Origin: Chiua virens
Lineage: Eukaryota > Basidiomycota > Agaricomycetes > Boletales > Boletaceae
Length of the DNA stretch: 64,000 bases
NCBI GenBank assembly: GCA_019787685.1
Contig: JAHNUO010000014.1
Location: 1,054,001 to 1,118,000, forward strand
Reading direction: 5' to 3'
In this document: one piece after another, positions 1 through 64,000 of the stretch
How positions within the stretch are numbered: the stretch's first letter is position 1
Layout of the letters: the number at the start of each line of letters is the position of its first letter
Notes under the pieces: model-generated
The model's database searches: none
Told to the model about the DNA's origin: nothing
What the model saw: only the letters and a program-made list of their open reading frames with translations
Translations under genes and position numbers: made by a program

Positions 1-870
1 TTGTGCGATAAGTAACGTGCGCAACATGGTAACATGATGTTGTTGGACGTGTCCATGACGAAGATGCTGCAGGAACTTCAACACGACGTGACGTGCCACG
101 ACGACGATGACGACAGGTCGACGTGGCGACACCCCCTCGTCCCTCCCTTCCCCTTCCCCTCTCTGCCACCCCACCACGGACGGTGCGACGGACGACATGA
201 CGACACCCCCTCATCCCTTTCCCATCCCATCCCCTCTCCCGCTCTCTCTCTGCCACCCCACCACGGACGACACGACGCGACAACACGACATGACGTGCCA
301 CGACGACGATGGGTCGACGTGACGACACCCTCTCCTTTTTTCTGACGACTCCACCTCCCCACACCTTTCCCTCCTTCGTGCCACCTGGACACGACGCGAC
401 AACGACGTGACACATTGTCGCACCGTCCACGTGTCGTGTCCGTCTCCTCCCCTTCTCTCTTTCCCCCCACCTTTCTCCTCTCCCTCCCACCTCTCATCTG
501 CAACAACAAGATGTCGACAACACGACGCGTGGACGATGCGACACATTGTCGCATCGTCCACGTGTCGTGTTCACTTCCTTCCTCTCTCTCCCCTTCCACC
601 CGCACATCAATTCGTCCCGCCACATGGACACAATGACGACGACGACGACGACATGCCAACATGACGTGACAACGATGCGACACATTGTCGCATCGAACTT
701 CGCCCCCCCCCTCTCTCTCTTCCCTTCCACCCGTAAGTCGACTCACTGGCATATCAGCACCTGGACGCGATGACGAACGAGACGTCAGCACGACGTGACG
801 ACGATGCGACAATGTGTCGCATCGTCCACGCGTCGTGTTTGCTCCCCCCTTCTCTCTCTTCTCTCTCTCC
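1..870. repeat. Tandem repeat array with long palindromes
   Basis: The segment is made of CGAC/GTCG-rich blocks separated by pyrimidine-rich blocks (CCCTTCCCTCTCTC type). A motif containing CACATTGTCGCA recurs near 411, 542, 681 and, in inverted form, near 808, giving a unit of about 127 to 139 bp. Around 521-570 the motif forms an almost perfect hairpin: about 24-bp arms, one mismatch, 3-nt loop CAT. Open frames on both strands here are Arg/His/Pro-rich translations of the repeat and I do not accept them as genes. Similar CGAC-rich sequence recurs at 42230-42420, so this is probably a dispersed satellite family. Confidence 0.75.
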
Positions 871-890
871 GAGTCCCCTTCCACCCAGCC

Positions 891-1033
891 TAGGCCCAAG
901 CCCCAGCTTTCAGGACGGGCCGGGCCACCATCAAGGGCTTCTGGGGGCTCAGGGCTCGGCGTGTGATGTTACAGGGCCCAAGCCCCCCTAAGCCAGGCCC
1001 GAGCTGGGGCTTTCAGGCCAAGCCGGGCCGGCA
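891..1033. repeat. GC-rich short repeat pair
   Basis: Two related GC-rich blocks of about 35 to 40 bp lie at roughly 891-925 and 994-1033. Both contain AGCTTTCAGG or GGCTTTCAGG followed by a GGGCCGGGC core. They directly abut the truncated coding fragment that follows, so they may mark a rearrangement boundary or the end of a short non-autonomous element. I could not find flanking target duplications. Confidence 0.35.
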
Positions 1034-1446
1034 CAGCACTGGAGTCAGACACATCTAAGGATGGTGGTAAAGACGACAGAAACAAATTTGGTAAGAGTCA
1101 CCCTTTGACCTATGTACTCGGACTAATAGTGATGAACATTTTGTTCAGAGGCCGCTTACTTTGACATCCGAAACTGGCCGACACACAATGATACAGCTGC
1201 AAGTGCACTCAAGTCAATAAAGGAGACACATCGTGTTGTCCCAATCCCTGCATATGACTTGAGTGGTAAACTCATCAAGCCAGACGCCTATTGTGCACAG
1301 CTAGAAGGGGCATTAGTTGAACTTTATTTCAACTTGACCCATTGGTCAATCTCAGCTAAGGGTACTGGAACAACACCTACTGATGTCTACACAGCAGATA
1401 TTATTATGATTCATGTGCTTTCTGCACCACGTACCCTCCTCTCAAG
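1030..1446 (+). pseudogene. Truncated hypothetical protein fragment
   Basis: Two coding blocks are joined by a good 58-bp GT-AG intron (GTAAGA donor at 1091, CAG acceptor ending 1148). The joined frame reads through KDDRNKF into EAAYFDIRNWPTHND and continues to about 1440 (ending near DIIMIHVLSAP). There is no convincing start: the frame opens inside the GC-rich repeat, and the 3' end loses coding character before the Plavaka element begins. I do not recognise the family. It resembles uncharacterised basidiomycete proteins only in style. Most likely it is a gene cut by repeat or transposon insertion. Confidence 0.4.
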
Positions 1447-1599
1447 CAATATTAGCCGATGCCAGTCGGCCCTTCCCGAGTATCGGAGTTGGGGCAGCTT
1501 TATCCAAGTCTTATCATTCAAATCAGCTTACTTAACTGAGCTCTATCGCTCGCAACTGATTATTGCGTTGATCCGTCACATTGATTCATCTACTAGTAG

Positions 1600-4500
1600 C
1601 TACGACTCATCATCCAGATCATCTGTACCTATGGGTTCGTACAGAGTATCGAAACTCTCCTTGTCCGTATAATAGTTGAGATAGAATTCGTCATACATCT
1701 CCTGAGATGTCGCCGTTGTCACCGTGCGATCTATGGAAGCCCCGAAGACGGGCACCAAATCAATTGCCTGAGTGACCTCCGTCAATGGGATGACAAGTCC
1801 TGTACGTGCCAACCCTGGGTGAAGGTCAGAAAAAACTCGTTTAAGCCTCCACAGCCGGGTGTCTGGCTCGTTGTCTGGAGTAGCAACGACCTCGAATGGT
1901 TGAACGTAAAGAAGGGGAAGATCCAGGAAGCCAGGAAGTTTGACTTTAGAACGAGAGGGGCTGGCTAGCTGAAAGATCACCCTAACTTGAGCAACAGGAT
2001 CTGGATACACAATCAGTATCGATTCTGTGTAACGCACAATAAAACAAACGCTTGCGCCCAGGGTTATGTTCGCTTTGGCCATCCGTATTCAGGAGAACTG
2101 CATCGCAGTGTCCAAGTGGGAAGTGGACCGAAGGAGGCTTGGCTTGGACCGCTTGACTGGGTAGGATCGTCGATGGGGAGGAGGTCGTTTGCTGTTGAAC
2201 GCGGAACTTGTACCACACCTTGACCTTGCTGAACGTCTGCAGGATCTGCTGGGCATGGTTACCACCGGTACAATGCATAACGTACTCCTGTAACTTGATG
2301 ATAAAATCGGGAAGCGCATATATGCCACACGTCTCGACTAAGCTAAGATATGAACGGTCAGGAGCCTTAGTGACCGTCATTGCTGCCTCGACACCATCGG
2401 AGATGAAACCGTTTGCGAAATGATTACGGAACGGGCGGGGGGCTTTGAAACGGAATTGTTCTTGAGGAGCAACACGAGATACCCAGGCCATGGTTGGATC
2501 CGTGTAAAATAGGCGTGCTTCCTCGTCAGCGGCGTTCACCAGGGGTTCGTTGTGTTGCTGAAGCAAGAGATACAGGTCGAAGGAACGCATGCGTTCCTCA
2601 CGATCGAGAATACGGACAACCTGCTCAGCGAAATCCCTTTGTCGGCTCGTTCGTGTGAATGGCATTTTACAATGGGTTATGAGGAGGCGCTCGCTAACAT
2701 CGGCAGTATACTGCGGTAACCCACCACTGTTCCTGATAGCGGAGGTAAAGCTTAAAAACAGCTCAAGCTTCGGGATGTTAAAGTCCTCCTTGACTGTTTT
2801 CTTCCCTCGACGTGCACCAGCTGCAAGGATAGCGTCTTTTGACGCATGAAATTCGGCCAGTGAGGCTTCCATCCTTCGGATCGACGTTTCTGTGTGCACA
2901 GGTCGTTGCGCTTGATAGATAAAGTCCATGAGAGCTCTGACAGACCGAACCATCTCGGGGGGTGCGGCGCCCGCGATCATAGCGACAATGGTACGTTGGA
3001 TATCGCGGTGTTCTCGTCCGGTCATTTGTTTCACATGTGAGACCCCCGACGTGAAGTGGCGTACTCCAATGCGCCGATGATGAGCTTTGTAGCGAGCATC
3101 AAGTTCGTCATTTCCAACTACCTCCTTGCACCATGTCAAGATATGGTCGAAGAAAAACTTGTGAAGCGTATGGAGTATTTCAGGGAGGAGGAAGCTGGAT
3201 ACTTCGCTGTTCATCCAGTCGCGCCAGCACGGGAGGTGAATACCGATAAGGCAGAACTCCTTACACAGTTTCTGAAAGTGGTCGAGGTTCCATGGATCGA
3301 CCTTGAGGCTCAGGTCATGAATCAACTGTAGAGTCTGTGATCCAGTGCGACTAGGCTGACGTTCGGCGTCGCCAAATTGCTTGACCGTTGCCAACGTGAT
3401 TGGGGATGCGTTTTTGTTCGTGCATGCGATTGTCTGTGCTTCTGGGAGGTCTGCTGTCCATCCAGCAACCGGGGTGAAACAGTAACGTGTGTTGCCGAAC
3501 GGATCAACCAAGAACGATCCTACATTGGCTGCGCGTTTCAGATTTGCGGTGACAATATCGACACATTTGTGCCAGACGCGGGACTGAAGGATAGTCTGAT
3601 AGTCGGGATGAGTGTTGAATTTAGGTATTGGCATGAAAGCAACGCATCGCCAGGCGTGGGATGTCGCCTTCATACGAACGTCCGAATCTATGTTTCCGAT
3701 CGTAATGAAAAGGGGGTGCATTTCCAGTCCACCTGTCTGCCTCGTCACCGGCGTTTTATCTGATGCAGCGATGATGGGCACAATGGTGGCCCCAGCGGGC
3801 AAAGACGACTGCCTACAACGTTAGCACCAAGCAATTAGTTAGAAGACAACACAGACCTGGATACGAAACGCTTCATCGGCCGTGAACCATTCTCCATACT
3901 CCCTATCGTCGCCATCCCAAACTTTGATGGGGTCGAATGTCATGTTCTGACCGAAGATCGGATTTCCAAAGATACTCTGCGCAACATCTAACCCGTCCCG
4001 CCATATTAACTGGATCTTCTTTTCAACTTCATAGCCGTCCACTTCGAGTTCCGTGACTTGCCACTTCGGCCCAGATGGTAGGAGGTCCATCCAATCCAGC
4101 AACTCACGAGCTGATGAAAATGCCGGTTTGGGTTTATTATCAAACTGGTCACGAAGGAGATTGATTAATACGAGAGTCAGTAACAATGAGTAGCGTTACC
4201 CAAGGAAGTTGAAGAAATGCATTGATTTGTGTTTGTGTGAAATTCTCGACGAGAAACTTGCCAAGAGACCAGTCGTCGCGGCTCGGAAAGGGCCAGTACA
4301 TATTTATCTTCCTGTTCTCGTTGTACACATCGTCTTGGAGCCGTTGAAGTGTGTTCTTGCCTGGACCGTATGTATGACCTGAGGTTGGATGGTATTGCGC
4401 TGATCGACTATCGCGCTGAGACGAGCGAAGGGCAGGGGGGAGAGAATAAGTGTAAGGCAACGATGGTGGATGGCATGATTTGACTGGATCATTCAGATGG

Positions 4501-4697
4501 GCAAGTACAGCCGTCATTGAGATGAATGTTGACCCGCAGTTAGGGCAAATTGGTGCGAGAGCAGGGTTGCGGTCACTGTGATACAATGAACTCAATGAGT
4601 GGGTTGTCCATGCTGACGAAATTAAGATATAGATACACCTTGCGTCGGGGTTCAGTCCATGTGCAACTCGGAGGGTTTGTTCAGCAGCAGCCGACAT
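1600..4697 (-). pseudogene. Plavaka-type DNA transposase, element 1 (decayed)
   Basis: A multi-exon transposase of the basidiomycete Plavaka (CACTA/EnSpm-related) group. The N-terminus, from about 4697, carries a zinc-finger-like CPNCGSTF...H...CH motif. The next exon (about 3839-4180) has the conserved RELLDWMDLLP and IFGNPIFG region. The catalytic exon (1982-3802) has ASDKT and ADLPEAQ, the two acidic positions expected of the DDE/RNase H-like core, then ELDARYKAHH, TGREHRDIQ and DFNIPKLELF. The beta-rich C-terminal domain (VAQVRVIFQL... to the stop at 1600) lies in another frame and overlaps the catalytic exon at 1982-2082 with no room for an intron. A frameshift at about 2050-2090 therefore breaks the gene. 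The 5' end is about 90 bp from the divergent gene at 4787. Confidence 0.8.
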
Positions 4698-4786
4698 GGC
4701 TACTATAGGGGACAACTTGAGGCGAGAGAAATTCTACCAAGTCTTTCTAACTCCGCAGCCAGTTGCTCCAATCAACAACGACCAAG

Positions 4787-5709
4787 ATGCGCCTTCAAAC
4801 TCCTCCCCCAAGTTCCCCCCTGGCTCATCGTTCTGCGAAAAGATATGGTAAGCATACATTTTTCAAAGCCATTAACCCCTGACCTTGTTCAATGGGAAAG
4901 GTGCCCTTGAGGATGACCGTGAGGACTGTGCCACACATACTATATGTCTCCCCCCTATTGTGCATCGCTTATCAACGATTTCAAAACGTGCACGCAGCAA
5001 ATTTATGCCTTACGAAAGGTCGGGTGGACCAAGTGCACTTGAGCTCCGATTCACAGAGAAGTCGCTGGGAAGGGTTGATAGTAGCGACATTACTCTGGAG
5101 GACATACGAGAGCCCGAGGTAAGTCTCATGATATTTCCCTATAATTTGTCTGACTCATGATTGCAACCTCAGAGCAGATCCATTCTTCTTCGTGGTCTGA
5201 CGAGTCTGTCTGATAGAGCTATGCGTCAGGCTTTAGAAGCAAGGCAGGCTGATCGCGAATCTAAGCGCCTGCGAGCTCTCTCCACAGCATGGGAAATTGA
5301 AGCATCAGATCGACATAGAAATCTCCTCCTCACTCTACTTGAGGATGACACTCGGCATTTGAATAAGGCAGCTAACGAAGTCGCTTTTTTTGAGAAGGTG
5401 TTGGAACGACGTTCGGTGAAGGAACTGGAGAATGATATAGACTTTGATGTCGGGGCCTATGGTCAGGACTTGAGGTCACTCTCGGTGGTGGACGAACGCC
5501 TCGACCAACTGGAGGAGGAAATGGCCCGTCGTGTGGGTGGGCTTTCTGCGGAGGATGAGACTCCCGACCGATTAAACGCCATCCTGGCGGCAGCAGTATC
5601 AGCGGAATCTGATGGCGGGATCGATGAAGATGGGGTCAATGCCGAGAAAGAAGAGGTTGACAAAGACGATAGTCTCATGTGGTCCGGGAGACCCAATTTC
5701 TCTAGATAA
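4787..5709 (+). CDS. Hypothetical protein, three exons
   Basis: Three exons join in frame. Exon 1 is 4787-4847, then an intron 4848-4900 (GTAAGC...AAG). Exon 2 is 4901-5118, then an intron 5119-5172 (GTAAGT...CAG). Exon 3 is 5173-5709, ending in TAG. The product is about 271 residues. Exon 3 is highly charged and probably helical (ARQADRESKRLRALSTAWE, RLDQLEEEMARRVGG) with an acidic tail (EDGVNAEKEEVDKDDS), suggesting a coiled-coil protein. I do not recognise a family. It is divergently arranged with Plavaka element 1, about 90 bp apart, and is followed on the same strand by the DUF6532-like gene, so it could be host DNA or an accessory gene of the element. Confidence 0.5.
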
Positions 5710-5925
5710 GGTACGCGTTTAAGTTGCCGCTAATAATATTTCTATTGACTTCAGAACACAGGTATTCCACGAAGCACCCCAATTTTGTATTTGTTGTACG
5801 GTTTGACGTCTACAAGCCACGAAGTTCTTGATCGCCGAGCATCCATAAGTGGTATTGAGCTTATCTTGTGTACGTATTAAGCCTTGCGTGAGGAGCGTGA
5901 TCACTCTCTACTTTGTACTCGGTCA

Positions 5926-7593
5926 ATGTCGAAGAGAGGGAGAAAATCCAAGGTATGTCCTATGACTCCTCACTGATGATCATCCTGATCTCTGACCGAT
6001 CGTATTCATACCAGACAAAAGCAAAATTTGCTGAGTCTTCGCGACTAAATCAATCTGGGAAACCTGTTGAGAGCCAGATCGGAGTGGCCGCTGAACAGCC
6101 GATGCATCCAGCGGAGATCCAGCGTATGCTCCAGCTTGAGCGACTCGGTCCAACTCTGGATGATCGTGACGATCCCAACATCGCCGGTATCTATTACCCA
6201 TCTGCTCCACAACCCGGCCCCAGTGGGGATCCTGGACCAAGTCGTGATCACTCTCTTCATGCTGCTAACGTACTTCAACCCCCATATTCCTTCGGCAACC
6301 CGAACGTGCAAACCAGCAGCGCCGCCGCGTCCTCCTCTCGTATCCATGGTATACACCCTACATCCGTGGTACATGGTTACTCCAACTCATCCCAATACCA
6401 CCCTGAATTCCCCCCCGACTTGAACTACGCACCTTTAGCCATCACACGGCCGCGACCTAACTTAGCTGGGATGCAAATCCCTTCGTTGGATCTCGATGGG
6501 ACTCGGATGCACGGATCCTACGTGATTAGTACTCGTTCCACCCCATACCCGCCGATAGGAATTTCTCCACGCCCCGGAGAAGTGAGGCAGGGTGAACGTT
6601 TCAGCATATCAGCTGGCCAGTCCGTCATTCGCTCGGTAGGCCAAGGTACTCGAGTCACCAGGAATATCAGCCGCGTTCGGCTCCCGCCCGTCACACGACC
6701 TCCAAGTCCAGTCGAAGCTGCTACCAATACCAACCAACCCGAAAATACTGCGGCTACGACACGACACGCTCTCACCCCAGCGACAATCGAATCGATACGT
6801 ACTGGTGCACGGTCAAATTTTAAAAGAACTCTATTTGCCGATACCCTCCTTCCCGATTCTACGAAACTTGCTACGATGATTCGAGACGCATTGTTCAGCG
6901 CTGCGGTCCAACACTTAGGAGGTACGTTCATTATGCTCATTCGTTCATTCGTTCGTTCGTTTCCTTGTCACATCACAGATGGCGTCAGTAACTGGTTAGA
7001 GAAGGACGCTGTGACCGAGTCGAAGAAATTGAAAGACGTTGCCAACAATATCCGCAACGACTTCAAGTACGCGGCACGATTGCTGGTTCCCCAGCTTCAC
7101 GGTCTCACGCTCCCGATCAATATCCGGTCGCAAGAGGCCATGTTCAGGCAGCAGCGAGTCGCTACGGTTCTAAGCAATTTTTCATATCTTGATGACGTCC
7201 GAATGGCATGTTCATTTTTTACTTCATTTCACTCAGGTGCTCACGCATGCTCAGGTCGATGGATCTGCTGCAGTAGTCCCATTTGGACACCCAGCAGTGG
7301 TGCAAATCATTTTGCACGTGCTCTGGAAAGACAACTACGCTACATACCTACCGGACAACACGAACATCGATGCGGTTGTCACGTTTGCTGGCACCGTCGT
7401 ACGTTGGGTATTGCAAGACCACAGTAATGTTTCTGTTTCCCAGAGCGAGTTTAACACTCGCGAGCATCTCCCGATTCACGTACAGCTCGTGCAACGACTC
7501 AATACTCTTCAGGGTAGTGAACTAGAGAGGTACAGAGAACTAACTAGTGATATCTACGCCCGCGGCCAAGAAATGATAGGTCTTGCACTGTAG
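5926..7593 (+). CDS. DUF6532-like basidiomycete protein
   Basis: The ATG at 5926 opens a short basic exon (MSKRGRKSK) ended by a GTATGT intron (5953-6014). A long Pro/Ser-rich disordered region follows (about residues 10-270). A further intron lies at 6922-6978, inside HLGG/DGVSNW. The C-terminal half is helical (LFADTLLPDSTKLATMIRD, NIRNDFKYAARLLVPQ, VVPFGHPAVVQIILHVLW, FAGTVVRWVLQDH) and has the layout I associate with the DUF6532 domain of Agaricomycetes. The junction between the 7140-7205 segment and the last exon (from about 7237 or 7255) needs an intron whose donor I cannot fix, because the obvious GT sites leave the wrong phase. It is either an unusual site or a small lesion. Function is unknown. 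Confidence 0.6.
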
Positions 7594-7849
7594 ATAGTTT
7601 CGTTGATACGTTGATTATCAATCAATCTTCTTATCTCGCTCAGATTACCTTTTGTTTACCAAGGTCCCTTAACTTGGAAATGCGTGAACAAAATTTGTCA
7701 CGGGATCTCCCGATAAGGGGGGAGGGAACTTTACTGATTGAACCATTTCGAACCCTACTACATGCTCGTGCTCGTGTATTTATACTTAGGCCTTCATCTG
7801 TTCCCACCAGTCAGCTGTCAGTTTATCTAGCGCATTGATCTAACGCGCT
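7594..7849. other. Intergenic, no feature seen
   Basis: The 3' flank of the DUF6532-like gene. It contains only short frames without recognisable similarity, and the decayed Helitron remnant begins on the other strand at about 7850. Confidence 0.5.
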
Positions 7850-8260
7850 GAGACGCGCATCTTCTGCCCGCAGGTGTTCACTTGGGTGTGTCGTAAACAG
7901 CTTTTCGTCAAAGTCCCTCAGCAATCGAATGCTTTCGCGACCTCAACTGCGCGATAGAGCCAACGTATACATTGAACGCTGTTAGGTCTCCCGAGGGCGG
8001 TGTCCCAATGTCAACCACAAGTCTCTCAATAGTTTATCCTTGTGACCAGTAGTCTGTGAACGCGTATGCCCTTGTGAGTGGTAACTGCTACCGCTTGATC
8101 GTTTTATCCATCACTTGGTGCTGAATGTGAAATGACCGCTCCATTGGGACAAGTGGTAGCACGTCCTCTTCCAATCCTTCCAGCTTCTTCGCCTTGGTTC
8201 GATGTAGCTTCACCAAGACATACTACGGTCCTGACCACCATTCTCCATAAGCCTGGCACC
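7850..8260 (-). pseudogene. Remnant of Helitron helicase C-terminus
   Basis: Translated on the minus strand with stops, the segment reads LEEDVLPLVPMERSF, then QLPLTRAYAFTDYWSQG and VVDIGTPPSGDLTAFNVYVG. This matches block for block the better preserved helicase tail at 54830-55300 (LPLTAAYAFTDYRSQGQTI, IDIGTPPTGALTPFNIYVA). These are helicase motifs V and VI. In-frame stops replace the residue after the first motif and one in the R-finger region. It is clearly dead. Confidence 0.75.
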
Positions 8261-8436
8261 TTCACTATTTCGTGTAACAATACGCACCTCGCTCGCACGT
8301 TCTTCGCGTTGCACATCATTTGGTGCTTCCTCTGTTGTTGGCAACGTGTCATTCTCTTTCATGCTACTTCGGCGAAGACTACACGTACAGGGAGGGGTCA
8401 GCGTTTGTTATCGATTCAGCTTTGCAAACATCTTGC

Positions 8437-9486
8437 TTACGCTTCGTGAGTCTCTGGTTGTAAATCGGCAAATGCAGCTTCTAGATGCCGTTGGACAACT
8501 GACCAATACAATGGGACGTAGTGGTGGGAATGGAAGGAATCTCCATAACTAAGAATATAGGCCACTACCTGAGGGCCTGACAACACCATTTCGCGATTGA
8601 TTGGTTGCTGACAGCGAAATAACAACAACCGGTTCCGTTCCAGCGCATCCGAAAGGTGGGCGCTGTGTGATTCGTGGTACATTAGTGCTTTCGCCATCAA
8701 TGCAGAAATATTATTGTTCTTCGACTGTTTCTTCGTTGCATATAACGTTGTGTACCACATTACATCCTTCGTATCTCTGCCGTTGGTGAGTAGTTTGATG
8801 TCATTGTTGCAAAAGAGTGACGTTGAAATTGCAGGACAGAAATTGTTCATGAACCCGTATGTTCTCTTTGGCGACCAATTCCCTGCATCATCAACAACAT
8901 CTTCTACACTGGTGGGCCATGGTGCACGTCGTTTGCATGACAACCGCCCGTGGTTATCATAACGGAGGGAGGACGATATTGAACATGAGTGAATCTGGCT
9001 CGCCCGAACGACACGTTTTTCCAGATCACACATTTCAGATTCCCAATTGAATCCATCTGGATCAGGGACACGGGAATACCCAATCTGTGTATCATGAGGA
9101 GTGGAGCGAATGGTGTCTTCGTCAAGACTGTCGATGTGAGCACGTATGTTCTCTCTAATGAACCGTTGAATTTTATCTTGAAAATCCGGAGTTCTAAGCA
9201 GTTCTCGCAGTTCATAGACATTCGGTGTGTTTTCCAGCCAGACGAACGTATGAAGGTGAAGAGTACCTCGCCCTTGAGCCTCAACCACGCCAAAGTATGC
9301 GCTGATGTGTCCAAGAGCCCCCATACGAGACTTGACCGGAAACCGATCGGCATGAATACCAAATAATGTTGAAAACACAGTGTCAATGATGAAGAAGAAG
9401 TATTTCGCCGCCGCATAAGGATCTTTGGCGATATTCCTTGCTCTTTTGTGCATGTTCGGTCCGAGTACCTGTGAAAAATGGTCCAT
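8437..9486 (-). pseudogene. Helitron Rep (HUH endonuclease) domain
   Basis: The frame starts MDHFSQVLGPNMHKRARNI and contains KSRMGALGHISAYFGVVE followed by the HUH motif in GRGTLHLHTFVWLE at about 9260. This is the rolling-circle nuclease signature of Helitron_like_N proteins. It continues through LLTNGRDTKDVMWYTTLYA and ends EAAFADLQPETHEA at a stop. In complete Helitrons a helicase of several hundred residues would follow; here only its extreme C-terminus is present. Confidence 0.75.
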
Positions 9487-11180
9487 GTCGATTTCCTCCC
9501 CTGCAAAAATTTGTGTAACTGGTCTTGAATGTCATTAGGATTGATTGTGGTCCACAAAGAAGGGCCCCCGAGCATGAGCGTTGTCCCCCATATACATCCG
9601 CGATACAAGGCTCGACAGTTATCTGACCCTGTAACACGGCTAGATGAAGCATATACGTGTTTCCGCAATGTTTGGATCCGCGAGTCAGTTGGCTTCTGGC
9701 CTTGTGCCTCCTTGTCTGCTGCTTGACGCATATCACTAGCAGTGATTGACGCCAACAGGTGCCGATTTTCTCGAAATCGTGTCGTTGCATTTGGATCCGT
9801 GCAGACGTCATCGCTTTGCGTTTCTGCTGAATGCCAAACACAACAAAAGGAAATGTGTGGTGGGTGCGGAAGCGTCGATCAAAATATTGCATCGACCATC
9901 GGGCGTGTTCATTGAAGGATACAACCGGAATTCGATCTGCCTCAAAACCGCCTTCCCCGTATGGAAATAATGTGGGGAATGAAACAGTCAATGGGTTGAC
10001 TTCCCGCACATTGCCTTGTATGTCACGGCCAAAATCTGTAGCTGCGTTCTGGCTGTGGCGAACAGCATATGCTCCTTCTCCGAGTCTCCCATCGACAATG
10101 AGATCTTGAAGCCCATATTTCATCAATTCGTTCAACTCGACATGATGCAAGTCTACATCCGCAACCCCCAAAGACTGAAGCGGAATTACTGTCCCTCCTA
10201 TGCGAGTACTTAGACAGGGATACATGTTTCGACAAAGACGTAAGAGACATACGGTCTTCACTTGGGAAAAATATATCCGTGTTTTGCTCATCGAGATCTG
10301 TCGCATCTTGCACTTGCCGATCAAACACTGCACAAAATCATCAATCACTGCTAGCACATCCTCTTTGGATGCAAATGAAGGTGTACAGGTAAACCTACTT
10401 TGTGAATCAAACTCGTTCGAGGGAACATATGTTGCACTCTCGCGGTTTGCGACAATCTCTTCCGTTTCTTGCCGAACAATTCCAAGCAACTCGTTGGGAA
10501 CATCATCTTCGGGAAGTTCGGCGAGGCGTTCATTCAAAATCTTTGTATCATTATACTGAGGGTTATTGTTCTTCAACCACAATAATGCATCATGCACGAC
10601 TCGGCACCGAACACGAAATGTGGACTTCAACCAATTTTTGGGAAGCTTTTGTGCGCCAACATATGTGATTACTAAAACTGATGGCAAAGACATAACAGGT
10701 GGTGGCATCAGCCAACATCTTCATCACATCGTCAGTGTTCGAGTTATACAGTGTGACGTTGCCTCGGATTGCCCTTTGTAGACTGCTTGCATCCACGTGA
10801 CGGCTCTCCTTGGGATACAACTTGACAACATAGACTTTCGGATAAAGACGAGCAATGAGCAATTCTTCTGGTAATGTCAGCATCGCTAGTTCACGAGGAA
10901 CTTCCCCAATCCACATGTTGTTCGCAAGCGCTAGCTTTGGCCGTCGATCTTTTGCCAATGCATGCAAACACTCCATGCACGTCCATCCCTCAGCATTCTC
11001 TTCCCTCGACAATAATTGATCGGTTTGCACAAGTAACCCACGCCATAACTGATGACCAGGATGAATTATCGATGGCACCAAATGCTTGTCAACGTGCGGA
11101 ATGTCTGACACACGCTTTAGTTGACCTAATGGTAACGGTTGCATCATCCAATAACATCCTTTAAATCTTATTGTGCTCAC
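9383..11180 (-). pseudogene. Helitron N-terminal DUF6570 region
   Basis: Two overlapping frames encode the zinc-binding and DUF6570-type region found upstream of Helitron Rep domains in fungi. The upstream part has GWTCMECLHALAKDRRP, LALANNMWIGEVPREL and LTLPEELLIARLYPKVYVV. The downstream part has VITYVGAQKLPKNWLKSTF, LWLKNNNPQYND and LPEDDVPNELLG. The frame changes near 10590-10708, and again near 9750 before the Rep block, by indel or intron. Other frames in the same DNA contain longer but meaningless translations. Confidence 0.7.
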
Positions 11181-11720
11181 ATTGATTCGCCATCACTTCA
11201 CGTACACAAACAATACAAACATGCATTGAGAGTGCTGCATTAGAAGTGGCTTCCCTAAAAGCCCGAAATGCATCCTTGCGTTCTTCTGCAGATGGTAAAT
11301 CAAGGTACGTTGACTCAGAACAACTACATCAAACACATGGGATTCAGGTTGAACATACTAGAATTATCAAACATACCTTGCTCGTGCTGCATCTTCTTCA
11401 TTCAGCTCAGTCTGTTGCATATGAGTACTCGCATCCCGCATCTGCTGTCTCCGGTTTGCCATAAATGATCGCCGATAATCTCGACGATGTTGCACTGCTT
11501 CCCTTTTCTTGCGCTCTCTTGCCAGTCGCACTTGTTCTTGTATATGATCTGATTGACTTTGCAAAATATTGATAATATCGACCTAAAATAGATGGCGAAC
11601 ACCTTGTGGGAACAAGTTGGCTGGCACAACAGCTGCCAGCTCATCCTTTGTGAGTGCACCCACAAATTCTTTGCGGATAGGCAGCGACATATGGAGGAAA
11701 TAGAGAGAAAGCGCTCATAG

Positions 11721-12819
11721 CCCCTAAAACATGATTTTTTAAAACTAAATGCGACTGAGCCTGAGTATCAATGCATATATACACGAGTTCAAATTCGAAT
11801 TCCGCCATGGCTATCCAGTAGTATTTGTGATGTGGTAAACAAGGTTTCTGCCGGCAAAGCACGGCGCTACCCAAGTCTAATAATCTGTGGCAGTACCACT
11901 ATACCCATTTCGTGTGCTCGGACAAATTTCCGCAACGTCCAAACTACTGTCGTAACGACTAACCGAATGGGGCACCATTCTGAAGTCGAATGGCTCGCTT
12001 AGTCTGCTGATGGGCCGGCCTGTCTGTGGTGTGGTAATACGACATATGTGTGACATAACATGCTGGATGTCTGGCAGACGTCGAAAGATAGCTCTAAGGA
12101 TCATCTAAACTTGAATGACGACCGGACAATGTCCCATTTTACATCAGACGGATCAGTGCAACAAACTAGGTAAGATACTTGGCTAATCATATATAGAAAT
12201 GAATTACCACTCACTGAGAGTGTGTACACAGTGTGATTAAAATGTTTTGTTAGGATAATCAAGCCTCAAAGTAATTGTGCTAAGTACGAAAATACTCTAT
12301 ATATTTGACTGAGAGTCTGAATATAGTGTAGGTCTTTTAGCCTAATGTTATACATGTGCTGTGTGGGTCTCTTTCCGCAATGGCGTGGTTCGAATTACGC
12401 TTGTTTGCACTTTTTTTACAGTATATTTTTAGGGCTCGCTACTTACTAGCTGTGGGAAAGTGTACCCAAACGCAGCGTACGTTTGACGGAATTCCTCGGC
12501 CACATCATGGTCTGAGTCAGGCTCCTACACACCGTTGCTATTCGTGTGAGGGGCGATATCCTAGTTCATATTAGGCAAGGAGAATTCCGAGTGGCTGTGA
12601 ACAAATTCAAACCCAGCACAATCTTAATCCCCTCACACGAACAGCAACGGCTGCAAGAAAACATTTGTAAACAACGTCGGTCACAGCAGCGGAGTTTGTT
12701 TTTTAGCAAAAAAAAAAGTAGTTCTAGATTAGGGTTATGTTTTTTGTACAGGGGCAGAATATATTCAGTTGCATACGCCGCTGTCGGCCTTGTTTGCTAA
12801 CTCGCGAACTGGCACAATC
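11721..12819. other. AT-rich intergenic stretch
   Basis: No gene is recognised. The segment is AT-richer than its surroundings, especially 12120-12460, and probably includes the 5' end of the Helitron plus the promoter of the gene at 12820. An A-run lies near 12709-12718. Frames here are short and without similarity that I can see. Confidence 0.4.
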
Positions 12820-13464
12820 ATGACGGACCACATTCAAATCGCCCTCAATCTACTTGCAATCTCACGAACCACTATATCCAACCTAGTTATTGGACTCCTG
12901 AGCGACCGCCGCTACTGGAATCATCCGATCGTAACTGATCTTGCCACACACTCGTCTGATGTCCTTGCGGCTTTCCTGCTCCATCCAGTGGCTTCCAATG
13001 AGTGCGAGCGCAATGCAATCAAGACTGTCGAAGCCACATACCTCCAGGAACTTCGTGACCTTGCGTCCGAGGACGGTGGCTGGCATTTTGGGGTGTCAAG
13101 TGCGACTACACAACAGCTGGAAGAGTTTGGCCTCTGCAACATGGCGCGGGAAATAGAAAACCGAGCACCAAAATGGTGGAGGCTGCTTGGTACATTATTC
13201 GGTGATGATGAGCCAATGGTGAAGGATAACGACGTGTTGGAAGGACTCGTTGATGAAGCCGGCCTTACTGACTCGGACGAAGATGACTACTACTGGAATG
13301 ATTTGGACGAGGTGGATATTGATGATATGATCATCAGGATTGCTGGAACAGCGGAGGATACTGCCACACGACGTGTGCCAAAGACCGACTGTGTCCGTGA
13401 CCGAATCTTGGATAGCGCAGGAGTATTGTCTGTTGAAGGTGACGGATTTAGAACTGAGAACTGA
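12820..13464 (+). CDS. DUF6589-like N-terminal fragment
   Basis: An uninterrupted frame of 214 codons from ATG 12820 (MTDHIQIALNLLAISRTT). It has a helical N-terminal part (FLLHPVASNECERNAIKTVE, YLQELRDLASEDGGWHFGV, LEEFGLCNMAREIENRAP) followed by an acidic stretch (SDEDDYYWNDLDEVDIDD). The pattern of a short helical domain followed by KWWRLLGTLFGDDEP resembles the N-termini of basidiomycete DUF6589 proteins, which normally continue for several hundred residues. Here the frame stops and the following DNA is repeat and Plavaka, so it is probably truncated. The family call is tentative and function is unknown. Confidence 0.45.
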   Translation: MTDHIQIALNLLAISRTTISNLVIGLLSDRRYWNHPIVTDLATHSSDVLAAFLLHPVASNECERNAIKTVEATYLQELRDLASEDGGWHFGVSSATTQQLEEFGLCNMAREIENRAPKWWRLLGTLFGDDEPMVKDNDVLEGLVDEAGLTDSDEDDYYWNDLDEVDIDDMIIRIAGTAEDTATRRVPKTDCVRDRILDSAGVLSVEGDGFRTEN

Positions 13465-13739
13465 GTACTGAGTCACATCAGCCCAACGTCAGGCTGAAGC
13501 CAGGCTGACAAATCCATTTCTGAGGTCCGTTCAACGTTATCAACCCTTGGGTGTGTAGTTAGCTAGGCGGAATGTGTTTGCAACTATGTACAACCTATGC
13601 ACAGCCTATGTTCAAAGGACTTATCCGATCGTCCCAGGGGTGTTAGTGGCCGCATCACAAAAAGTGCAGAACTCAGACTTTGGGTGACATGCGTGACACC
13701 TGATGTTCGCACGTGACAGAGAACCCTTGCCTCGCGACA

Positions 13740-14020
13740 TATCTCTCCAGTGGTATTTCGAAATGACTCCATGCTCTGTCGTCCCGATGCCAAATCGACG
13801 TATAGCGTATCGTACAGACAATTTGAAGACATTGAAAGACACTTCAAGACGACACCAATGGCCGTCCTAGGCCACCAAAAATGATCGCTTCCCGGATAAT
13901 TTCTTGGGTCGTGGCATGCATCTCCGCCGGTACGCCGAGACAATTCCTATTCTGTCGTTCCGACACCAAAGTGATGTATAACGTATCGTACAGATAGTTT
14001 GAAGACAGTGGAAGACATGA
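13740..14020. repeat. Imperfect direct repeat, period about 180 bp
   Basis: A block around 13780-13840 (TCGTCCCGATGCCAAATCGA, then GTATCGTACAGACAATTTGA) is repeated around 13955-14015 (TCGTTCCGACACCAAAGTGA, then GTATCGTACAGATAGTTTGA). Both copies are followed by GAAGACA...GAAGACA. The copies sit immediately downstream of the 3' end of Plavaka element 2 and may be subterminal repeats of that element. Confidence 0.55.
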
Positions 14021-14052
14021 CCATATCCAACCATTATGCACCCAAACAATCG

Positions 14053-17000
14053 CTAGAGCGCACCATATCCCTCCCGAGCCCAGACATCTTCGTCGAGTTC
14101 TTCTCCTTCGTCAGCAACTACAGGATCATCATCGTCAACAACCACAAGTTCTCCCTCGGCTCCATCATCCGACGACTCGTCATCTAAATCCAGTGATCCA
14201 ACACTCTCATTTCCGAGGCCTGGGTCCTCTGAAGCATCATTTTCGACTTCGATGTCTGACTCGGATCCATCAGATGTCTCGTCGATAGGAATTTTGTCGC
14301 TTCCTTGCTGTAAAATATAATCCCATTCGCGCGTTGCCTTGTGTCCGATACCGCCACCTCGGAAACGCATGAACATATCCCTGTCGACAAAGCTTCAAGT
14401 GCACGAGTGCCAGAAACCTGTTAGCCACAATTGCGACATAGAATGAGTGATAAAGATACACGGATTAACGTAAAAAAACAATGCTGATAGGATTTTCCAT
14501 CTATATATCTGACTCCCGGCTGGATAAATGATGGTGTATGGAATTCGTCTGTCACTCCAGAGGCAAAAGCGGGTATCAGGTGAACACCACGGATAACTTG
14601 GTCCGGGTTCACGAAGCCGAACGCCTGTAGTGAGTCATCCGTGTCGAAAAATGAAATGCGTTGCATGCGTTGCATGCGTTTCGCATCCCATCCTGCATCG
14701 TAAATCGAGTCACGCTGAAACCAGCGTATGAATAGAACATCCGTTCGTGTTGGTCGTGAGTACCGTGCTTTGGTATCTTCTCGATGTTCGACCATGACAT
14801 GGAATATGTATAGCACCCGAGCATACCAATACGGATGTGAGCGTTCGTCTTCCTTCGATAGCAGCATAATATCGGGTCGAGTTTGAGGATTAATCGTGTC
14901 TTGTTCTCGTCGGAGGTCATATGTTGTATAATTGACTCGCAGTAATTTGTGCTCGAATATCTTGTTATCATGGAACAGCACGCAACCACGGTCCTCATCT
15001 GAGAATTCATACTCATCACCATTATACTCCAGACCTCGGAGTCGTGCAAGAAGATGGTCTTTAAGATGAGGGATGAAATCCTAGCATGAAATCAAATCGC
15101 TGTTCAATGCGACAAACGACACAGTGACAGAATTCCTTACCTCCATAGAGGGGTCGTCTCTTCGTTCTCGCAGCCAGGCAGTGAGATCATAGCCTTGCCG
15201 TGTTGACGATGCAATATGATAGTGTTCGGCGGGAGAAGTTCGGATTCGTGACGGACGTGGTTCCAATCTTCGATTGTTGAGTACCTCGCGTGCATTGTTC
15301 ACCTTTCGGAGGAAGCGTTCCAGCGCCCCTTGGTTTGCTATGCTCGCTACCACTGAATTCTTCTTCTTTCCTGACCGGGGAAACCGCCGCTTTAAATATC
15401 GATGTTCTAGCTCGCCCTATTGACCAATCTGGTAAGTGCATCTTTCAACATACTCCATAAACGAGCACTTTACTGTTTGTGTACTATAGCTATCTGTCGT
15501 TCCATAGCGTCGAATCATATCAGGATAGTCCCCAAGTGCATGGAACTTGTATGTCGATAGATTCAGCGTCTTTATCTTCAATGCTGAGGAGACGGCAGCT
15601 GGCGTCCCACCTGACAATTGGGCCTTCTTGGAAGCTTGATGGCGTATAGGTGCTGCACTCTCTTGTGGAAGTTCCTTCGTAACGTATGCAGGGCAAACGG
15701 TCTCTTGAAATTTCCGTACGACATGCCCAAGAGATGCCGTAACGACCTCAAGGAACTTGAGGGTGTCATCTGTGTGAATGCGAAGTTTCGCAAGGGCATG
15801 CCACGTCACCAAATCGAAAAGTAGATCCATTACGATAGCATTGTCACCGGGAGGAAGCAAGTCTTCAAATACAGGCAAGGCACACTAGATCGTCGTCGTG
15901 ATTAGCAGTGAGATGCACAGAACAAAGAAGACGCACCTGCAGAAGGTCTTCGAAGTCTCGCGCAGCCAGTCGCTTCATCGATGATACATCATTGTGGAAT
16001 CTTCGGATTGTTCCACGCCCAAAAGTTGGGACCTTACGATAGCTATCATAGAGAAATTAAGATATAGCGCAATTATGAAGTTTTGAACATACCGCCGATT
16101 GAGTTGCTGGACTATGGTCTCATCCGTAGCTTGCAGGATTCGCATCAGGTGTATTAATATGGTCTTCCATGCCCCAATTCGAATTTGTGTAGAAGGTCTA
16201 CCACAAACATGCGAAAGTATTGTAGCGCCTCATCATGCTGAGATAATCGCTCAGAGAATGCATTCTGAAAGTCATAACTCCACCCCGACATATGAGTAGA
16301 TACACACTTACACGTATTGGGACAAATGACTCGTCTTTGAGAAGACGACCAACCGGTTTGCTGGTAATTTTTTTTCCCTCCTCGAATATCAATTTCCGTG
16401 CTTTTCTGATCCGTCTGCGGTAATCCGAGTTGTTGACTCTGATATTCGTCATACGGGTACGCATATGTGAGGGCTTGCCCATATCTGGGATATTTGCTTT
16501 CTTCACTCGACAGCGGGGGCAAGGACACTCTCCTAGGAACTTGATACACGCAAGTAAGATCCTAACATTTAATAAGTCAAAGAAATTGACTAGAAATGAG
16601 ATCAGATACTTACTTTTCGGGATAATCTGCAGAATAAGTGAAGAACCGAGGAAAGAACTGCCGTTCAATACCGTCAAAACAACGGATCACAATGCCGTCC
16701 TTGTACGCTTCAGCAAACTTGTCATCAAGGATCAGTTTCCAGATCCCATGCATCAATTCACGCTTGCAGTGAGTGAGAACTTCGTCGGATGACCCCTTCG
16801 TGTAATATGTTGCATGTTGATCTTGAAAGTCATCCGGTAACTAGTCAATGAGTCAGCGCCACATACAACTTGAAAAGATCACAGTCCGACGAACCGTGGG
16901 GATGTAAGCAACATGATGGCAGGCACCTGAGGTAGGTCGTCCGCGTACATACTTTGACTCGTTCCCAAAAAATAGCTAGACTGGCCAAAGAGAAGCGTCA

Positions 17001-18357
17001 CCAAAGTTTGCCAGTTGTGTTGCATCAGACCATACCATCAATGGCACGACGACCCGTTCGAGAATATCGCCAGGTTCTCGCGCACCAGAATTGATTTTCT
17101 TGTATTCCTCGAGAATCTCAGGGGATGAGTACGCTTCTGAATAGATAGTTTGTACTCGACCATCGCTCGATTTCCAGAATTGTTGAAATGGCGTCAAATG
17201 AAAATGGGAAGCTGGGTCCTGAAATGTTGAATGGATGATGTCGACGATAAAGCGATGGCCAACATTGTCGATGGTGATGGTTGGTATTTCAGGATCATCT
17301 TCAGACTTGTACCCGACTCCCTCCTTTGGCAATGGAATCTTGACAGAGCTCCGTTTGCAACCATGCTCAGCCCGAAAAGGGTTGGACTGATCCTCGAGGT
17401 ACTTCATGACAAGCCTCCGTTCTCTCTCATGTGAAAATGGCGGTTCTTTCCAAGGTTCGAAGAGGGGATCTTTGCGGTACAAAGCCGACAAACGCTCAGT
17501 TTCAGCAATAGACTTCATAATCGAACCTGGATGCTGCTCATAGTTAATTCGTACGCCCAAACGAGGGTTTGAACCTCACCTGAGTAATGGTAGCGCATCA
17601 CAAGTCCCGCTGTTGGACTACTGAAGGCACCATAAAGGTAGTGTGACGATATCTCAGGTGGAAGAACAAGACAAGACCACAGCTCATATGATTGGAAAAG
17701 AGCGGGTTTTGTTCCAATGTTGGCGCATCAACAATGGAACTGATGGCTGACTGGTAAGCGTTGGGATCGTGAGTTGGTTGCGTGGCATAAACTCGAAAGA
17801 GTCCCATGGAGTCAGGTTCTGTCGTTACTGAATTGAGAATTGATGGTACAGGTGCTGTTGTGGAAGCGGATGCAGGTGGAGGAGGTGCATGACGAAGTCC
17901 AATGAGTTCGTCAGGAATGTAGTCATCATAGCGGGCTGGTAGGCGAATTGGACGTCCAGAACGTGCAGAAATGACTGGAGGTGAGTTTGGAACTGGGAAC
18001 TGCTCATCGATCGAATCAAACTATGGTTCTGGTTAGCATCATAACATGTCTATCGAGCAAACAGTGTTACTACCTCATTTGTGGGATTGACCATCGGATC
18101 ATCTTGCCCTTTAGATGGTCCTGGATTTGAGTCTGTTGGATTGGCCTAGGAGTTAGGCAAGTGCTCGTTCTGTGGACTAGGAGAACGTTTCCGTTTCTTG
18201 CGAGCCATGCGGCGGGTGCTCTCTCTATGGTGGTGCTCTGAGAACAAAGCATCAGTGCGTTCTTTGTTTTTCTTACACTTGGATTCATGGCTTTGAGAGC
18301 TTTCTGTGTGTGGAAAGGCTTTTCACACCCAAAGCACGCAAGGTCGTCCATGAACAA
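14053..18357 (-). pseudogene. Plavaka-type DNA transposase, element 2 (decayed)
   Basis: A second, clearly different transposase of the same broad group. In order on the minus strand: an N-terminal zinc finger CFGCEKPFHTQKALKAHESK (about 18240-18350); a Pro-rich linker; a region with GHRFIVDIIHSTFQDP; the first catalytic acid in VWSDATQLANFGD (about 17010); an exon ending SADYPEK with the second acid (about 16625); and CPCPRC zinc ligands after the intron. Then come AFSERLSQ, LPPGDNAIVMDLLFDLVTWH, YKFHALGDYPDMIRRYGTTD, NYTTYDLRREQDTINPQT, HLIPAF and the C-terminal MFMRFRGGGIGHKATR with an acidic tail. A one-base loss at about 16165 (reading ELGHGRPY then stop where ELGxWK is expected) breaks the frame. 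Multiple normal introns remain. Confidence 0.8.
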
Positions 18358-18613
18358 TCTCTCAATGGATAGAAAAAAGAATCAATTGAACATTGTACAA
18401 ATACAAGGTCAGATAGAAACCCTAAAGGATGCAAAAGGTTAAGAGGTTGCTATATGTGCTTTCGACTTGCCACTTACCCTAGTAGTAAAACATCGAAGTT
18501 GGATGAGATCAAGCAGTGTGACTTCATGTTGTGACTGACAATGCGTCTGTCACTGACCACTTTTCCCTCACGTGGCACACGTGACACATGGAACACACAC
18601 GACGCGACTGTTT

Positions 18614-19499
18614 ATGTCGGAGTTGGAACTCTTGCTTGGACAACTCATGCGATCTGATAACGAGCTGGAAGATTCCACTCGTCAAAAACGCTATCGCAAG
18701 GTAATCGAATCTGATTCCGAACTATCAGATTTCAGTCAGCAATCCCGCAAACACAACCGGAGATCAAGGTCGAAGAGTAAGTCAGATATGAAAAGTTCAC
18801 GATCATCCCAGAAAAATAGAAAAGCTTCGAAGCGTGAAAGGTGAGGACCAAATAACCTTGAATATCATACCATATACTCTACTGAATCACTACAGAAAAC
18901 GAGCTCGCGAAGAGGATAATCATTCATCATCATCAGGAACCGAGGACGATGACGATGGTTCAGATGATGACTACGAGGACTATCTGGCCGGCGCACGTGC
19001 TGTTACACGCTCTAATGACATGTTTTGCGACGCAGAGACAGTCATCAAAGTGATCCTTTACCTGATGGACGAGGACTCCTCTGACTGTGATGAGAATAAG
19101 GAAGACGACGCACGACGCAAAACTTACTTGGCAAAAATGTGAGTTCATTCCCGCATACATCCGCAATATATCTAGAGGTGAAAAAACAATCAAGCGACAC
19201 AAGAGATCATATCAGATCCTCACCCACTTTGCACCTGCGCTGAAGGGTTTGGTTCGTGATGCGTCAAAGAAGAAAGAGCTTCGCAATGTGCTGAAAAAGG
19301 TTCGTCTCACTTCATGTGTGGATATACTCAGTGTACACTTAATGTGGGCATGATACCAGATCAACAAAACGATCAAGGCTACACGTGCCGACGATGCTGC
19401 TCGACTCAAAGACAAGATTGGATCCTATGTTGCTCCAGATCCAACATCCAAAGAGATGTCAGAGACGTTGTTTCGCCAACCCATCCTCGCGACCCAAGG
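18614..19499 (+). pseudogene. DUF6698-like protein, 3'-truncated
   Basis: Exon 1 starts MSELELLLGQLMRSDNELED and is rich in Ser/Lys/Arg. An intron at 18841-18895 (GTGAGG...CAG) joins it to an acidic exon (EDDDDGSDDDYEDYL). After a second small intron near 19139-19175 comes LTHFAPALKGLVRDASKKKE. A third intron (about 19300-19359) leads to INKTIKATRADDAARLKDKI and FRQPILATQ. The order ALKGLL-like segment, ARxDDxxxLKxxI, then a downstream RG motif is what I recall for DUF6698 of Agaricomycetes, but the conserved C-terminal part is missing. The coding sequence stops where the dipeptidase fragment begins on the other strand, so this is a breakpoint. Confidence 0.5.
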
Positions 19500-19539
19500 T
19501 AGATCTTCAACTCATAAATTCCCAACGAATGATCCAGTG

Positions 19540-19883
19540 GAAGATCGGAAGTAACCAATGTGACCATCCTGCTCTGAACGTCAGACGCAGAACAGTCAAA
19601 AATGAAGGTACGCATGATAACAGGGGATGAATCAAGCAGCCTGCGAGCCGCAAGATCTGGGTCCCAGGGTAAATTTCCCGACCAGCCAATGTCTCTGAGA
19701 TTGCTGGGGTCGATCAGAGCGAGTATGACACTGACGACACAGACAATGCCCAGAGCAGCCCAGACGAAAGAACAAGAGTGTTCGGGATCGTTGTTGTGCG
19801 ACAGCAAATTCGGCATCATCGCGGGCATAGTTGCGTTGGCCTGACTCCTTGCTTCTGAGGAGGGGATCGTTCTCGGTACTCAT
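19540..19883 (-). pseudogene. Membrane dipeptidase (peptidase family M19), first-exon fragment
   Basis: On the minus strand the fragment opens MSTENDPLLRSKESGQ (ATG at 19883). After a one-base frame change near 19795 it continues with one membrane helix (VWAALGIVCVVSVILALI) and LPWDPDLAARRLLDSSPVI. After a probable intron the M19 metal-binding start DGHI appears at about 19558-19569, where the expected DLP is displaced by about 10 inserted bases. Fungal type II membrane dipeptidases have exactly this order: short tail, one membrane helix, a DPxxAAxxxL segment, then DGHIDLP. Nothing of the remaining catalytic domain is present. It lies head-to-head with MED12, about 330 bp apart. Confidence 0.7.
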
Positions 19884-20211
19884 CGTTGCAAAGAACGAGG
19901 GTGGTTGTGTGAAGAAGAAATGTGAGCCTATCCAGACCGCGACAGCAGTGGGTGACTTATGTTAGACGAGATATGCCAGTGGTTAGACTCACGAATGACC
20001 AGGTTACAAGCTAGTGGGTACTATGATACTGTAAACCGACTCTTTGAAATATCATGAAGAGAAATTGCGCACCTGAGACGGCGGATACTTGGTGGTATAG
20101 AAATGAGAATGGACGGCGTGGTAAACTTGTGGTACTCCATGCTGGTTCGATATGCCCAACTCCGTGCAGGATTTCGACTTTCCATCGAATCGACCCTTCT
20201 CAGTCGCCTCC

Positions 20212-23200
20212 ATGACGAAAAGCAACTCAAAACATGAAACGTTGCTCCCCGTGCACGACTCGTGCCCACCTCCATGGGTGCCTCCATCCTCATCGGTCTG
20301 CTGGTGTTGATATGTTCGCACATATGTTTACACCCTGCCCAAGCCCGGAATCGACTCTCCAGGTTATGTTGGTTTCCATCCTCCGTATCTTGGCCAGGAG
20401 GAAGATATTTTATCCGACACGAATATCAAGAGTGGATTTGTACTTAGCCCGTACGTTCAAGTAGAATTCATTGCATTGATATCTACTATCTCACTTCCCT
20501 ATAGTCAGAGACGTCTGGCATCATAGAGGCTGTTTCTTCCTAGTCAAACACCGACCATGTCTTCAATCGTGCTGCCCTTGCGCAGCTAGAGAACATCATG
20601 TCCGAGGTATTCGCTCGCCGTTCCGACAATACTCCTGCCGTTCCGTGCGTATCATACATCCTGAGCAACATTCGACTCAAGTCACACCCAGCCCTTGGAC
20701 CTTCAAGATGCCCTCTCGTGTTACCCTCAACGATGCAAAGCGTCAAGCTTGGTTCGCCGACCTCGCAGATGACAATGTGCCGTTGCACAAACTCGGTAAA
20801 AGTGTACCTCACGGGGCGAGAGGCCACGATCTTCTCGATTTGTTGCAGTCTAATAACGTGGCAATCCCACGCGCCATCTGGTTCCTACGAGTTCTGGGTG
20901 AAAATGAGACGGTCCGTCGATCCTTCCCTCAAACCGTTCATCACACTCTTAACTTTTACTTTAGGTGGGTTTACGGAACAAGCCCAACTACAATCCCACT
21001 CAATACAGCATCGATTGGGCCGATGATGTAACGAGTTACCTCAAGAAGCAGCTCGCCGAGATTGCACTCCCTAGTGCTCCTCGTCCGGGGCTGAACATCA
21101 AACAATCATTCAAAGGCGTATTGTTGGATCCAGATTCTCGTGATCGATGGGTTTCACGTTTCAGTTATTGGTGCGTTTCAAGCATAACATTATCTGTATG
21201 CTAATCCGGGCTCAACAGCCTCCAACTACTCCGTCCATTCCACGCAGACAGTCTCGTCGACAGTCGCACGTTCCTTGTGTGGTTAGTCCAGCAAATGATG
21301 ACATGCAATCTTGCGCAAGCTGGCTTCGTAGTCCATCTTGCCGACGAATATTTGGACGGCGTTCTCGCTAGTTGCGCACTCACGAAGCCATTTGCCGATC
21401 CGTGTATCATCAAGCTTTCAGAGGTTAATTACTTCGTTATGGACTGCTTCTCACCCTTCTGGAAGATTCGTTCATCAGCGCAGGGTCAACTTGCCAGTTT
21501 GGACGTATTATTGGAGACCCTCTTGCAGGTGAGTTCGATGTGCTTGCATCCCCTCATATGCTTATTTCGCAGCGTATCTGCATTGTCCTTCCGGATTCTT
21601 TTGTCAGTCCTAACACTTGGGCTATCCACTCTTCGTTGTTGGCCTCCATTCTGTCAAAATCTGTCGGTGATAATTCTGTACCTGGAGATCAGCGCCAATG
21701 TGAGGTCCAGCGCCTTTTGCTTGAGAATCTCTCAGCTATACGAAGAAGGAATGATGCAATGTTATTCCGAAATCTTCCCCCTCGGGCTCTAGAGCGGTTG
21801 GGATCAATGGTCGTCCACATCCAGGTGACCCTCCCACAGTAATGTTCGTGCAGTTTACTGAATTTTCTGTTAAAGAAACTCAATTCCATATTTCATACAG
21901 CCGACATATCAACTATCACTTTCTTTCCATCGCATTCGAGCGACTCATGATTCGAGTCAACTTTCACCGAAAAGCTCGATACACTACTCACATGGGCTGT
22001 GACCCCTCTTCAGTTTGGACCGCATCGCGCCTTCGCTGCTGCGACTTTTCTCAATCAATATTGTCAGCGCACAAGCTTTTCTGTGCGACGTTGCATGACT
22101 ACTTGTTCGATTGGCTCGACACAAGCGAGGTCGCTGCAGACACCGCTAACCTCAAATTTGTCTCTGCCTTGTTTGGGAAGCTAGTCAAGGATGGTCTGTT
22201 TGACTATGCAGCGTGCATACAAAGGCTCGTGGCACGAAGTGAACCAGGTCTTTTATGTTCTGAGGTAAGGGAACAGTGTCCTCGTGTGACTCTCCTTGAC
22301 TACTTGCAACAGCCAGTCGAATCGGCCTCAAACCACTGCGAGTTCTTGCGCTGGATACCACTTCACTGTAGAAACACTAAATGTATGTATATAGTCACTT
22401 CAATAGAGAAACTACGGTACAACTGAACAGTGTACCTACGGTTACGTAAGCAGTGGCTGTACGTACTACATGTCGAGATTCCAACATTCACAACATCACA
22501 TCGTCTTTGGTACACCAACGCAAGTCGATCTTGTACGGCGCACGTACCCGTGAAACGCCGGAAACATTTGTGAGAGAGAAATGAGACGTGAAATTCGAGC
22601 AGTTCTACTACTTGTATTTGGAGGTGTGTTCTCTGCCTGAATGACCTCAAAGGGCTATCTTGGGTGCTCACGAACGAGATAATTCAGAAACTCTGCCTCA
22701 TCACTTCACCTCTTTGGCAGCTTTGCATGACAGTTGCCGCACAGTTTTTAACACCCCGCGTTTCGAGCAAGTCAAGACGTTCAAGGAGTGGCTCCTGCCA
22801 AATTACAAAATTTTTACGACATCGTATGTTGTGGTGTTGCTTAGTTTTTCACACCTATCTGACCTTCGCAGATCTGATAAGTTTGACGAGACGTTCGTAC
22901 TTCAAACATACAGCGTAGTGGCAGAGCTTCTATGCTGTACATCTTGCTACGGTTTGTTACTCGAGGTAAATTTGATTTAGCAGTCAGAATAGCGACAAAC
23001 TAATCTTCTTTTCTTTACCTAAGCCTCTCAGTATTGTCCCAGACCTCATATGCTGGCGTAGTCACGGCAGTGGGTGAAATATTCTATCGTTTCACCACTG
23101 TCTTTTCGCCACTGTCTGGACCTCTATGAACGCTACCAGTGGTATCATAAACGCCCCTCATGCTGCTCATATGGTCTGGAGGAACCGAGGGATGCAAGTA

Positions 23201-25956
23201 AGGTCACTCCTAGCTCTTCTCGTTGAAATGGACGGAGGTCGCTATCTAGATGGATCTCTTAGGCCCTCGCCCCGGAAACAGCTATGCATGACACGGTCCC
23301 TCTTGTCTTGCCGGAGATACCACTACTTGCAGAAGATCCCAAGCTAGTCGCAAATAGCCTGTGGTACAAGTACTGAACATCGCCAGATTGGGGTTGGAAG
23401 GTTTGGGACAACACTGTTGCGTCCCTGCGTCAGGTGCCACTCATGACCCTCAAACGGCACATGATTGCACTGCAATACGCACAGTTCCTGTTGCACGTCG
23501 ACCGGCACCTCCTTGCAGGTATTGACGAGCAGGTGCTTCGCTGGTTCCTCGGCACTGGCAAGAACGAAATTTTGGCGCTTACCGCCGATGCGTGGGATCT
23601 GTTCACCGTCGTACTTCTTTTCTCTGTGCCCACGGTGCGCTTCCATCTACAACTATTCTTCGGGGCCTTGTCTACCCCGCATGGACGCAGTTAGCAAACG
23701 TCGTTTCTGAACAGGCACAATCTCTGGCAGCCTACATCCCATCCGCGAACGCACTCTTTAACTCCCTGATTCTGAGGTTCCGAGCCCCAGATATCATCCA
23801 CACTTTCGAGTGCCCTTTTGGACACCCACCGCTTTTATATCCGCAGACAAGATGCGTTTGGCGAATTACACTTTGGTTTCCTTGCTGCCGAGATGCCAAC
23901 CCTCGTCTCTATTGAGCATAATTCCTTCGTCCCACAATATCTTCGCGACATGGCCCAGGTACTCCGGGTATGGACTTGCGAGAGCCGACAGTTTCGATTT
24001 GCTGCATACCGTGATTTGGACGTCATATGGAGGACCTTCGAGCAATCTATCCAGTTGGGATCTATCGACGAGAGGCTCTTTGAGCCGCTTGTAAACGCAC
24101 TCAAGGCGATTCTTAGCGATTTAAGCGAGGGTAAGCACCATTTTTTCTCTTTCGCTGTATGTATCTCAGTCGCCGAACAGGACTGAAATTCGGGCACAGA
24201 TGTGAATGTGTTTTTGAATAGCGGGATCTTATCTGTACTCAGCCTGTGGCGTCTTGCTGCTACTGCTGTTCAGCTTCAGTTTGGACGACGGCAAATAGGC
24301 CGTGCCATGGCGAACGATTCGACGAGACAAGTTGCCAGCGCATCCCTAGACAAGATGACCTCCATCCTGTTTCATCACTCGGAAGCGTGTTTCATTGTCG
24401 AGATGGTGAAGGAGACCGATAGCGCTGTCGCTGAAAAGGTTCCTGCCTTCATTTTACGTCCATTAAGCCTTCACTTCTCAATCATCTTCTAGTTCGTGAA
24501 TAACGGCACGGAGAGCCTTGGCACGATTCTGCGCCGTCCATCGACCCCCGCTGTGCTTGACGACATCGTAGAACGGATTGACCGTGCGGGGGAGATTTTG
24601 CATCTGCTGTCACCTGTGATTGAACCTTTCCGTACAAAGGGGACCGTCTTCCAACTGGATGCCAACTGTCAGAAATGACTCGGCAAAGTTATATGCGCAA
24701 CACTCCATAGAGTCGATGTTTATGTCGGCGGACTCTGTCACATCGAAACGATTGACGCAGAACCTCCTGTTCATTGCGTGCTTGTTACAATTCAATCTAG
24801 GATTCGGGGATCTTGGACGACTGCTGTTCGCGAACAGTACGAGATGCTCTCATCCATATTTTTTCCGGCTGGCTCTGGTATGTTTACGTGACATGAACAA
24901 CGATATACATGCTGAGGACGCAGTAGATGCACGGTTCTGGCTCCTCGGATCTCGACTCCGTGGCATACCCTCTATTTATTGATACGTTGTACTTTGTGAT
25001 CGATGGTAATTTCCGTCAAATCTTCTACGTCGTCTACAGGTGTTGACGCATATCCCGGTAGAGCTCCACTCACAATCCAAGACGCGCACGACAGACCTCT
25101 TCAAATATTACCCCAACATGTCAGAGAACGAGCTTTCGACAGACATTCCTACTGGGTACTATCGACAATTATTCACATTTCTGCCACAACTCCCTCCTAA
25201 CAAGATTGTGACGGACCTCGTGCATGCCCATCGTGATATATCTGGTCGCATAGTGTTTGGAGCACCCGTCCAAAACCGACCTTGGGAATGGATCGAGAAT
25301 CTAGGGGAGCCAGCTGTGGAAGAAGATGCACACCGATGGCAGGAAGGACCATTCAAGAACACACCCTCGCTCTCCCTGGAGCTCTTTGCAGCACGCCGAA
25401 CGGGGGAGCACATCCCGCACCCAAATCTCATCCATGATATCACCAAGCCCAACGACCATGAGACCAACATCATCCTCTCGAGGGTGACGTACGATCGTTC
25501 GAGGACGGGTTATCCTCGGAGAGTATCTATCGACGGGATTGGCGTGAGACGCGGTTGGAGGTGTACCGTGACCAGGTGGATGGGCCGTCATCGACGGGCA
25601 GAGGCGAAGCATTGGACGAGGTGGGGACGTCTGTCTTTCCAACGCAGCACCCCGGCTCCGCGGGTGCCAGGCCGGGATCAACAAGAACGTCATGGTCACC
25701 AGCGTCGTCGGTCCGATCTAGGGGGTCCGCTCATGGGACGGTATCGTCGGGACTGCAGACACCGGGACCGATGAATAAGATGTCGACAACGACGATGAGT
25801 GATATCATGGAAGAAAGCAACCCGACCCGATCTGGTGTCGGGAAAAAGAGAAAGGCGGCATCGGACGACGAAGTCGAGATTGTGGAGGGTCCGTTACCCA
25901 ACAAGGTGGACACGAAGAAGCCGAGGACGGTCAGGGCACGGGGAAAGAAAAGGTAG
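20212..25956 (+). pseudogene. MED12: Mediator complex subunit 12 (MED12/Srb8), multi-exon pseudogene
   Basis: MED12 belongs to the CDK8 kinase module of Mediator in the nucleus. The start is probably ATG 20212 (MTKSNSKHETLLPVHDS). Conserved MED12 segments follow in order: GYVGFHPPYLGQEED, VTLNDAKRQAWFADLADD, VPHGARGHDLLDLLQSNNVA, PRPGLNIKQSFKGVL, FLVWLVQQMMTCNLAQAGF, IVLPDSFVSPNTWA, LTWAVTPLQFGPHRAFAA, LFDWLDTSEVAAD, PRFEQVKTFKEWLLP, WDLFTVVLLF, LHFGFLAAEMPTLV, VQNRPWEWIENLGEPA, then SFEDGLSSESIYRRDWRETR and the basic tail KKRKAASDDE...GKKR. Introns such as 20912-20964, 21171-21218 and 21424-21465 are well formed. Lesions: in-frame TGA at 21948, frame changes near 22075, 22585, 23778, 24670 and 25480. 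The intact introns argue for a DNA-level duplicate, not a retrocopy. Confidence 0.9.
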
Positions 25957-27900
25957 TGCTGTGATAGCCCGGATGGCTTGTCCTCTGAGTTCGTACTTGA
26001 TCCTTTTGCAATGCAATATCCTTTTATCATTGGCGTGTCTATTCACTCTTGCGCAGTGCACCTATCGTTTGGGAGGTTTCGTGTGGTTCGTCTCATATGT
26101 AATGGCTAGTGCATGTTCAACTTGACTCGTCCTGTACTTCTATCCGATTAATCGTTATTATTACACTTCGAAGTGACACGAGATCCATCGTCTTGTAGGT
26201 CCTCGTGACTCTCCTAGCCCTTAGTGGCACCATGCATGCATCCGGTGGCTGCGTGCAAACGCATTCCATCAATCTATCAACTTTACATTCAGTTCACGGT
26301 ACTATTTGCGGATTGGGGCACAGTCGGTGCAATTCAAGTACCCTATCAGCTTAGTGCATGGGGTGGTAAGGTGCACCAGTATGCTAGACAGCTTGGGAGA
26401 TTGAGCGTCGTTTTGCTGTACTCTTTGCATGGACACATCTCTACACTTGACATCATCGATTACCTACACCACATGAAAAGCAGTCTCTTTTGAAACGTCC
26501 AACCCTCGAGATCAGAGAGGGTTGCGCCGTTTGCATCACCTTTCGAGTCTTCTGGCCTGGAATCATCTGAGTGTTCTCGTGAGATGACGAGTAGAACTTT
26601 GATTTATATAAGTTTAGAGCACAAAATTGGGACGACAAGGTCCGATGAACACGGCATAAAGTGAGGCGACCATTACCGCGATCATGTCTTGTAATGACTG
26701 ACCTCTGACTCACAAGCAGAGAACCGGCTGGGTGGACAAGATACGCCATGATAATGGCATCGCAGACGCGGGGGAACGTGAGTAGTGAATGTATCTGGGT
26801 TTACCAGGTTCATGGATCCACTTTCTGATCTGTAATTGCACGGATTAGGAGCCAGACTCGGTGGAGTAAAGACGAGGAACATCTGGTGGTCTTACCTAAA
26901 GAGGTGTCTCAGGAGAGGGAAAGTCGACCGAAATTAGGAGTCTAACAGCAGTAAGCAACGTGTAATCGGGCCGTACACACACTGGCAGCATCGGACGGCC
27001 TCGAATCCACCACTGACATTTTTTAACCTGGAACGAAGAAGGGGCAGCCGCTGCAGCAGGTAAGGTGCCACGTTAGGGTAGAGGGTGAGGCCTGACTCGG
27101 AGGATGAGGATCATAATTTATTCGACGCACCGCCGCAGAGCTATGTATTCAAAGAAAGTTTAACGGTCCTTCATGCACATGCCTCATAGGCCTCACCCCG
27201 GGCCTTCTCGTTCTCGGCTGAGATTCGCTTCGCCACTTCACCCAAGGGCCTCAGGCACGCAAGTCTCTTCAGTACGGTGAATGCCGCGAGACTTTCTTCC
27301 CCACCCGTCCCTCTCTGACGAACTTGGGCCAGAATCGGTGAGGAGTCTGAGGACAGGCAGGACAGGTTCCTTGCCCTTGCGGTTTAGCAGGACGATCTGC
27401 TCAGTTTTGTTGGTTGTCCACGTCGAAGATATTCTGAGTGTAGTTGCTGTTATTCCATATGTTGGCAGGCTCGAGAACAATGGAAATGAAGATGCAGGTG
27501 AACTTGCTTTCTTTGTTGTCGAACAACCAGGTCATAGCTTTATGTACAAAGCTTAAATTATCCTCCAACCAAGGAACTTGGAAATGCCGCCTGCAGCGGC
27601 AGAAACCTTGCTTGAGCGCACGAGATTATATAATAGTAGTGATACATAAAAGGAAGTGACAAAAAAGGAAGGTCCGTGCATTTCGATCGCTTTCGTGAAC
27701 AACGGATGTGATAGAGAGTGGGTTGATACGTAGTTAATACATGGTGGTGTAGCTACGATGTCCTGGGTATAGGAATGAGTGGGATGGGCGAAGCCCGCTA
27801 AGGGCTTCCGGCCCGAAGCACTGCTGCGACAGGGGGGGCCGAGCTGCGTACCCAACTGATGAGGAGGACTGCGACGCGCGATGTGAGGCTCCCTTTGTGA
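25957..27900. other. Intergenic region between MED12 and the DIRS-like element
   Basis: No gene is recognised. The first few hundred bases look like the 3' flank of MED12. 26890-27560 is unassigned and may contain the 3' terminal part of the DIRS-like element. Frames here are short and without recognisable motifs. Confidence 0.4.
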
Positions 27901-27924
27901 AGGAGCAGGGATTGTGTACGTACC

Positions 27925-28978
27925 TCAACGCACTGGTGGCATGGCGAGGTTGGTAAGGGATTGTATGATGTCTGGACGTTCTTGCAAATAAGGGGCGAGT
28001 ATGACCGCATGCTTGCGCAAGTATAGCGTAAAGGAGTCGCCAGCCCATCTTCCCACCGTTTTGACGGCGTCAAACGGGGTGCCCATTAAGAGATAGTGTA
28101 AGGTTCCATCAATGCGTAGGCTGTGGCCTTTGAGGTTGGGTAAGTCGCGTTGAGTTATGATTTCTTGGACGCGCTTCATTACCTCTGTTTTGGTGAGCGG
28201 GCGGATGCCTTTTGGGTGTCGCCATGCGAAGAGGTGGTCCTGATCGCCTGGTTTGTTGATCTCTAGATGGTTCTTGAGCCAGGTGGTTGGGCTGGTTAGG
28301 TGCGGGATGGTTGCGTAGTGTGTGGTCTCGCCGGTTTTAGAGCATTTCGTTGTGGGAAATGAGAAAGAGACTATAGGTAGAGAGGACTCGTTTTGTTCGA
28401 ATCTGACGTGACTCCTGCGTATGTACGATTCTGGGGATGAATTAAATTTGGCTATAGAGGGAACTGTGAATTCTCCCAGACGGGAAGACGGTGTAGAAAG
28501 TGACTACAATGCAAGCGTAAATGGCCACATCTCGAGGCTGGGTTACGTCTAGGTAGGTGAGGAAGGACAGTAGGTGGGATCGCTCAAATGGGATCCGTTT
28601 TGGCCGAGAAGCTGTGGATGGGGCTAGTCGCGATGCTCCTTCGAGGATGGTTTTGGTTTCATCTGAGTCCGATGTCCCGTGATTCCAGGGTAAACCATGG
28701 AGGAGGTGCCATGCTCGCAGGCCTTCTACATGGTTCAGTATTGCTGTACCTGAGTAGGCTCCTGCGCAATCTGCTACGTACGCGAGGAGTAGAGGTTGGG
28801 ACAATGGGGTACGCTGGGTGTCTGGGATGTTGTTGATGTCACAAAAGACATGGAAGGCGAGGAGGCCCGATCCGTAGGTTTCTTTGGTCTTCTCTGTCCA
28901 GGATGACAGCATTACGTCGAGTATGCGGTCTAACTGTGCTTCTGGGATGGGGATGGGAGCTCCCAAGTGGTCGCACAT
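27925..28978 (-). pseudogene. Tyrosine recombinase domain (DIRS-like)
   Basis: The N-terminal SAM-like half (28442-28978) includes LDRILDVMLSSWTEKTKETY and LLLAYVADCAGAYSG. The catalytic half, in another frame, contains the first Arg in RLGEFTVPSIAKF (about 28460), then HLFAWRHPKGIRPLTK. The HxxR box is in GHSLRIDGTL, the GRW box follows, and the tyrosine is in FTLYLRKH (about 28020). All catalytic residues are visible, but a frame change near 28480 separates the first Arg from the upstream half. Confidence 0.8.
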
Positions 28979-29439
28979 TTTCCGCGTTGCTGCATCACTC
29001 GGTAGCCAGAATCTGAGACGATCTTTGGCTCGACAATGGGGTCTTAATAGTGAATGAGGTTAGGGAGGGTGGGTAAGGACGGGGAGGGTTACTTATTGTG
29101 GCCTCTGGATTGATGAGTGAGGGTCGTGATGAGTTAAAAAGAGCGGTGGTGGGGGGAGCAGATTGTGTGGGGTCAGAGGAGAGTGATTCTGATAATCGCA
29201 TCTTCCTCTCGCCTCTGAGATTCCTAGCGCTCCCTGGCTCGTCGGGATCTCTGAGCACTTGCAGGTGCGCAGCGCGTTTGAGAGATCGGACGAGGGGCAG
29301 CTGCGTGTTGCAGTTCCGCTGGGGTTGGGGGGTCAGTGACATCGACGATGAGGGGGATGAGAGGGGAGGGGAGGGGAAAACGCGGAAGGAGGAGGGACAT
29401 AGAGGGTAGGCATCCTCTCGATGGTCCATCCGCTTCAGC

Positions 29440-30357
29440 GATCACGCGATGAACTCGTTTGAAGACTGAGTTGGATTCTGGGTTGCGATGTCTGCCTGTC
29501 CACCATCCTTCGACAACCCCAGTGTTGTCCCCGTGGACGAACACGTTGGGGAAACGGAGCTGTAAGTGAATGATGGCTCTGACCAGGAGCTCGAATGCGA
29601 CCGCCTCGGCCCATCCGATGTCACGCGTGGTTCCTCTGGCATCCTTCCATCCTGGTAGTAGCCTCCAGGCTCTCCATCGTCCGCCAATCGTGATAGCCAA
29701 GCCCATGCCAGAGCTGGCATCAGAGAATGCGGCAATGTCTGTGGAGGTGGGTGGGGGGAGAATGGGGGAGGCAATGGTGCCTCGTTGGAGCTGTTCGTCC
29801 CACCAATATAAATCAGCACGGATGGCGTGTACGGGGCGGTGCGGCATGAAGGGTTTTTCCGCACATAGTTTGAGCATGCGCTCAAGGCCGGTTAGGTAGG
29901 CGCGGCCTTCTTTGAGTGCGGATGATGCGTGCAAGAGCTTACCGTAAAGCTGTTGTACGTCTTTGAGTGCGTGTGTAGATCGTGCTAGCCACTCTTGGAT
30001 GGCCGTGCGGTACCTGGCAGCTTTGGGGGGAGCCAGGGATACTATTCGCGTGCTGATGTTCCACTCGAATCCGATGTAGATGGTGGAGTCTGCGAACGGT
30101 TGGTCTTTGGATGTTTCCCAGGGTATGCCTAATGCGTGGGAGATGCAATCTATGTCGACGAGCGAGTATGAAAATGATGCATCGTGAGGTGATCTGGGTG
30201 ATGAGTGAGAAATCGCACAGGGGGCTGGAACAGTTGTCATTGAATTCCTCATTGTCGCCGTGGTCGTGTTGTTGACCAGCCCACCAGAGACGGCTGCCTG
30301 ATTGGAGAATAGAGCCGTTGCGTGTGATCTCCTCGTGCCACTTGACCCTTGAGGCAT
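29440..30357 (-). pseudogene. RNase H domain (DIRS-like)
   Basis: After HALGIPWETSKDQPF and FIGFEWNIST-type sequence, the domain shows AAFSDASSGMGLAITI (first Asp), WAEAVAFELLVRAI (Glu) and VFVHGDNTGVVEGWWTGRHR (Asp). These are the expected RNase H active-site acids. The sequence beyond GPSRG (below about 29440) loses similarity. The reading frame upstream of about 30190 does not connect with RT. Confidence 0.75.
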
Positions 30358-30366
30358 TGTAATCGG

Positions 30367-31311
30367 CTAGGTACGCGGTTCTGATGCGGACAAAATATGG
30401 TCATCGACCCATTTGTCGAGTGGTCCGATGCCATGAAATCGGAAGATTTCTGCAGCTGCATCGGTTACATGGCCATAGACCCCTGCTGAGGGGGCTGATC
30501 CAAACGCAAGACATGTGTCGATGTAGAATTGGTCCCCTGGAGCTCGTACGACCGTGGATGGCCATTGGGAAGGGTGCAAGGGGATCGTGCGGTAGGCTTC
30601 TGCGACGTCACGCGTCGCTGCTTCTGATCCGGGTGGGAGGCGAGAAATCAGCAATGCGATTATCGAAAACTTGCCCCAGGTAGCGGGGAAATCGTCCGCT
30701 GCGATGTGTGAATTGATGGAGGGGTTTGGGAAAGTGGGAGACGGCGCAAGCGGGAAGGAGAAGTTCTGTATTAAACGGAATTTTCCGGGTCGCCCAGGTT
30801 TGGGAATGATGGAGATGGGCGACGATTGGAAGGGTCCAATTAGGGAAAGTAAAGTGTTAAGGGTATATGGGCCGCGGAAGCAGCGCTTATCTAGCTCCTT
30901 AGAAACAGTCTTATTAAATTCGTGCAAGTAAAGGGAAGCAGAATCTTTGTTAGGGGGGGACTGTACATGCATGATGGATGGGAACTTTACAACGAAACCG
31001 CACGACAGGCCCTCGGGAACGTCGCTGAAGCGTTCTAAGAGATTCGCGGCCTGGAGGGCTACTAACCACTCATTTGCTTTGTACGGCGTTGCCGTTTGCT
31101 CTCTGCGCGCGGGGACAGTCGTCAGCGCCATGGTCTTTGGTGCCGCAACCCGAGCAGACATGGAGGAGGAAATGAGATTCTTGGCATCCTCTGGATTTCG
31201 GCCATTTGCAGCAGATCTGCTTGCAGTCGTTTTTGGAGAAGAGATTGCTGCTGATGCGTTCTGCGAAAGTGGGGTGCTTGTTGTCCCATGTGCGCTCAGC
31301 GCGGCGACCAA
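30367..31311 (-). pseudogene. Reverse transcriptase domain (DIRS-like)
   Basis: The frame includes GPFQSSPISIIPKPGRPGKF and RLIQNFSFP (template and nucleotide-binding part), TRDVAEAYRTIPLHPSQWPS (first catalytic Asp) and FGSAPSAGVYGHVTDA. The KWVDDH box comes in place of the usual YxDD. This WVDD form is normal in fungal DIRS-like polymerases. The frame stops at 30367, and the true continuation (FVRIRTAYLADYNASRVKWH) is in another frame, so a frameshift lies at about 30380. Confidence 0.8.
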
Positions 31312-32460
31312 GGCACACTGCGCAGATGGTGAGGATGATGAGCGCGGCGTCGCGAAAGGACTTGAGCCGCTTGGTCATGGGGTCAAGGGGGCCTGGGGAA
31401 AGTGGGCGTTTGGTGCCACTGAATGACCTATTGTGGTGTGTGGGCGCTCCGGGGGAGCTGGCTGCTGTACGGGCCACGAGAGCATTGTAACTTTCTTGGA
31501 GGCGCTTGAATTTATCATTGATCTGTAGGCAAGGCGCATCGAGTGTGAACGATGGTCAGGAGCCAGAGAGCAGTGGGCAGGGTGCCATGAATGTGTGGCG
31601 AGGAGCCAGGATGGTGGGCAGGGTGCCATGTGTCATTGATGAAGGTGCGTCGCGAATGAGAAAGGGAGAGAAAAAATTGAGCGACGGCATGCCTGAGTTG
31701 GGGAGGTTACTTACGCCTTCGAAGAGCTCGAGCTGTTCGTTCTGAACTCTGGACTTGACCGTCTTCAGGGTCTCGTCAAGGAGTTCTTGGTTGATGAGCG
31801 CTAAGTTGAAACTTCTCGACTGCGAGTTGATAGTCATGTGCCACTTGCGCCTCTGCTCGCCTTGGTATACGAGGAGCGCACGATGGTGGTACTTGTCGCG
31901 GGAGAAACGCCATGGGTGGCTCTCGATTGTGGTCCAGAAGTTTATGTGCATTTTTATGTGCGCTGGGTCCCAGCCGGCGTCGTGGAAGAATGGAATGATG
32001 CGTATGGCCCCTTAGCCGAATTGTTCCAGCGAGAGGTTCTGGTCTTGTACGACGGCCGCTTTGTCGTGAGCACTGGCTACGGGGACAAGAGTGGGACGAC
32101 CGTCTGCAGAGGTGACTAGAGTGAGCGCGTCGTCATCATCTGCGTATGATAGGGTGGCATCAGCAGCATCGAGGCCTTCATTGGAAAATACCAAAGCTCG
32201 CAGAACTTGTGGTTCTTGAGCTTGTGGAGCGCAACCTGGGATGGCAGAATGGAGTCCTCGGTCGGGGCAGGTCGATCGGGAATTGGAGCGAATTTTCCTT
32301 TGTTCTTTTTGCGCTCCTCTTTGAGTATTAGCGCGTCTTCTTCGGCTTGTCGCTGTCGCTCCAGTTCCTCTCTCTCTGCTTCCTCAGTCCGAGCTATGTG
32401 CTCTTCTTCGAGTCATCTGTTCCTTTCTTCTCGTTCTTGTTCTTGGCGAGCCATCCATTG
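31070..32460 (-). pseudogene. Gag-like protein of the DIRS-like element
   Basis: Pieces in different frames give a charged coiled-coil start (ARTEEAEREELERQRQAEED), then ILPSQVALHKLKNHKFCELW, a central region ending HPWRFSRDKYHHRALLVYQG and RKWHMTINSQSRSFNLALI. A C-terminal segment follows with SFRDAALI and a CCHC zinc knuckle CSGCGTKDHGADDC at about 31110-31150. The knuckle and the position 5' to RT support a nucleocapsid-like role. Frame changes occur near 32000-32200 and 31500. Confidence 0.6.
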
Positions 32461-33099
32461 ATGAGTGAGGATGTTAACTGCTACGCCGACGTCGAGGCCC
32501 GCATCGATGAAGGGTTGTCGTTGTTGCTCGTACTGGCTTGGGCAGCAGGGACATCCATTGGTGCTAAAAGGGTGCAAGAAAGCGAGGGAAGAAGCAGCAT
32601 TCGAGGGCTGCAGAGGCTGCTATGGACGAGCGAAGTGGCTGGAGCAAGAGACGCGCCGCGCCACTTCGCTTAACTCATGCACGGAATCCTCATCTATCAG
32701 TGGTGAGTTGTTCCCACGAATTATGGGGAGAAACCTTGTCAAGCAAGGTAATTTTGGCTCCCACGGACCGGTTGCGTGGGAACCCTGATATAAGCCCTAT
32801 AAAGCTTCTTTGCATACTCTTAACGTCTTTACAAGACTCACACCGGCTGGTTGTTGGGGAGTTGCAGCAGCGTCATTGGAGGTTATCTCGCCCGACAGGG
32901 CAGAGTCATCATGACGTGCATCAAAATGCATTCTTGCTTGAGCGAGCAGAGTCATTATGGTGCTTGGGTGGCGGTTTCAAAAACTGTTGTCTTCTCAAGG
33001 CATGCTCTACCTGACCCGGTCTAGGACCTGTCTTTGGGGCCACCTCCGCTTCCATAGCTGTCTCTCAACAGTTGTCTCCTAATCCCACACTTCCACGGC

Positions 33100-33535
33100 C
33101 TGCCTGAATGGTGCACCCGTAAGCATGGCGAGGACCACGACGGGAAGTGATGCCCCGTCGTTGGTGAGCATGACGAGAACGAGGACGGGGAGTGATGCCC
33201 CTCGTCGGCAAGTATGACGAGGACCGCGACGGGAAGTGATGCCCCGTCGTTGGTGCGCATGACGAGAACGACGACGGGAAGTGATGCCCCTGTCGTCGGC
33301 AAGTACTATGACGAGGACTACCGCGGGGAGTGGTGCCCCTCTGGTCCACAAGCACACAAGGACCGCGGCGGGAAGTGGTACCCCACCATTGGTAAGGACG
33401 ACAAGAACGACAACGGGAAGTGATGTTCCCGCTGTCAACAAGCGCAAGGACCATGACGGGAAGTGATCCCCCACATCGGCGAGTATGACGACCACTACGG
33501 AAAGCGGTGCCCCGTCGTAGGCCAGCCTGAGGACA
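33100..33535. repeat. 45-bp minisatellite, about nine copies
   Basis: The core CGGGAAGTGATGCCCC recurs at 33141, 33186, 33230, 33275, 33324, 33369, 33414, 33457 and 33498, with spacings of 41 to 49 and mostly 44-45 bp. Because 45 is a multiple of three, long 15-residue repeat frames open on both strands. They have no start context or family and I treat them as translation of the satellite. The array lies just upstream (minus-strand sense) of the DIRS-like element. Confidence 0.85.
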
Positions 33536-35639
33536 ACCTCCGGCCCGCTCCAGAGCGCCGATCTCCCTCTGCTGCATTCTGGGCTTATATTCACACCTCT
33601 GACACCCCTCCACCCTAGGCCGTCAGACGACCTACGTACCATGCATCCTATGTTCGCGGTTCTGTTGTGCTCTCTTATTGCCCACACCAATATTCTGGCC
33701 TGGCCAACATCCTCATACTGACTCATTTTGGCTCCAGACATGTGTCGCTCGTTCCATCACACACCATTCTCCATCCTATTCGGCGGGTTTCATATCACTT
33801 TGGCACTCACAACTGTCTTCAATGCTGCTCGACCCCTCCTCGCCTCTATCTCGATGTGATCCTATTAAGTTCTGGTCTTGTTCAAGAGATGATTTATGAC
33901 ACATTGTCTTTAATTGACACTACAGGCGCAGAGCAATGGGATGTCGTTTTTGCATGACGTTGCTCAGAACGCCATGAAGCCAACGAGGGCAGTACTAATG
34001 ACTGCGTCTCATAGCCGCGTTGCTGGTACAAGTGTTGCCTGCCGACCGATCACGATAAACATTAGCCCCAGCAACGGTACTTGATATGGGAACCACTGAT
34101 CGAAATTTCTCATCGTCGATTCCTGTCTGTAAACTCGTGCCTCGACTCCCGCCAGAAGGCCTCATCCAAGCACCCGTCGGCACACACCACTCATCCCGCT
34201 CACGTCCTCTCTTCCGCTCTATCCATATATACGACCTCATTCCACCCGTATGGATATGCACACACACCACGTTTCTCCCGAACATGTTTATCCTCATCTT
34301 GCGCACGTACGAGGAGGCGTCGAATATGGCATTCTGTGGCCCACTCGATTGGCCTAACGTGACAATGAACCTGAACGCGTCGAGGAGAAACGCAAGCGGG
34401 ACTCGGAACTCAGGACGGAGATTGCACAGCGCAAGAAGACTGCCAGCGAACGCAACATCAAGCTCACTATTGTCTTCCAGGATACCATCAAGAAACAGGT
34501 TGGTCGTCCCTGAAGGTATTAACCTGGCGCGATAGGTCGAGCAGGTCGAGATGGATTGGGGCGTTTGATGACATTCTTCCCGTACTGACCTGACCACTTC
34601 TCATTAGCCCTATACTGCTGTAAAGCCATACCGTTGCACTTGCTATTCACTCGTACTGAGATAGCACGTGAGGATGCCCTGCGACTTCGACAATTGGTCT
34701 CCAGCGCGCACACCGAGCAACAGAACGTAGCTTCATTCAAGAACGCTCCTGATCCCAGTCAGGGGTCACTTGATAGCCTTGGAACAGTTCGTTTCTCAAG
34801 AGGTTTGTCAAATTGCGTCGCCCACCTTCAATGTATCTCCACTCCGTGTTTGTCTGCATATTGACAGCGACAGAGCACTGACTCGTTTCTCTGTAAGGCA
34901 TAGTTATGGGAACCATAATGTGAATCGACCTACTAACCAGGCACTAGGACGGCCGCCGTATCGGCGTCTGCATGTACCACAGCGCAGTGCTAACTTGGAA
35001 TGTCGTCATTGCCGTTGGTATTGTGTACTTCGGACCTCCGAGTCACACGTGGCATCCGAATGATTCAAAAAGCTCAGTATCCGAGGATCGAGTGACTCTC
35101 TCATTAGCGGGATCCACTCCCCGAAGCTCCTGTGAACCAACTTTATCCCAGTCAAACATATTTATCTTCCGCAGCCCATCTATCTCGCTTCGATCGAATT
35201 TTTACACCAAGACTTCGGCGATGGTCTTGATAAGCGAGTGTACAATTCTATTACCCCTAATTGGGAGAGAACGGTTCAGCTCTTTCTCCACTGGCCGGAA
35301 CCAACGATTGCTACTTTGAACATTGATCCTAACTCTTGAGGTCGCATACACGCCAGGACCACTTACAATGAGCTACGCCTCGTTACCCAGTTTGGACGAT
35401 TAGTCCCATTCCTCGTGCGTTTTTCTTCTTCTGAAACCAGGTGAGCCGCACATATACCTTATTTCTCTCCCTTACGGTATGTCTTATTTCAGGTTCTGCC
35501 CTGTGAGTACAGAAATTCGCTCGGAGCTCCTCTGGAGGATATTAAGTGGGTGGTATCCCGTAATTCGCCCATCTTTGCACCCCATGGCATCGCGGCGAAT
35601 CTTTTGGTTCATTCTTTGGTTCTTGTCTTCGCTCGGCAG
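33536..35639 (+). other. Region of unrecognised coding-like fragments
   Basis: No complete gene. Plus-strand blocks look coding but are out of frame with each other. They include a charged helical piece at about 34377-34500 (LRTEIAQRKKTASERNIKLT), a helical piece near 34667-34740 (EDALRLRQLVSSAHTEQQNV), HLIALEQFVSQEVCQIASPT near 34765, and a block ending at a stop near 35335 (RVYNSITPNWERTVQLFLHW). They could be exons of one unknown gene or a decayed gene. I cannot assign a family. Confidence 0.3.
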
Positions 35640-37430
35640 AGGTGTTCGAGTCACGTCGCTCTCCATCGGTGATCACGCTCCCCCTGGGGTTGTTTCCCTC
35701 AACCTCACGGTAGCTAACAAGTGCGTGGCTCCGGATGGCTTTCCAAGAGTGTAAGTCAAAACAATTTTTGAGCCTGAAGATTCACTGAGCCGCTTAAGTG
35801 CCATTCTTGTTGCAAAAGGGGTCAAGGAACCTACGCTACCTGGTCCCGTCATCTCCGGGAATAAGGCACGTCGTAGTCCATTCCATCTCAGGAACCGGCC
35901 GTAATGTGATTTGCTCTTCAAGGGTGATAGATCCTTGATAGACGTCACCGACGAATTGACTGACACAAGCATGCTCACCGGAACTTCGATTGTCAGTGCC
36001 CGTGACCCCCTTGAAACTGCCGCTTATTTCTGATCCGCGTTGTGTTCATAGCACTGGGATGGTCTCTCGCAACACCATTCCAACCAAATGGATGGTACAG
36101 CCTATGTCACGCAGCGCCCAATCTCCGGAAAATCCTTCTTGTACAACTTTACTGGTGTGCAATACTGTGACGGTCTCCGTGGAGCTTTCGTTATACGCGA
36201 TCCTGACGATCTTTACAGGAACCTATACGACTATGACAACGATTTTTGTCTGGCTATTCCATAAGATTGACGAAATGACTTACCCGTGATACACGTGGTA
36301 GACTCTACAATTATCAGCTTAATGGACTGGTATGCGCCGTGCTTTGATGTTAATTCTCGTACTAATCCCTCACAAGTATTATTACCGTTCTCCTGTCACG
36401 CCCTGACAAGTCTGGCCTGAATCGGTTCTCATTAAGTAATGAGCTGGGACTCCAAATGTCGACCCTCAGACCACCAACGTGACAACTACTACCTATTTGA
36501 ACGGGACGCTTCTAGGCTCGTTCGCGGAGCCTAACCCTCGACTTCTTCAACCCGAAGCAGACATCATGCTCAATGCGGTGTTGGGCAAAGACGATTCAAA
36601 CTACAGCTTCTTGATCAACGGTGTGCAATGCGTATCACCGACAGTCCCTGTTCTATTACAGATCATGAACAAGGAACTGAGCTGGGAGATCGATCCCACG
36701 CAATCTATTTATTTGCTTCCGAGGAACAAGACATTCGAGCTTACCTTCCACGTGGATGGTACTGGTGGTCGCCCCGTGAGTTCAATCAGTCTGAAACGCA
36801 AAGCGTTTAAGACTCCTTTCCTCCAATAGCATCCTTTCCACCTGCACGGCGTGGGTTACTTTCCTGGGATACGTTATCCATTGCTGACAACTGCGACAGC
36901 ATGATTTCGCCGTCATCAAGAGCGCTGATAGCGAATACCGGAATTGCGACAGACCTGACCGGATCAGACGACGTAGAGGACGGCGTGACCGCTCAGTTCA
37001 TCGCCGGCAATCCTGGCCTGTGGATTCTTCACTGATACGTGTACCATCCAAGGTCATCGAATGCCATTGGTTTCACATGCTTGATTCTTTGCAGCCACAT
37101 TGAATGGCATCTCTATGTGTAAGCCATCCTCGTGCTGCGTAGTCGTACGACGCATACTGACCTTCTCCCGTTTACAGTGGCATGGCCGTCGTCTTTGTCG
37201 AAAGCTATGCAGACATACGCGTTGATCAACCTTTCGACAGTGAGTCCAATCTAGTTTGCGTGTCGCCGTTAGTGCTCAATCGTTTTGGTAGATGCCACGC
37301 GGGACCTTTGCCCGCATTACAACCCAACTGAAACCTTTACTCTGCCGCCTCCAAGGGAGACTGCCAGATTATACTTCCCTTCGACGACATCGCTTTGCAT
37401 GCCTACTCCGTTTGTAAAGAGGGTTGTTTA
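35640..37430 (+). pseudogene. Laccase-like multicopper oxidase pseudogene
   Basis: Laccase exons appear in order: GVVSLNLTVANKCVAPDGF near 35690; ILVAKGVK...LPGPVISGNK near 35805; SLIDVTDELTDTSMLTGTSI near 35930; then HWDGLSQHHSNQMDGTAYVT from 36052, SGKSFLYNFTGVQYCDGLRG, FVIRDPDDLYRN and STIISLMDWYAP; later TVPVLLQIMNKE, PFHLHG (36834-36850) and HCHIEWHL split by an intron near 37030-37090. The copper ligand motif HWHG reads HWDG. The HSH motif before QYCDGLRG is deleted. The donor after the HC codon pair is AT where GT is expected. Frame changes occur between several blocks. Secreted laccases oxidise phenols; this copy cannot bind its full copper set. Confidence 0.85.
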
Positions 37431-38932
37431 ATCCACCCTCCTGCCGCTAGGACATCCTTACGCCCCTTCACATCGAAGACTGGAGTGATTATGATTGGAC
37501 GACCCTAGAATTTCTCCACACATGATGGACGTCATGCTGGTTTAGATGTATAGATACATTGCTCTCTTGCATTGTGCATATCACTTGTAGTATTCTACTC
37601 ATAATGCGCACGGACTTGAACGGACTTTGGTAGCTAGATACACTCGATGTATTTGAGGACTGCGACCTGTCAATGACAAATGATCGGACAACCAGACGCC
37701 TGCTTATTCACATTTCGAAAGAGTCGCGTTCCCTTCGAGTTATGAGGCCTCCTCGCATGCCTTTTGTGAGTAAAGAAGCATGACAAACGTTGAGCAGCAG
37801 GTCCCCCTGCGTGGAGTCGCAAAATGAACGAACCAATCGCACACTTTCGGACAAGTCGGACACTGTCATGCAGGCCCAGGGTTCAAAGTCAGGAATGTGA
37901 CAGGTGCAACATCGCTTACTAGTAAATTCACGTCAGTCACAATGGTGATGTACTTCTGACGCAGTCATCAGGTTACTCAACAGTTCCCGATTGCGCAAGG
38001 GTTCGACGTTTCACGAGCGGGCTCGAGCTCGAGTGCGACAATGGATTCCTTTGGCCATTTCTTGGCGATAGCTATCATCACACGGTGCCGCTAGCGCATG
38101 TAGTAAACTGTACAGTTCACTGGCAATGGCTCGCAGTGATCGGCAAGTTACACAACCCCGTGCGAACGTCCCTTGACGATTCCAACCCTTCAGTACCTGG
38201 TCACGGCGCATCCTCAATTTAACAGTGACTTGTCCTCGAGGTCCATACTAGTAGCAGCTAAGTATGATTCAAAAGGCACTGGCAATCATACCATGTGCAA
38301 TACCTTTAATTGGAAGAGAAGTTGGGTGATACTAGTTTGGAGAATGGGGTCATCGACGGTGATGGTCAACCTGCAAAAGTATCACCACTTCCTAAACCGA
38401 CAAGTTGATGGTATTACATCACTGCTGCCAAATGCAAATCTAGTTCAACGTTGCCAACCTGCATGTCAACCTCGAATTCATCAAACCGTGACTACCCTTG
38501 ATGTGTTGTTCAAACTGCAGGGATTTGATGACCAACCCAATTTGCACTGGAAACCTGTACAGAGTTATTCTCTGAAACGCTGGCACAGTGTCGGACCGGT
38601 CAAGTCGCAAAGCGTACTTGTCAGAGACATTATTCATTATCAGCAAGTCCAGGTTGTCTAGCTATGCCAGCGAACCAAATCTGATAAGCCAGTTTGGAGG
38701 CATACTATGAGGGACCGTATTGGACAAAATTATTGGCTTAGTTTTAGTGTGTTTTAGGTCTAGTCTTGTGCCTAAACTTGAAGCCAACTTTGTGATGATT
38801 TGGTACATCTGAACTTGCCCTAAGTTAGGCTCTTTTCCCGCCAATTGCCGAATATTCCTAGGTGAAGCGTGGGAGTACCTTGGTAAGCGAATTGACAACT
38901 ACCGAACTTCGTCGGCAATTACCTTGTGCAGA
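37431..38932. other. Long intergenic stretch, nothing recognised
   Basis: Between the laccase pseudogene and the H3-mimic gene I see no recognisable gene or repeat. A frame at 38173-38661 (plus) has no start context, motif or bias that would support it. The last few hundred bases presumably hold the promoter of the 38933 gene. Confidence 0.45.
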
Positions 38933-40453
38933 ATGCCACGGACGCTCCGAACCGCAAAGAAATCGACAGGAGGTTCGGGAAAGCGCAAGCAGATACCCAC
39001 TGAGGAATTGGATGGGAACGTTGGGAAACGTGTGCGCCTGGATGAGGCGCTGATATCTCGGGTACGTCGCAACTATATCACACATCATTAATCCGATTCA
39101 AGTGCTGTTGCAGTTCTGCTCTCTCTGTCAGGACGGGGGTGATCTCTTTTCTTGCCACCAGTGCCCACGCTTTGTCTGCACTCGCTGCATTGAAATACCT
39201 CATCAGCACCGCAGTACTGTAGCTGCTAATGACGTGCAGTTCACATGTGTATCCTGCCATTGGCTTCAAGAGCAGCGAATAGAATCGAATGCCCCCTACT
39301 TGGTAAGTCTTTTCTTTTCTTTTCTTATTGTGTTTTCACTGGCTGATGCAGCCGAGGGTTTTACTCGCAACGGACAACCTGTGTTGCCTTCTTTCTTGAG
39401 GGTAACCGGGTCTTTTGAGCTCGGAAGTTCCTCGCTGGTACAGAGTCCTCGGACTTTGTACATTAGCATTCACCTGGCTTCCCTCAGTATCACGGGACTC
39501 AGTCAGTTGATTGAGATTTCGTTGAGGCAGTATTTTCCTCGAGCTGGACTCGACTGCTTGACCCTCCCGTTTGATGTGGGGGCAGATGCTGCAATGGATC
39601 TGTGGCCTATCAACGTTGCATGCCACCTCCGGCCCCTTGCCTCCAGCTACGACAAAGTGGTTTTTCTGGTGACAAACCACACTGATGCAGATACGGGGGA
39701 CCTTTTCCTTGGGAGGGATGAGAATGGAGTGGAGCAAGCTGCTGAGGTTGATCAGGTGCGTGTTGTTTTAGTTTGAGTTTAAATTTCATTCTTCCAACAT
39801 CCCTGACAGTTTTTGAACTCCGTTCTGGGTCCCTTTGCGCCGTATCTCGGAGGATCCACCCTGTACTTCGTTTCGTGTGGGTCCATGGTCAATAACAAGG
39901 ACTCCTCCCTCAAGCTCCGCACCGCCATCCAGTCGTAAGTGATATTTATTTCACTTTGCATGTTCTGACACTGTTTAGTTTCAATATTCAGCATGTACTG
40001 GCCTTTGATGCTGCGCATCTGCAGGCCGTCACGGTTTCTGAGTTGTTAATACGCTTGACTTTGGGCACGGTTATCATGGGACATGAATTCGTGAAGTGCT
40101 TGGAGTCCAATCTGCAGGAGATGGGTGACCTTGGTCGTCATTCCTCGATTTTGCACTTCCACCAAGATCAGGTAATTCGTTACACCTGGGCCCACAAAAA
40201 TATCCAACCTTGGGGGGAGCGCACCCCGGTGCAATGCCCCCAATGTGGAATACTCCAAAAGTGGGAGCCTGTGTACTTGCCTAATAGCAACTATTCGTTC
40301 GAGTGTAAGAACGAAGCTTGCGGTGAGTGTGGCGGTCAAGGAGGGGACAAGAAGGTGGAAAGGTATGCTTTCTTGGTCAAACGTCCACAGTGTGAAGTCC
40401 TTCACAACAAGCGGAAGACACCTTGGGCCTGGCTCAAGGCGGTCATCACTTAA
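38933..40453 (+). CDS. Histone H3-tail mimic with PHD-like finger, possible caspase-like core and zinc ribbon
   Basis: Five exons join without a stop: 38933-39061, 39114-39302, 39357-39755, 39810-39934, 39979-40453 (phases 0,0,0,2), giving 438 residues. Residues 2-20 match the histone H3 tail colinearly without gaps: after PRT come TAKKSTGG and RKQ, where H3 has TARKSTGG and RKQ. Residues 44 to about 97 form a zinc finger, FCSLCQDGGDLFSCHQC then C..C and FTCVSCH, like a PHD finger. The middle has VVFLVTNHTDADTGDLFLG and, about 45 residues later, LYFVSCGSM, a spacing like the His/Cys pair of caspase/CHAT folds. The C-terminus has CPQCG and CKNEACGEC. I infer nuclear, chromatin-related action. 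Function is unknown. It belongs to an expanded mushroom family as I recall it; a paralog is at 57395. Confidence 0.75.
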
Positions 40454-40785
40454 CTTGTCACGTACTTGTACTTATTTTGTTGGCTGGCAATAGGTTGACT
40501 ATGTGTGGCATGTTTATAGTTTAAGGATCACCGTGCGGTCCAGGGATGTGTAGAGAGGTAAATATGCCAGTGCTTGAGTTATCCAGTGGGTCCGTACTCG
40601 CTGAGCGCCGCTTTTTTCTGTCTTAAAACGCTTTCTAAAGCTCCTTACATAAGTTGGCCATCAGGAAAAAGCTCACCCCATAAATAATGTATAATTATGC
40701 ATAAAATGCACAGGTCCCCATAAAAACCTGCACGTGGTATACACGTTATGGTGATGTTATATATGTAGATTATACTGGATTATGC

Positions 40786-42000
40786 AGATTTATGTCTACT
40801 ACGCTAGTGATAATGATACATGATGTATCATACAATGGTCATTGCAATGCAACCACAGTGGTGGTGGGACGCTCGCGGTACCGTCAGCATTGTCGTCGCC
40901 GTCATCGACATGGTGATTGGTGGCATGTACTTGCATCGCCGCCGACTTCCTCGTTGGTGGTGGTGGTGGCACACATAATCGTTGGGGTTGTTGTCCTCAT
41001 CATCCTCGCATCCTCGTGTTGTTGTCAGCGCTGTCCCCGCGTCATTGGATTTTCATTGTTCTCATATCCTCGCGTCGATGTGGTGGCACGGTCCATGCTG
41101 TCGCCGTCGCCATCGTTGTGGCGGTAGACCGCTGTCGCGTTTCCATCCTCGATGTCATCGCGGGACCACGTTGGTGGTAGTGGGGCTGATCCCGTTGTCA
41201 TCGGTGATGGTGTACTGACCCTGTCCATTGGTGGTGGTGGCACGCAGTTGTGTTGCTGCGCCCTCGATGTCGTTGTGGCGGTGCATCCAAGTGCCAGGCC
41301 GTCACTGTGATCTGTCGGTGGTGGCACGCTGTTGCGTCGCCCTCGCCCTCGTCGTAATGGCGCGTTGCTGCCGTCCTCGTGGTGGTTGCATGTCGCTGCA
41401 CCGTTGTCGTTGTCCCCACGGTGGTGGGGGGCACGCATTGGCGCCGCCGTCATGACGGCGTGTCGCTGCCGTTGTCGTCGACGTTGCTGTGGTGGCACAA
41501 CGTCGCCGTCGTGGTGGTGAGTCGTTGTCGTTGCGGTGTGGCACGCTGTTGCATCGCCCTCGCCCTTGACGTCGCTGCCGTTGTCGTGGGTGGTGGTGCC
41601 ACGCCGTCGTGGTAGTGGCGGTGGACATCGCTGTCGTGCAGTGAGGAGTCGTCGTCGTTGTAGTGTGGCACTGTGCTGTTGCGTTGCCCTCGCCCTCGCC
41701 CTCGCCCTCGTCGTCGTCGTCGTCGTCGTGACAGCGTATTGGTGCCATCCTCGTCGTTGTGGCATGACGCTGCTGCCGCCACTGTCATGGTGGTGCCACT
41801 TCATTGTCATTGTCGATGTGGTTGTAGTCTTTGTCGTCGTCACAGTCGTCGTTGTCATTGTGGCGGCATACCGTCGTGTTTTCCTCGCCCTCGATGTTGT
41901 CGTTATGGTGGTGGTGGTGGGCTTGGTGGCATGGTACTGGCCTCGTTGTGTCGCCGTAGTGGTTATGATGGTGGTAGCATGTTGACGTGGTAGCGTGCAG
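40786..42000. repeat. GTC/GTT trinucleotide-like degenerate satellite
   Basis: About 1.2 kb dominated by GTCGTCGTT, GTGGTGG and CGCCCTCGCC words. A phrase like GTGGCACGCTGTTGCRTCGCCCTCG recurs near 41085, 41245, 41325, 41538, 41665 and 41865 at irregular spacing of about 75 to 210 bp. The strong three-base bias opens very long Thr/His/Arg-rich frames on the minus strand (41025-42086) and Val/Cys/Ser-rich ones on the plus strand. None has a start context or family, so I reject them as genes. Confidence 0.8.
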
Positions 42001-42229
42001 CTGCGCCACCATACCCGTACAAATCCCAGGCTGGGGGAAAAAGGGGGGGAGAGAAGCAGTGCCCATAAACATACGGGATCACTCACCTTTGGAATTTGGA
42101 GGAGAGGGAAGCAAGAAACAATTGATAAAGTGCCTACTGTTGAATTAGGGATCGAACGCTAGTCACATGATCATTTTGCTTTGCAAAATTTCAGCGAAGT
42201 GCCATTCATTGCCTCAGCCTCCCATTCCC

Positions 42230-42420
42230 TCAATGTCGACTCGGTGATGCATGATCATGATGGACGACACCACGACGCGACGCAACACGACGTGATGTGC
42301 CACTATGACAACGACAACGACGCGACACGACGCGACGTGCCACAACAACAGCAACAATGACGACGCGTCCACCTGTCTCGTCAGTTGGCCACCAACCTCC
42401 TCCCTCTCCACCACCACGGA
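42230..42420. repeat. CGAC-rich repeat related to 1-870
   Basis: The block contains ACGACGCGACGCAACACGAC, ACGTGATGTGCCAC and CGACACGACGCGACGTGCCA, close to the words of the left-end array. It is short, has no hairpin of comparable length, and is followed by a CCTCCCTCTCCACCACC pyrimidine run as in the left array. Confidence 0.6.
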
Positions 42421-43089
42421 CCCAGACGACGCAGGTATCCATGCACTCAGTGGCCTGCTTGCTATGGCAGTAGTACTTTTTGTCCTTGTTATACTTCATC
42501 TGTTTGTCGATTGAATAACTCCACGACAATAGTAGATTTTCTTAATTAACTACCTTTATAACTACTCAAAGGCAACTGAACATGCGGCATCATGAGTTGT
42601 AGATATGTAGCATTATATCTTATTATGACTATTATGTATACTTTATATGTCGATATGTATAACTTAGTAACGATTATGGTGCGAGCTTTTTCCTGATGGG
42701 CCACGTTGTAGTTTCGTGGTAGTAACTGTGTACATTTATACCAGTACGCTACTACTAAGTGGAATGGATGCAACTAGACGAGCTGAGCCGATAAAAAAAA
42801 CTAGCTGGGTTGATAGCGGGAGGGCTGCAAATATCCGATATGTGCGAGGACGAAAAGCGCAGTGATCAGCGAAGATCCGCAGAGAATTTTTGAGACCCAG
42901 CTGAGCGAATCTCAGCCCCAGGAATATATGTGCGACAGTCTCGTGACATTTGTGACGTTTCCACTCGCGTACTATTTCATTCCCCAACACTGGCAGTGAC
43001 AGTTGCCTAGTGTTGTTTGCCTCGCATTTTGCAGCTCCTCGCGACACGTCACCCCATACTTTTTTGGTACAGTAACCTAGAGTCTTCAC
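42421..43089. other. AT-rich upstream region of the TET/JBP gene
   Basis: No gene is seen. The stretch is AT-rich between 42460 and 42680 and probably contains the promoter of the gene starting at 43090. A minus-strand frame at 42736-43089 has no support. Confidence 0.4.
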
Positions 43090-44417
43090 ATGGAAAAGAA
43101 TCTGGCGGATCGCTTGTTACATCAACTGCGCATGGTTCTCCAGGAGACAACTCGAGGCCTTGTTTTCCTGGATGGCTTAGCCAACACAAAGAAGATACAA
43201 AAACCTAGGTATTTCGTTCTCTTTACGTTGGCTTTTTTTGTTTTCACTGTCTGAGAAACTTTCCAGACTGAGGGCCAGAGGCTTGGTGGAGATTTTGAGC
43301 CAAAATTTAGACCAGCAACCTTGTTCTGTCACTTCGGGCTTGGCGGACGTCGAAGTGAAGCGCTGTGCTGCCTTGATTGCGGCCGCCTTCTTCAACCCAC
43401 GTAAGTAGGTACGGCAGTTTAAAATGCTGCGCGGCTGATTGTGTTAGTCCCAGTTAATTGGGATTACGACAGGTTTGTTGAATCAGAGGCCAGGAGGTCT
43501 ACCAAGTATTTCCGGGTCCACAGTTTGGGTTCCATAACCAAACCCTCCACAATTGTGGACCTGCACGGCAGAATTTTGGCCTGGTACCTCCCAGAGTTAC
43601 TTCTCCCTCACCAAGTGGTGCGTCCTTCAGGTAATAGTGAATGGGATCAAGCTCATGTCCAAGGTAGGAACAGTGGAATAGTTCCATTTTGATGTTGCGA
43701 GATCTACTAGATTTATCTGGCCCAGAAAGTGGTTCCTCTTGGCGATCTCAAGGGTTTCTCACGGGCAATACCTCTGTATTTGGCATTGGGAGGCTTGTCA
43801 TCTCAGTTGGCAGGTTGATTCAGGGTCACAAAGTGGGTTTTGGTTGTCTTATCTCGTAGGACCTTGTTGACCAAGAAAGTAAGCGTCTCGTTGATCCAAT
43901 TTACCCCTCACCTTCCCTCAAATGTGATGAGATTCAAAAATGGCTCTGCGTCATAGAGCCATTGGAGCAGCTCCTGGATGCCGTTCTCAGGGTGGTACAT
44001 CCTGAGATGTGGGCAGCAAATCAGGCAGCCACCGAGTTGTTGATTAAACAGTTAAAGGAGCCCATCCCAATATGGCCGAGTTGTTATCCTGGTATGGATG
44101 TCATTGTCAACCGTGTAACGCAAAAGCACTGTGACCTGGGTGGTGCTACCTCCTTTTATGACCACTTGATAAGCTTAGGTCAGGGTCATGATGCCAAACT
44201 TTGCCTGGATGATCTTCAAGCAGAGTTTGCTTATTTGCCAGGAACCAGTATTCTGTTTGCCGGAAAGGGGTTGGCCCACTCGGTGCCAATGTGGTCCAAG
44301 GGGGAGAGGGTAGTCATTGCACATTATTCCAAGGATGATGTACACGACAGGCTGGAGGTCAAGCGACCATCACTACCCTCCCAGTTACAGTGGTTGCTAA
44401 TCCATAACCATAACTAA
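43090..44417 (+). CDS. TET/JBP-family 2-oxoglutarate/Fe(II) dioxygenase
   Basis: TET/JBP enzymes oxidise methylpyrimidines in DNA and are expanded in basidiomycetes. Exon 1 (43090-43208) starts MEKNLADRLLHQLRMVLQE. Exon 2 is 43267-43400 and exon 3 starts at 43448 (phases 2 then 1). Exon 3 holds the family signature STIVDLHGRILAWYLPELLL. After two or three further small introns between 43618 and about 43860 comes the catalytic part. It has the HxD iron ligands in RVTQKHCDLGG (about 44127), the distal His in GLAHSVPMW (about 44275) and the 2-oxoglutarate Arg in GERVVIAHYSKDD. The stop is at 44417. All key residues are present, so it may be active. The small-exon boundaries in the middle are not certain. 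No KDZ transposase is visible nearby, although such genes often travel with KDZ elements. Confidence 0.8.
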
Positions 44418-44539
44418 GCTTGCATTTATTTGGGGAATTGAATTGTTTACTCAGGTAACTCGACTTGAGATTCCGTCTACAATTTCTTCGCCCGACACAA
44501 TAATATAAGTTCCTCAGGCTCTTGGTAAGTCTGATCTAG

Positions 44540-45005
44540 ATGGCACGTAGCTGCTGTACCTTTGTCTGTTTGGGCCTTGGCATTGCTGGACTGAGAAAAC
44601 TTCACGGAAAGAACCTTGTCGATGGGTTCTCACTCCAACAAAGCCTGCAGGACTTCGAGTGCGAGGCTTGTATTAAATCGAAAATTACGCGGCAACCGCT
44701 ACCAAAGACGGTCAGCCCGCAAATACGAAAACCGGGCGACCTCACTCACTCAGATGTTTGGGGCCCAGCCCGAGTTCCATCTTCACAAGGATACCGGTAC
44801 TATATTTCTTTCGTGGACGATGAATCGCGACACGCCACGATCAGCTTCATGAAAACGAAAGATGAAGCTCCTAATAAGGTAAAACAATATGTAGTATGGG
44901 CACGTACCCAAAGCAATCCGTGCCGATAACGGACAAGAATATGTCAATAAAAACTTACAGACATGGTGTCTCGATAAGGGAATCGAGCTCCAAACAACTG
45001 CTCCT
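44540..45005 (+). mobile_element. Ty1/copia integrase fragment
   Basis: The fragment carries a GAG-pre-integrase/zinc part (LRKLHGKNLVDGF, ECEACIKSKITRQPLPK) and the start of the integrase core. It has LTHSDVWGPARVPSSQGYRY (first Asp) and, after a frame change near 44925, RADNGQEYVNKNLQTWCLDK (second Asp). It ends at a stop at about 45005 before the catalytic Glu. Reverse transcriptase, RNase H and LTRs are not present. It is a short dead remnant starting about 120 bp after the TET/JBP stop. Confidence 0.75.
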
Positions 45006-45205
45006 TAGAGTCCGTAGAATGTATATGACATGGTCCGAAGGAAAAATTATGAGTTTGAAATTTTCGGAATTCTGGGTGCTAGTGTAGGCCATCGGGATTT
45101 GGTCCTGGATAGGACTGATGTAATTTTGATGTGCGGGATCCACTCAGTAAACAGAAAACTGATTATATTTCAAGCAGGGACAGGAGTACTACGATAAAAA
45201 GCTGT

Positions 45206-45850
45206 CTAGGGATCATTAGGGGGTATCTTTGCCCCTGATTTTATTGCGGCTAAATCCTGCTCGGCGTAAAGTAAAATCAAAATGGCTGTCCCTACCTCGA
45301 TGTTGAACATGCTCTGCAGATCAGAGAGCTGAATATACTTGCAAAGTAGCTGTGATAATTGGACAAAACCCTTCGCCCTCATGACCTCCCCAAATGGAGC
45401 AAATTTGATCCCATGTCGATTACGTGCTGGGTGTTGATCGAGATACACAAGCCATGATACGAGGTCAGGATCATAATCAATCAACGTAGTCGTTGCACTT
45501 GATGTTGATGTGGTCGTAGCACTTGAAGTTACCATATTTGGTCCAGAAGGCAGAGACGTGTTGGTCACCATGGGCGAATAGGCAGGTGAGGGTGATGGCC
45601 CTGAGGGAACAGGGGAAGGCGAGAGAGAACGACTTTGGTCGAGAGTGATGTTTGGGGCGCACAGCATTCTGTTACCCCATGCTGGCCCAGGTGGTAAGAT
45701 GTAGGGATAAGGATATCCACCCATCGGAAGAACCTGGGGCTGCTTTGCGACTTGAACCGCTTGATGGCTACGTGGCCACATACCCTGGAATTGAACTGTC
45801 TGGAGCCGGTCTTCCGTGGTTGCATTCCCGTCTATCTATGTACCGCACAT
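45206..45850 (-). CDS. Hypothetical protein with C-terminal SAM-like helical domain
   Basis: An open frame from an ATG at 45781 or slightly upstream gives about 191 residues. A Pro/Ser/Thr-rich N-terminal half (SLSPSPVPSGPSPSPAYSP) precedes a helical domain: DPDLVSWLVYLDQHPARNRH, FGEVMRAKGFVQLSQLL, LQSMFNIEVGTAILILLYAEQD. The helical part resembles small SAM-like domains at the C-terminus of uncharacterised basidiomycete proteins. The stop is at 45206. An upstream exon is possible near 45850-45950. Function is unknown. Confidence 0.45.
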
Positions 45851-46003
45851 AAGTATCAACGGTTAGTGTAAACAGAACCCAGATTGGTACGTACAATTTC
45901 AACAGTCCAGGCCAACAGCAAGCTATTGGTCAGAACGTAACAATCGCTTGAACCCTCCTCGCACCAGCACATCACAGGGGTATTAGGCGACTTTGTATGC
46001 ACA

Positions 46004-47029
46004 TCACATCACCAGCGTTCTTGGAGTTCCCTGAGAACTTCTGTGCAATATGCGGTATCCGCGAGGCGGCCACTTGTATCCATTGACTTTTGCGTGGATC
46101 AACTCCACAATGTCCGGGTGCTTGTGTATCTTACAGTTGTCCATCACGATTACAGAGTTTGGCGCAGGGAACAGCTGCATACAATCAAGTAGCCCCTCAA
46201 TGAATTCCATAAACGTCGTTGTACAGAACGAGCCTTCAACAATGTCGCAGTAGATAATGCCGTCATTCAGTGAGAGGGCAGGGACGTGAAAGCCCTCCAG
46301 CCAGCTTCTCAGGGAGAGAAGCTACAGGAAAATCAGCAATATAGAAAAACATACATGGCGACTTACCAGCGCCCACGAACAAAAAATGCCTTCCTTTGTG
46401 CCTGGGTACCCTTGATTGACCAAGCACGACCACGGTATGTTGTACACCGATCAACTGAGCTTTCGTCAACAAAGACGAGTTGCTCAGGCTGATATTCCCC
46501 AATACGAGCTAGATACTCGAGACGTGCTTGCGATGACCATTCTGCTGCTACCCGTGTAATCTCAGATGATACGAAATCAGTACTAAGACAGGTAACGATT
46601 CATATTCGCTCACCTTTTTCATCGTATACCCAGCCCTGCGGAGCGTCCGCCAAACAGTCGACCGCGAGACGTGAGCACCACACGTCGACGAAAGCATCTC
46701 TTGTAATTCATCTAGGTACAGACCCGGGCTCTTCTGAATAGTTCCTAGTAAAAACTATCATGCAATCAGTTGCAAGTTTGTTCATAGATCGTGAGGAAGT
46801 GCACCTCGACATCAAGATCTCGCAAGTGCCGATTATTGTTGCGGTCCTCTTTCTCCGTGTTCTCGGCTGCATCAGCGATGTTCCCAAAGAGCCGAAAGTG
46901 GGATAAAATGCGTCGTATGGATCGCGTCGATAGATTTAGACATGTTGTGATTTGTTCGTTCGTAAGGTATCGTGAGAGTCGGACTACAGCCCACTGCATA
47001 TCGGGGAGGACTTTTTGACCTTGTCGCAT
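46004..47029 (-). pseudogene. Tc1/mariner-superfamily transposase (DDE_3 type), broken
   Basis: The N-terminal helix-turn-helix part is at 46766-47029 (WAVVRLSRYLTNEQITTCL, LSTRSIRRILSHFRLFGNI). After a gap comes the catalytic core: EQLVFVDESSVDR (first Asp, about 46480), AWSIKGTQAQRKAFFV, an intron near 46320-46365, ALSLNDGIIYCDIVEGSF, then FIEGLLDCMQLFPAPNSVIV with MDNCKIHKHPDI (second Asp, about 46140). After that the sequence reads KWPPRGYRILH where PPYSPDxNPIE with the third acid would be expected. The third catalytic residue is therefore lost and the frame ends at 46004. Confidence 0.75.
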
Positions 47030-48034
47030 CTCTATGAGCTGTTCTCAGCTCAATTTCTGGTCGAATGACAGGTATACTCACCTGTAGAGAAATCCCGGGC
47101 TGGCGAAGTTTCGAAAGAAAAAAAAGTTGTGTTCCTTGGGTCTGTAGGAGTCGGAGGATAGGTTTTTTGTCGAATTCCGACGAGTTGTTGAGGCGCTATG
47201 GGTGCCCAAAGGTGAGGTATGTTTTTTTCATATTTTTCACACGGTGGCCAACCCGTGTGAAAAAGACAGTAATGGGTGGAGGCATCGCCAGTAAGTTCCC
47301 AGTGCAGAGACAGTACTTGGCGGCTGATGTCACTGTTACATGTAGTTGGCAGTTGCGTCACACATGTCGAACAAGGCGCAAATTCAGATCTCACATTATC
47401 TTCGGTGTTGTCACCAGAAAATATCTGTACGCGTTGAATCTCTTCATGGTCACCGTCAGCCTGGGCAATATTTCCGTGTGGTATGAACCTGAGCCAAGTG
47501 AAGGACAGAGTCAACTTTTTATCACCGCGTGTCCGAGTACGTATTATTGACACGATCCCCGGCGGTATATCCTAGCTCTTGCTGCAGCCGAGGAAGGAAG
47601 AGCCGGCGAAAAACCGCGCTATGACGCAAGTACTAAGTTAGTATCTTGCCTGCAGCAAGGGAGGGAACCCACATTTGTGGAACACGGTCCAGATCAGGCA
47701 TTCACGTTGTCATCAAGCAGCACCTCGAAGGCAGGTGCGAAGCGCCAGCGAAGTTGAGACAACGTAATTTCTGGCACAATATCATCCTTGTCTGTTTGCG
47801 CTGGACGAGCCCTTCTGGGGGTCTTGCAATTAAGGCAGTTGGATCTGGGCGTCTACAGACATTTTCTGTACCGGGATCACTCTGGGTAGCCATGGAATGA
47901 CTGAGATTTTGGCAGGGGCAGAAGTATAGCGTTCATTCTGCGGCATAAATAAATAGCGAGCTGCATATAACAACGGGATTCTGAAATCCTTTACACCAAC
48001 CCAATGTTGAGGTAGCAGGAATTAATCAGCGCAC
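47030..48034. other. Unassigned region
   Basis: A minus-strand frame at 47050-47553 and a short one at 47702-47893 show no recognisable motif. The first may be flanking sequence of the mariner element. I see no RNA gene or repeat. Confidence 0.35.
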
Positions 48035-49106
48035 CTAGACTTTCTCTTCCTAGACCTATTTGGTAATCCCTGACGACGAATTTTTGATCTTCGTCGTCCT
48101 GCAGCCTTTTGGAAATCACTGTAATCTTCTTCAATATCACCGCCCTCATCCTCATGTGGGTTGTACTCTGAGTCGTCAACTGCTTCAACAGCATCCCTAT
48201 CATCTGCGGTGGGTCCCTTCCCGTCTTGTTCTTCTTCCCTGCCAGTGAGTGTCTCGTGGTCTTTGCTATCTGGTTGCTCCAAAAACTCTGCAATGACATC
48301 TGAAGAACCCTGGATTATTCCCCTGTCGCAGTGCTGGTCAGGTCAGCAAGTACCAACCTCCAGCGTAGCGCCATTCTTGGCGGCCATCTATCGCTTCCAC
48401 CAGCGGATATGGATCTTCAAACCATTCTCCATATATCAGGAATGCCTGCTCCATCAACTGGACTCGATCGGCCTTCCCAATATCCCATAGGTATACGGAG
48501 CCATCCCAGGTTGGTCCGAAATGTGAAGGGTCCCAGTCTTTTTGGGACGAGAATCAGATATTGTGGATGGATGGATCAATACAGAGACATACCTAGCCTA
48601 TGTGGATCATCCGTTCTGAGGTTGACTTCTGGATGACGCATCTGCCACAGAATGGCAGCCGCAGGGTCCTGGCGGCCCACATAATGATCTCGCAACATAT
48701 ACATGTCGAAGAACGGAATTCGGGCATCATGGTTGGCATTTGCAGCTGACTCGAATGCTGGCCCCAATTCCTGGATAACGTGGTGCCAGTGAATAAGGTT
48801 GGCCAAAACAAGTTTCTTCAGATTTTCCTGGTTACTGAGGCAGGAACGACCAGGCTCCTCCATAAGGATAGTCCTGAGCACGTCACCGCGATAGAGGAAG
48901 CGCAATACCAGTTCGCAGTACCAAGGGGGGATTCGAGCGAAGTGGATGGGTTCACCGTTGTCCCTGGTGGATAGAATGGCATCGCGAGTATCATTCAAGA
49001 GATACTTCTGACCACTTCCTTGTGCCTGATGTACTTCGTATTGATGGAGCCTCGAGAAGGGAAACAGAATGCTAGAGGGAATTTGGAAGTGTCGCAGAGT
49101 AGTCAT
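48035..49106 (-). CDS. Hypothetical protein, at least three exons
   Basis: The ATG at 49106 opens an exon with RFLYRGDVLRTILMEEPG, ENLKKLVLANLIHWHHVIQE and RIPFFDMYMLRDHYVGRQDP. Introns near 48598 and 48330 connect it to a middle part (GSVYLWDIGKADRVQLMEQA, GEWFEDPYPLVEAIDG) and a C-terminal tail that is acidic, then basic (DDSEYNPHEDEGGDIEEDYS; RRSKIRRQGLPNRSRKRK). I recognise no family. The basic tail could be a nuclear targeting signal. Exon borders are approximate. Confidence 0.45.
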
Positions 49107-51467
49107 GCCTCAGTCGATGCGGCTCTGCCCTCAACAACAGACTGGGGCAATCCGAGTGGCTGTGCCATAGCTGAAACCCCGCCAACTTTATTCCCTCACA
49201 CACCGTGCGCACTGTGCTCGTGCCTCGCTATGCCTTTTCGAGCGCGGAAAAACCCGACTAATTATAGGCTTAGCAGGTCAAACTTTTTATCTTTCCTATT
49301 CTTCCCCTTCCGTCTTTTCCCTCGCTCTCTCGTTCTTCATAGCTCTTGGGTCGACTCACGGCAGCATCTCCAACCTACATCAGGGGTCTTCTGCCCTTCC
49401 CGCCTCCTCACATTCAACCACCGCCACCATTTCTCCTCGTCTTCATACCCGCCTCCCATCCCATCCCTCCTTCGCCCAGTCCCGTTTCGTTTAGCGCCGT
49501 CCATTCCCTTCTTTCGGCGGGCATCCTCACCAAGCCCCACAAACCCGCCCCCTATCCTCCTTCTGCAGCTATCGCTGGCCCTGCAATCACCAATTCCTCC
49601 TCCACCCCATCGCATTCTTCCTCAGTGATCGTCTCTGGACTACTATTTACGATCCCACACGCAAGCATTATCCCAGACTATCAACACCTCAGCAGGTGGG
49701 ATGCTCCTTTTTACCCCTCATTTTCCGACACCATGGACAGCAATGCTCTCATTTCCCGCGATTCTGCGTTGTATGCCACTTCTGCAACCAGTTCGGGCTC
49801 TTTGCCAATCAGTAGCGACGACCCTTAGTTTCTGCGCGGTGGGCCTGGGTTTGGTCCTCATCAAGTGAGTGTCCTCTGCAACGCCGTCCATTCCCCACTC
49901 AACCACGTTTCCAGTCACAGCACCAGATTGTACCTACTCCACGTCGACAAAGGGGCTCACCATCTTCACTCTGCGGAAACACGCGGTCAGCCCGAAAAAT
50001 CTTCTGCATTCCACCCAACTTGAAGGGCCAGCGGATTATGAACACACTGCAAAGTCAGGTCAGGCAGTTCTCTTCGACGCATGTAACCGTCGTTCATTCT
50101 AAACATTTTCATTCTCACGAAATTTCGATTGTCTTTAGGCCCAAGAATACTGGCACCCCCCCGAGAGCTCGCGAGCCAGCGGCTACAAGGATTGCTCTCG
50201 ACGTTACTTGCATCGTATACGCACCCATCGTCACAACAGTCGACTTCACAAGAACATACTTCGACGTCTTCTACACCACAGGATCAACACAACGCCTCTA
50301 ATGGTGTGCAGCTACTATAGATCATCGGATTCCACCGAGGGTTAATTCCCCCTTTGCTACAACGTCAAACCATATAGCTGCTCGAACTCATCCCTAACCT
50401 CAGACGTCCGAACAGTACTACTCATCCTCAGCCGATTCAGTGGCGGATGTGGGCATCACTGTGGAGTACGTGGAAGGACCTCTGAGAATGTATTACGATG
50501 TCCAAGCCACTCACAGTCTTTCAGCCCTCGTGCGTCCATCCTTCTGTGTATCTTCCTCGTCTATGCTGGGACTCCTTTCGAAACTATTTCGTGATTTTAA
50601 GATTGACATCTGTTATTTCTTCACCTGCTGCATTCTTCATCCACGAAAACTCATTCGGTTCGTCTTTGTACAGCATGATGTATATCACACTTCCGGGGCC
50701 TATCAACAAAGACACGGTCACTCGTCCCCACACTCGTCTTTATCCCGCTTTACTCCTCCACACGCACCCAAACACTCCCGCGAGTGATCCTGGTGAGCCG
50801 TAGTTTCGCCGTGCCTTCAGATCTACCGGTTCCCCCTCCCTCATCCCCCTTTTTGCTTCCGATCTCTTCCATCTTTGTTGCGTCACTTCTTGACGTCTTT
50901 AACCGAGGCCGGGGACAAGCTAGATTTAAAGCTACGCGCGCTTGACTTCCTGTCACGCCCGATATTCCTTTCGTCCTTTCTGCCATCTCCTTACTGGGAG
51001 GCTTTCCCCCTGGGAGTAACCCGCGAATAATTTGGAAGCAAAGACCTAACTTAGATTTGACACGGGACGCGCAGTGACACCGTGATGTTGTTTGAGACTT
51101 GTTTCAATGAGTCATCGTAGCCGTACCCTGCCTTTTCCATGAAGAATTGGCCCATTTGGTCGAAACATTCAAGATAGATTGCACCTAAATCAGAGCTGGT
51201 GTATATGGCAACGAAATCATATATCGTCGAGGAACGGAAAGAACAACACGGAACATGAAACCACTACTTCGAAGATGTAATCTAGCAATTGCTCCAAACA
51301 AGGTCAGAATATCGTGCAAGGCACACTATAAGAGATAAACGAAAACGTACAAAACCAGCTTAAGTTGCGATGTGCGCAAACACGATCCGCTTTTCCAATG
51401 AGACCTCGGGCGAGTAGCACACCGCAAAGTTTAGCACCTCCGCCGCATATCCAACGTCAAGAACCGG
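49107..51467. other. Unassigned region with Pro/Ser-rich plus-strand frames
   Basis: Plus-strand frames between 49020 and 50340 are rich in Pro, Ser and His (translations of CCTCC-rich DNA). Only a short piece near 49733-49830 (MDSNALISRDSALYATSATS) looks mildly coding. 50400-51467 contains no supported gene. Degraded coding sequence is possible but I cannot show it. Confidence 0.35.
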
Positions 51468-52724
51468 CTATTCAAACATCTTCTGATAAAACTGAGTGAC
51501 GACCCGATGCGCGACCGCATCGTCCACCTTCCACAACTTCCTGATCTCCCCGTTGAACCCAGAAAACTGCAGCCCGGCCGCAAGGTGAAGCACCTCGTCG
51601 GGTGTCGACCTGTCTCCCTGAGCCGCGTGGCACGCCGAGAGGAATGCAAACTCGGAGCAGGTGTGACGCTCCTGGATGATGCGTATGAGGGTGAGCTTGC
51701 CATCCTCCATCGCGAACCAAGATTCGAACGGCCTCTCAGCGTGTTGTGCGCCGTGACAGGCGAAGTGGACCCAGCGGTGGTCATTGAACGCCTGGATGGC
51801 ACCTTCGATCATCGCGGCGGCAGCGACGACGGTCTCAAATGCCACACGATCAAGCGGCATACTTGTTTCGCTGCGAATTCACGTGAGTTCGTGTTCTACC
51901 GATGGAAGGGTGGATAGTTCGAGATCTGCACGTGGCGTCGCCTGACCGACAGCTACAAACGAGATCTTCATGTCCGAGGCACCAGAAGGTTGGTGCAAAC
52001 GTTGTGATCGAGCCCTGTCGCGGGTGCGAATGAGAGCCGAAAGACGTGGAACGGGAGAGTGGTGAACCTGGACGCCGGGCACCACCAAATTCATGAGCCC
52101 TCAGGGAGTTGAATGTCGTCTCAGAGGGGGCGACGATCGGCTCGACTACGTTGTTCCACAGCTCGCGCAACATACTCCTGAGCCAAAATTCTCTGTTATT
52201 TCCATACGCGTGGAGGTCTTGAATAAGCTCCGAGAATCGGGAACACAATTGAACGACGTCGTGGGGTGGGTAAACTTCCAGAGGTACGTGTACGTACGGG
52301 CGAACGATCGAAGAGAACGATGAGAGCGTCACAACCATACACAACCATATTCGCTCGCATTGACGATTATGACGGGTCCATGTTCGGTGGCGCGTTGGAG
52401 GTCGTCGAAGTGTGGAGGCAAGAGAAATCGTGAGAACCCGTCCTGGCGGTGCACCACGAACCGCCCGGGCCACTCCTCCCACTCCCTTGGGCATATTGTT
52501 TGAGGTTTGCACCCAATTGTGTGAACTTGGTCTTGAGTGCTCTGCAGTGCAACGAGCGAGATGTCGAACTTCAGTCCGTTTGCAAGTTGACATGTGCGAG
52601 GGTTTGAACGTTTGCCGCCAAGATGGCCTGTGGGAATCTGTCGCTGGAAGTTCGGCCCCTCCGTCTGTTGAGCGGTTGAACCTAGCCAAGTTTCCTCCAA
52701 GTCTGATGGCTTCTCCTGCGTCAC
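51468..52724 (-). pseudogene. CHAT-domain protein pseudogene
   Basis: CHAT proteins are caspase-like proteases, in fungi usually with N-terminal TPRs. Minus-strand blocks in order: GFSRFLLPPHFDDLQRATEH and GPVIIVNASEYGC (about 52350-52430), VHVPLEVYPPHDVVQLCSRF, MLRELWNNVVEPIV (about 52140-52180), PVPRLSALIRTR and MKISFVAVGQATP (about 51960-52050). After an in-frame TGA at 51879 comes the catalytic part: WVHFACHGAQ with the His (about 51765) and EFAFLSACHAAQGD with the Cys (about 51640), then LHLAAGLQFSGFNGE and MFE at the stop. The catalytic pair is intact, but the stop, at least one frame change near 52090 and the missing TPR region make it a pseudogene. Its 5' end meets the next gene. Confidence 0.75.
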
Positions 52725-54101
52725 TCACCATCCTGGTTGTGCCAGACCCTGTTTGGACCAAGAGCCCAAAAGATGCAAAGGATGGAGTGGAATGGGCCAC
52801 CTGTGACTTTCACCCAGACCATGAAAAAAGACTCCTGCAATGCAAGGCTCTAGAAAGCCTTGTGTATGCAGGAAATCCTGAAACAATTCCGGATATGCGA
52901 CAAAATTACAAGCCACTCCTGATTCATGAGAAGGTAATTGCATTGCATTACAGTAGTTCCCAACCATTTTAAACTACGGATACTAGATATTGATGTGGTC
53001 TTGGCTCGAGCAAAACGCGAAATGCACAGTGGAATTCGAGTCATTCCTAAGCTTTCGCAAGCGATTGATGGCGTTCGACAAGAACCGAGGTTATTTTAAA
53101 AAGTATTCATGCGTATGGGGAGGGGTTGACTTAATGGTGGATCCTAAGTCAGTCTTCTGGAAAATGAAGTGGTGCAGTACTGAATGATAATGGCAGGTTT
53201 GCAAATATTTCTGGGCTACGGACTCGGAATGAGGTCCAGAAATACATGGATAATCTCCAACTATTGCAAAATGTGGTACCCATATGGCCTCCTCCTTTGG
53301 AGATTCAGAAAGCGTCGCGCAAGCTTTGGGTCATCCAACATTTGGATGAAATTGCACATTCGGTGACACAAACCCCACGGCCAATAACTCTCCCATTGCT
53401 GTGTGGATGGCCCCAACAAGCCACAGGAAAGGTTGTAATCAAGCGCGAGGGTAGCGACTGTGGGCATCACGTGAAGCTGGAGCCCTCCAACCAGCCGTTG
53501 GAGAGCAATGACGATGGATTTCTCTGGTTCTCACAGACTCGGATTGACACCCTTTTAGTCATTGGGGAATGGCGGGTCATCACAGCCAATATGTGTGTTC
53601 TTTACATCGTCAATACCGTACCAGTTGAGGGTAACACCGAAAAACTGGATGTTTCACAGCACCTATATGGTTTGTCTCTGGCAGAGATGAGGTAAGCCCC
53701 TGGTCAACCTTTTTTTTGGTATCACCTACTCATATCTTGTTAGTGAAAAAATGAATGGCCACTATTTGCCAGATGACATTATAGATCCTCCTGGAGGAAC
53801 TTTACCAGCCAGGAAAGCTGCCAACACCGAGCTAGAAAGTTTTTCCACCGACACTCTACACAAACTAATCGAGTTGGAGGAAGCCCAACTGAATGGGGGA
53901 GAAAGTTCATTGAGGTTATCTGCTCGACTGGACATAGGGGTTATGCGCGACGAGAGAGGGAGAATGGCCTATTTTGTTAATGAAGTAGAGCGAGGGATAT
54001 CGACAGCGCTATACTCGCACACTAGATTGCAGAACGCCTTGTGTTATGCAGACACCTACTTTCTTGCCTTCAAACAATGGATGGAAAGACGCAGTAAATA
54101 G
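52706..54101 (+). CDS. Fungal protein with possible ATP-grasp-like fold, paralog A
   Basis: Four exons, 52706-52933, 52987-53147, 53197-53691 and 53744-54101, join in phases 0, 2, 2 into 413 residues without a stop. It starts MASPASLTILVVPDPVWTKS. The second half has KVVIKREGSDCGHHVKLEPS (candidate nucleotide-binding Lys), a segment VIGEWRVITANMCVLYIVNT, and SLRLSARLDIGVMRDERG then MAYFVNEVERG, which resembles the metal-binding end of ATP-grasp enzymes. The fold assignment is my inference; the family is recognisable only as a lineage-specific basidiomycete one. The paralog at 60540-61907 has the same exon number and phases. Its start lies 18 bp inside the opposite-strand CHAT remnant. Confidence 0.7.
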
Positions 54102-54224
54102 TAGAGCATAATACTTTCTATTGCTCGAATTATTTTGTAATGATTTACAGGAGCAAATAGTAGAGTAACTACAAGCAGTCCGGTCGAGAGGCTGGGCTCA
54201 AAATAATACAGTCTCGAATTCACG

Positions 54225-54450
54225 GACTTAGTATCGGGAGGAGCCGAGGCATCTCGAATGCAAGGAAACCAAAATGTAGGTCACCGAATGCATCGTGTCT
54301 GCGGGTATAAAATCGGTGGATATCCAAAAGGATATTTGAAAGCGTAGATGTTATCTGGGGCTCAGACCTCAGAATTAAAGAGTCAAACAGAGCATTGGCA
54401 GATCGGATGTAAGTTGCCAGAGACTCGAGTCTCGCACAGATCCCTCGCCA
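54225..54450 (-). pseudogene. MED12: Second MED12 fragment
   Basis: On the minus strand the segment reads LESLATYIRSANALFDSLIL, SEPQI, then LDIHRFYTRRHDAFGDLHFG and FLAFEMPRLLP. It corresponds to 23715-23925 of the large MED12 copy (QSLAAYIPSANALFNSLIL, THRFYIRRQDAFGELHFGF, AAEMP). At the DNA level most positions match. At CTGAGG the large copy has one extra T, while this fragment keeps the expected phase, showing which copy carries the insertion. No other MED12 sequence flanks it. Confidence 0.85.
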
Positions 54451-54469
54451 CACGCTGAGACCTCGGGAC

Positions 54470-54785
54470 CTTCGAAGCTCGCGTCCACAGGATACATCAA
54501 CGGTACCGGATCAAGCTCAGAGATCACGTCAGACATTGCGCAAGAGCAACCTGAAACACCTGCCATTCAGAATCATTCCATCGCCGACTCGGATGTGTAC
54601 GCCGGGAAGGTGCTCATCCGCACCCTGGACCGCTTGAATACCGAGATTCGACGGGCCTCTACGTCCATTCCTCAAGTCATGGTGAATCGCTTACTTGCTA
54701 TACTTGGTTACCTTGTTTACAAGGTCACTGGGGGGGACAATTGCGGCTGTGCAAAAACTGCAGCCGTGGTAAAGACTTTCTAAAT
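54470..54785 (+). other. Coding-like fragment of unknown origin
   Basis: A plus-strand frame reads AETSGPSKLASTGYINGTGS, SEITSDIAQEQPETPAIQNH and SDVYAGKVLIRTLDRLN...IPQVMVNRLLAI before a stop. It looks like a piece of a real protein but has no start and no family that I know. It lies between the MED12 fragment and the Helitron helicase fragment. Confidence 0.3.
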
Positions 54786-54829
54786 GTAACATTTTATTGC
54801 TAATGCTGTGGTCCGTGTACTGTTTCATT

Positions 54830-55557
54830 TCATTTGGTCTGGTACTGCGTACGATTCCACCAAATTTCCGTGTCTTTGTCAAGCTTCGCCAATCTCTCGT
54901 CCTCGACCCGTAAGTATTCACTGGGGTGGCTCGTCAGCAATTTCTCATCAAAATCTCGTAGCAAACGAATGTTCTCCCTTCCCCGACATCGAGACAATGC
55001 TACGTATATGTTGAAAGGTGTCAGTGCACCCGTTGGTGGCGTTCCAATATCTATTATGGCCGTCTGGATTGTCTGACCTTGTGACCGGTAATCTGTAAAT
55101 GCATATGCTGCAGTGAGAGGTAATTGCCTTCTGAGTACTGTCTTGCAATCTTTGTTGCTGACTTGAATCGAGTATGTGCGTTCCAGTGGTATCAATGGAA
55201 TCACTTTTTCTTCCAAATCGACAAGGCGTGGGACTTTGGTGCTGAGCATCTTGACGAGAATGTACGCGGGTGGATATTCCAGTTCAACCACAGACTGCAA
55301 GGGTTGTATGGTGGCTCCATATCATTTAAAACGATCCAGATGATCTCCCCTCTTGCCCCATTTGCTATATCCAGATCTGTGTCCACATTGAAAGTAACCA
55401 TTACTTTCATACCGACAGGTAACATTATCACGTTCGGAAGTCCTGCGCATTCGTCTTGCCTTGCCCCCCTATGTGAAATTTTGGATGCCGCAGCGAATCG
55501 TTCTGCGAGAGTGAGTCGATGGCCAGAGATGGTATCGAGTGCATGGCAAATAAACAA
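54830..55557 (-). mobile_element. Helitron helicase C-terminal fragment
   Basis: Two frames carry the end of a Pif1-type Helitron helicase. The upstream one has GARQDECAGLPNVIMLPVGM and VMVTFNVDTDLDIANGARGE (region between motifs IV and V). The downstream one has LPLTAAYAFTDYRSQGQTIQ (motif V), IDIGTPPTGALTPFNIYVAL and SRCRGRENIRLLRDFDEKLL (motif VI with the Arg finger), stopping at 54830. No Rep or Walker motifs are present. It is better preserved than the remnant at 7850-8260 and belongs to a related element. Confidence 0.8.
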
Positions 55558-56065
55558 TTGATGTCCGGTTCGTCGACCATGTTCGTTTATCTATGTTGTT
55601 AATATGCCATTACCAGTGGCCAACAGCTAACTACTTGTGTGTTTCCCCTCCGAAACCGCACCTTCTTTACGCTGTCAGTTCGTGCAATACTAGTACTTAT
55701 TTATACTTATACTAAAATACGCTTTTCTCTTTTCCAAACCATGCAATCCTTTCGATGTAATTATATGTACTGCTCCTTGTCTGTACTTGTACTCGAATAC
55801 TCAATCTGCTTGTTATTCCTTTTTATCATGTCTAGTATTGTCTACACATCTATGACCACTATTTATTTCGGAATAAACTTGTAAACAAGGTCACTGCCGA
55901 TATTCGGCCGTATGTCTAGTATATATTATGTACTCTATGATTACGCGTAAATGGCAGCGTGACATGGGGGTGCGAACCGCGGGTTTTCAAACCCAGAACG
56001 CAACGGAGACTAGTAGTGTAGGGCCCTGGCTTATGTAATACTGAATTCTCTTTTTGACCATCATA
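55558..56065. other. AT-rich intergenic region
   Basis: No gene is seen. A tRNA-like word near 55965-56015 on the minus strand was examined and rejected. The stretch up to 56065 probably serves as upstream region of the next gene. Confidence 0.4.
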
Positions 56066-57160
56066 ATGAAGTCCCCTCAAACCCCACTCAATGCAGAACG
56101 AGAAAATCCCTCACAGCGGGTGGTCGACGAAGTCTTAGCCGATGTTCTAGTCATATTGGAGGAGATACGGCCTCTCCTTCCAGTTGAAGAAATGGATGAG
56201 TTGTCGGCATCTCGACTCGCCAAACCGATCAAGGATCTTCAGAATCAACTAGTAAGTGAAGACCCAATTTAAGCGGTTTACCTACTGAACATGTGCCATG
56301 CAGGTTATTGTTCGCGCTTTGGAACCTAAAGTAAAATATATTCCCAAAGTCCTAATCTCGCTCGATGCGCATCTGAACCGTCCACTTGGACGCTTTCCGG
56401 ATTTCACCGCCATCGCCAATGGGGATACCAGCGTTAATCCTGAGCATCCCTGGTTGACAAAGGTCCTAGCCGAGGCAGACGCTTCTATGGATGGCATGGC
56501 CAATCCGAAGTTGAGAAAGTCGATCCCCTGCCCTCACAAAAAGGGGGAACTTCGAGGGTGAGCTCACGCAGGTCTCGAAGGGGAGTATGTGGCATGACCA
56601 GAGCGGCTGAGGACAGGTTCGCCTCCGACAAAGAAAGCGAGGGCAAATCTCGAGGTATCTCTCGTTCCAAAAGGAAGCGCAGGCTCCCATCGCCTCATCA
56701 GCACAGTGCAGGCGATGAGCCCGCGGACGAAGGCGAGCTCCCAAGTAAAGGCAAACATAGAGGCCGGCGAACCTTTGAAAAGGGGAGCCAGTTCCAGTCG
56801 ACTCAGCCCAGCGCAGGCGTAGAGCCCACACGTGAAGGCAAAACAAAGTACTCCCCTTCGTCTGACCTTTCCGACCTTTCCGACGTACCTCCGCACCCTT
56901 CACCCCCGAATTCCGACCCTCATTTGCGAACCCCTACGAAAAGGACCTTCGAAGCTAGTCGCTCACTGTCACCAGATCGCCTGAGACCTCGCAATAGTTC
57001 CCAACCTCCTGGCAGCCTACCACCTTCAAGTTCTCAAGCTTGTGGGACATGTGGTTGGACGCAACTAGCCGAAGACAGAGTGTCTACTTTAGAGGGCACC
57101 ATATTGCAGCTTTTGTATGCGATGACCGGATATGGGAATGAGAATCCAAGCACTGGGTAA
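56066..57160 (+). CDS. Hypothetical basic, low-complexity protein
   Basis: Exon 1 (MKSPQTPLNAERENPSQRVV) continues through a helical stretch to DLQNQL. It is joined by an intron (about 56252-56303, GTAAGT...CAG) to VIVRALEPKVKYIPKVLISL and LRKSIPCPHKKGEL. From about 56570 another frame carries a Ser/Arg/Lys-rich region (RSKRKRRLPSPHQHSAG), ending near QACGTCGWTQLAEDRVSTLE and a short leucine-rich segment. The frame change at about 56558-56575 is unresolved (intron or lesion). No family is recognised. It lies directly upstream of the 57395 gene and could be part of it. Confidence 0.45.
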
Positions 57161-57394
57161 AATTTCGAAGGCGATGCTTTCATCTCACGAGTTTGTATTT
57201 TGATTTCGTAGTACTAATACATTTTGATTGGCGCCCGTGAAGTGTCACGCACGATGAAGTGTAAAGGGTCCTCACCCGACGCCCGACGTCCTAACCATAT
57301 TTGGTTTGCCGGTAGCAAAAGTAATTTGCAAATCTGAAGCCCTTCCGCCTTTCCACCATAATCCTCCCCACGCAGGGACTTCAGCACCTTAGCA

Positions 57395-58502
57395 ATGACG
57401 AAACCGGAAGTAGGACCAACACCACTGGATCAGCTGAAAACACAGGTTGGTAGTAGGTTGTTTACGGTGTCATGGAAGTTGATGAGCATTCCAGGCGAGC
57501 AATTTCTGCATCCGATGCTATTCCACGGGATAGTGTACCATCACCCAGAGCAATCCTACCCTTGGCAATTCCTTCAAGACGCATTCCAATCAGCCTTTCA
57601 GGACCAGCCGGGCAGAGTGAGTATATATATTAAGCTCTACTGGTTTTCTTACATATTTTACGTAGCTATTAACCACAAGTGTACAGCTTTTGTCTGGGAA
57701 TGCCCGGCTGCAAAATATTCGCCGCTCAGTCAAACCAGCTTTAAGTTGGTTGAAGGAGATGCCAAATTCAGACGTCTTCGTCCTAATGGATACGCGCAGT
57801 GATTGGTCTGATGGTCTCGTGTTGCATGGTCGTTCTGCGGATGAGGAATGACGTGGGGTTTAGGTATTGGCCCATTACCTAGGTCCAGACATCCGGAAAC
57901 GACTTTCGATGGTCACTGGTATAAAGGGGCTAGTCATGTTAACGTGCGGCCCTACTTTCACGGTGAGGGAGCATTTTGATACCGGCATTCTCCCCATCGT
58001 CAAAAGGTAAACATAGGCATCAGCTATATATTTAGCCCAAGGAAGCTCATAGGATACCTTCAGCGGTTATATGGATTTCGTCGTAGGGTTCTCTGGTCAG
58101 CCGACCGCTGTATTGTCGTTCATTCGGGAGCTGGTCCACCGCATTCACATCTCTCAGCGGCCGGCTGAGGAAATCTTGCCGCTGTTGATACCTTACTACA
58201 AGAGTCTTCTGTGCCAGACTGGGGTAGTCCTGGTAGCCAGGACTGCAAATAGCGATTTGGTGAGACGCGGTTACCTCTTGTCCCCGCCCACAGGAAGGAT
58301 ATGGGGACTGGATCATCGGTGCGGCAAGGAAGGATGCCAGTCCCCTTCTATCAAGGCACGCCTGGCAAAACGACACAAAGTGCAAGAATTTGCAAGGTTC
58401 AAGTGCGTTGGTTGTAAATGGGATTCAGGCTGGCTTCCTCGACCTGATTTCTTGACTCCCATTTCGTCGTCCCTTTTTTTCCACGACTTCCCCCCTCTCT
58501 GA
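57395..58502 (+). CDS. Paralog of the H3-mimic gene's core and zinc ribbon, without mimic or PHD-like finger
   Basis: Exons 57395-57616, 57666-57818, 57864-58006 and 58064-58502 join without stop into 318 residues. The 45-bp intron 57819-57863 removes an in-frame TGA and TAG. The last two introns have phases 0 and 2, as in the gene at 38933. Corresponding segments are FLHPMLFHGIVYHHPEQ, DVFVLMDTRSDWSDGL (Arg where the other protein has the His of NHTD), GLVMLTCGPTF (Cys kept) and a C-terminal zinc site CGKEGC...CVGC. I infer a pseudoenzyme version of the same fold. The start at 57395 is the first in-frame ATG, but upstream exons are possible. Confidence 0.6.
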
Positions 58503-58959
58503 GGAACAAAAAATTATACTTCATGGGCAAAGCCTAATTCAAAAACGGGAGAGGAAGTGTAAATAGGTCTTCACTATAGTCGACTGTCATGTAATCTACA
58601 TCACAAGTATCCGAGGTATTTTGCTTGCACAGATCTGCGAGCAATGCAAAAATGTCCTCTGCCGATGTTTCGGGGCACTTTGGGAAGAGTGACAACACGA
58701 CGAGTCAGTGCGTCGAGATTTCCTTCGCAAGGACATTTATGGTGTTCTGGGGGGTCACATTGAATCATAGTGAAACGATCAGTCCTGAACGGAGATGAAC
58801 AAACCCGAGTCGAGAAGCCATCGCCAGAATACTCCGAAATTATGCTGCATTCCTGATTATAACGCGCGTGACAAATGATTACAAGTAGCACACGACCGAC
58901 CAAAGACGTACAATAAATCAGTGTTTCTCCTCTCACGTTGTCCCAATACCTAGATAATG
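58503..58959. other. Unassigned intergenic region
   Basis: A minus-strand frame at 58601-58975 has no recognisable motif and does not continue the reductase fragment that starts just beyond it. Nothing else is visible. Confidence 0.35.
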
Positions 58960-59650
58960 CAATCATATCATGCAATCGATCGAGTTGGGCAGCATGGCGA
59001 CGTATACATCAATCGGGCCCTCCATAGCCAACACCTCAGCAGTCTTGGCCGTCTTATAGTTGGACGCGACGTGGACACCCAGTACTTTCAGCAATTGAAC
59101 CTTGTCGTCTGTGCCAGTGGATGCGATGACTTTTATGCCGTCCCGTTTGGCGAGTTGGATGACGAGGCTAGAAGGACCGGCGTCAGTGACTGACCCCGCA
59201 AGGCGCAGTCTGGACCGCACCAGCACCGCTGCTAACGAACGCGACTGGAATCCCCCTATACACAGCAATACGCAACGCCTGGAAGCAATGGCCGGTGGAA
59301 ATATACAACCCAACAAAAGACAAGCTTACCTCCTTTCTCGTTCCAGCCAACGCACACAGCTCCAATGGCCATCTCAACTCGTCAGGTCCGTGACCCGTAC
59401 CTAATCAACAGTCGTATTATGGACTGAAAAAGGCTTACCAGGGATCCCAGCTAACCCCACAAAGACATTCCGAGGGAGGTTGTGTTCGCCGTGTAGGACC
59501 TGCACTGAATTGTTTGGGGTTCCCGGCTCAGTGGGCCGACGCCTCCGACATATCAAGATGTTTGGGTTTGTTTGGCCTAGGCAACGTTGTGAGCGGGGTC
59601 TGAAATGTTTCGCGTTTTTCTCCCTCCACACGTCCCAGAGAGGGGTTCGC
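58960..59650 (-). pseudogene. NADP-dependent medium-chain reductase fragment
   Basis: Minus-strand exons resemble the middle of zinc-independent medium-chain reductases (leukotriene B4 12-hydroxydehydrogenase type). They show LPRNVFVGLAGIPGKP (about 59430-59480), GIPVAFVSSGAGAVQ with the nucleotide-binding glycines (about 59220-59265), then LVIQLAKRDGIKVIASTGTD and VHVASNYKTAKTAEVLAMEG (59010-59140). It breaks off after PIDVY and lacks the C-terminal substrate domain. The N-terminal domain is only weakly visible. Frames differ between blocks. Confidence 0.65.
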
Positions 59651-60539
59651 AAGCAATGTCGGGCGCTGCGCCTTTTAATGGGCTGGCGTGGAATCTTCCC
59701 AGGGCGCTCGGATCGAGCCCTTGCCTGGCTTGCATTCGTTCCCTTCTATGGCCCACTTCCACCACCGTCAATCGTTTGATTTTACCAGCTCGTTACGACC
59801 AACTACTGGTGCGTGCGAATTCGCTTTTTTTCTCATTTTGTTTCTTAGGCACCATCGACCAAACCTCTGTCGACGCAGCCCACCTCGATTCAACTGTGAA
59901 GCTACCCTACTTTGTAGCATATGCTCTTCGCTTCATTCTTCGGTCACAGTATTCTTCCAGCGTCTCAAATACTCAGGAATTGCCAGGTCACCCATTGTTT
60001 ATATTGCCCTTCATACCGCGGCGATCCCGCCACTCTGGTTCGAAGACACGATTCGTTTCGTCGGTCTCGGTCCCTATCCTACTACACACATTCTACCATT
60101 GACGAAGAAGTCCACCCCGCCACCCTCCGTGAACCCCTTCCCCGCCGCTTCGCGCACCAGCCTGTCGTTGTTCTTCTGTTACTTCCCGTTCGCTGGTACA
60201 TAGTTATATTACGTGTAAGTATAACCATGTTTGTGTTGCTCGCGCTTGTGCGAGATTTGTATACTATCCGACTTCTCTGGTGCCCAGCCGAGATGCTCAT
60301 AGAGGCAATGCAGCTCAATTACCTGAATAGTCTGCGAGAAATATCTTTGTGCCGTCGGCAATTCGCCACAAACATTCTCTGGTCCCCGCGCGAACAAAAG
60401 CACCTCGGTGTCGTCTCCCACGCGGTATTAGCAACTCTGCTACACCCCGAAAGTTAATCGGTCATTTGTACTACGTTGAGAGCTCTTCCTTTTTGTCATT
60501 CACGAACTCAAAGCAATATTTACAGCATCGTGATCTGCA
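59651..60539 (+). other. Unrecognised coding-like region
   Basis: Overlapping plus-strand frames between 59605 and 60457 contain hydrophobic stretches, for example HQPVVVLLLLPVRWYIVILR near 60155-60215, but no consistent gene model or family. It may be a decayed membrane-protein gene. The last 80 bases before 60540 are the immediate upstream region of the next gene. Confidence 0.3.
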
Positions 60540-61907
60540 ATGGCTCTCGAAAAAGAATATGTGCTAGTAGTGCTCGATCCCTGCCGCCTAAGGGAAGAAG
60601 AGCAAGTCCGGCAACACATGCCCCGTCACTGGGTACTCACAAGCTTGCCACGACTCGAAGGAAAAGAGTTATTGACGATTCGGGGGACCCGGGGATTCGT
60701 TCACGAAGCAAGAGTCACCGACCTCCCGAATGACCTCGAAAATGGCCATATCCCAATTTACATTGACGAGTTGGTAGGTCGCCATTCACGGCCTTCTTTC
60801 TACATCCTGCCTCACGTATTTTAGCTTCTCATTTGGCATTGGATCAAACAAGATCCAAAAGCCAGTATTTCACCCGTTTTCATGCAATTTGATGTATTCC
60901 AAGATACCATCCAAGCAGAGTCGGGCCGGAAGTGGTTTACCACCTTCAAGGCTATTTTTGGTGGCCTTGACTTAACAAGCGACCCAATGTAGGCCCTGTG
61001 AAGTGGCAGTCTCCGGTCACTGATTTTTCTTTTTTAGTGACTTTGCACCGCACATGAGCGAAGCTGACTTTCCTCAACATCTCCTCGCTCTACAAAAATT
61101 GGAAGAAAAAGTTGTACTCTGGCCCCCGGTACACGAAATGCTTCGTCTAAAGGAAAGGAAAACGATCAAATTGCTAGATCGTATTGCTCGTTTTAAGACG
61201 GACACACCTCGCCCCTCCACTCGTTTCGAGCTGACACTCCCTCTGCCGTGCCCAGCAAAGTATATGATGAAACGAGAGGGAAGGGCGTCATGGCACGTGC
61301 AACCAGGTATCCACAGGACATGGAACAATAAAAGGGCGGCGAATTTATTATCCTTGACGGACTCACCCTGGTTCATGCAGGAAATCATCCACGACTGCAC
61401 AGCGGTGGGGCGATGGCGGTGCATAGTCATCGGGGGAGACATATATCGCATTATCTTGGACCGAGGCTCACAGGGTTGTACCTTGCGAGAGCACGGAAGA
61501 ACCTTAGAGGATATGTCTCGGTGAGGGAAAAGTATTTGTGATCTCCTCATCGGCTAAAATTCAGCAGAGTTGAAGCCCGCAGTGAAATAATGCGAATTCG
61601 CGGTGGATCCATACAAGAGATCCAAGCTGCAGACCGTGAGCTAGAGGAATTCGTCAAGTTGACATTATCCTCACTCATTGATCTGGAGGAGGAAGGTCCT
61701 GTCTCCAAAAGCTCTCTGAGAATTTGGACATGCCTTGATTTGTCTCTTATGAGGAATCTACCTGGCCCTTTTCAATATTTTGTCACAGGAGTGAAGAGGG
61801 GCCTGCAAGTCAGGTTTTTTGCTGGCCTGGACACTTACCATTTCAAGATGTGCGCAGATGCGTTTTTGAAACATTTTGTAGATTTACTACATGTTCAGCG
61901 TCAATAA
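60540..61907 (+). CDS. Fungal protein with possible ATP-grasp-like fold, paralog B
   Basis: Four exons, 60540-60773, 60825-60988, 61038-61520 and 61565-61907 (or from 61568), join in phases 0, 2, 2 into about 407 residues. It starts MALEKEYVLVVLDPCRLREE. Equivalent segments to paralog A: IWHWIKQDP...FGGLDLTSDP, VLWPPVHEML, LPLPCPAKYMMKREG, AVGRWRCIVIGGDIYRIIL, and SSLRIWTCLDLSLMRNLP then FQYFVTGVKRG. Paralog A has RLDIGVMRD and YFVNEVERG there; B has CLDLSLMRN and YFVTGVKRG, so the presumed metal-binding Asn/Glu are replaced. B may be catalytically dead. Confidence 0.7.
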
Positions 61908-62182
61908 CCCGCTGGGCATTCTACAGTGTCACTATGCCGCAGTCCGGATCACACTGTATTTGTTTTGCTAGTACTTGCTAGGATATTGCTTTACACCCTT
62001 AGATACCCACGTTTGCTTGATTCTGAGCGTTGAGTTGCAATCCTTCAGTGCTGATTTCAGGCACCCTGATAGAAGTTTTGTTCCTCTTTTCTGCCTCGCC
62101 ATGGAGGACTAAAAAGCGACACCCCTCGACACAGACAACACCGACAACATCTCCCCCTCCTCCCCTCAACACACACACTGGC
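61908..62182. other. Intergenic and 5' flank of the C2H2 gene
   Basis: No gene is seen. CT-rich stretches near 62095-62175 fit a fungal promoter or 5' leader. Confidence 0.35.
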
Positions 62183-63610
62183 ATGGCTGCCCTCGTCGCA
62201 CCAAACAACCCTCCCCTCCTCCCCGTCGCACCACCCAACGCCGGCGTTGCCAAACGCTACCGCCCCGCACCCGGAAAGATCTTCCAGTGGCGAGTGTCGT
62301 ATGGTCTTCAGCAAAAGCGAGCATTTGGCCAGGCACATTAGGTAGCTCTCAGGCACTCATCCTCTCTTCGATCTCATTTATCTCCGTCCAGGAAACACAC
62401 CGGCGAGCGGCCCTTCACCTGCCACTGCTCGAAGCAATTCTCCCGCCTCGTCAGCATGCTCAGACCGTCCATGCCGACAAGCAGGACCAGAACGAGCGCA
62501 TGATGCGCGAGCTCACTTCCCTACACGCCTCCAGTGGCCGCGGCCAACAAGACCGGCCAGGCCAGAGGTAAAAGGGGCCAGACTGCTCTCTCTATCTCTG
62601 CCGTCCCAGCATCCGCCAGTGTCCTCCAGGATACCTCCATCCACCACCCCGATCAGGTCAGGGAAGAGGACATCAATCCTCCCTCTATTTCGATGCATCA
62701 GCGTCCCGGGACCAGTACTGGCTACGAAGTTGGCGACGCTTGGAACACCGATGTCGACCGCGGCAATCCGCGGCCTCTCAATAACCATTCCTTTCGTGAC
62801 TCCAGCCAGTCCTTTCGTGTCCCCCCCGCAGCATCAAATTCTTCCTCATTCTACGGGCAGCAGCAGTCGCAGTCGTTTCTCTCCTTCACCAACCCACTCA
62901 ACCTCAGCGTCGCCTCACGGGATGGTCGCCCCGGACCTAGCCACAGCCGTCCACCCACTGCAGGTGGTCCAGACTCACTTGCTAGAACACTCCCACCCCT
63001 GGCAGCAGTCGTCTCCGCGACACTCCCCACATCATCAACCCAGCAGTTCCCCGCCCCACCACAATCCGCACAACACGTACTTCCCCTACCAGGCGCAGCT
63101 GCACTTAGACGACCTTCAACCGCAAATCGCCCAGGCACAGCTCCAGCATCATACTACGCCTCAAAACCTGCCTACGCCGGAGGGCCTGGATTAGTCCATC
63201 AGTCAGAGTTATCCCTTCCAGTCTATGGACGTGCCACAGACCTGGCAGGCACAGCAGCAGCTTACCAACACAACCCATTCGAAGCAGATCCGCCATCATC
63301 CTCAACAGGTGCATACGACTCACCGTTTTCCTTCCACCCACCGACACTTGCCGAATCAGCAACCGTCTATACCGGGTCCATCGAGCCTTCATCCGGGAAC
63401 CCTCGCAAACGACCTTTCTCAGGATTCGACGGCCACGTCAACGATAATACAAACATCAGAAACACACTCACTTCAGTAGCGGAGGGTCGACAATGCAAGA
63501 CTCGAAAGCAACCATCTCAGCCAACGCACGCGACATCATCGGACGCTCAAGTGGATTCTCATGCATCAGCTGCCTCGCAATCTCCACGAGGAACTCCCTC
63601 TCCCTTGTGA
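62183..63610 (+). pseudogene. C2H2 zinc-finger transcription factor, broken in both fingers
   Basis: ATG 62183 opens MAALVAPNNPPLLPVAPPNA up to GKIFQ. The first finger then loses about 11 bp, and the usable finger (CRMVFSKSEHLARHI) lies in a shifted frame that meets a TAG at 62339-62341. An intron (62342-62391) leads to RKHTGERPFTCHCSKQFSRL. About 10 bp are missing before QHAQTVHADKQDQNERMMRE, and one extra base follows near 62534. The C-terminal region (MAAANKTGQARGKRGQ, TNPLNLSVASRD, TLPPLAAVVSATLP, RRPSTANRPGTAP, NPRKRP) is typical of a conserved basidiomycete C2H2 regulator with a long disordered tail. Three indels in about 250 bp indicate a pseudogene unless they are assembly errors. Confidence 0.75.
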
Positions 63611-64000
63611 TTCGCCTGCAATGAAAGATCAGCTCTTCCAGTGTCCTACCGCACGACCAGAGGTCACTGCGAATCGGATCGTAGGCATCCTTGGCGATGA
63701 TTTCAGGAGCCATGTATCCCTCCGTTCCGACCGTGCCGCGATATTTCTTACCAAGTGTGCGGATCCACACCGCGACACTGAAGTCATTGATCGAAAGACG
63801 ACCCCCACCGACAGGGATGTGAACGTTCGATGGCTTGATGTCCAGATGAGCGACGTTATGCTTGTGCACAAATGCCACTCCGGCAACGAGCTGTTTTTCT
63901 GCCGACCACACATGCTCATCAGGTTGCCTGAGATCGGTCAGATGGCCTCCGCCAGACGAAGTATAGATCACGAATCCGCCACAGCTGCGTTTCCACGCGT
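63468..64000 (-). CDS. Protein kinase C-lobe, 5' end beyond window
   Basis: The frame is open to the window edge and ends at 63468. It shows AEKQLVAGVAFVHKHNVAHL then the catalytic loop HLDIKPSNV (about 63820). INDFSVAVW comes in place of DFG (about 63780), followed by KYRGTVGTEGYMAPEI and AYDPIRSDLWSCGRTLEELI. Basidiomycetes have many kinases of this kind with DFS. The ATP-binding lobe lies outside the window. The 3' end overlaps the last 143 bp of the C2H2 reading frame in convergent orientation. Confidence 0.8.
   Translation of the reverse strand, partial: AWKRSCGGFVIYTSSGGGHLTDLRQPDEHVWSAEKQLVAGVAFVHKHNVAHLDIKPSNVHIPVGGGRLSINDFSVAVWIRTLGKKYRGTVGTEGYMAPEIIAKDAYDPIRSDLWSCGRTLEELIFHCRRITREREFLVEIARQLMHENPLERPMMSRALAEMVAFESCIVDPPLLK

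Follow-up and report, generated by a model that had tools for sequence, protein, structure and literature searches.

Histone mimicry is known from viruses, and DNMT3A provides an example of autoinhibition that involves an ADD domain and H3. G9a/GLP and PAF15 are host proteins without the gene layout described below. As in the protein studied here, an H3-like sequence is present in a non-histone protein in both cases (G9a/GLP, PMC9768651; PAF15, PMC7060239). TET+ Kyakuja transposons have been reported in Boletales, and their escape from methylation was proposed (Kojima 2025, PMC12730594); an H3-like, PHD or peptidase protein was not found in the main text of that report.

The window, i.e., the whole stretch of 64,000 nucleotides analysed here, comprises positions 1054001-1118000 of contig C14 within the 48.3-Mb genome of Chiua virens. 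On its plus strand a gene at 38933..40453 encodes 438 aa in five exons (38933-39061, 39114-39302, 39357-39755, 39810-39934 and 39979-40453), separated by GT-AG introns of 44-54 nt. Exon 1 has a GT donor and joins the four other exons in phase, and the splice model is free of stops. The protein is identical over its full length to JVU11DRAFT_9335 of Chiua virens (P0002), which indicates that the public annotation chose the same gene model. The gene is intact in sequence, as originally predicted, with an exon structure given by the splice model and the public annotation. Its product consists, in this order, of an H3-like tail, a PHD/ADD-like finger, a caspase/CHAT-like part and a putative zinc ribbon. 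A Pfam scan of this protein returned no family over cut-off (CEBP_ZZ reached 16.7 bits against 29.8), no peptidase match and no histone domain, i.e., the histone fold is absent. The window protein is not a histone, as its remainder is made up of finger, CHAT-like part and ribbon.

Exon 1 (38933-39061) translates to MPRTLRTAKKSTGGSGKRKQIPTEELDGNVGKRVRLDEALISR, and the H3-like block encoded in it is MPRTLRTAKKSTGGSGKRKQIPTEEL. Residues 2-23 (38936..39001, plus strand) align without a gap to H3 positions 1-22 with 13/22 identities, and the codon at the H3K9 position (38960..38962, plus strand) specifies lysine. Shuffles of the same residues never reached 13 identities (0/200,000, maximum 12), and a phmmer search of PDB sequences with the 43-aa exon 1 has histone H3.3 as its best match (E 0.0023). 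The resemblance of the window gene to the H3 tail is real and not a product of chance. The original prediction had proposed precisely this ungapped match from residue 2, and the kept and changed residues that it listed are all correct; only the changes of A1 to Pro and A21 to Pro have to be added. In the structure model of the window copy the tail is disordered, with a pLDDT of about 25-28.

Two protein searches yielded 17 relatives besides the query (P0003-P0019), from Chiua, Amanita, Boletus, Lanmaoa, Tylopilus, Suillus, Melanogaster and Pisolithus together with one metagenome protein, and 46 matches in the Chiua virens genome were grouped into 14 loci. Conservation of the H3-like block across homologs had been named beforehand as the test of the prediction, and the block recurs in relatives from Chiua, Boletus, Suillus, Melanogaster, Pisolithus and Amanita. 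Our tail comparison is based on 13 distinct ungapped tails, seven of them from Chiua loci (the five near-identical copies counted as one) and six from other species. Excluded from this count are P0009, P0012 and P0015, which are of the same types as P0008 or P0014; the models without a tail (P0003, P0006, P0007, P0010 and P0016); a copy with a stop codon in the tail (C5:2064 kb); a variant of the five-copy group that keeps K9 (C10:943 kb, PRTHQMAKKSTGG); the C9 and C83 Chiua copies (MTRTKVTIRLGRPRDP, without K9); and the deleted tail type of three Suillus proteins (P0011, P0013 and P0017, with MARTKIKSTGGSAR, MARTKIWSTGGSAS and MARTKIQSTGGSAR, respectively), where the K9 position is Lys in one protein and lost in the other two. 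For P0003 (JVU11DRAFT_11030) and the five near-identical copies, the public gene model lacks the tail exon and begins in a different frame; the H3-like block itself is present in the DNA.

Four residues that agree with H3, namely T6, K9, T11 and G12, are invariant across the 13 tails. Agreement with H3 amounts to 12/13 at T3, 10/13 at Q5, G13, A15 and R17, 9/13 at R2, 8/13 at A7 and likewise at L20 (Leu, Ile or Val in 13/13), 7/13 at A1, 6/13 at K4, 5/13 at S10 and P16, and 2/13 at K18. R8 and K14 are each kept in a single tail and K23 in none; position 8 is Lys in 10/13 tails, and new lysines are found at positions 8 and 16 of the mimic tails (position 16 in 6/13). A total loss of K14 is a wrong description, as the C11 copy keeps it. 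Retention of K9, S10 and K18 along with removal of K4 and K14, as first described, is an accurate account of the window tail, and across the family it holds for K9 and, with the one exception, for K14. It does not extend to S10 and K18, which are mostly replaced, nor to K4, for which the family displays no systematic loss.

Over H3 positions 1-17 the 13 tails have between 9/17 and 15/17 identities, with the highest value in Pisolithus (MARTKQTARKATGGSAPR) and 14/17 in Melanogaster. A profile of the 13 tails matches histone H3 in the PDB at E 4.3e-12, and of the 137 PDB sequences found with E no greater than 1, the best 60 consist entirely of H3, H3 peptides and H3-type variants. With H3 as the query, a whole-genome search at the same limit of E yielded 26 matches, of which we place 21 in histone loci and five in mimic-family tails. 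A tail-only protein search, in which a small set of 23 candidates was scored, returned P0002 alone.

A Met directly precedes the H3-like block in 11/13 tails, followed by Ala, Pro, Val or Thr, residues which at position 2 permit removal of the Met. Three of these 11 starts are uncertain: the deposited Pisolithus model starts about 80 residues earlier and was cut at the Met for the tail comparison, and in-frame ATGs also lie ahead of the tail Met in the C2 and C11 copies. In the five near-identical Chiua copies the block is preceded by an extension of eight or nine residues (MAPKSSSNLPRTRQ...), and the Amanita model has the block internally, behind a long N-terminal extension. The suggestion that the match begins right after the initiator Met consequently stands for the window copy and most tails, and fails for the five-copy type and Amanita.

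The window copy and the five-copy type are identical at 291 of 431 aligned residues. The pN/pS ratio calculated from this pair is 0.29 overall and, by part, 0.27 (tail), 0.70 (linker beside the tail), 0.24 (finger), 0.33 (CHAT-like part) and 0.19 (C-terminal part); all of these are rough values, with 21 codons each for tail and linker and synonymous sites near saturation. Mean pairwise identity, computed without P0009, P0012 and P0015, is 0.51 for the tail (45 pairs), 0.45 for the finger (36), 0.32 for the CHAT-like part (87) and 0.39 for the C-terminal part (91). The tail is about as conserved as the folded parts of the mimic protein, which suggests that it derives from H3 and is held by selection. 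A captured H3 N-terminus is the best fit to these observations, the derivation being suggested by similarity. The capture of a bare first exon was considered and fails, because in two H3 genes of Chiua, both on C20, the split falls within codon 13 and the mimic tails remain H3-like beyond it, through A15, R17 and position 20. In a Suillus structure model, the only part of the tail at moderate confidence is residues 13-27, after the K9 position.

The PHD-like finger of the original prediction is likewise present, directly after the tail exon (residues 44-97; 39114..39275, plus strand), and displays a Cys8 pattern. Our finger alignment (A3) consists of ten rows, one of which is the five-copy type and the other nine family proteins; it does not include P0015 and P0017, and P0003, P0006, P0007, P0010, P0012, P0013 and P0019 are left out as well, the finger being wholly or partly missing in these 7/18 models. 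Searched against the PDB, the A3 profile matches CHD4 at E 6.7e-8 (two fingers, in the first half of the profile), SP140 at 1.4e-5 and the ATRX ADD at 1.5e-5 (over nearly the whole profile), and also PHF21A, MLL and AIRE. The Pfam PHD model scores the window finger at 12.7 bits, under its gathering score of 24, and still the family profile reaches CHD4 and ATRX. The zinc ligands follow PHD spacing, with C2, C5, C14, C17, C22, C45 and C48 invariant and C25 present in nine of the ten rows; the fifth ligand is a Cys, not the canonical PHD His, in all ten, and the same is seen in the alignment with the ATRX ADD.

Both CHD4 and the ATRX ADD recognise H3 that is unmodified at K4 and methylated at K9. 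The window tail, with Pro at position 1 and Leu at position 4, is probably bound more weakly by a finger of the K4me0 type than are the tails of its Suillus or Melanogaster relatives. A profile of the whole family matches H3 itself weakly, at E 0.08 and above, and weakly spans engineered H3-reader fusions in one stretch: 8ge0 (H3.1 with Jade-1, E 0.048), 3a1b (H3.1 with DNMT3A, 0.13) and 2l43 (H3.3 with Bromodomain-containing protein 1, 0.15). In these fusions the H3 tail stands ahead of the reader, as it does in the mimic protein.

Two features escaped the original prediction, a caspase/CHAT-like domain and a link to TET+ Kyakuja elements. The former is predicted from structure models of two distant family members, in which a caspase/CHAT fold (clan CD) follows tail and finger; in the window protein it covers residues about 133-345 (39435..40171, plus strand, with two introns inside). 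Structure matches of the modelled domain include SAVED-CHAT, Csx29 and caspases, at 5-15% sequence identity in the rows compared, and the Foldseek list above E 0.001 also contains unrelated folds (FlaH, Argonaute, flavodoxin-like). The candidate catalytic residues His214 (39678..39680, plus strand) and Cys262 (39876..39878, plus strand, after a hydrophobic strand) are located at the ends of two core strands in the models. The His is invariant in the family alignment A1 and its motif is found in 17/18 family proteins, and His and Cys occur together in 15/18; the three proteins without the full dyad (P0010, P0013 and P0018) are probably faulty models. A pattern search of the Chiua copies recovered the His motif in 12/13 loci and the Cys motif in 8/13. 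The structure matches include c-FLIP, a caspase relative that is itself inactive, so the fold does not show activity. Behind this domain lies the putative zinc ribbon (CPQC ... C....C; 40235..40321, plus strand), of which C370 and C390 are invariant and C367 and C395 nearly invariant in alignment A1.

The transposon link is indicated in the window by a TET/JBP dioxygenase gene of at least two exons (43435..44417, plus strand; Pfam Tet_JBP E 1.2e-11), 3.5 kb downstream of the mimic gene and on the same strand. Its identity to the TET gene of Kyakuja copy B is 69% for one exon of the latter and 77% for another; copy B carries CxC2 (E 1.1e-29), KDZ (5.7e-30) and Tet_JBP (2.8e-13). No KDZ transposase was found within 15 kb of the window gene, and the window copy itself is not a complete element, as it has only the TET neighbour and this in a rearranged position. 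Nine of the 14 Chiua loci share one layout: upstream of the mimic gene and on the opposite strand lie TET/JBP, at a distance of 3.0-3.9 kb, and KDZ, at 5.2-12.7 kb. TET/JBP is present within 15 kb at 10/14 loci, and four loci lack both TET and KDZ. For these counts 19/124 KDZ matches were tabulated, and the others were inspected by eye on the contigs of the window and the four lone loci. Next to at least seven other TET-KDZ pairs (contigs C21, C17, C26, C4, C28, C11 and C23) no mimic gene could be detected.

The C5 and C25 copies share 16.7 kb end to end at 98.9%, with unlike DNA past the right end. Among the five near-identical coding sequences, each of which specifies 441 aa, there are differences at 2-20 of 1323 nt. 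Such near-identical copies point to recent movement. Alternatively, they may have been duplicated by means other than transposition, and in agreement with this no clear target-site duplication of the element was found; of the ends expected as CA..TG with 7-bp target duplications, the right end is seen in two copies and the left end lies inside a tandem array. Judged from the arrangement of its loci, the mimic gene family travels with TET+ Kyakuja elements.

Several further features were recorded in and around these elements. The transposase end of the element (C5:2307428 onward) contains a tandem array with a unit length of roughly 75 bp, a minisatellite is found between TET and mimic gene (L022 2785-3871), and in the window a long GTC/GTG-rich simple repeat (40860-42000) separates the mimic gene from TET. 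Downstream of the mimic gene, the shared 16.7-kb unit contains a 405-aa reading frame (L021 7506-8723) with no Pfam match over cut-off. Elsewhere in the window, a Plavaka transposase match with DUF6830 is located at 1982-3820 on the minus strand, and another fragment, which narrowly misses the Plavaka cut-off, at 16976-17575, likewise on the minus strand.

Differences among the near-identical Kyakuja copies (C5, C25, C12 and C10) are mostly C>T or G>A and largely at CpG, as read against the C25 copy as reference and with directions that are not polarised by an outgroup. In the gene region of the C10 copy this applies to 16 of 20 differences, with CpG bases accounting for about 10% of the sites. 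This bias fits a decay of methylated cytosine, with the element as a target of silencing. Hypermutation is cited as not detected in Agaricomycotina (Kojima 2025, PMC12730594). The genome contains matches to Pre-SET (1), DNA methylase (3) and SRA (8, seven of which are over cut-off). Searches of the genome for the chromoshadow domain (for HP1) and for RFTS (for DNMT1) gave no match, and their controls were equally silent. Many of the 150 listed chromodomain matches belong to reading frames close to 1290 or 1650 aa in length; frames of this size with a chromodomain are typical of retrotransposon polyproteins, and these matches consequently say nothing about HP1.

The reading towards which we lean, and which we hold tentatively, is that the mimic protein is a transposon-linked anti-silencing accessory protein that works as a switch of tail, reader and effector. 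The element would have captured an H3 tail that serves against host silencing, and this K9-type tail would act as a built-in ligand, in cis for the finger and/or in trans for host proteins that methylate or read H3K9. The tail might hold the protease-like domain inactive, or tether the protein, until the tail is exchanged for genuine H3 at silenced chromatin; the released caspase-like domain would then act locally on chromatin proteins, TET would meanwhile oxidise methylcytosine, and the element would escape silencing. The invariant core of K9 with T6, T11 and G12 coincides with the stretch of H3 that heterochromatin proteins target. We favour an anti-silencing role because of this K9-centred core, the H3-reading class of the finger, the TET neighbour and the Pre-SET, DNA methylase and SRA matches in the host. 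The action in cis is suggested by the layout and by analogy to DNMT3A and the H3-reader fusions, and the action in trans by the K9-centred conservation. Both kinds of reading have precedents, the one in PAF15 with the UHRF1 PHD (PMC7060239) and the other in G9a (PMC9768651). What goes beyond the conserved H3-like tail, the finger, the predicted caspase fold and the transposon linkage are steps that we infer. Several observations speak against the switch. They include the disordered tail in the window model, the absence of KDZ from the window and of both TET and KDZ from four loci, the TET-KDZ pairs without a mimic gene, the incomplete recovery of the His and Cys motifs in the Chiua copies, the unrelated folds in the Foldseek list and the match to the inactive c-FLIP. 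In addition, PHD/ADD fingers of such kind usually grip the N-terminal ARTK end, which is not the constant part of the mimic tails (A1 in 7/13, R2 in 9/13 and K4 in 6/13), and K9 is lost in two of the three deleted-type Suillus tails and in the C9 and C83 copies.

A possible but rather doubtful alternative is a pure decoy in trans, in which the host methylates K9 of the tail, HP1-like or SRA/UHRF1-like readers are soaked up, and finger and protease-like part have separate roles. Its strength is the invariant core of K9 with T6, T11 and G12 and the rarity of K18 (2/13) and K23 (0/13), both of which are ubiquitin acceptors in H3. K14, which is ubiquitylated by CLRC to stimulate Clr4 (PMC10135481), is likewise kept in 1/13 tails only, and the H3-like motifs of G9a/GLP, once automethylated, bind HP1 (PMC9768651). 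Such a decoy leaves the position of the finger next to the tail unexplained, and S10 varies freely. Moreover, several K9 methyltransferases need R8, which is Lys in 10/13 tails, and the new lysines at positions 8 and 16 (6/13) likewise count against the decoy.

An unlikely reading, all of its parts taken together, is that the captured H3 tail as a K9 decoy, its own reader, the caspase-like protease and TET form a kit against silencing by histone and DNA methylation; it draws on the retention of the K9 surroundings, along with the loss of K14 in 12/13, K18 in 11 and K23 in all 13 tails, lysines whose ubiquitylation recruits the methylation machinery. That the caspase/CHAT-like domain is an H3 tail protease that cuts its own H3-like tail for activation appears quite improbable to us: self-processing is common in clan CD and would suit the predicted peptidase fold with its His/Cys pair, but the 26 tail positions compared include no constant Asp, and activity of the domain does not follow from its predicted fold.

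We give still less credence to a targeting tag, by which the tail would dock the element's own transposase, TET or a host PHD/UHRF1-like reader and bring the transposition machinery to particular chromatin. The PHD finger of UHRF1 reads the H3-like N-terminus of PAF15 (PMC7060239), and SRA matches are present in the Chiua virens genome. No reader was identified in the element itself, and to our knowledge no histone-reading role has been described for the CxC2 part of the KDZ transposase. A relic, i.e., an H3 tail that was fused once and is now a generic basic disordered N-terminus, is very improbable; deleted or degenerate tails in some lineages (the MARTKIKSTGGSAR type and the MTRTKVTIRLGRPRDP of C9/C83) would agree with it, but selection on the tail resembles that on the folded parts and not that on the relaxed linker (21 codons each), and specific residues are invariant beyond what charge alone demands. 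That a single gene resembles H3 by chance or convergence, for which one could cite the E of only 0.0023 of the window copy alone, is ruled out by the shuffles, the family profile (E 4.3e-12), the identities of the Pisolithus and Melanogaster tails and the genome-wide H3 search, in which, by our reading, 5/26 matches lie in mimic-gene copies and 21 in histone loci.

Histone mimicry has been described before, and so has the evasion of silencing by transposons. In the part of the literature covered, we found no combination of the two in a transposon-linked gene with an H3 tail, let alone in one that joins this tail to a histone reader and a caspase-like domain. If the switch of tail, reader and effector that we favour is functional, fungal transposons would counter histone-based as well as DNA-based silencing. 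The natural variants of tail, reader and protease could be used to test which H3 residues matter to mushroom silencing, and they already separate the kept K9, T6, T11 and G12 from the changed R8, K14 and K23.

Compared with known systems, the mimic loci have the same pairing of KDZ transposase and TET/JBP as the TET+ Kyakuja elements reported from Agaricomycetes (PMC12730594). With G9a/GLP (PMC9768651) and PAF15 (PMC7060239) they share an H3-like sequence in a non-histone protein, for which K9-type methylation or PHD reading is described there and proposed here. The mimic gene differs from both in that 17-22 tail residues are placed ahead of a reader and a caspase-like domain, and in that it is linked to a transposon. 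The DNMT3A ADD and the fusions 3a1b, 2l43 and 8ge0 likewise combine an H3 tail with a reader of PHD/ADD type, and a tail-controlled switch is possibly shared with them; these fusions are laboratory constructs, whereas the layout of the mimic is natural and its effector has a caspase/CHAT-like fold. With the CHAT/caspase peptidases (SAVED-CHAT, Csx29 and caspases) it shares, by prediction, this fold with His and Cys at strand ends, but sequence identity is as low as 5-15% and the domain of the mimic is fused to a histone tail and a finger.
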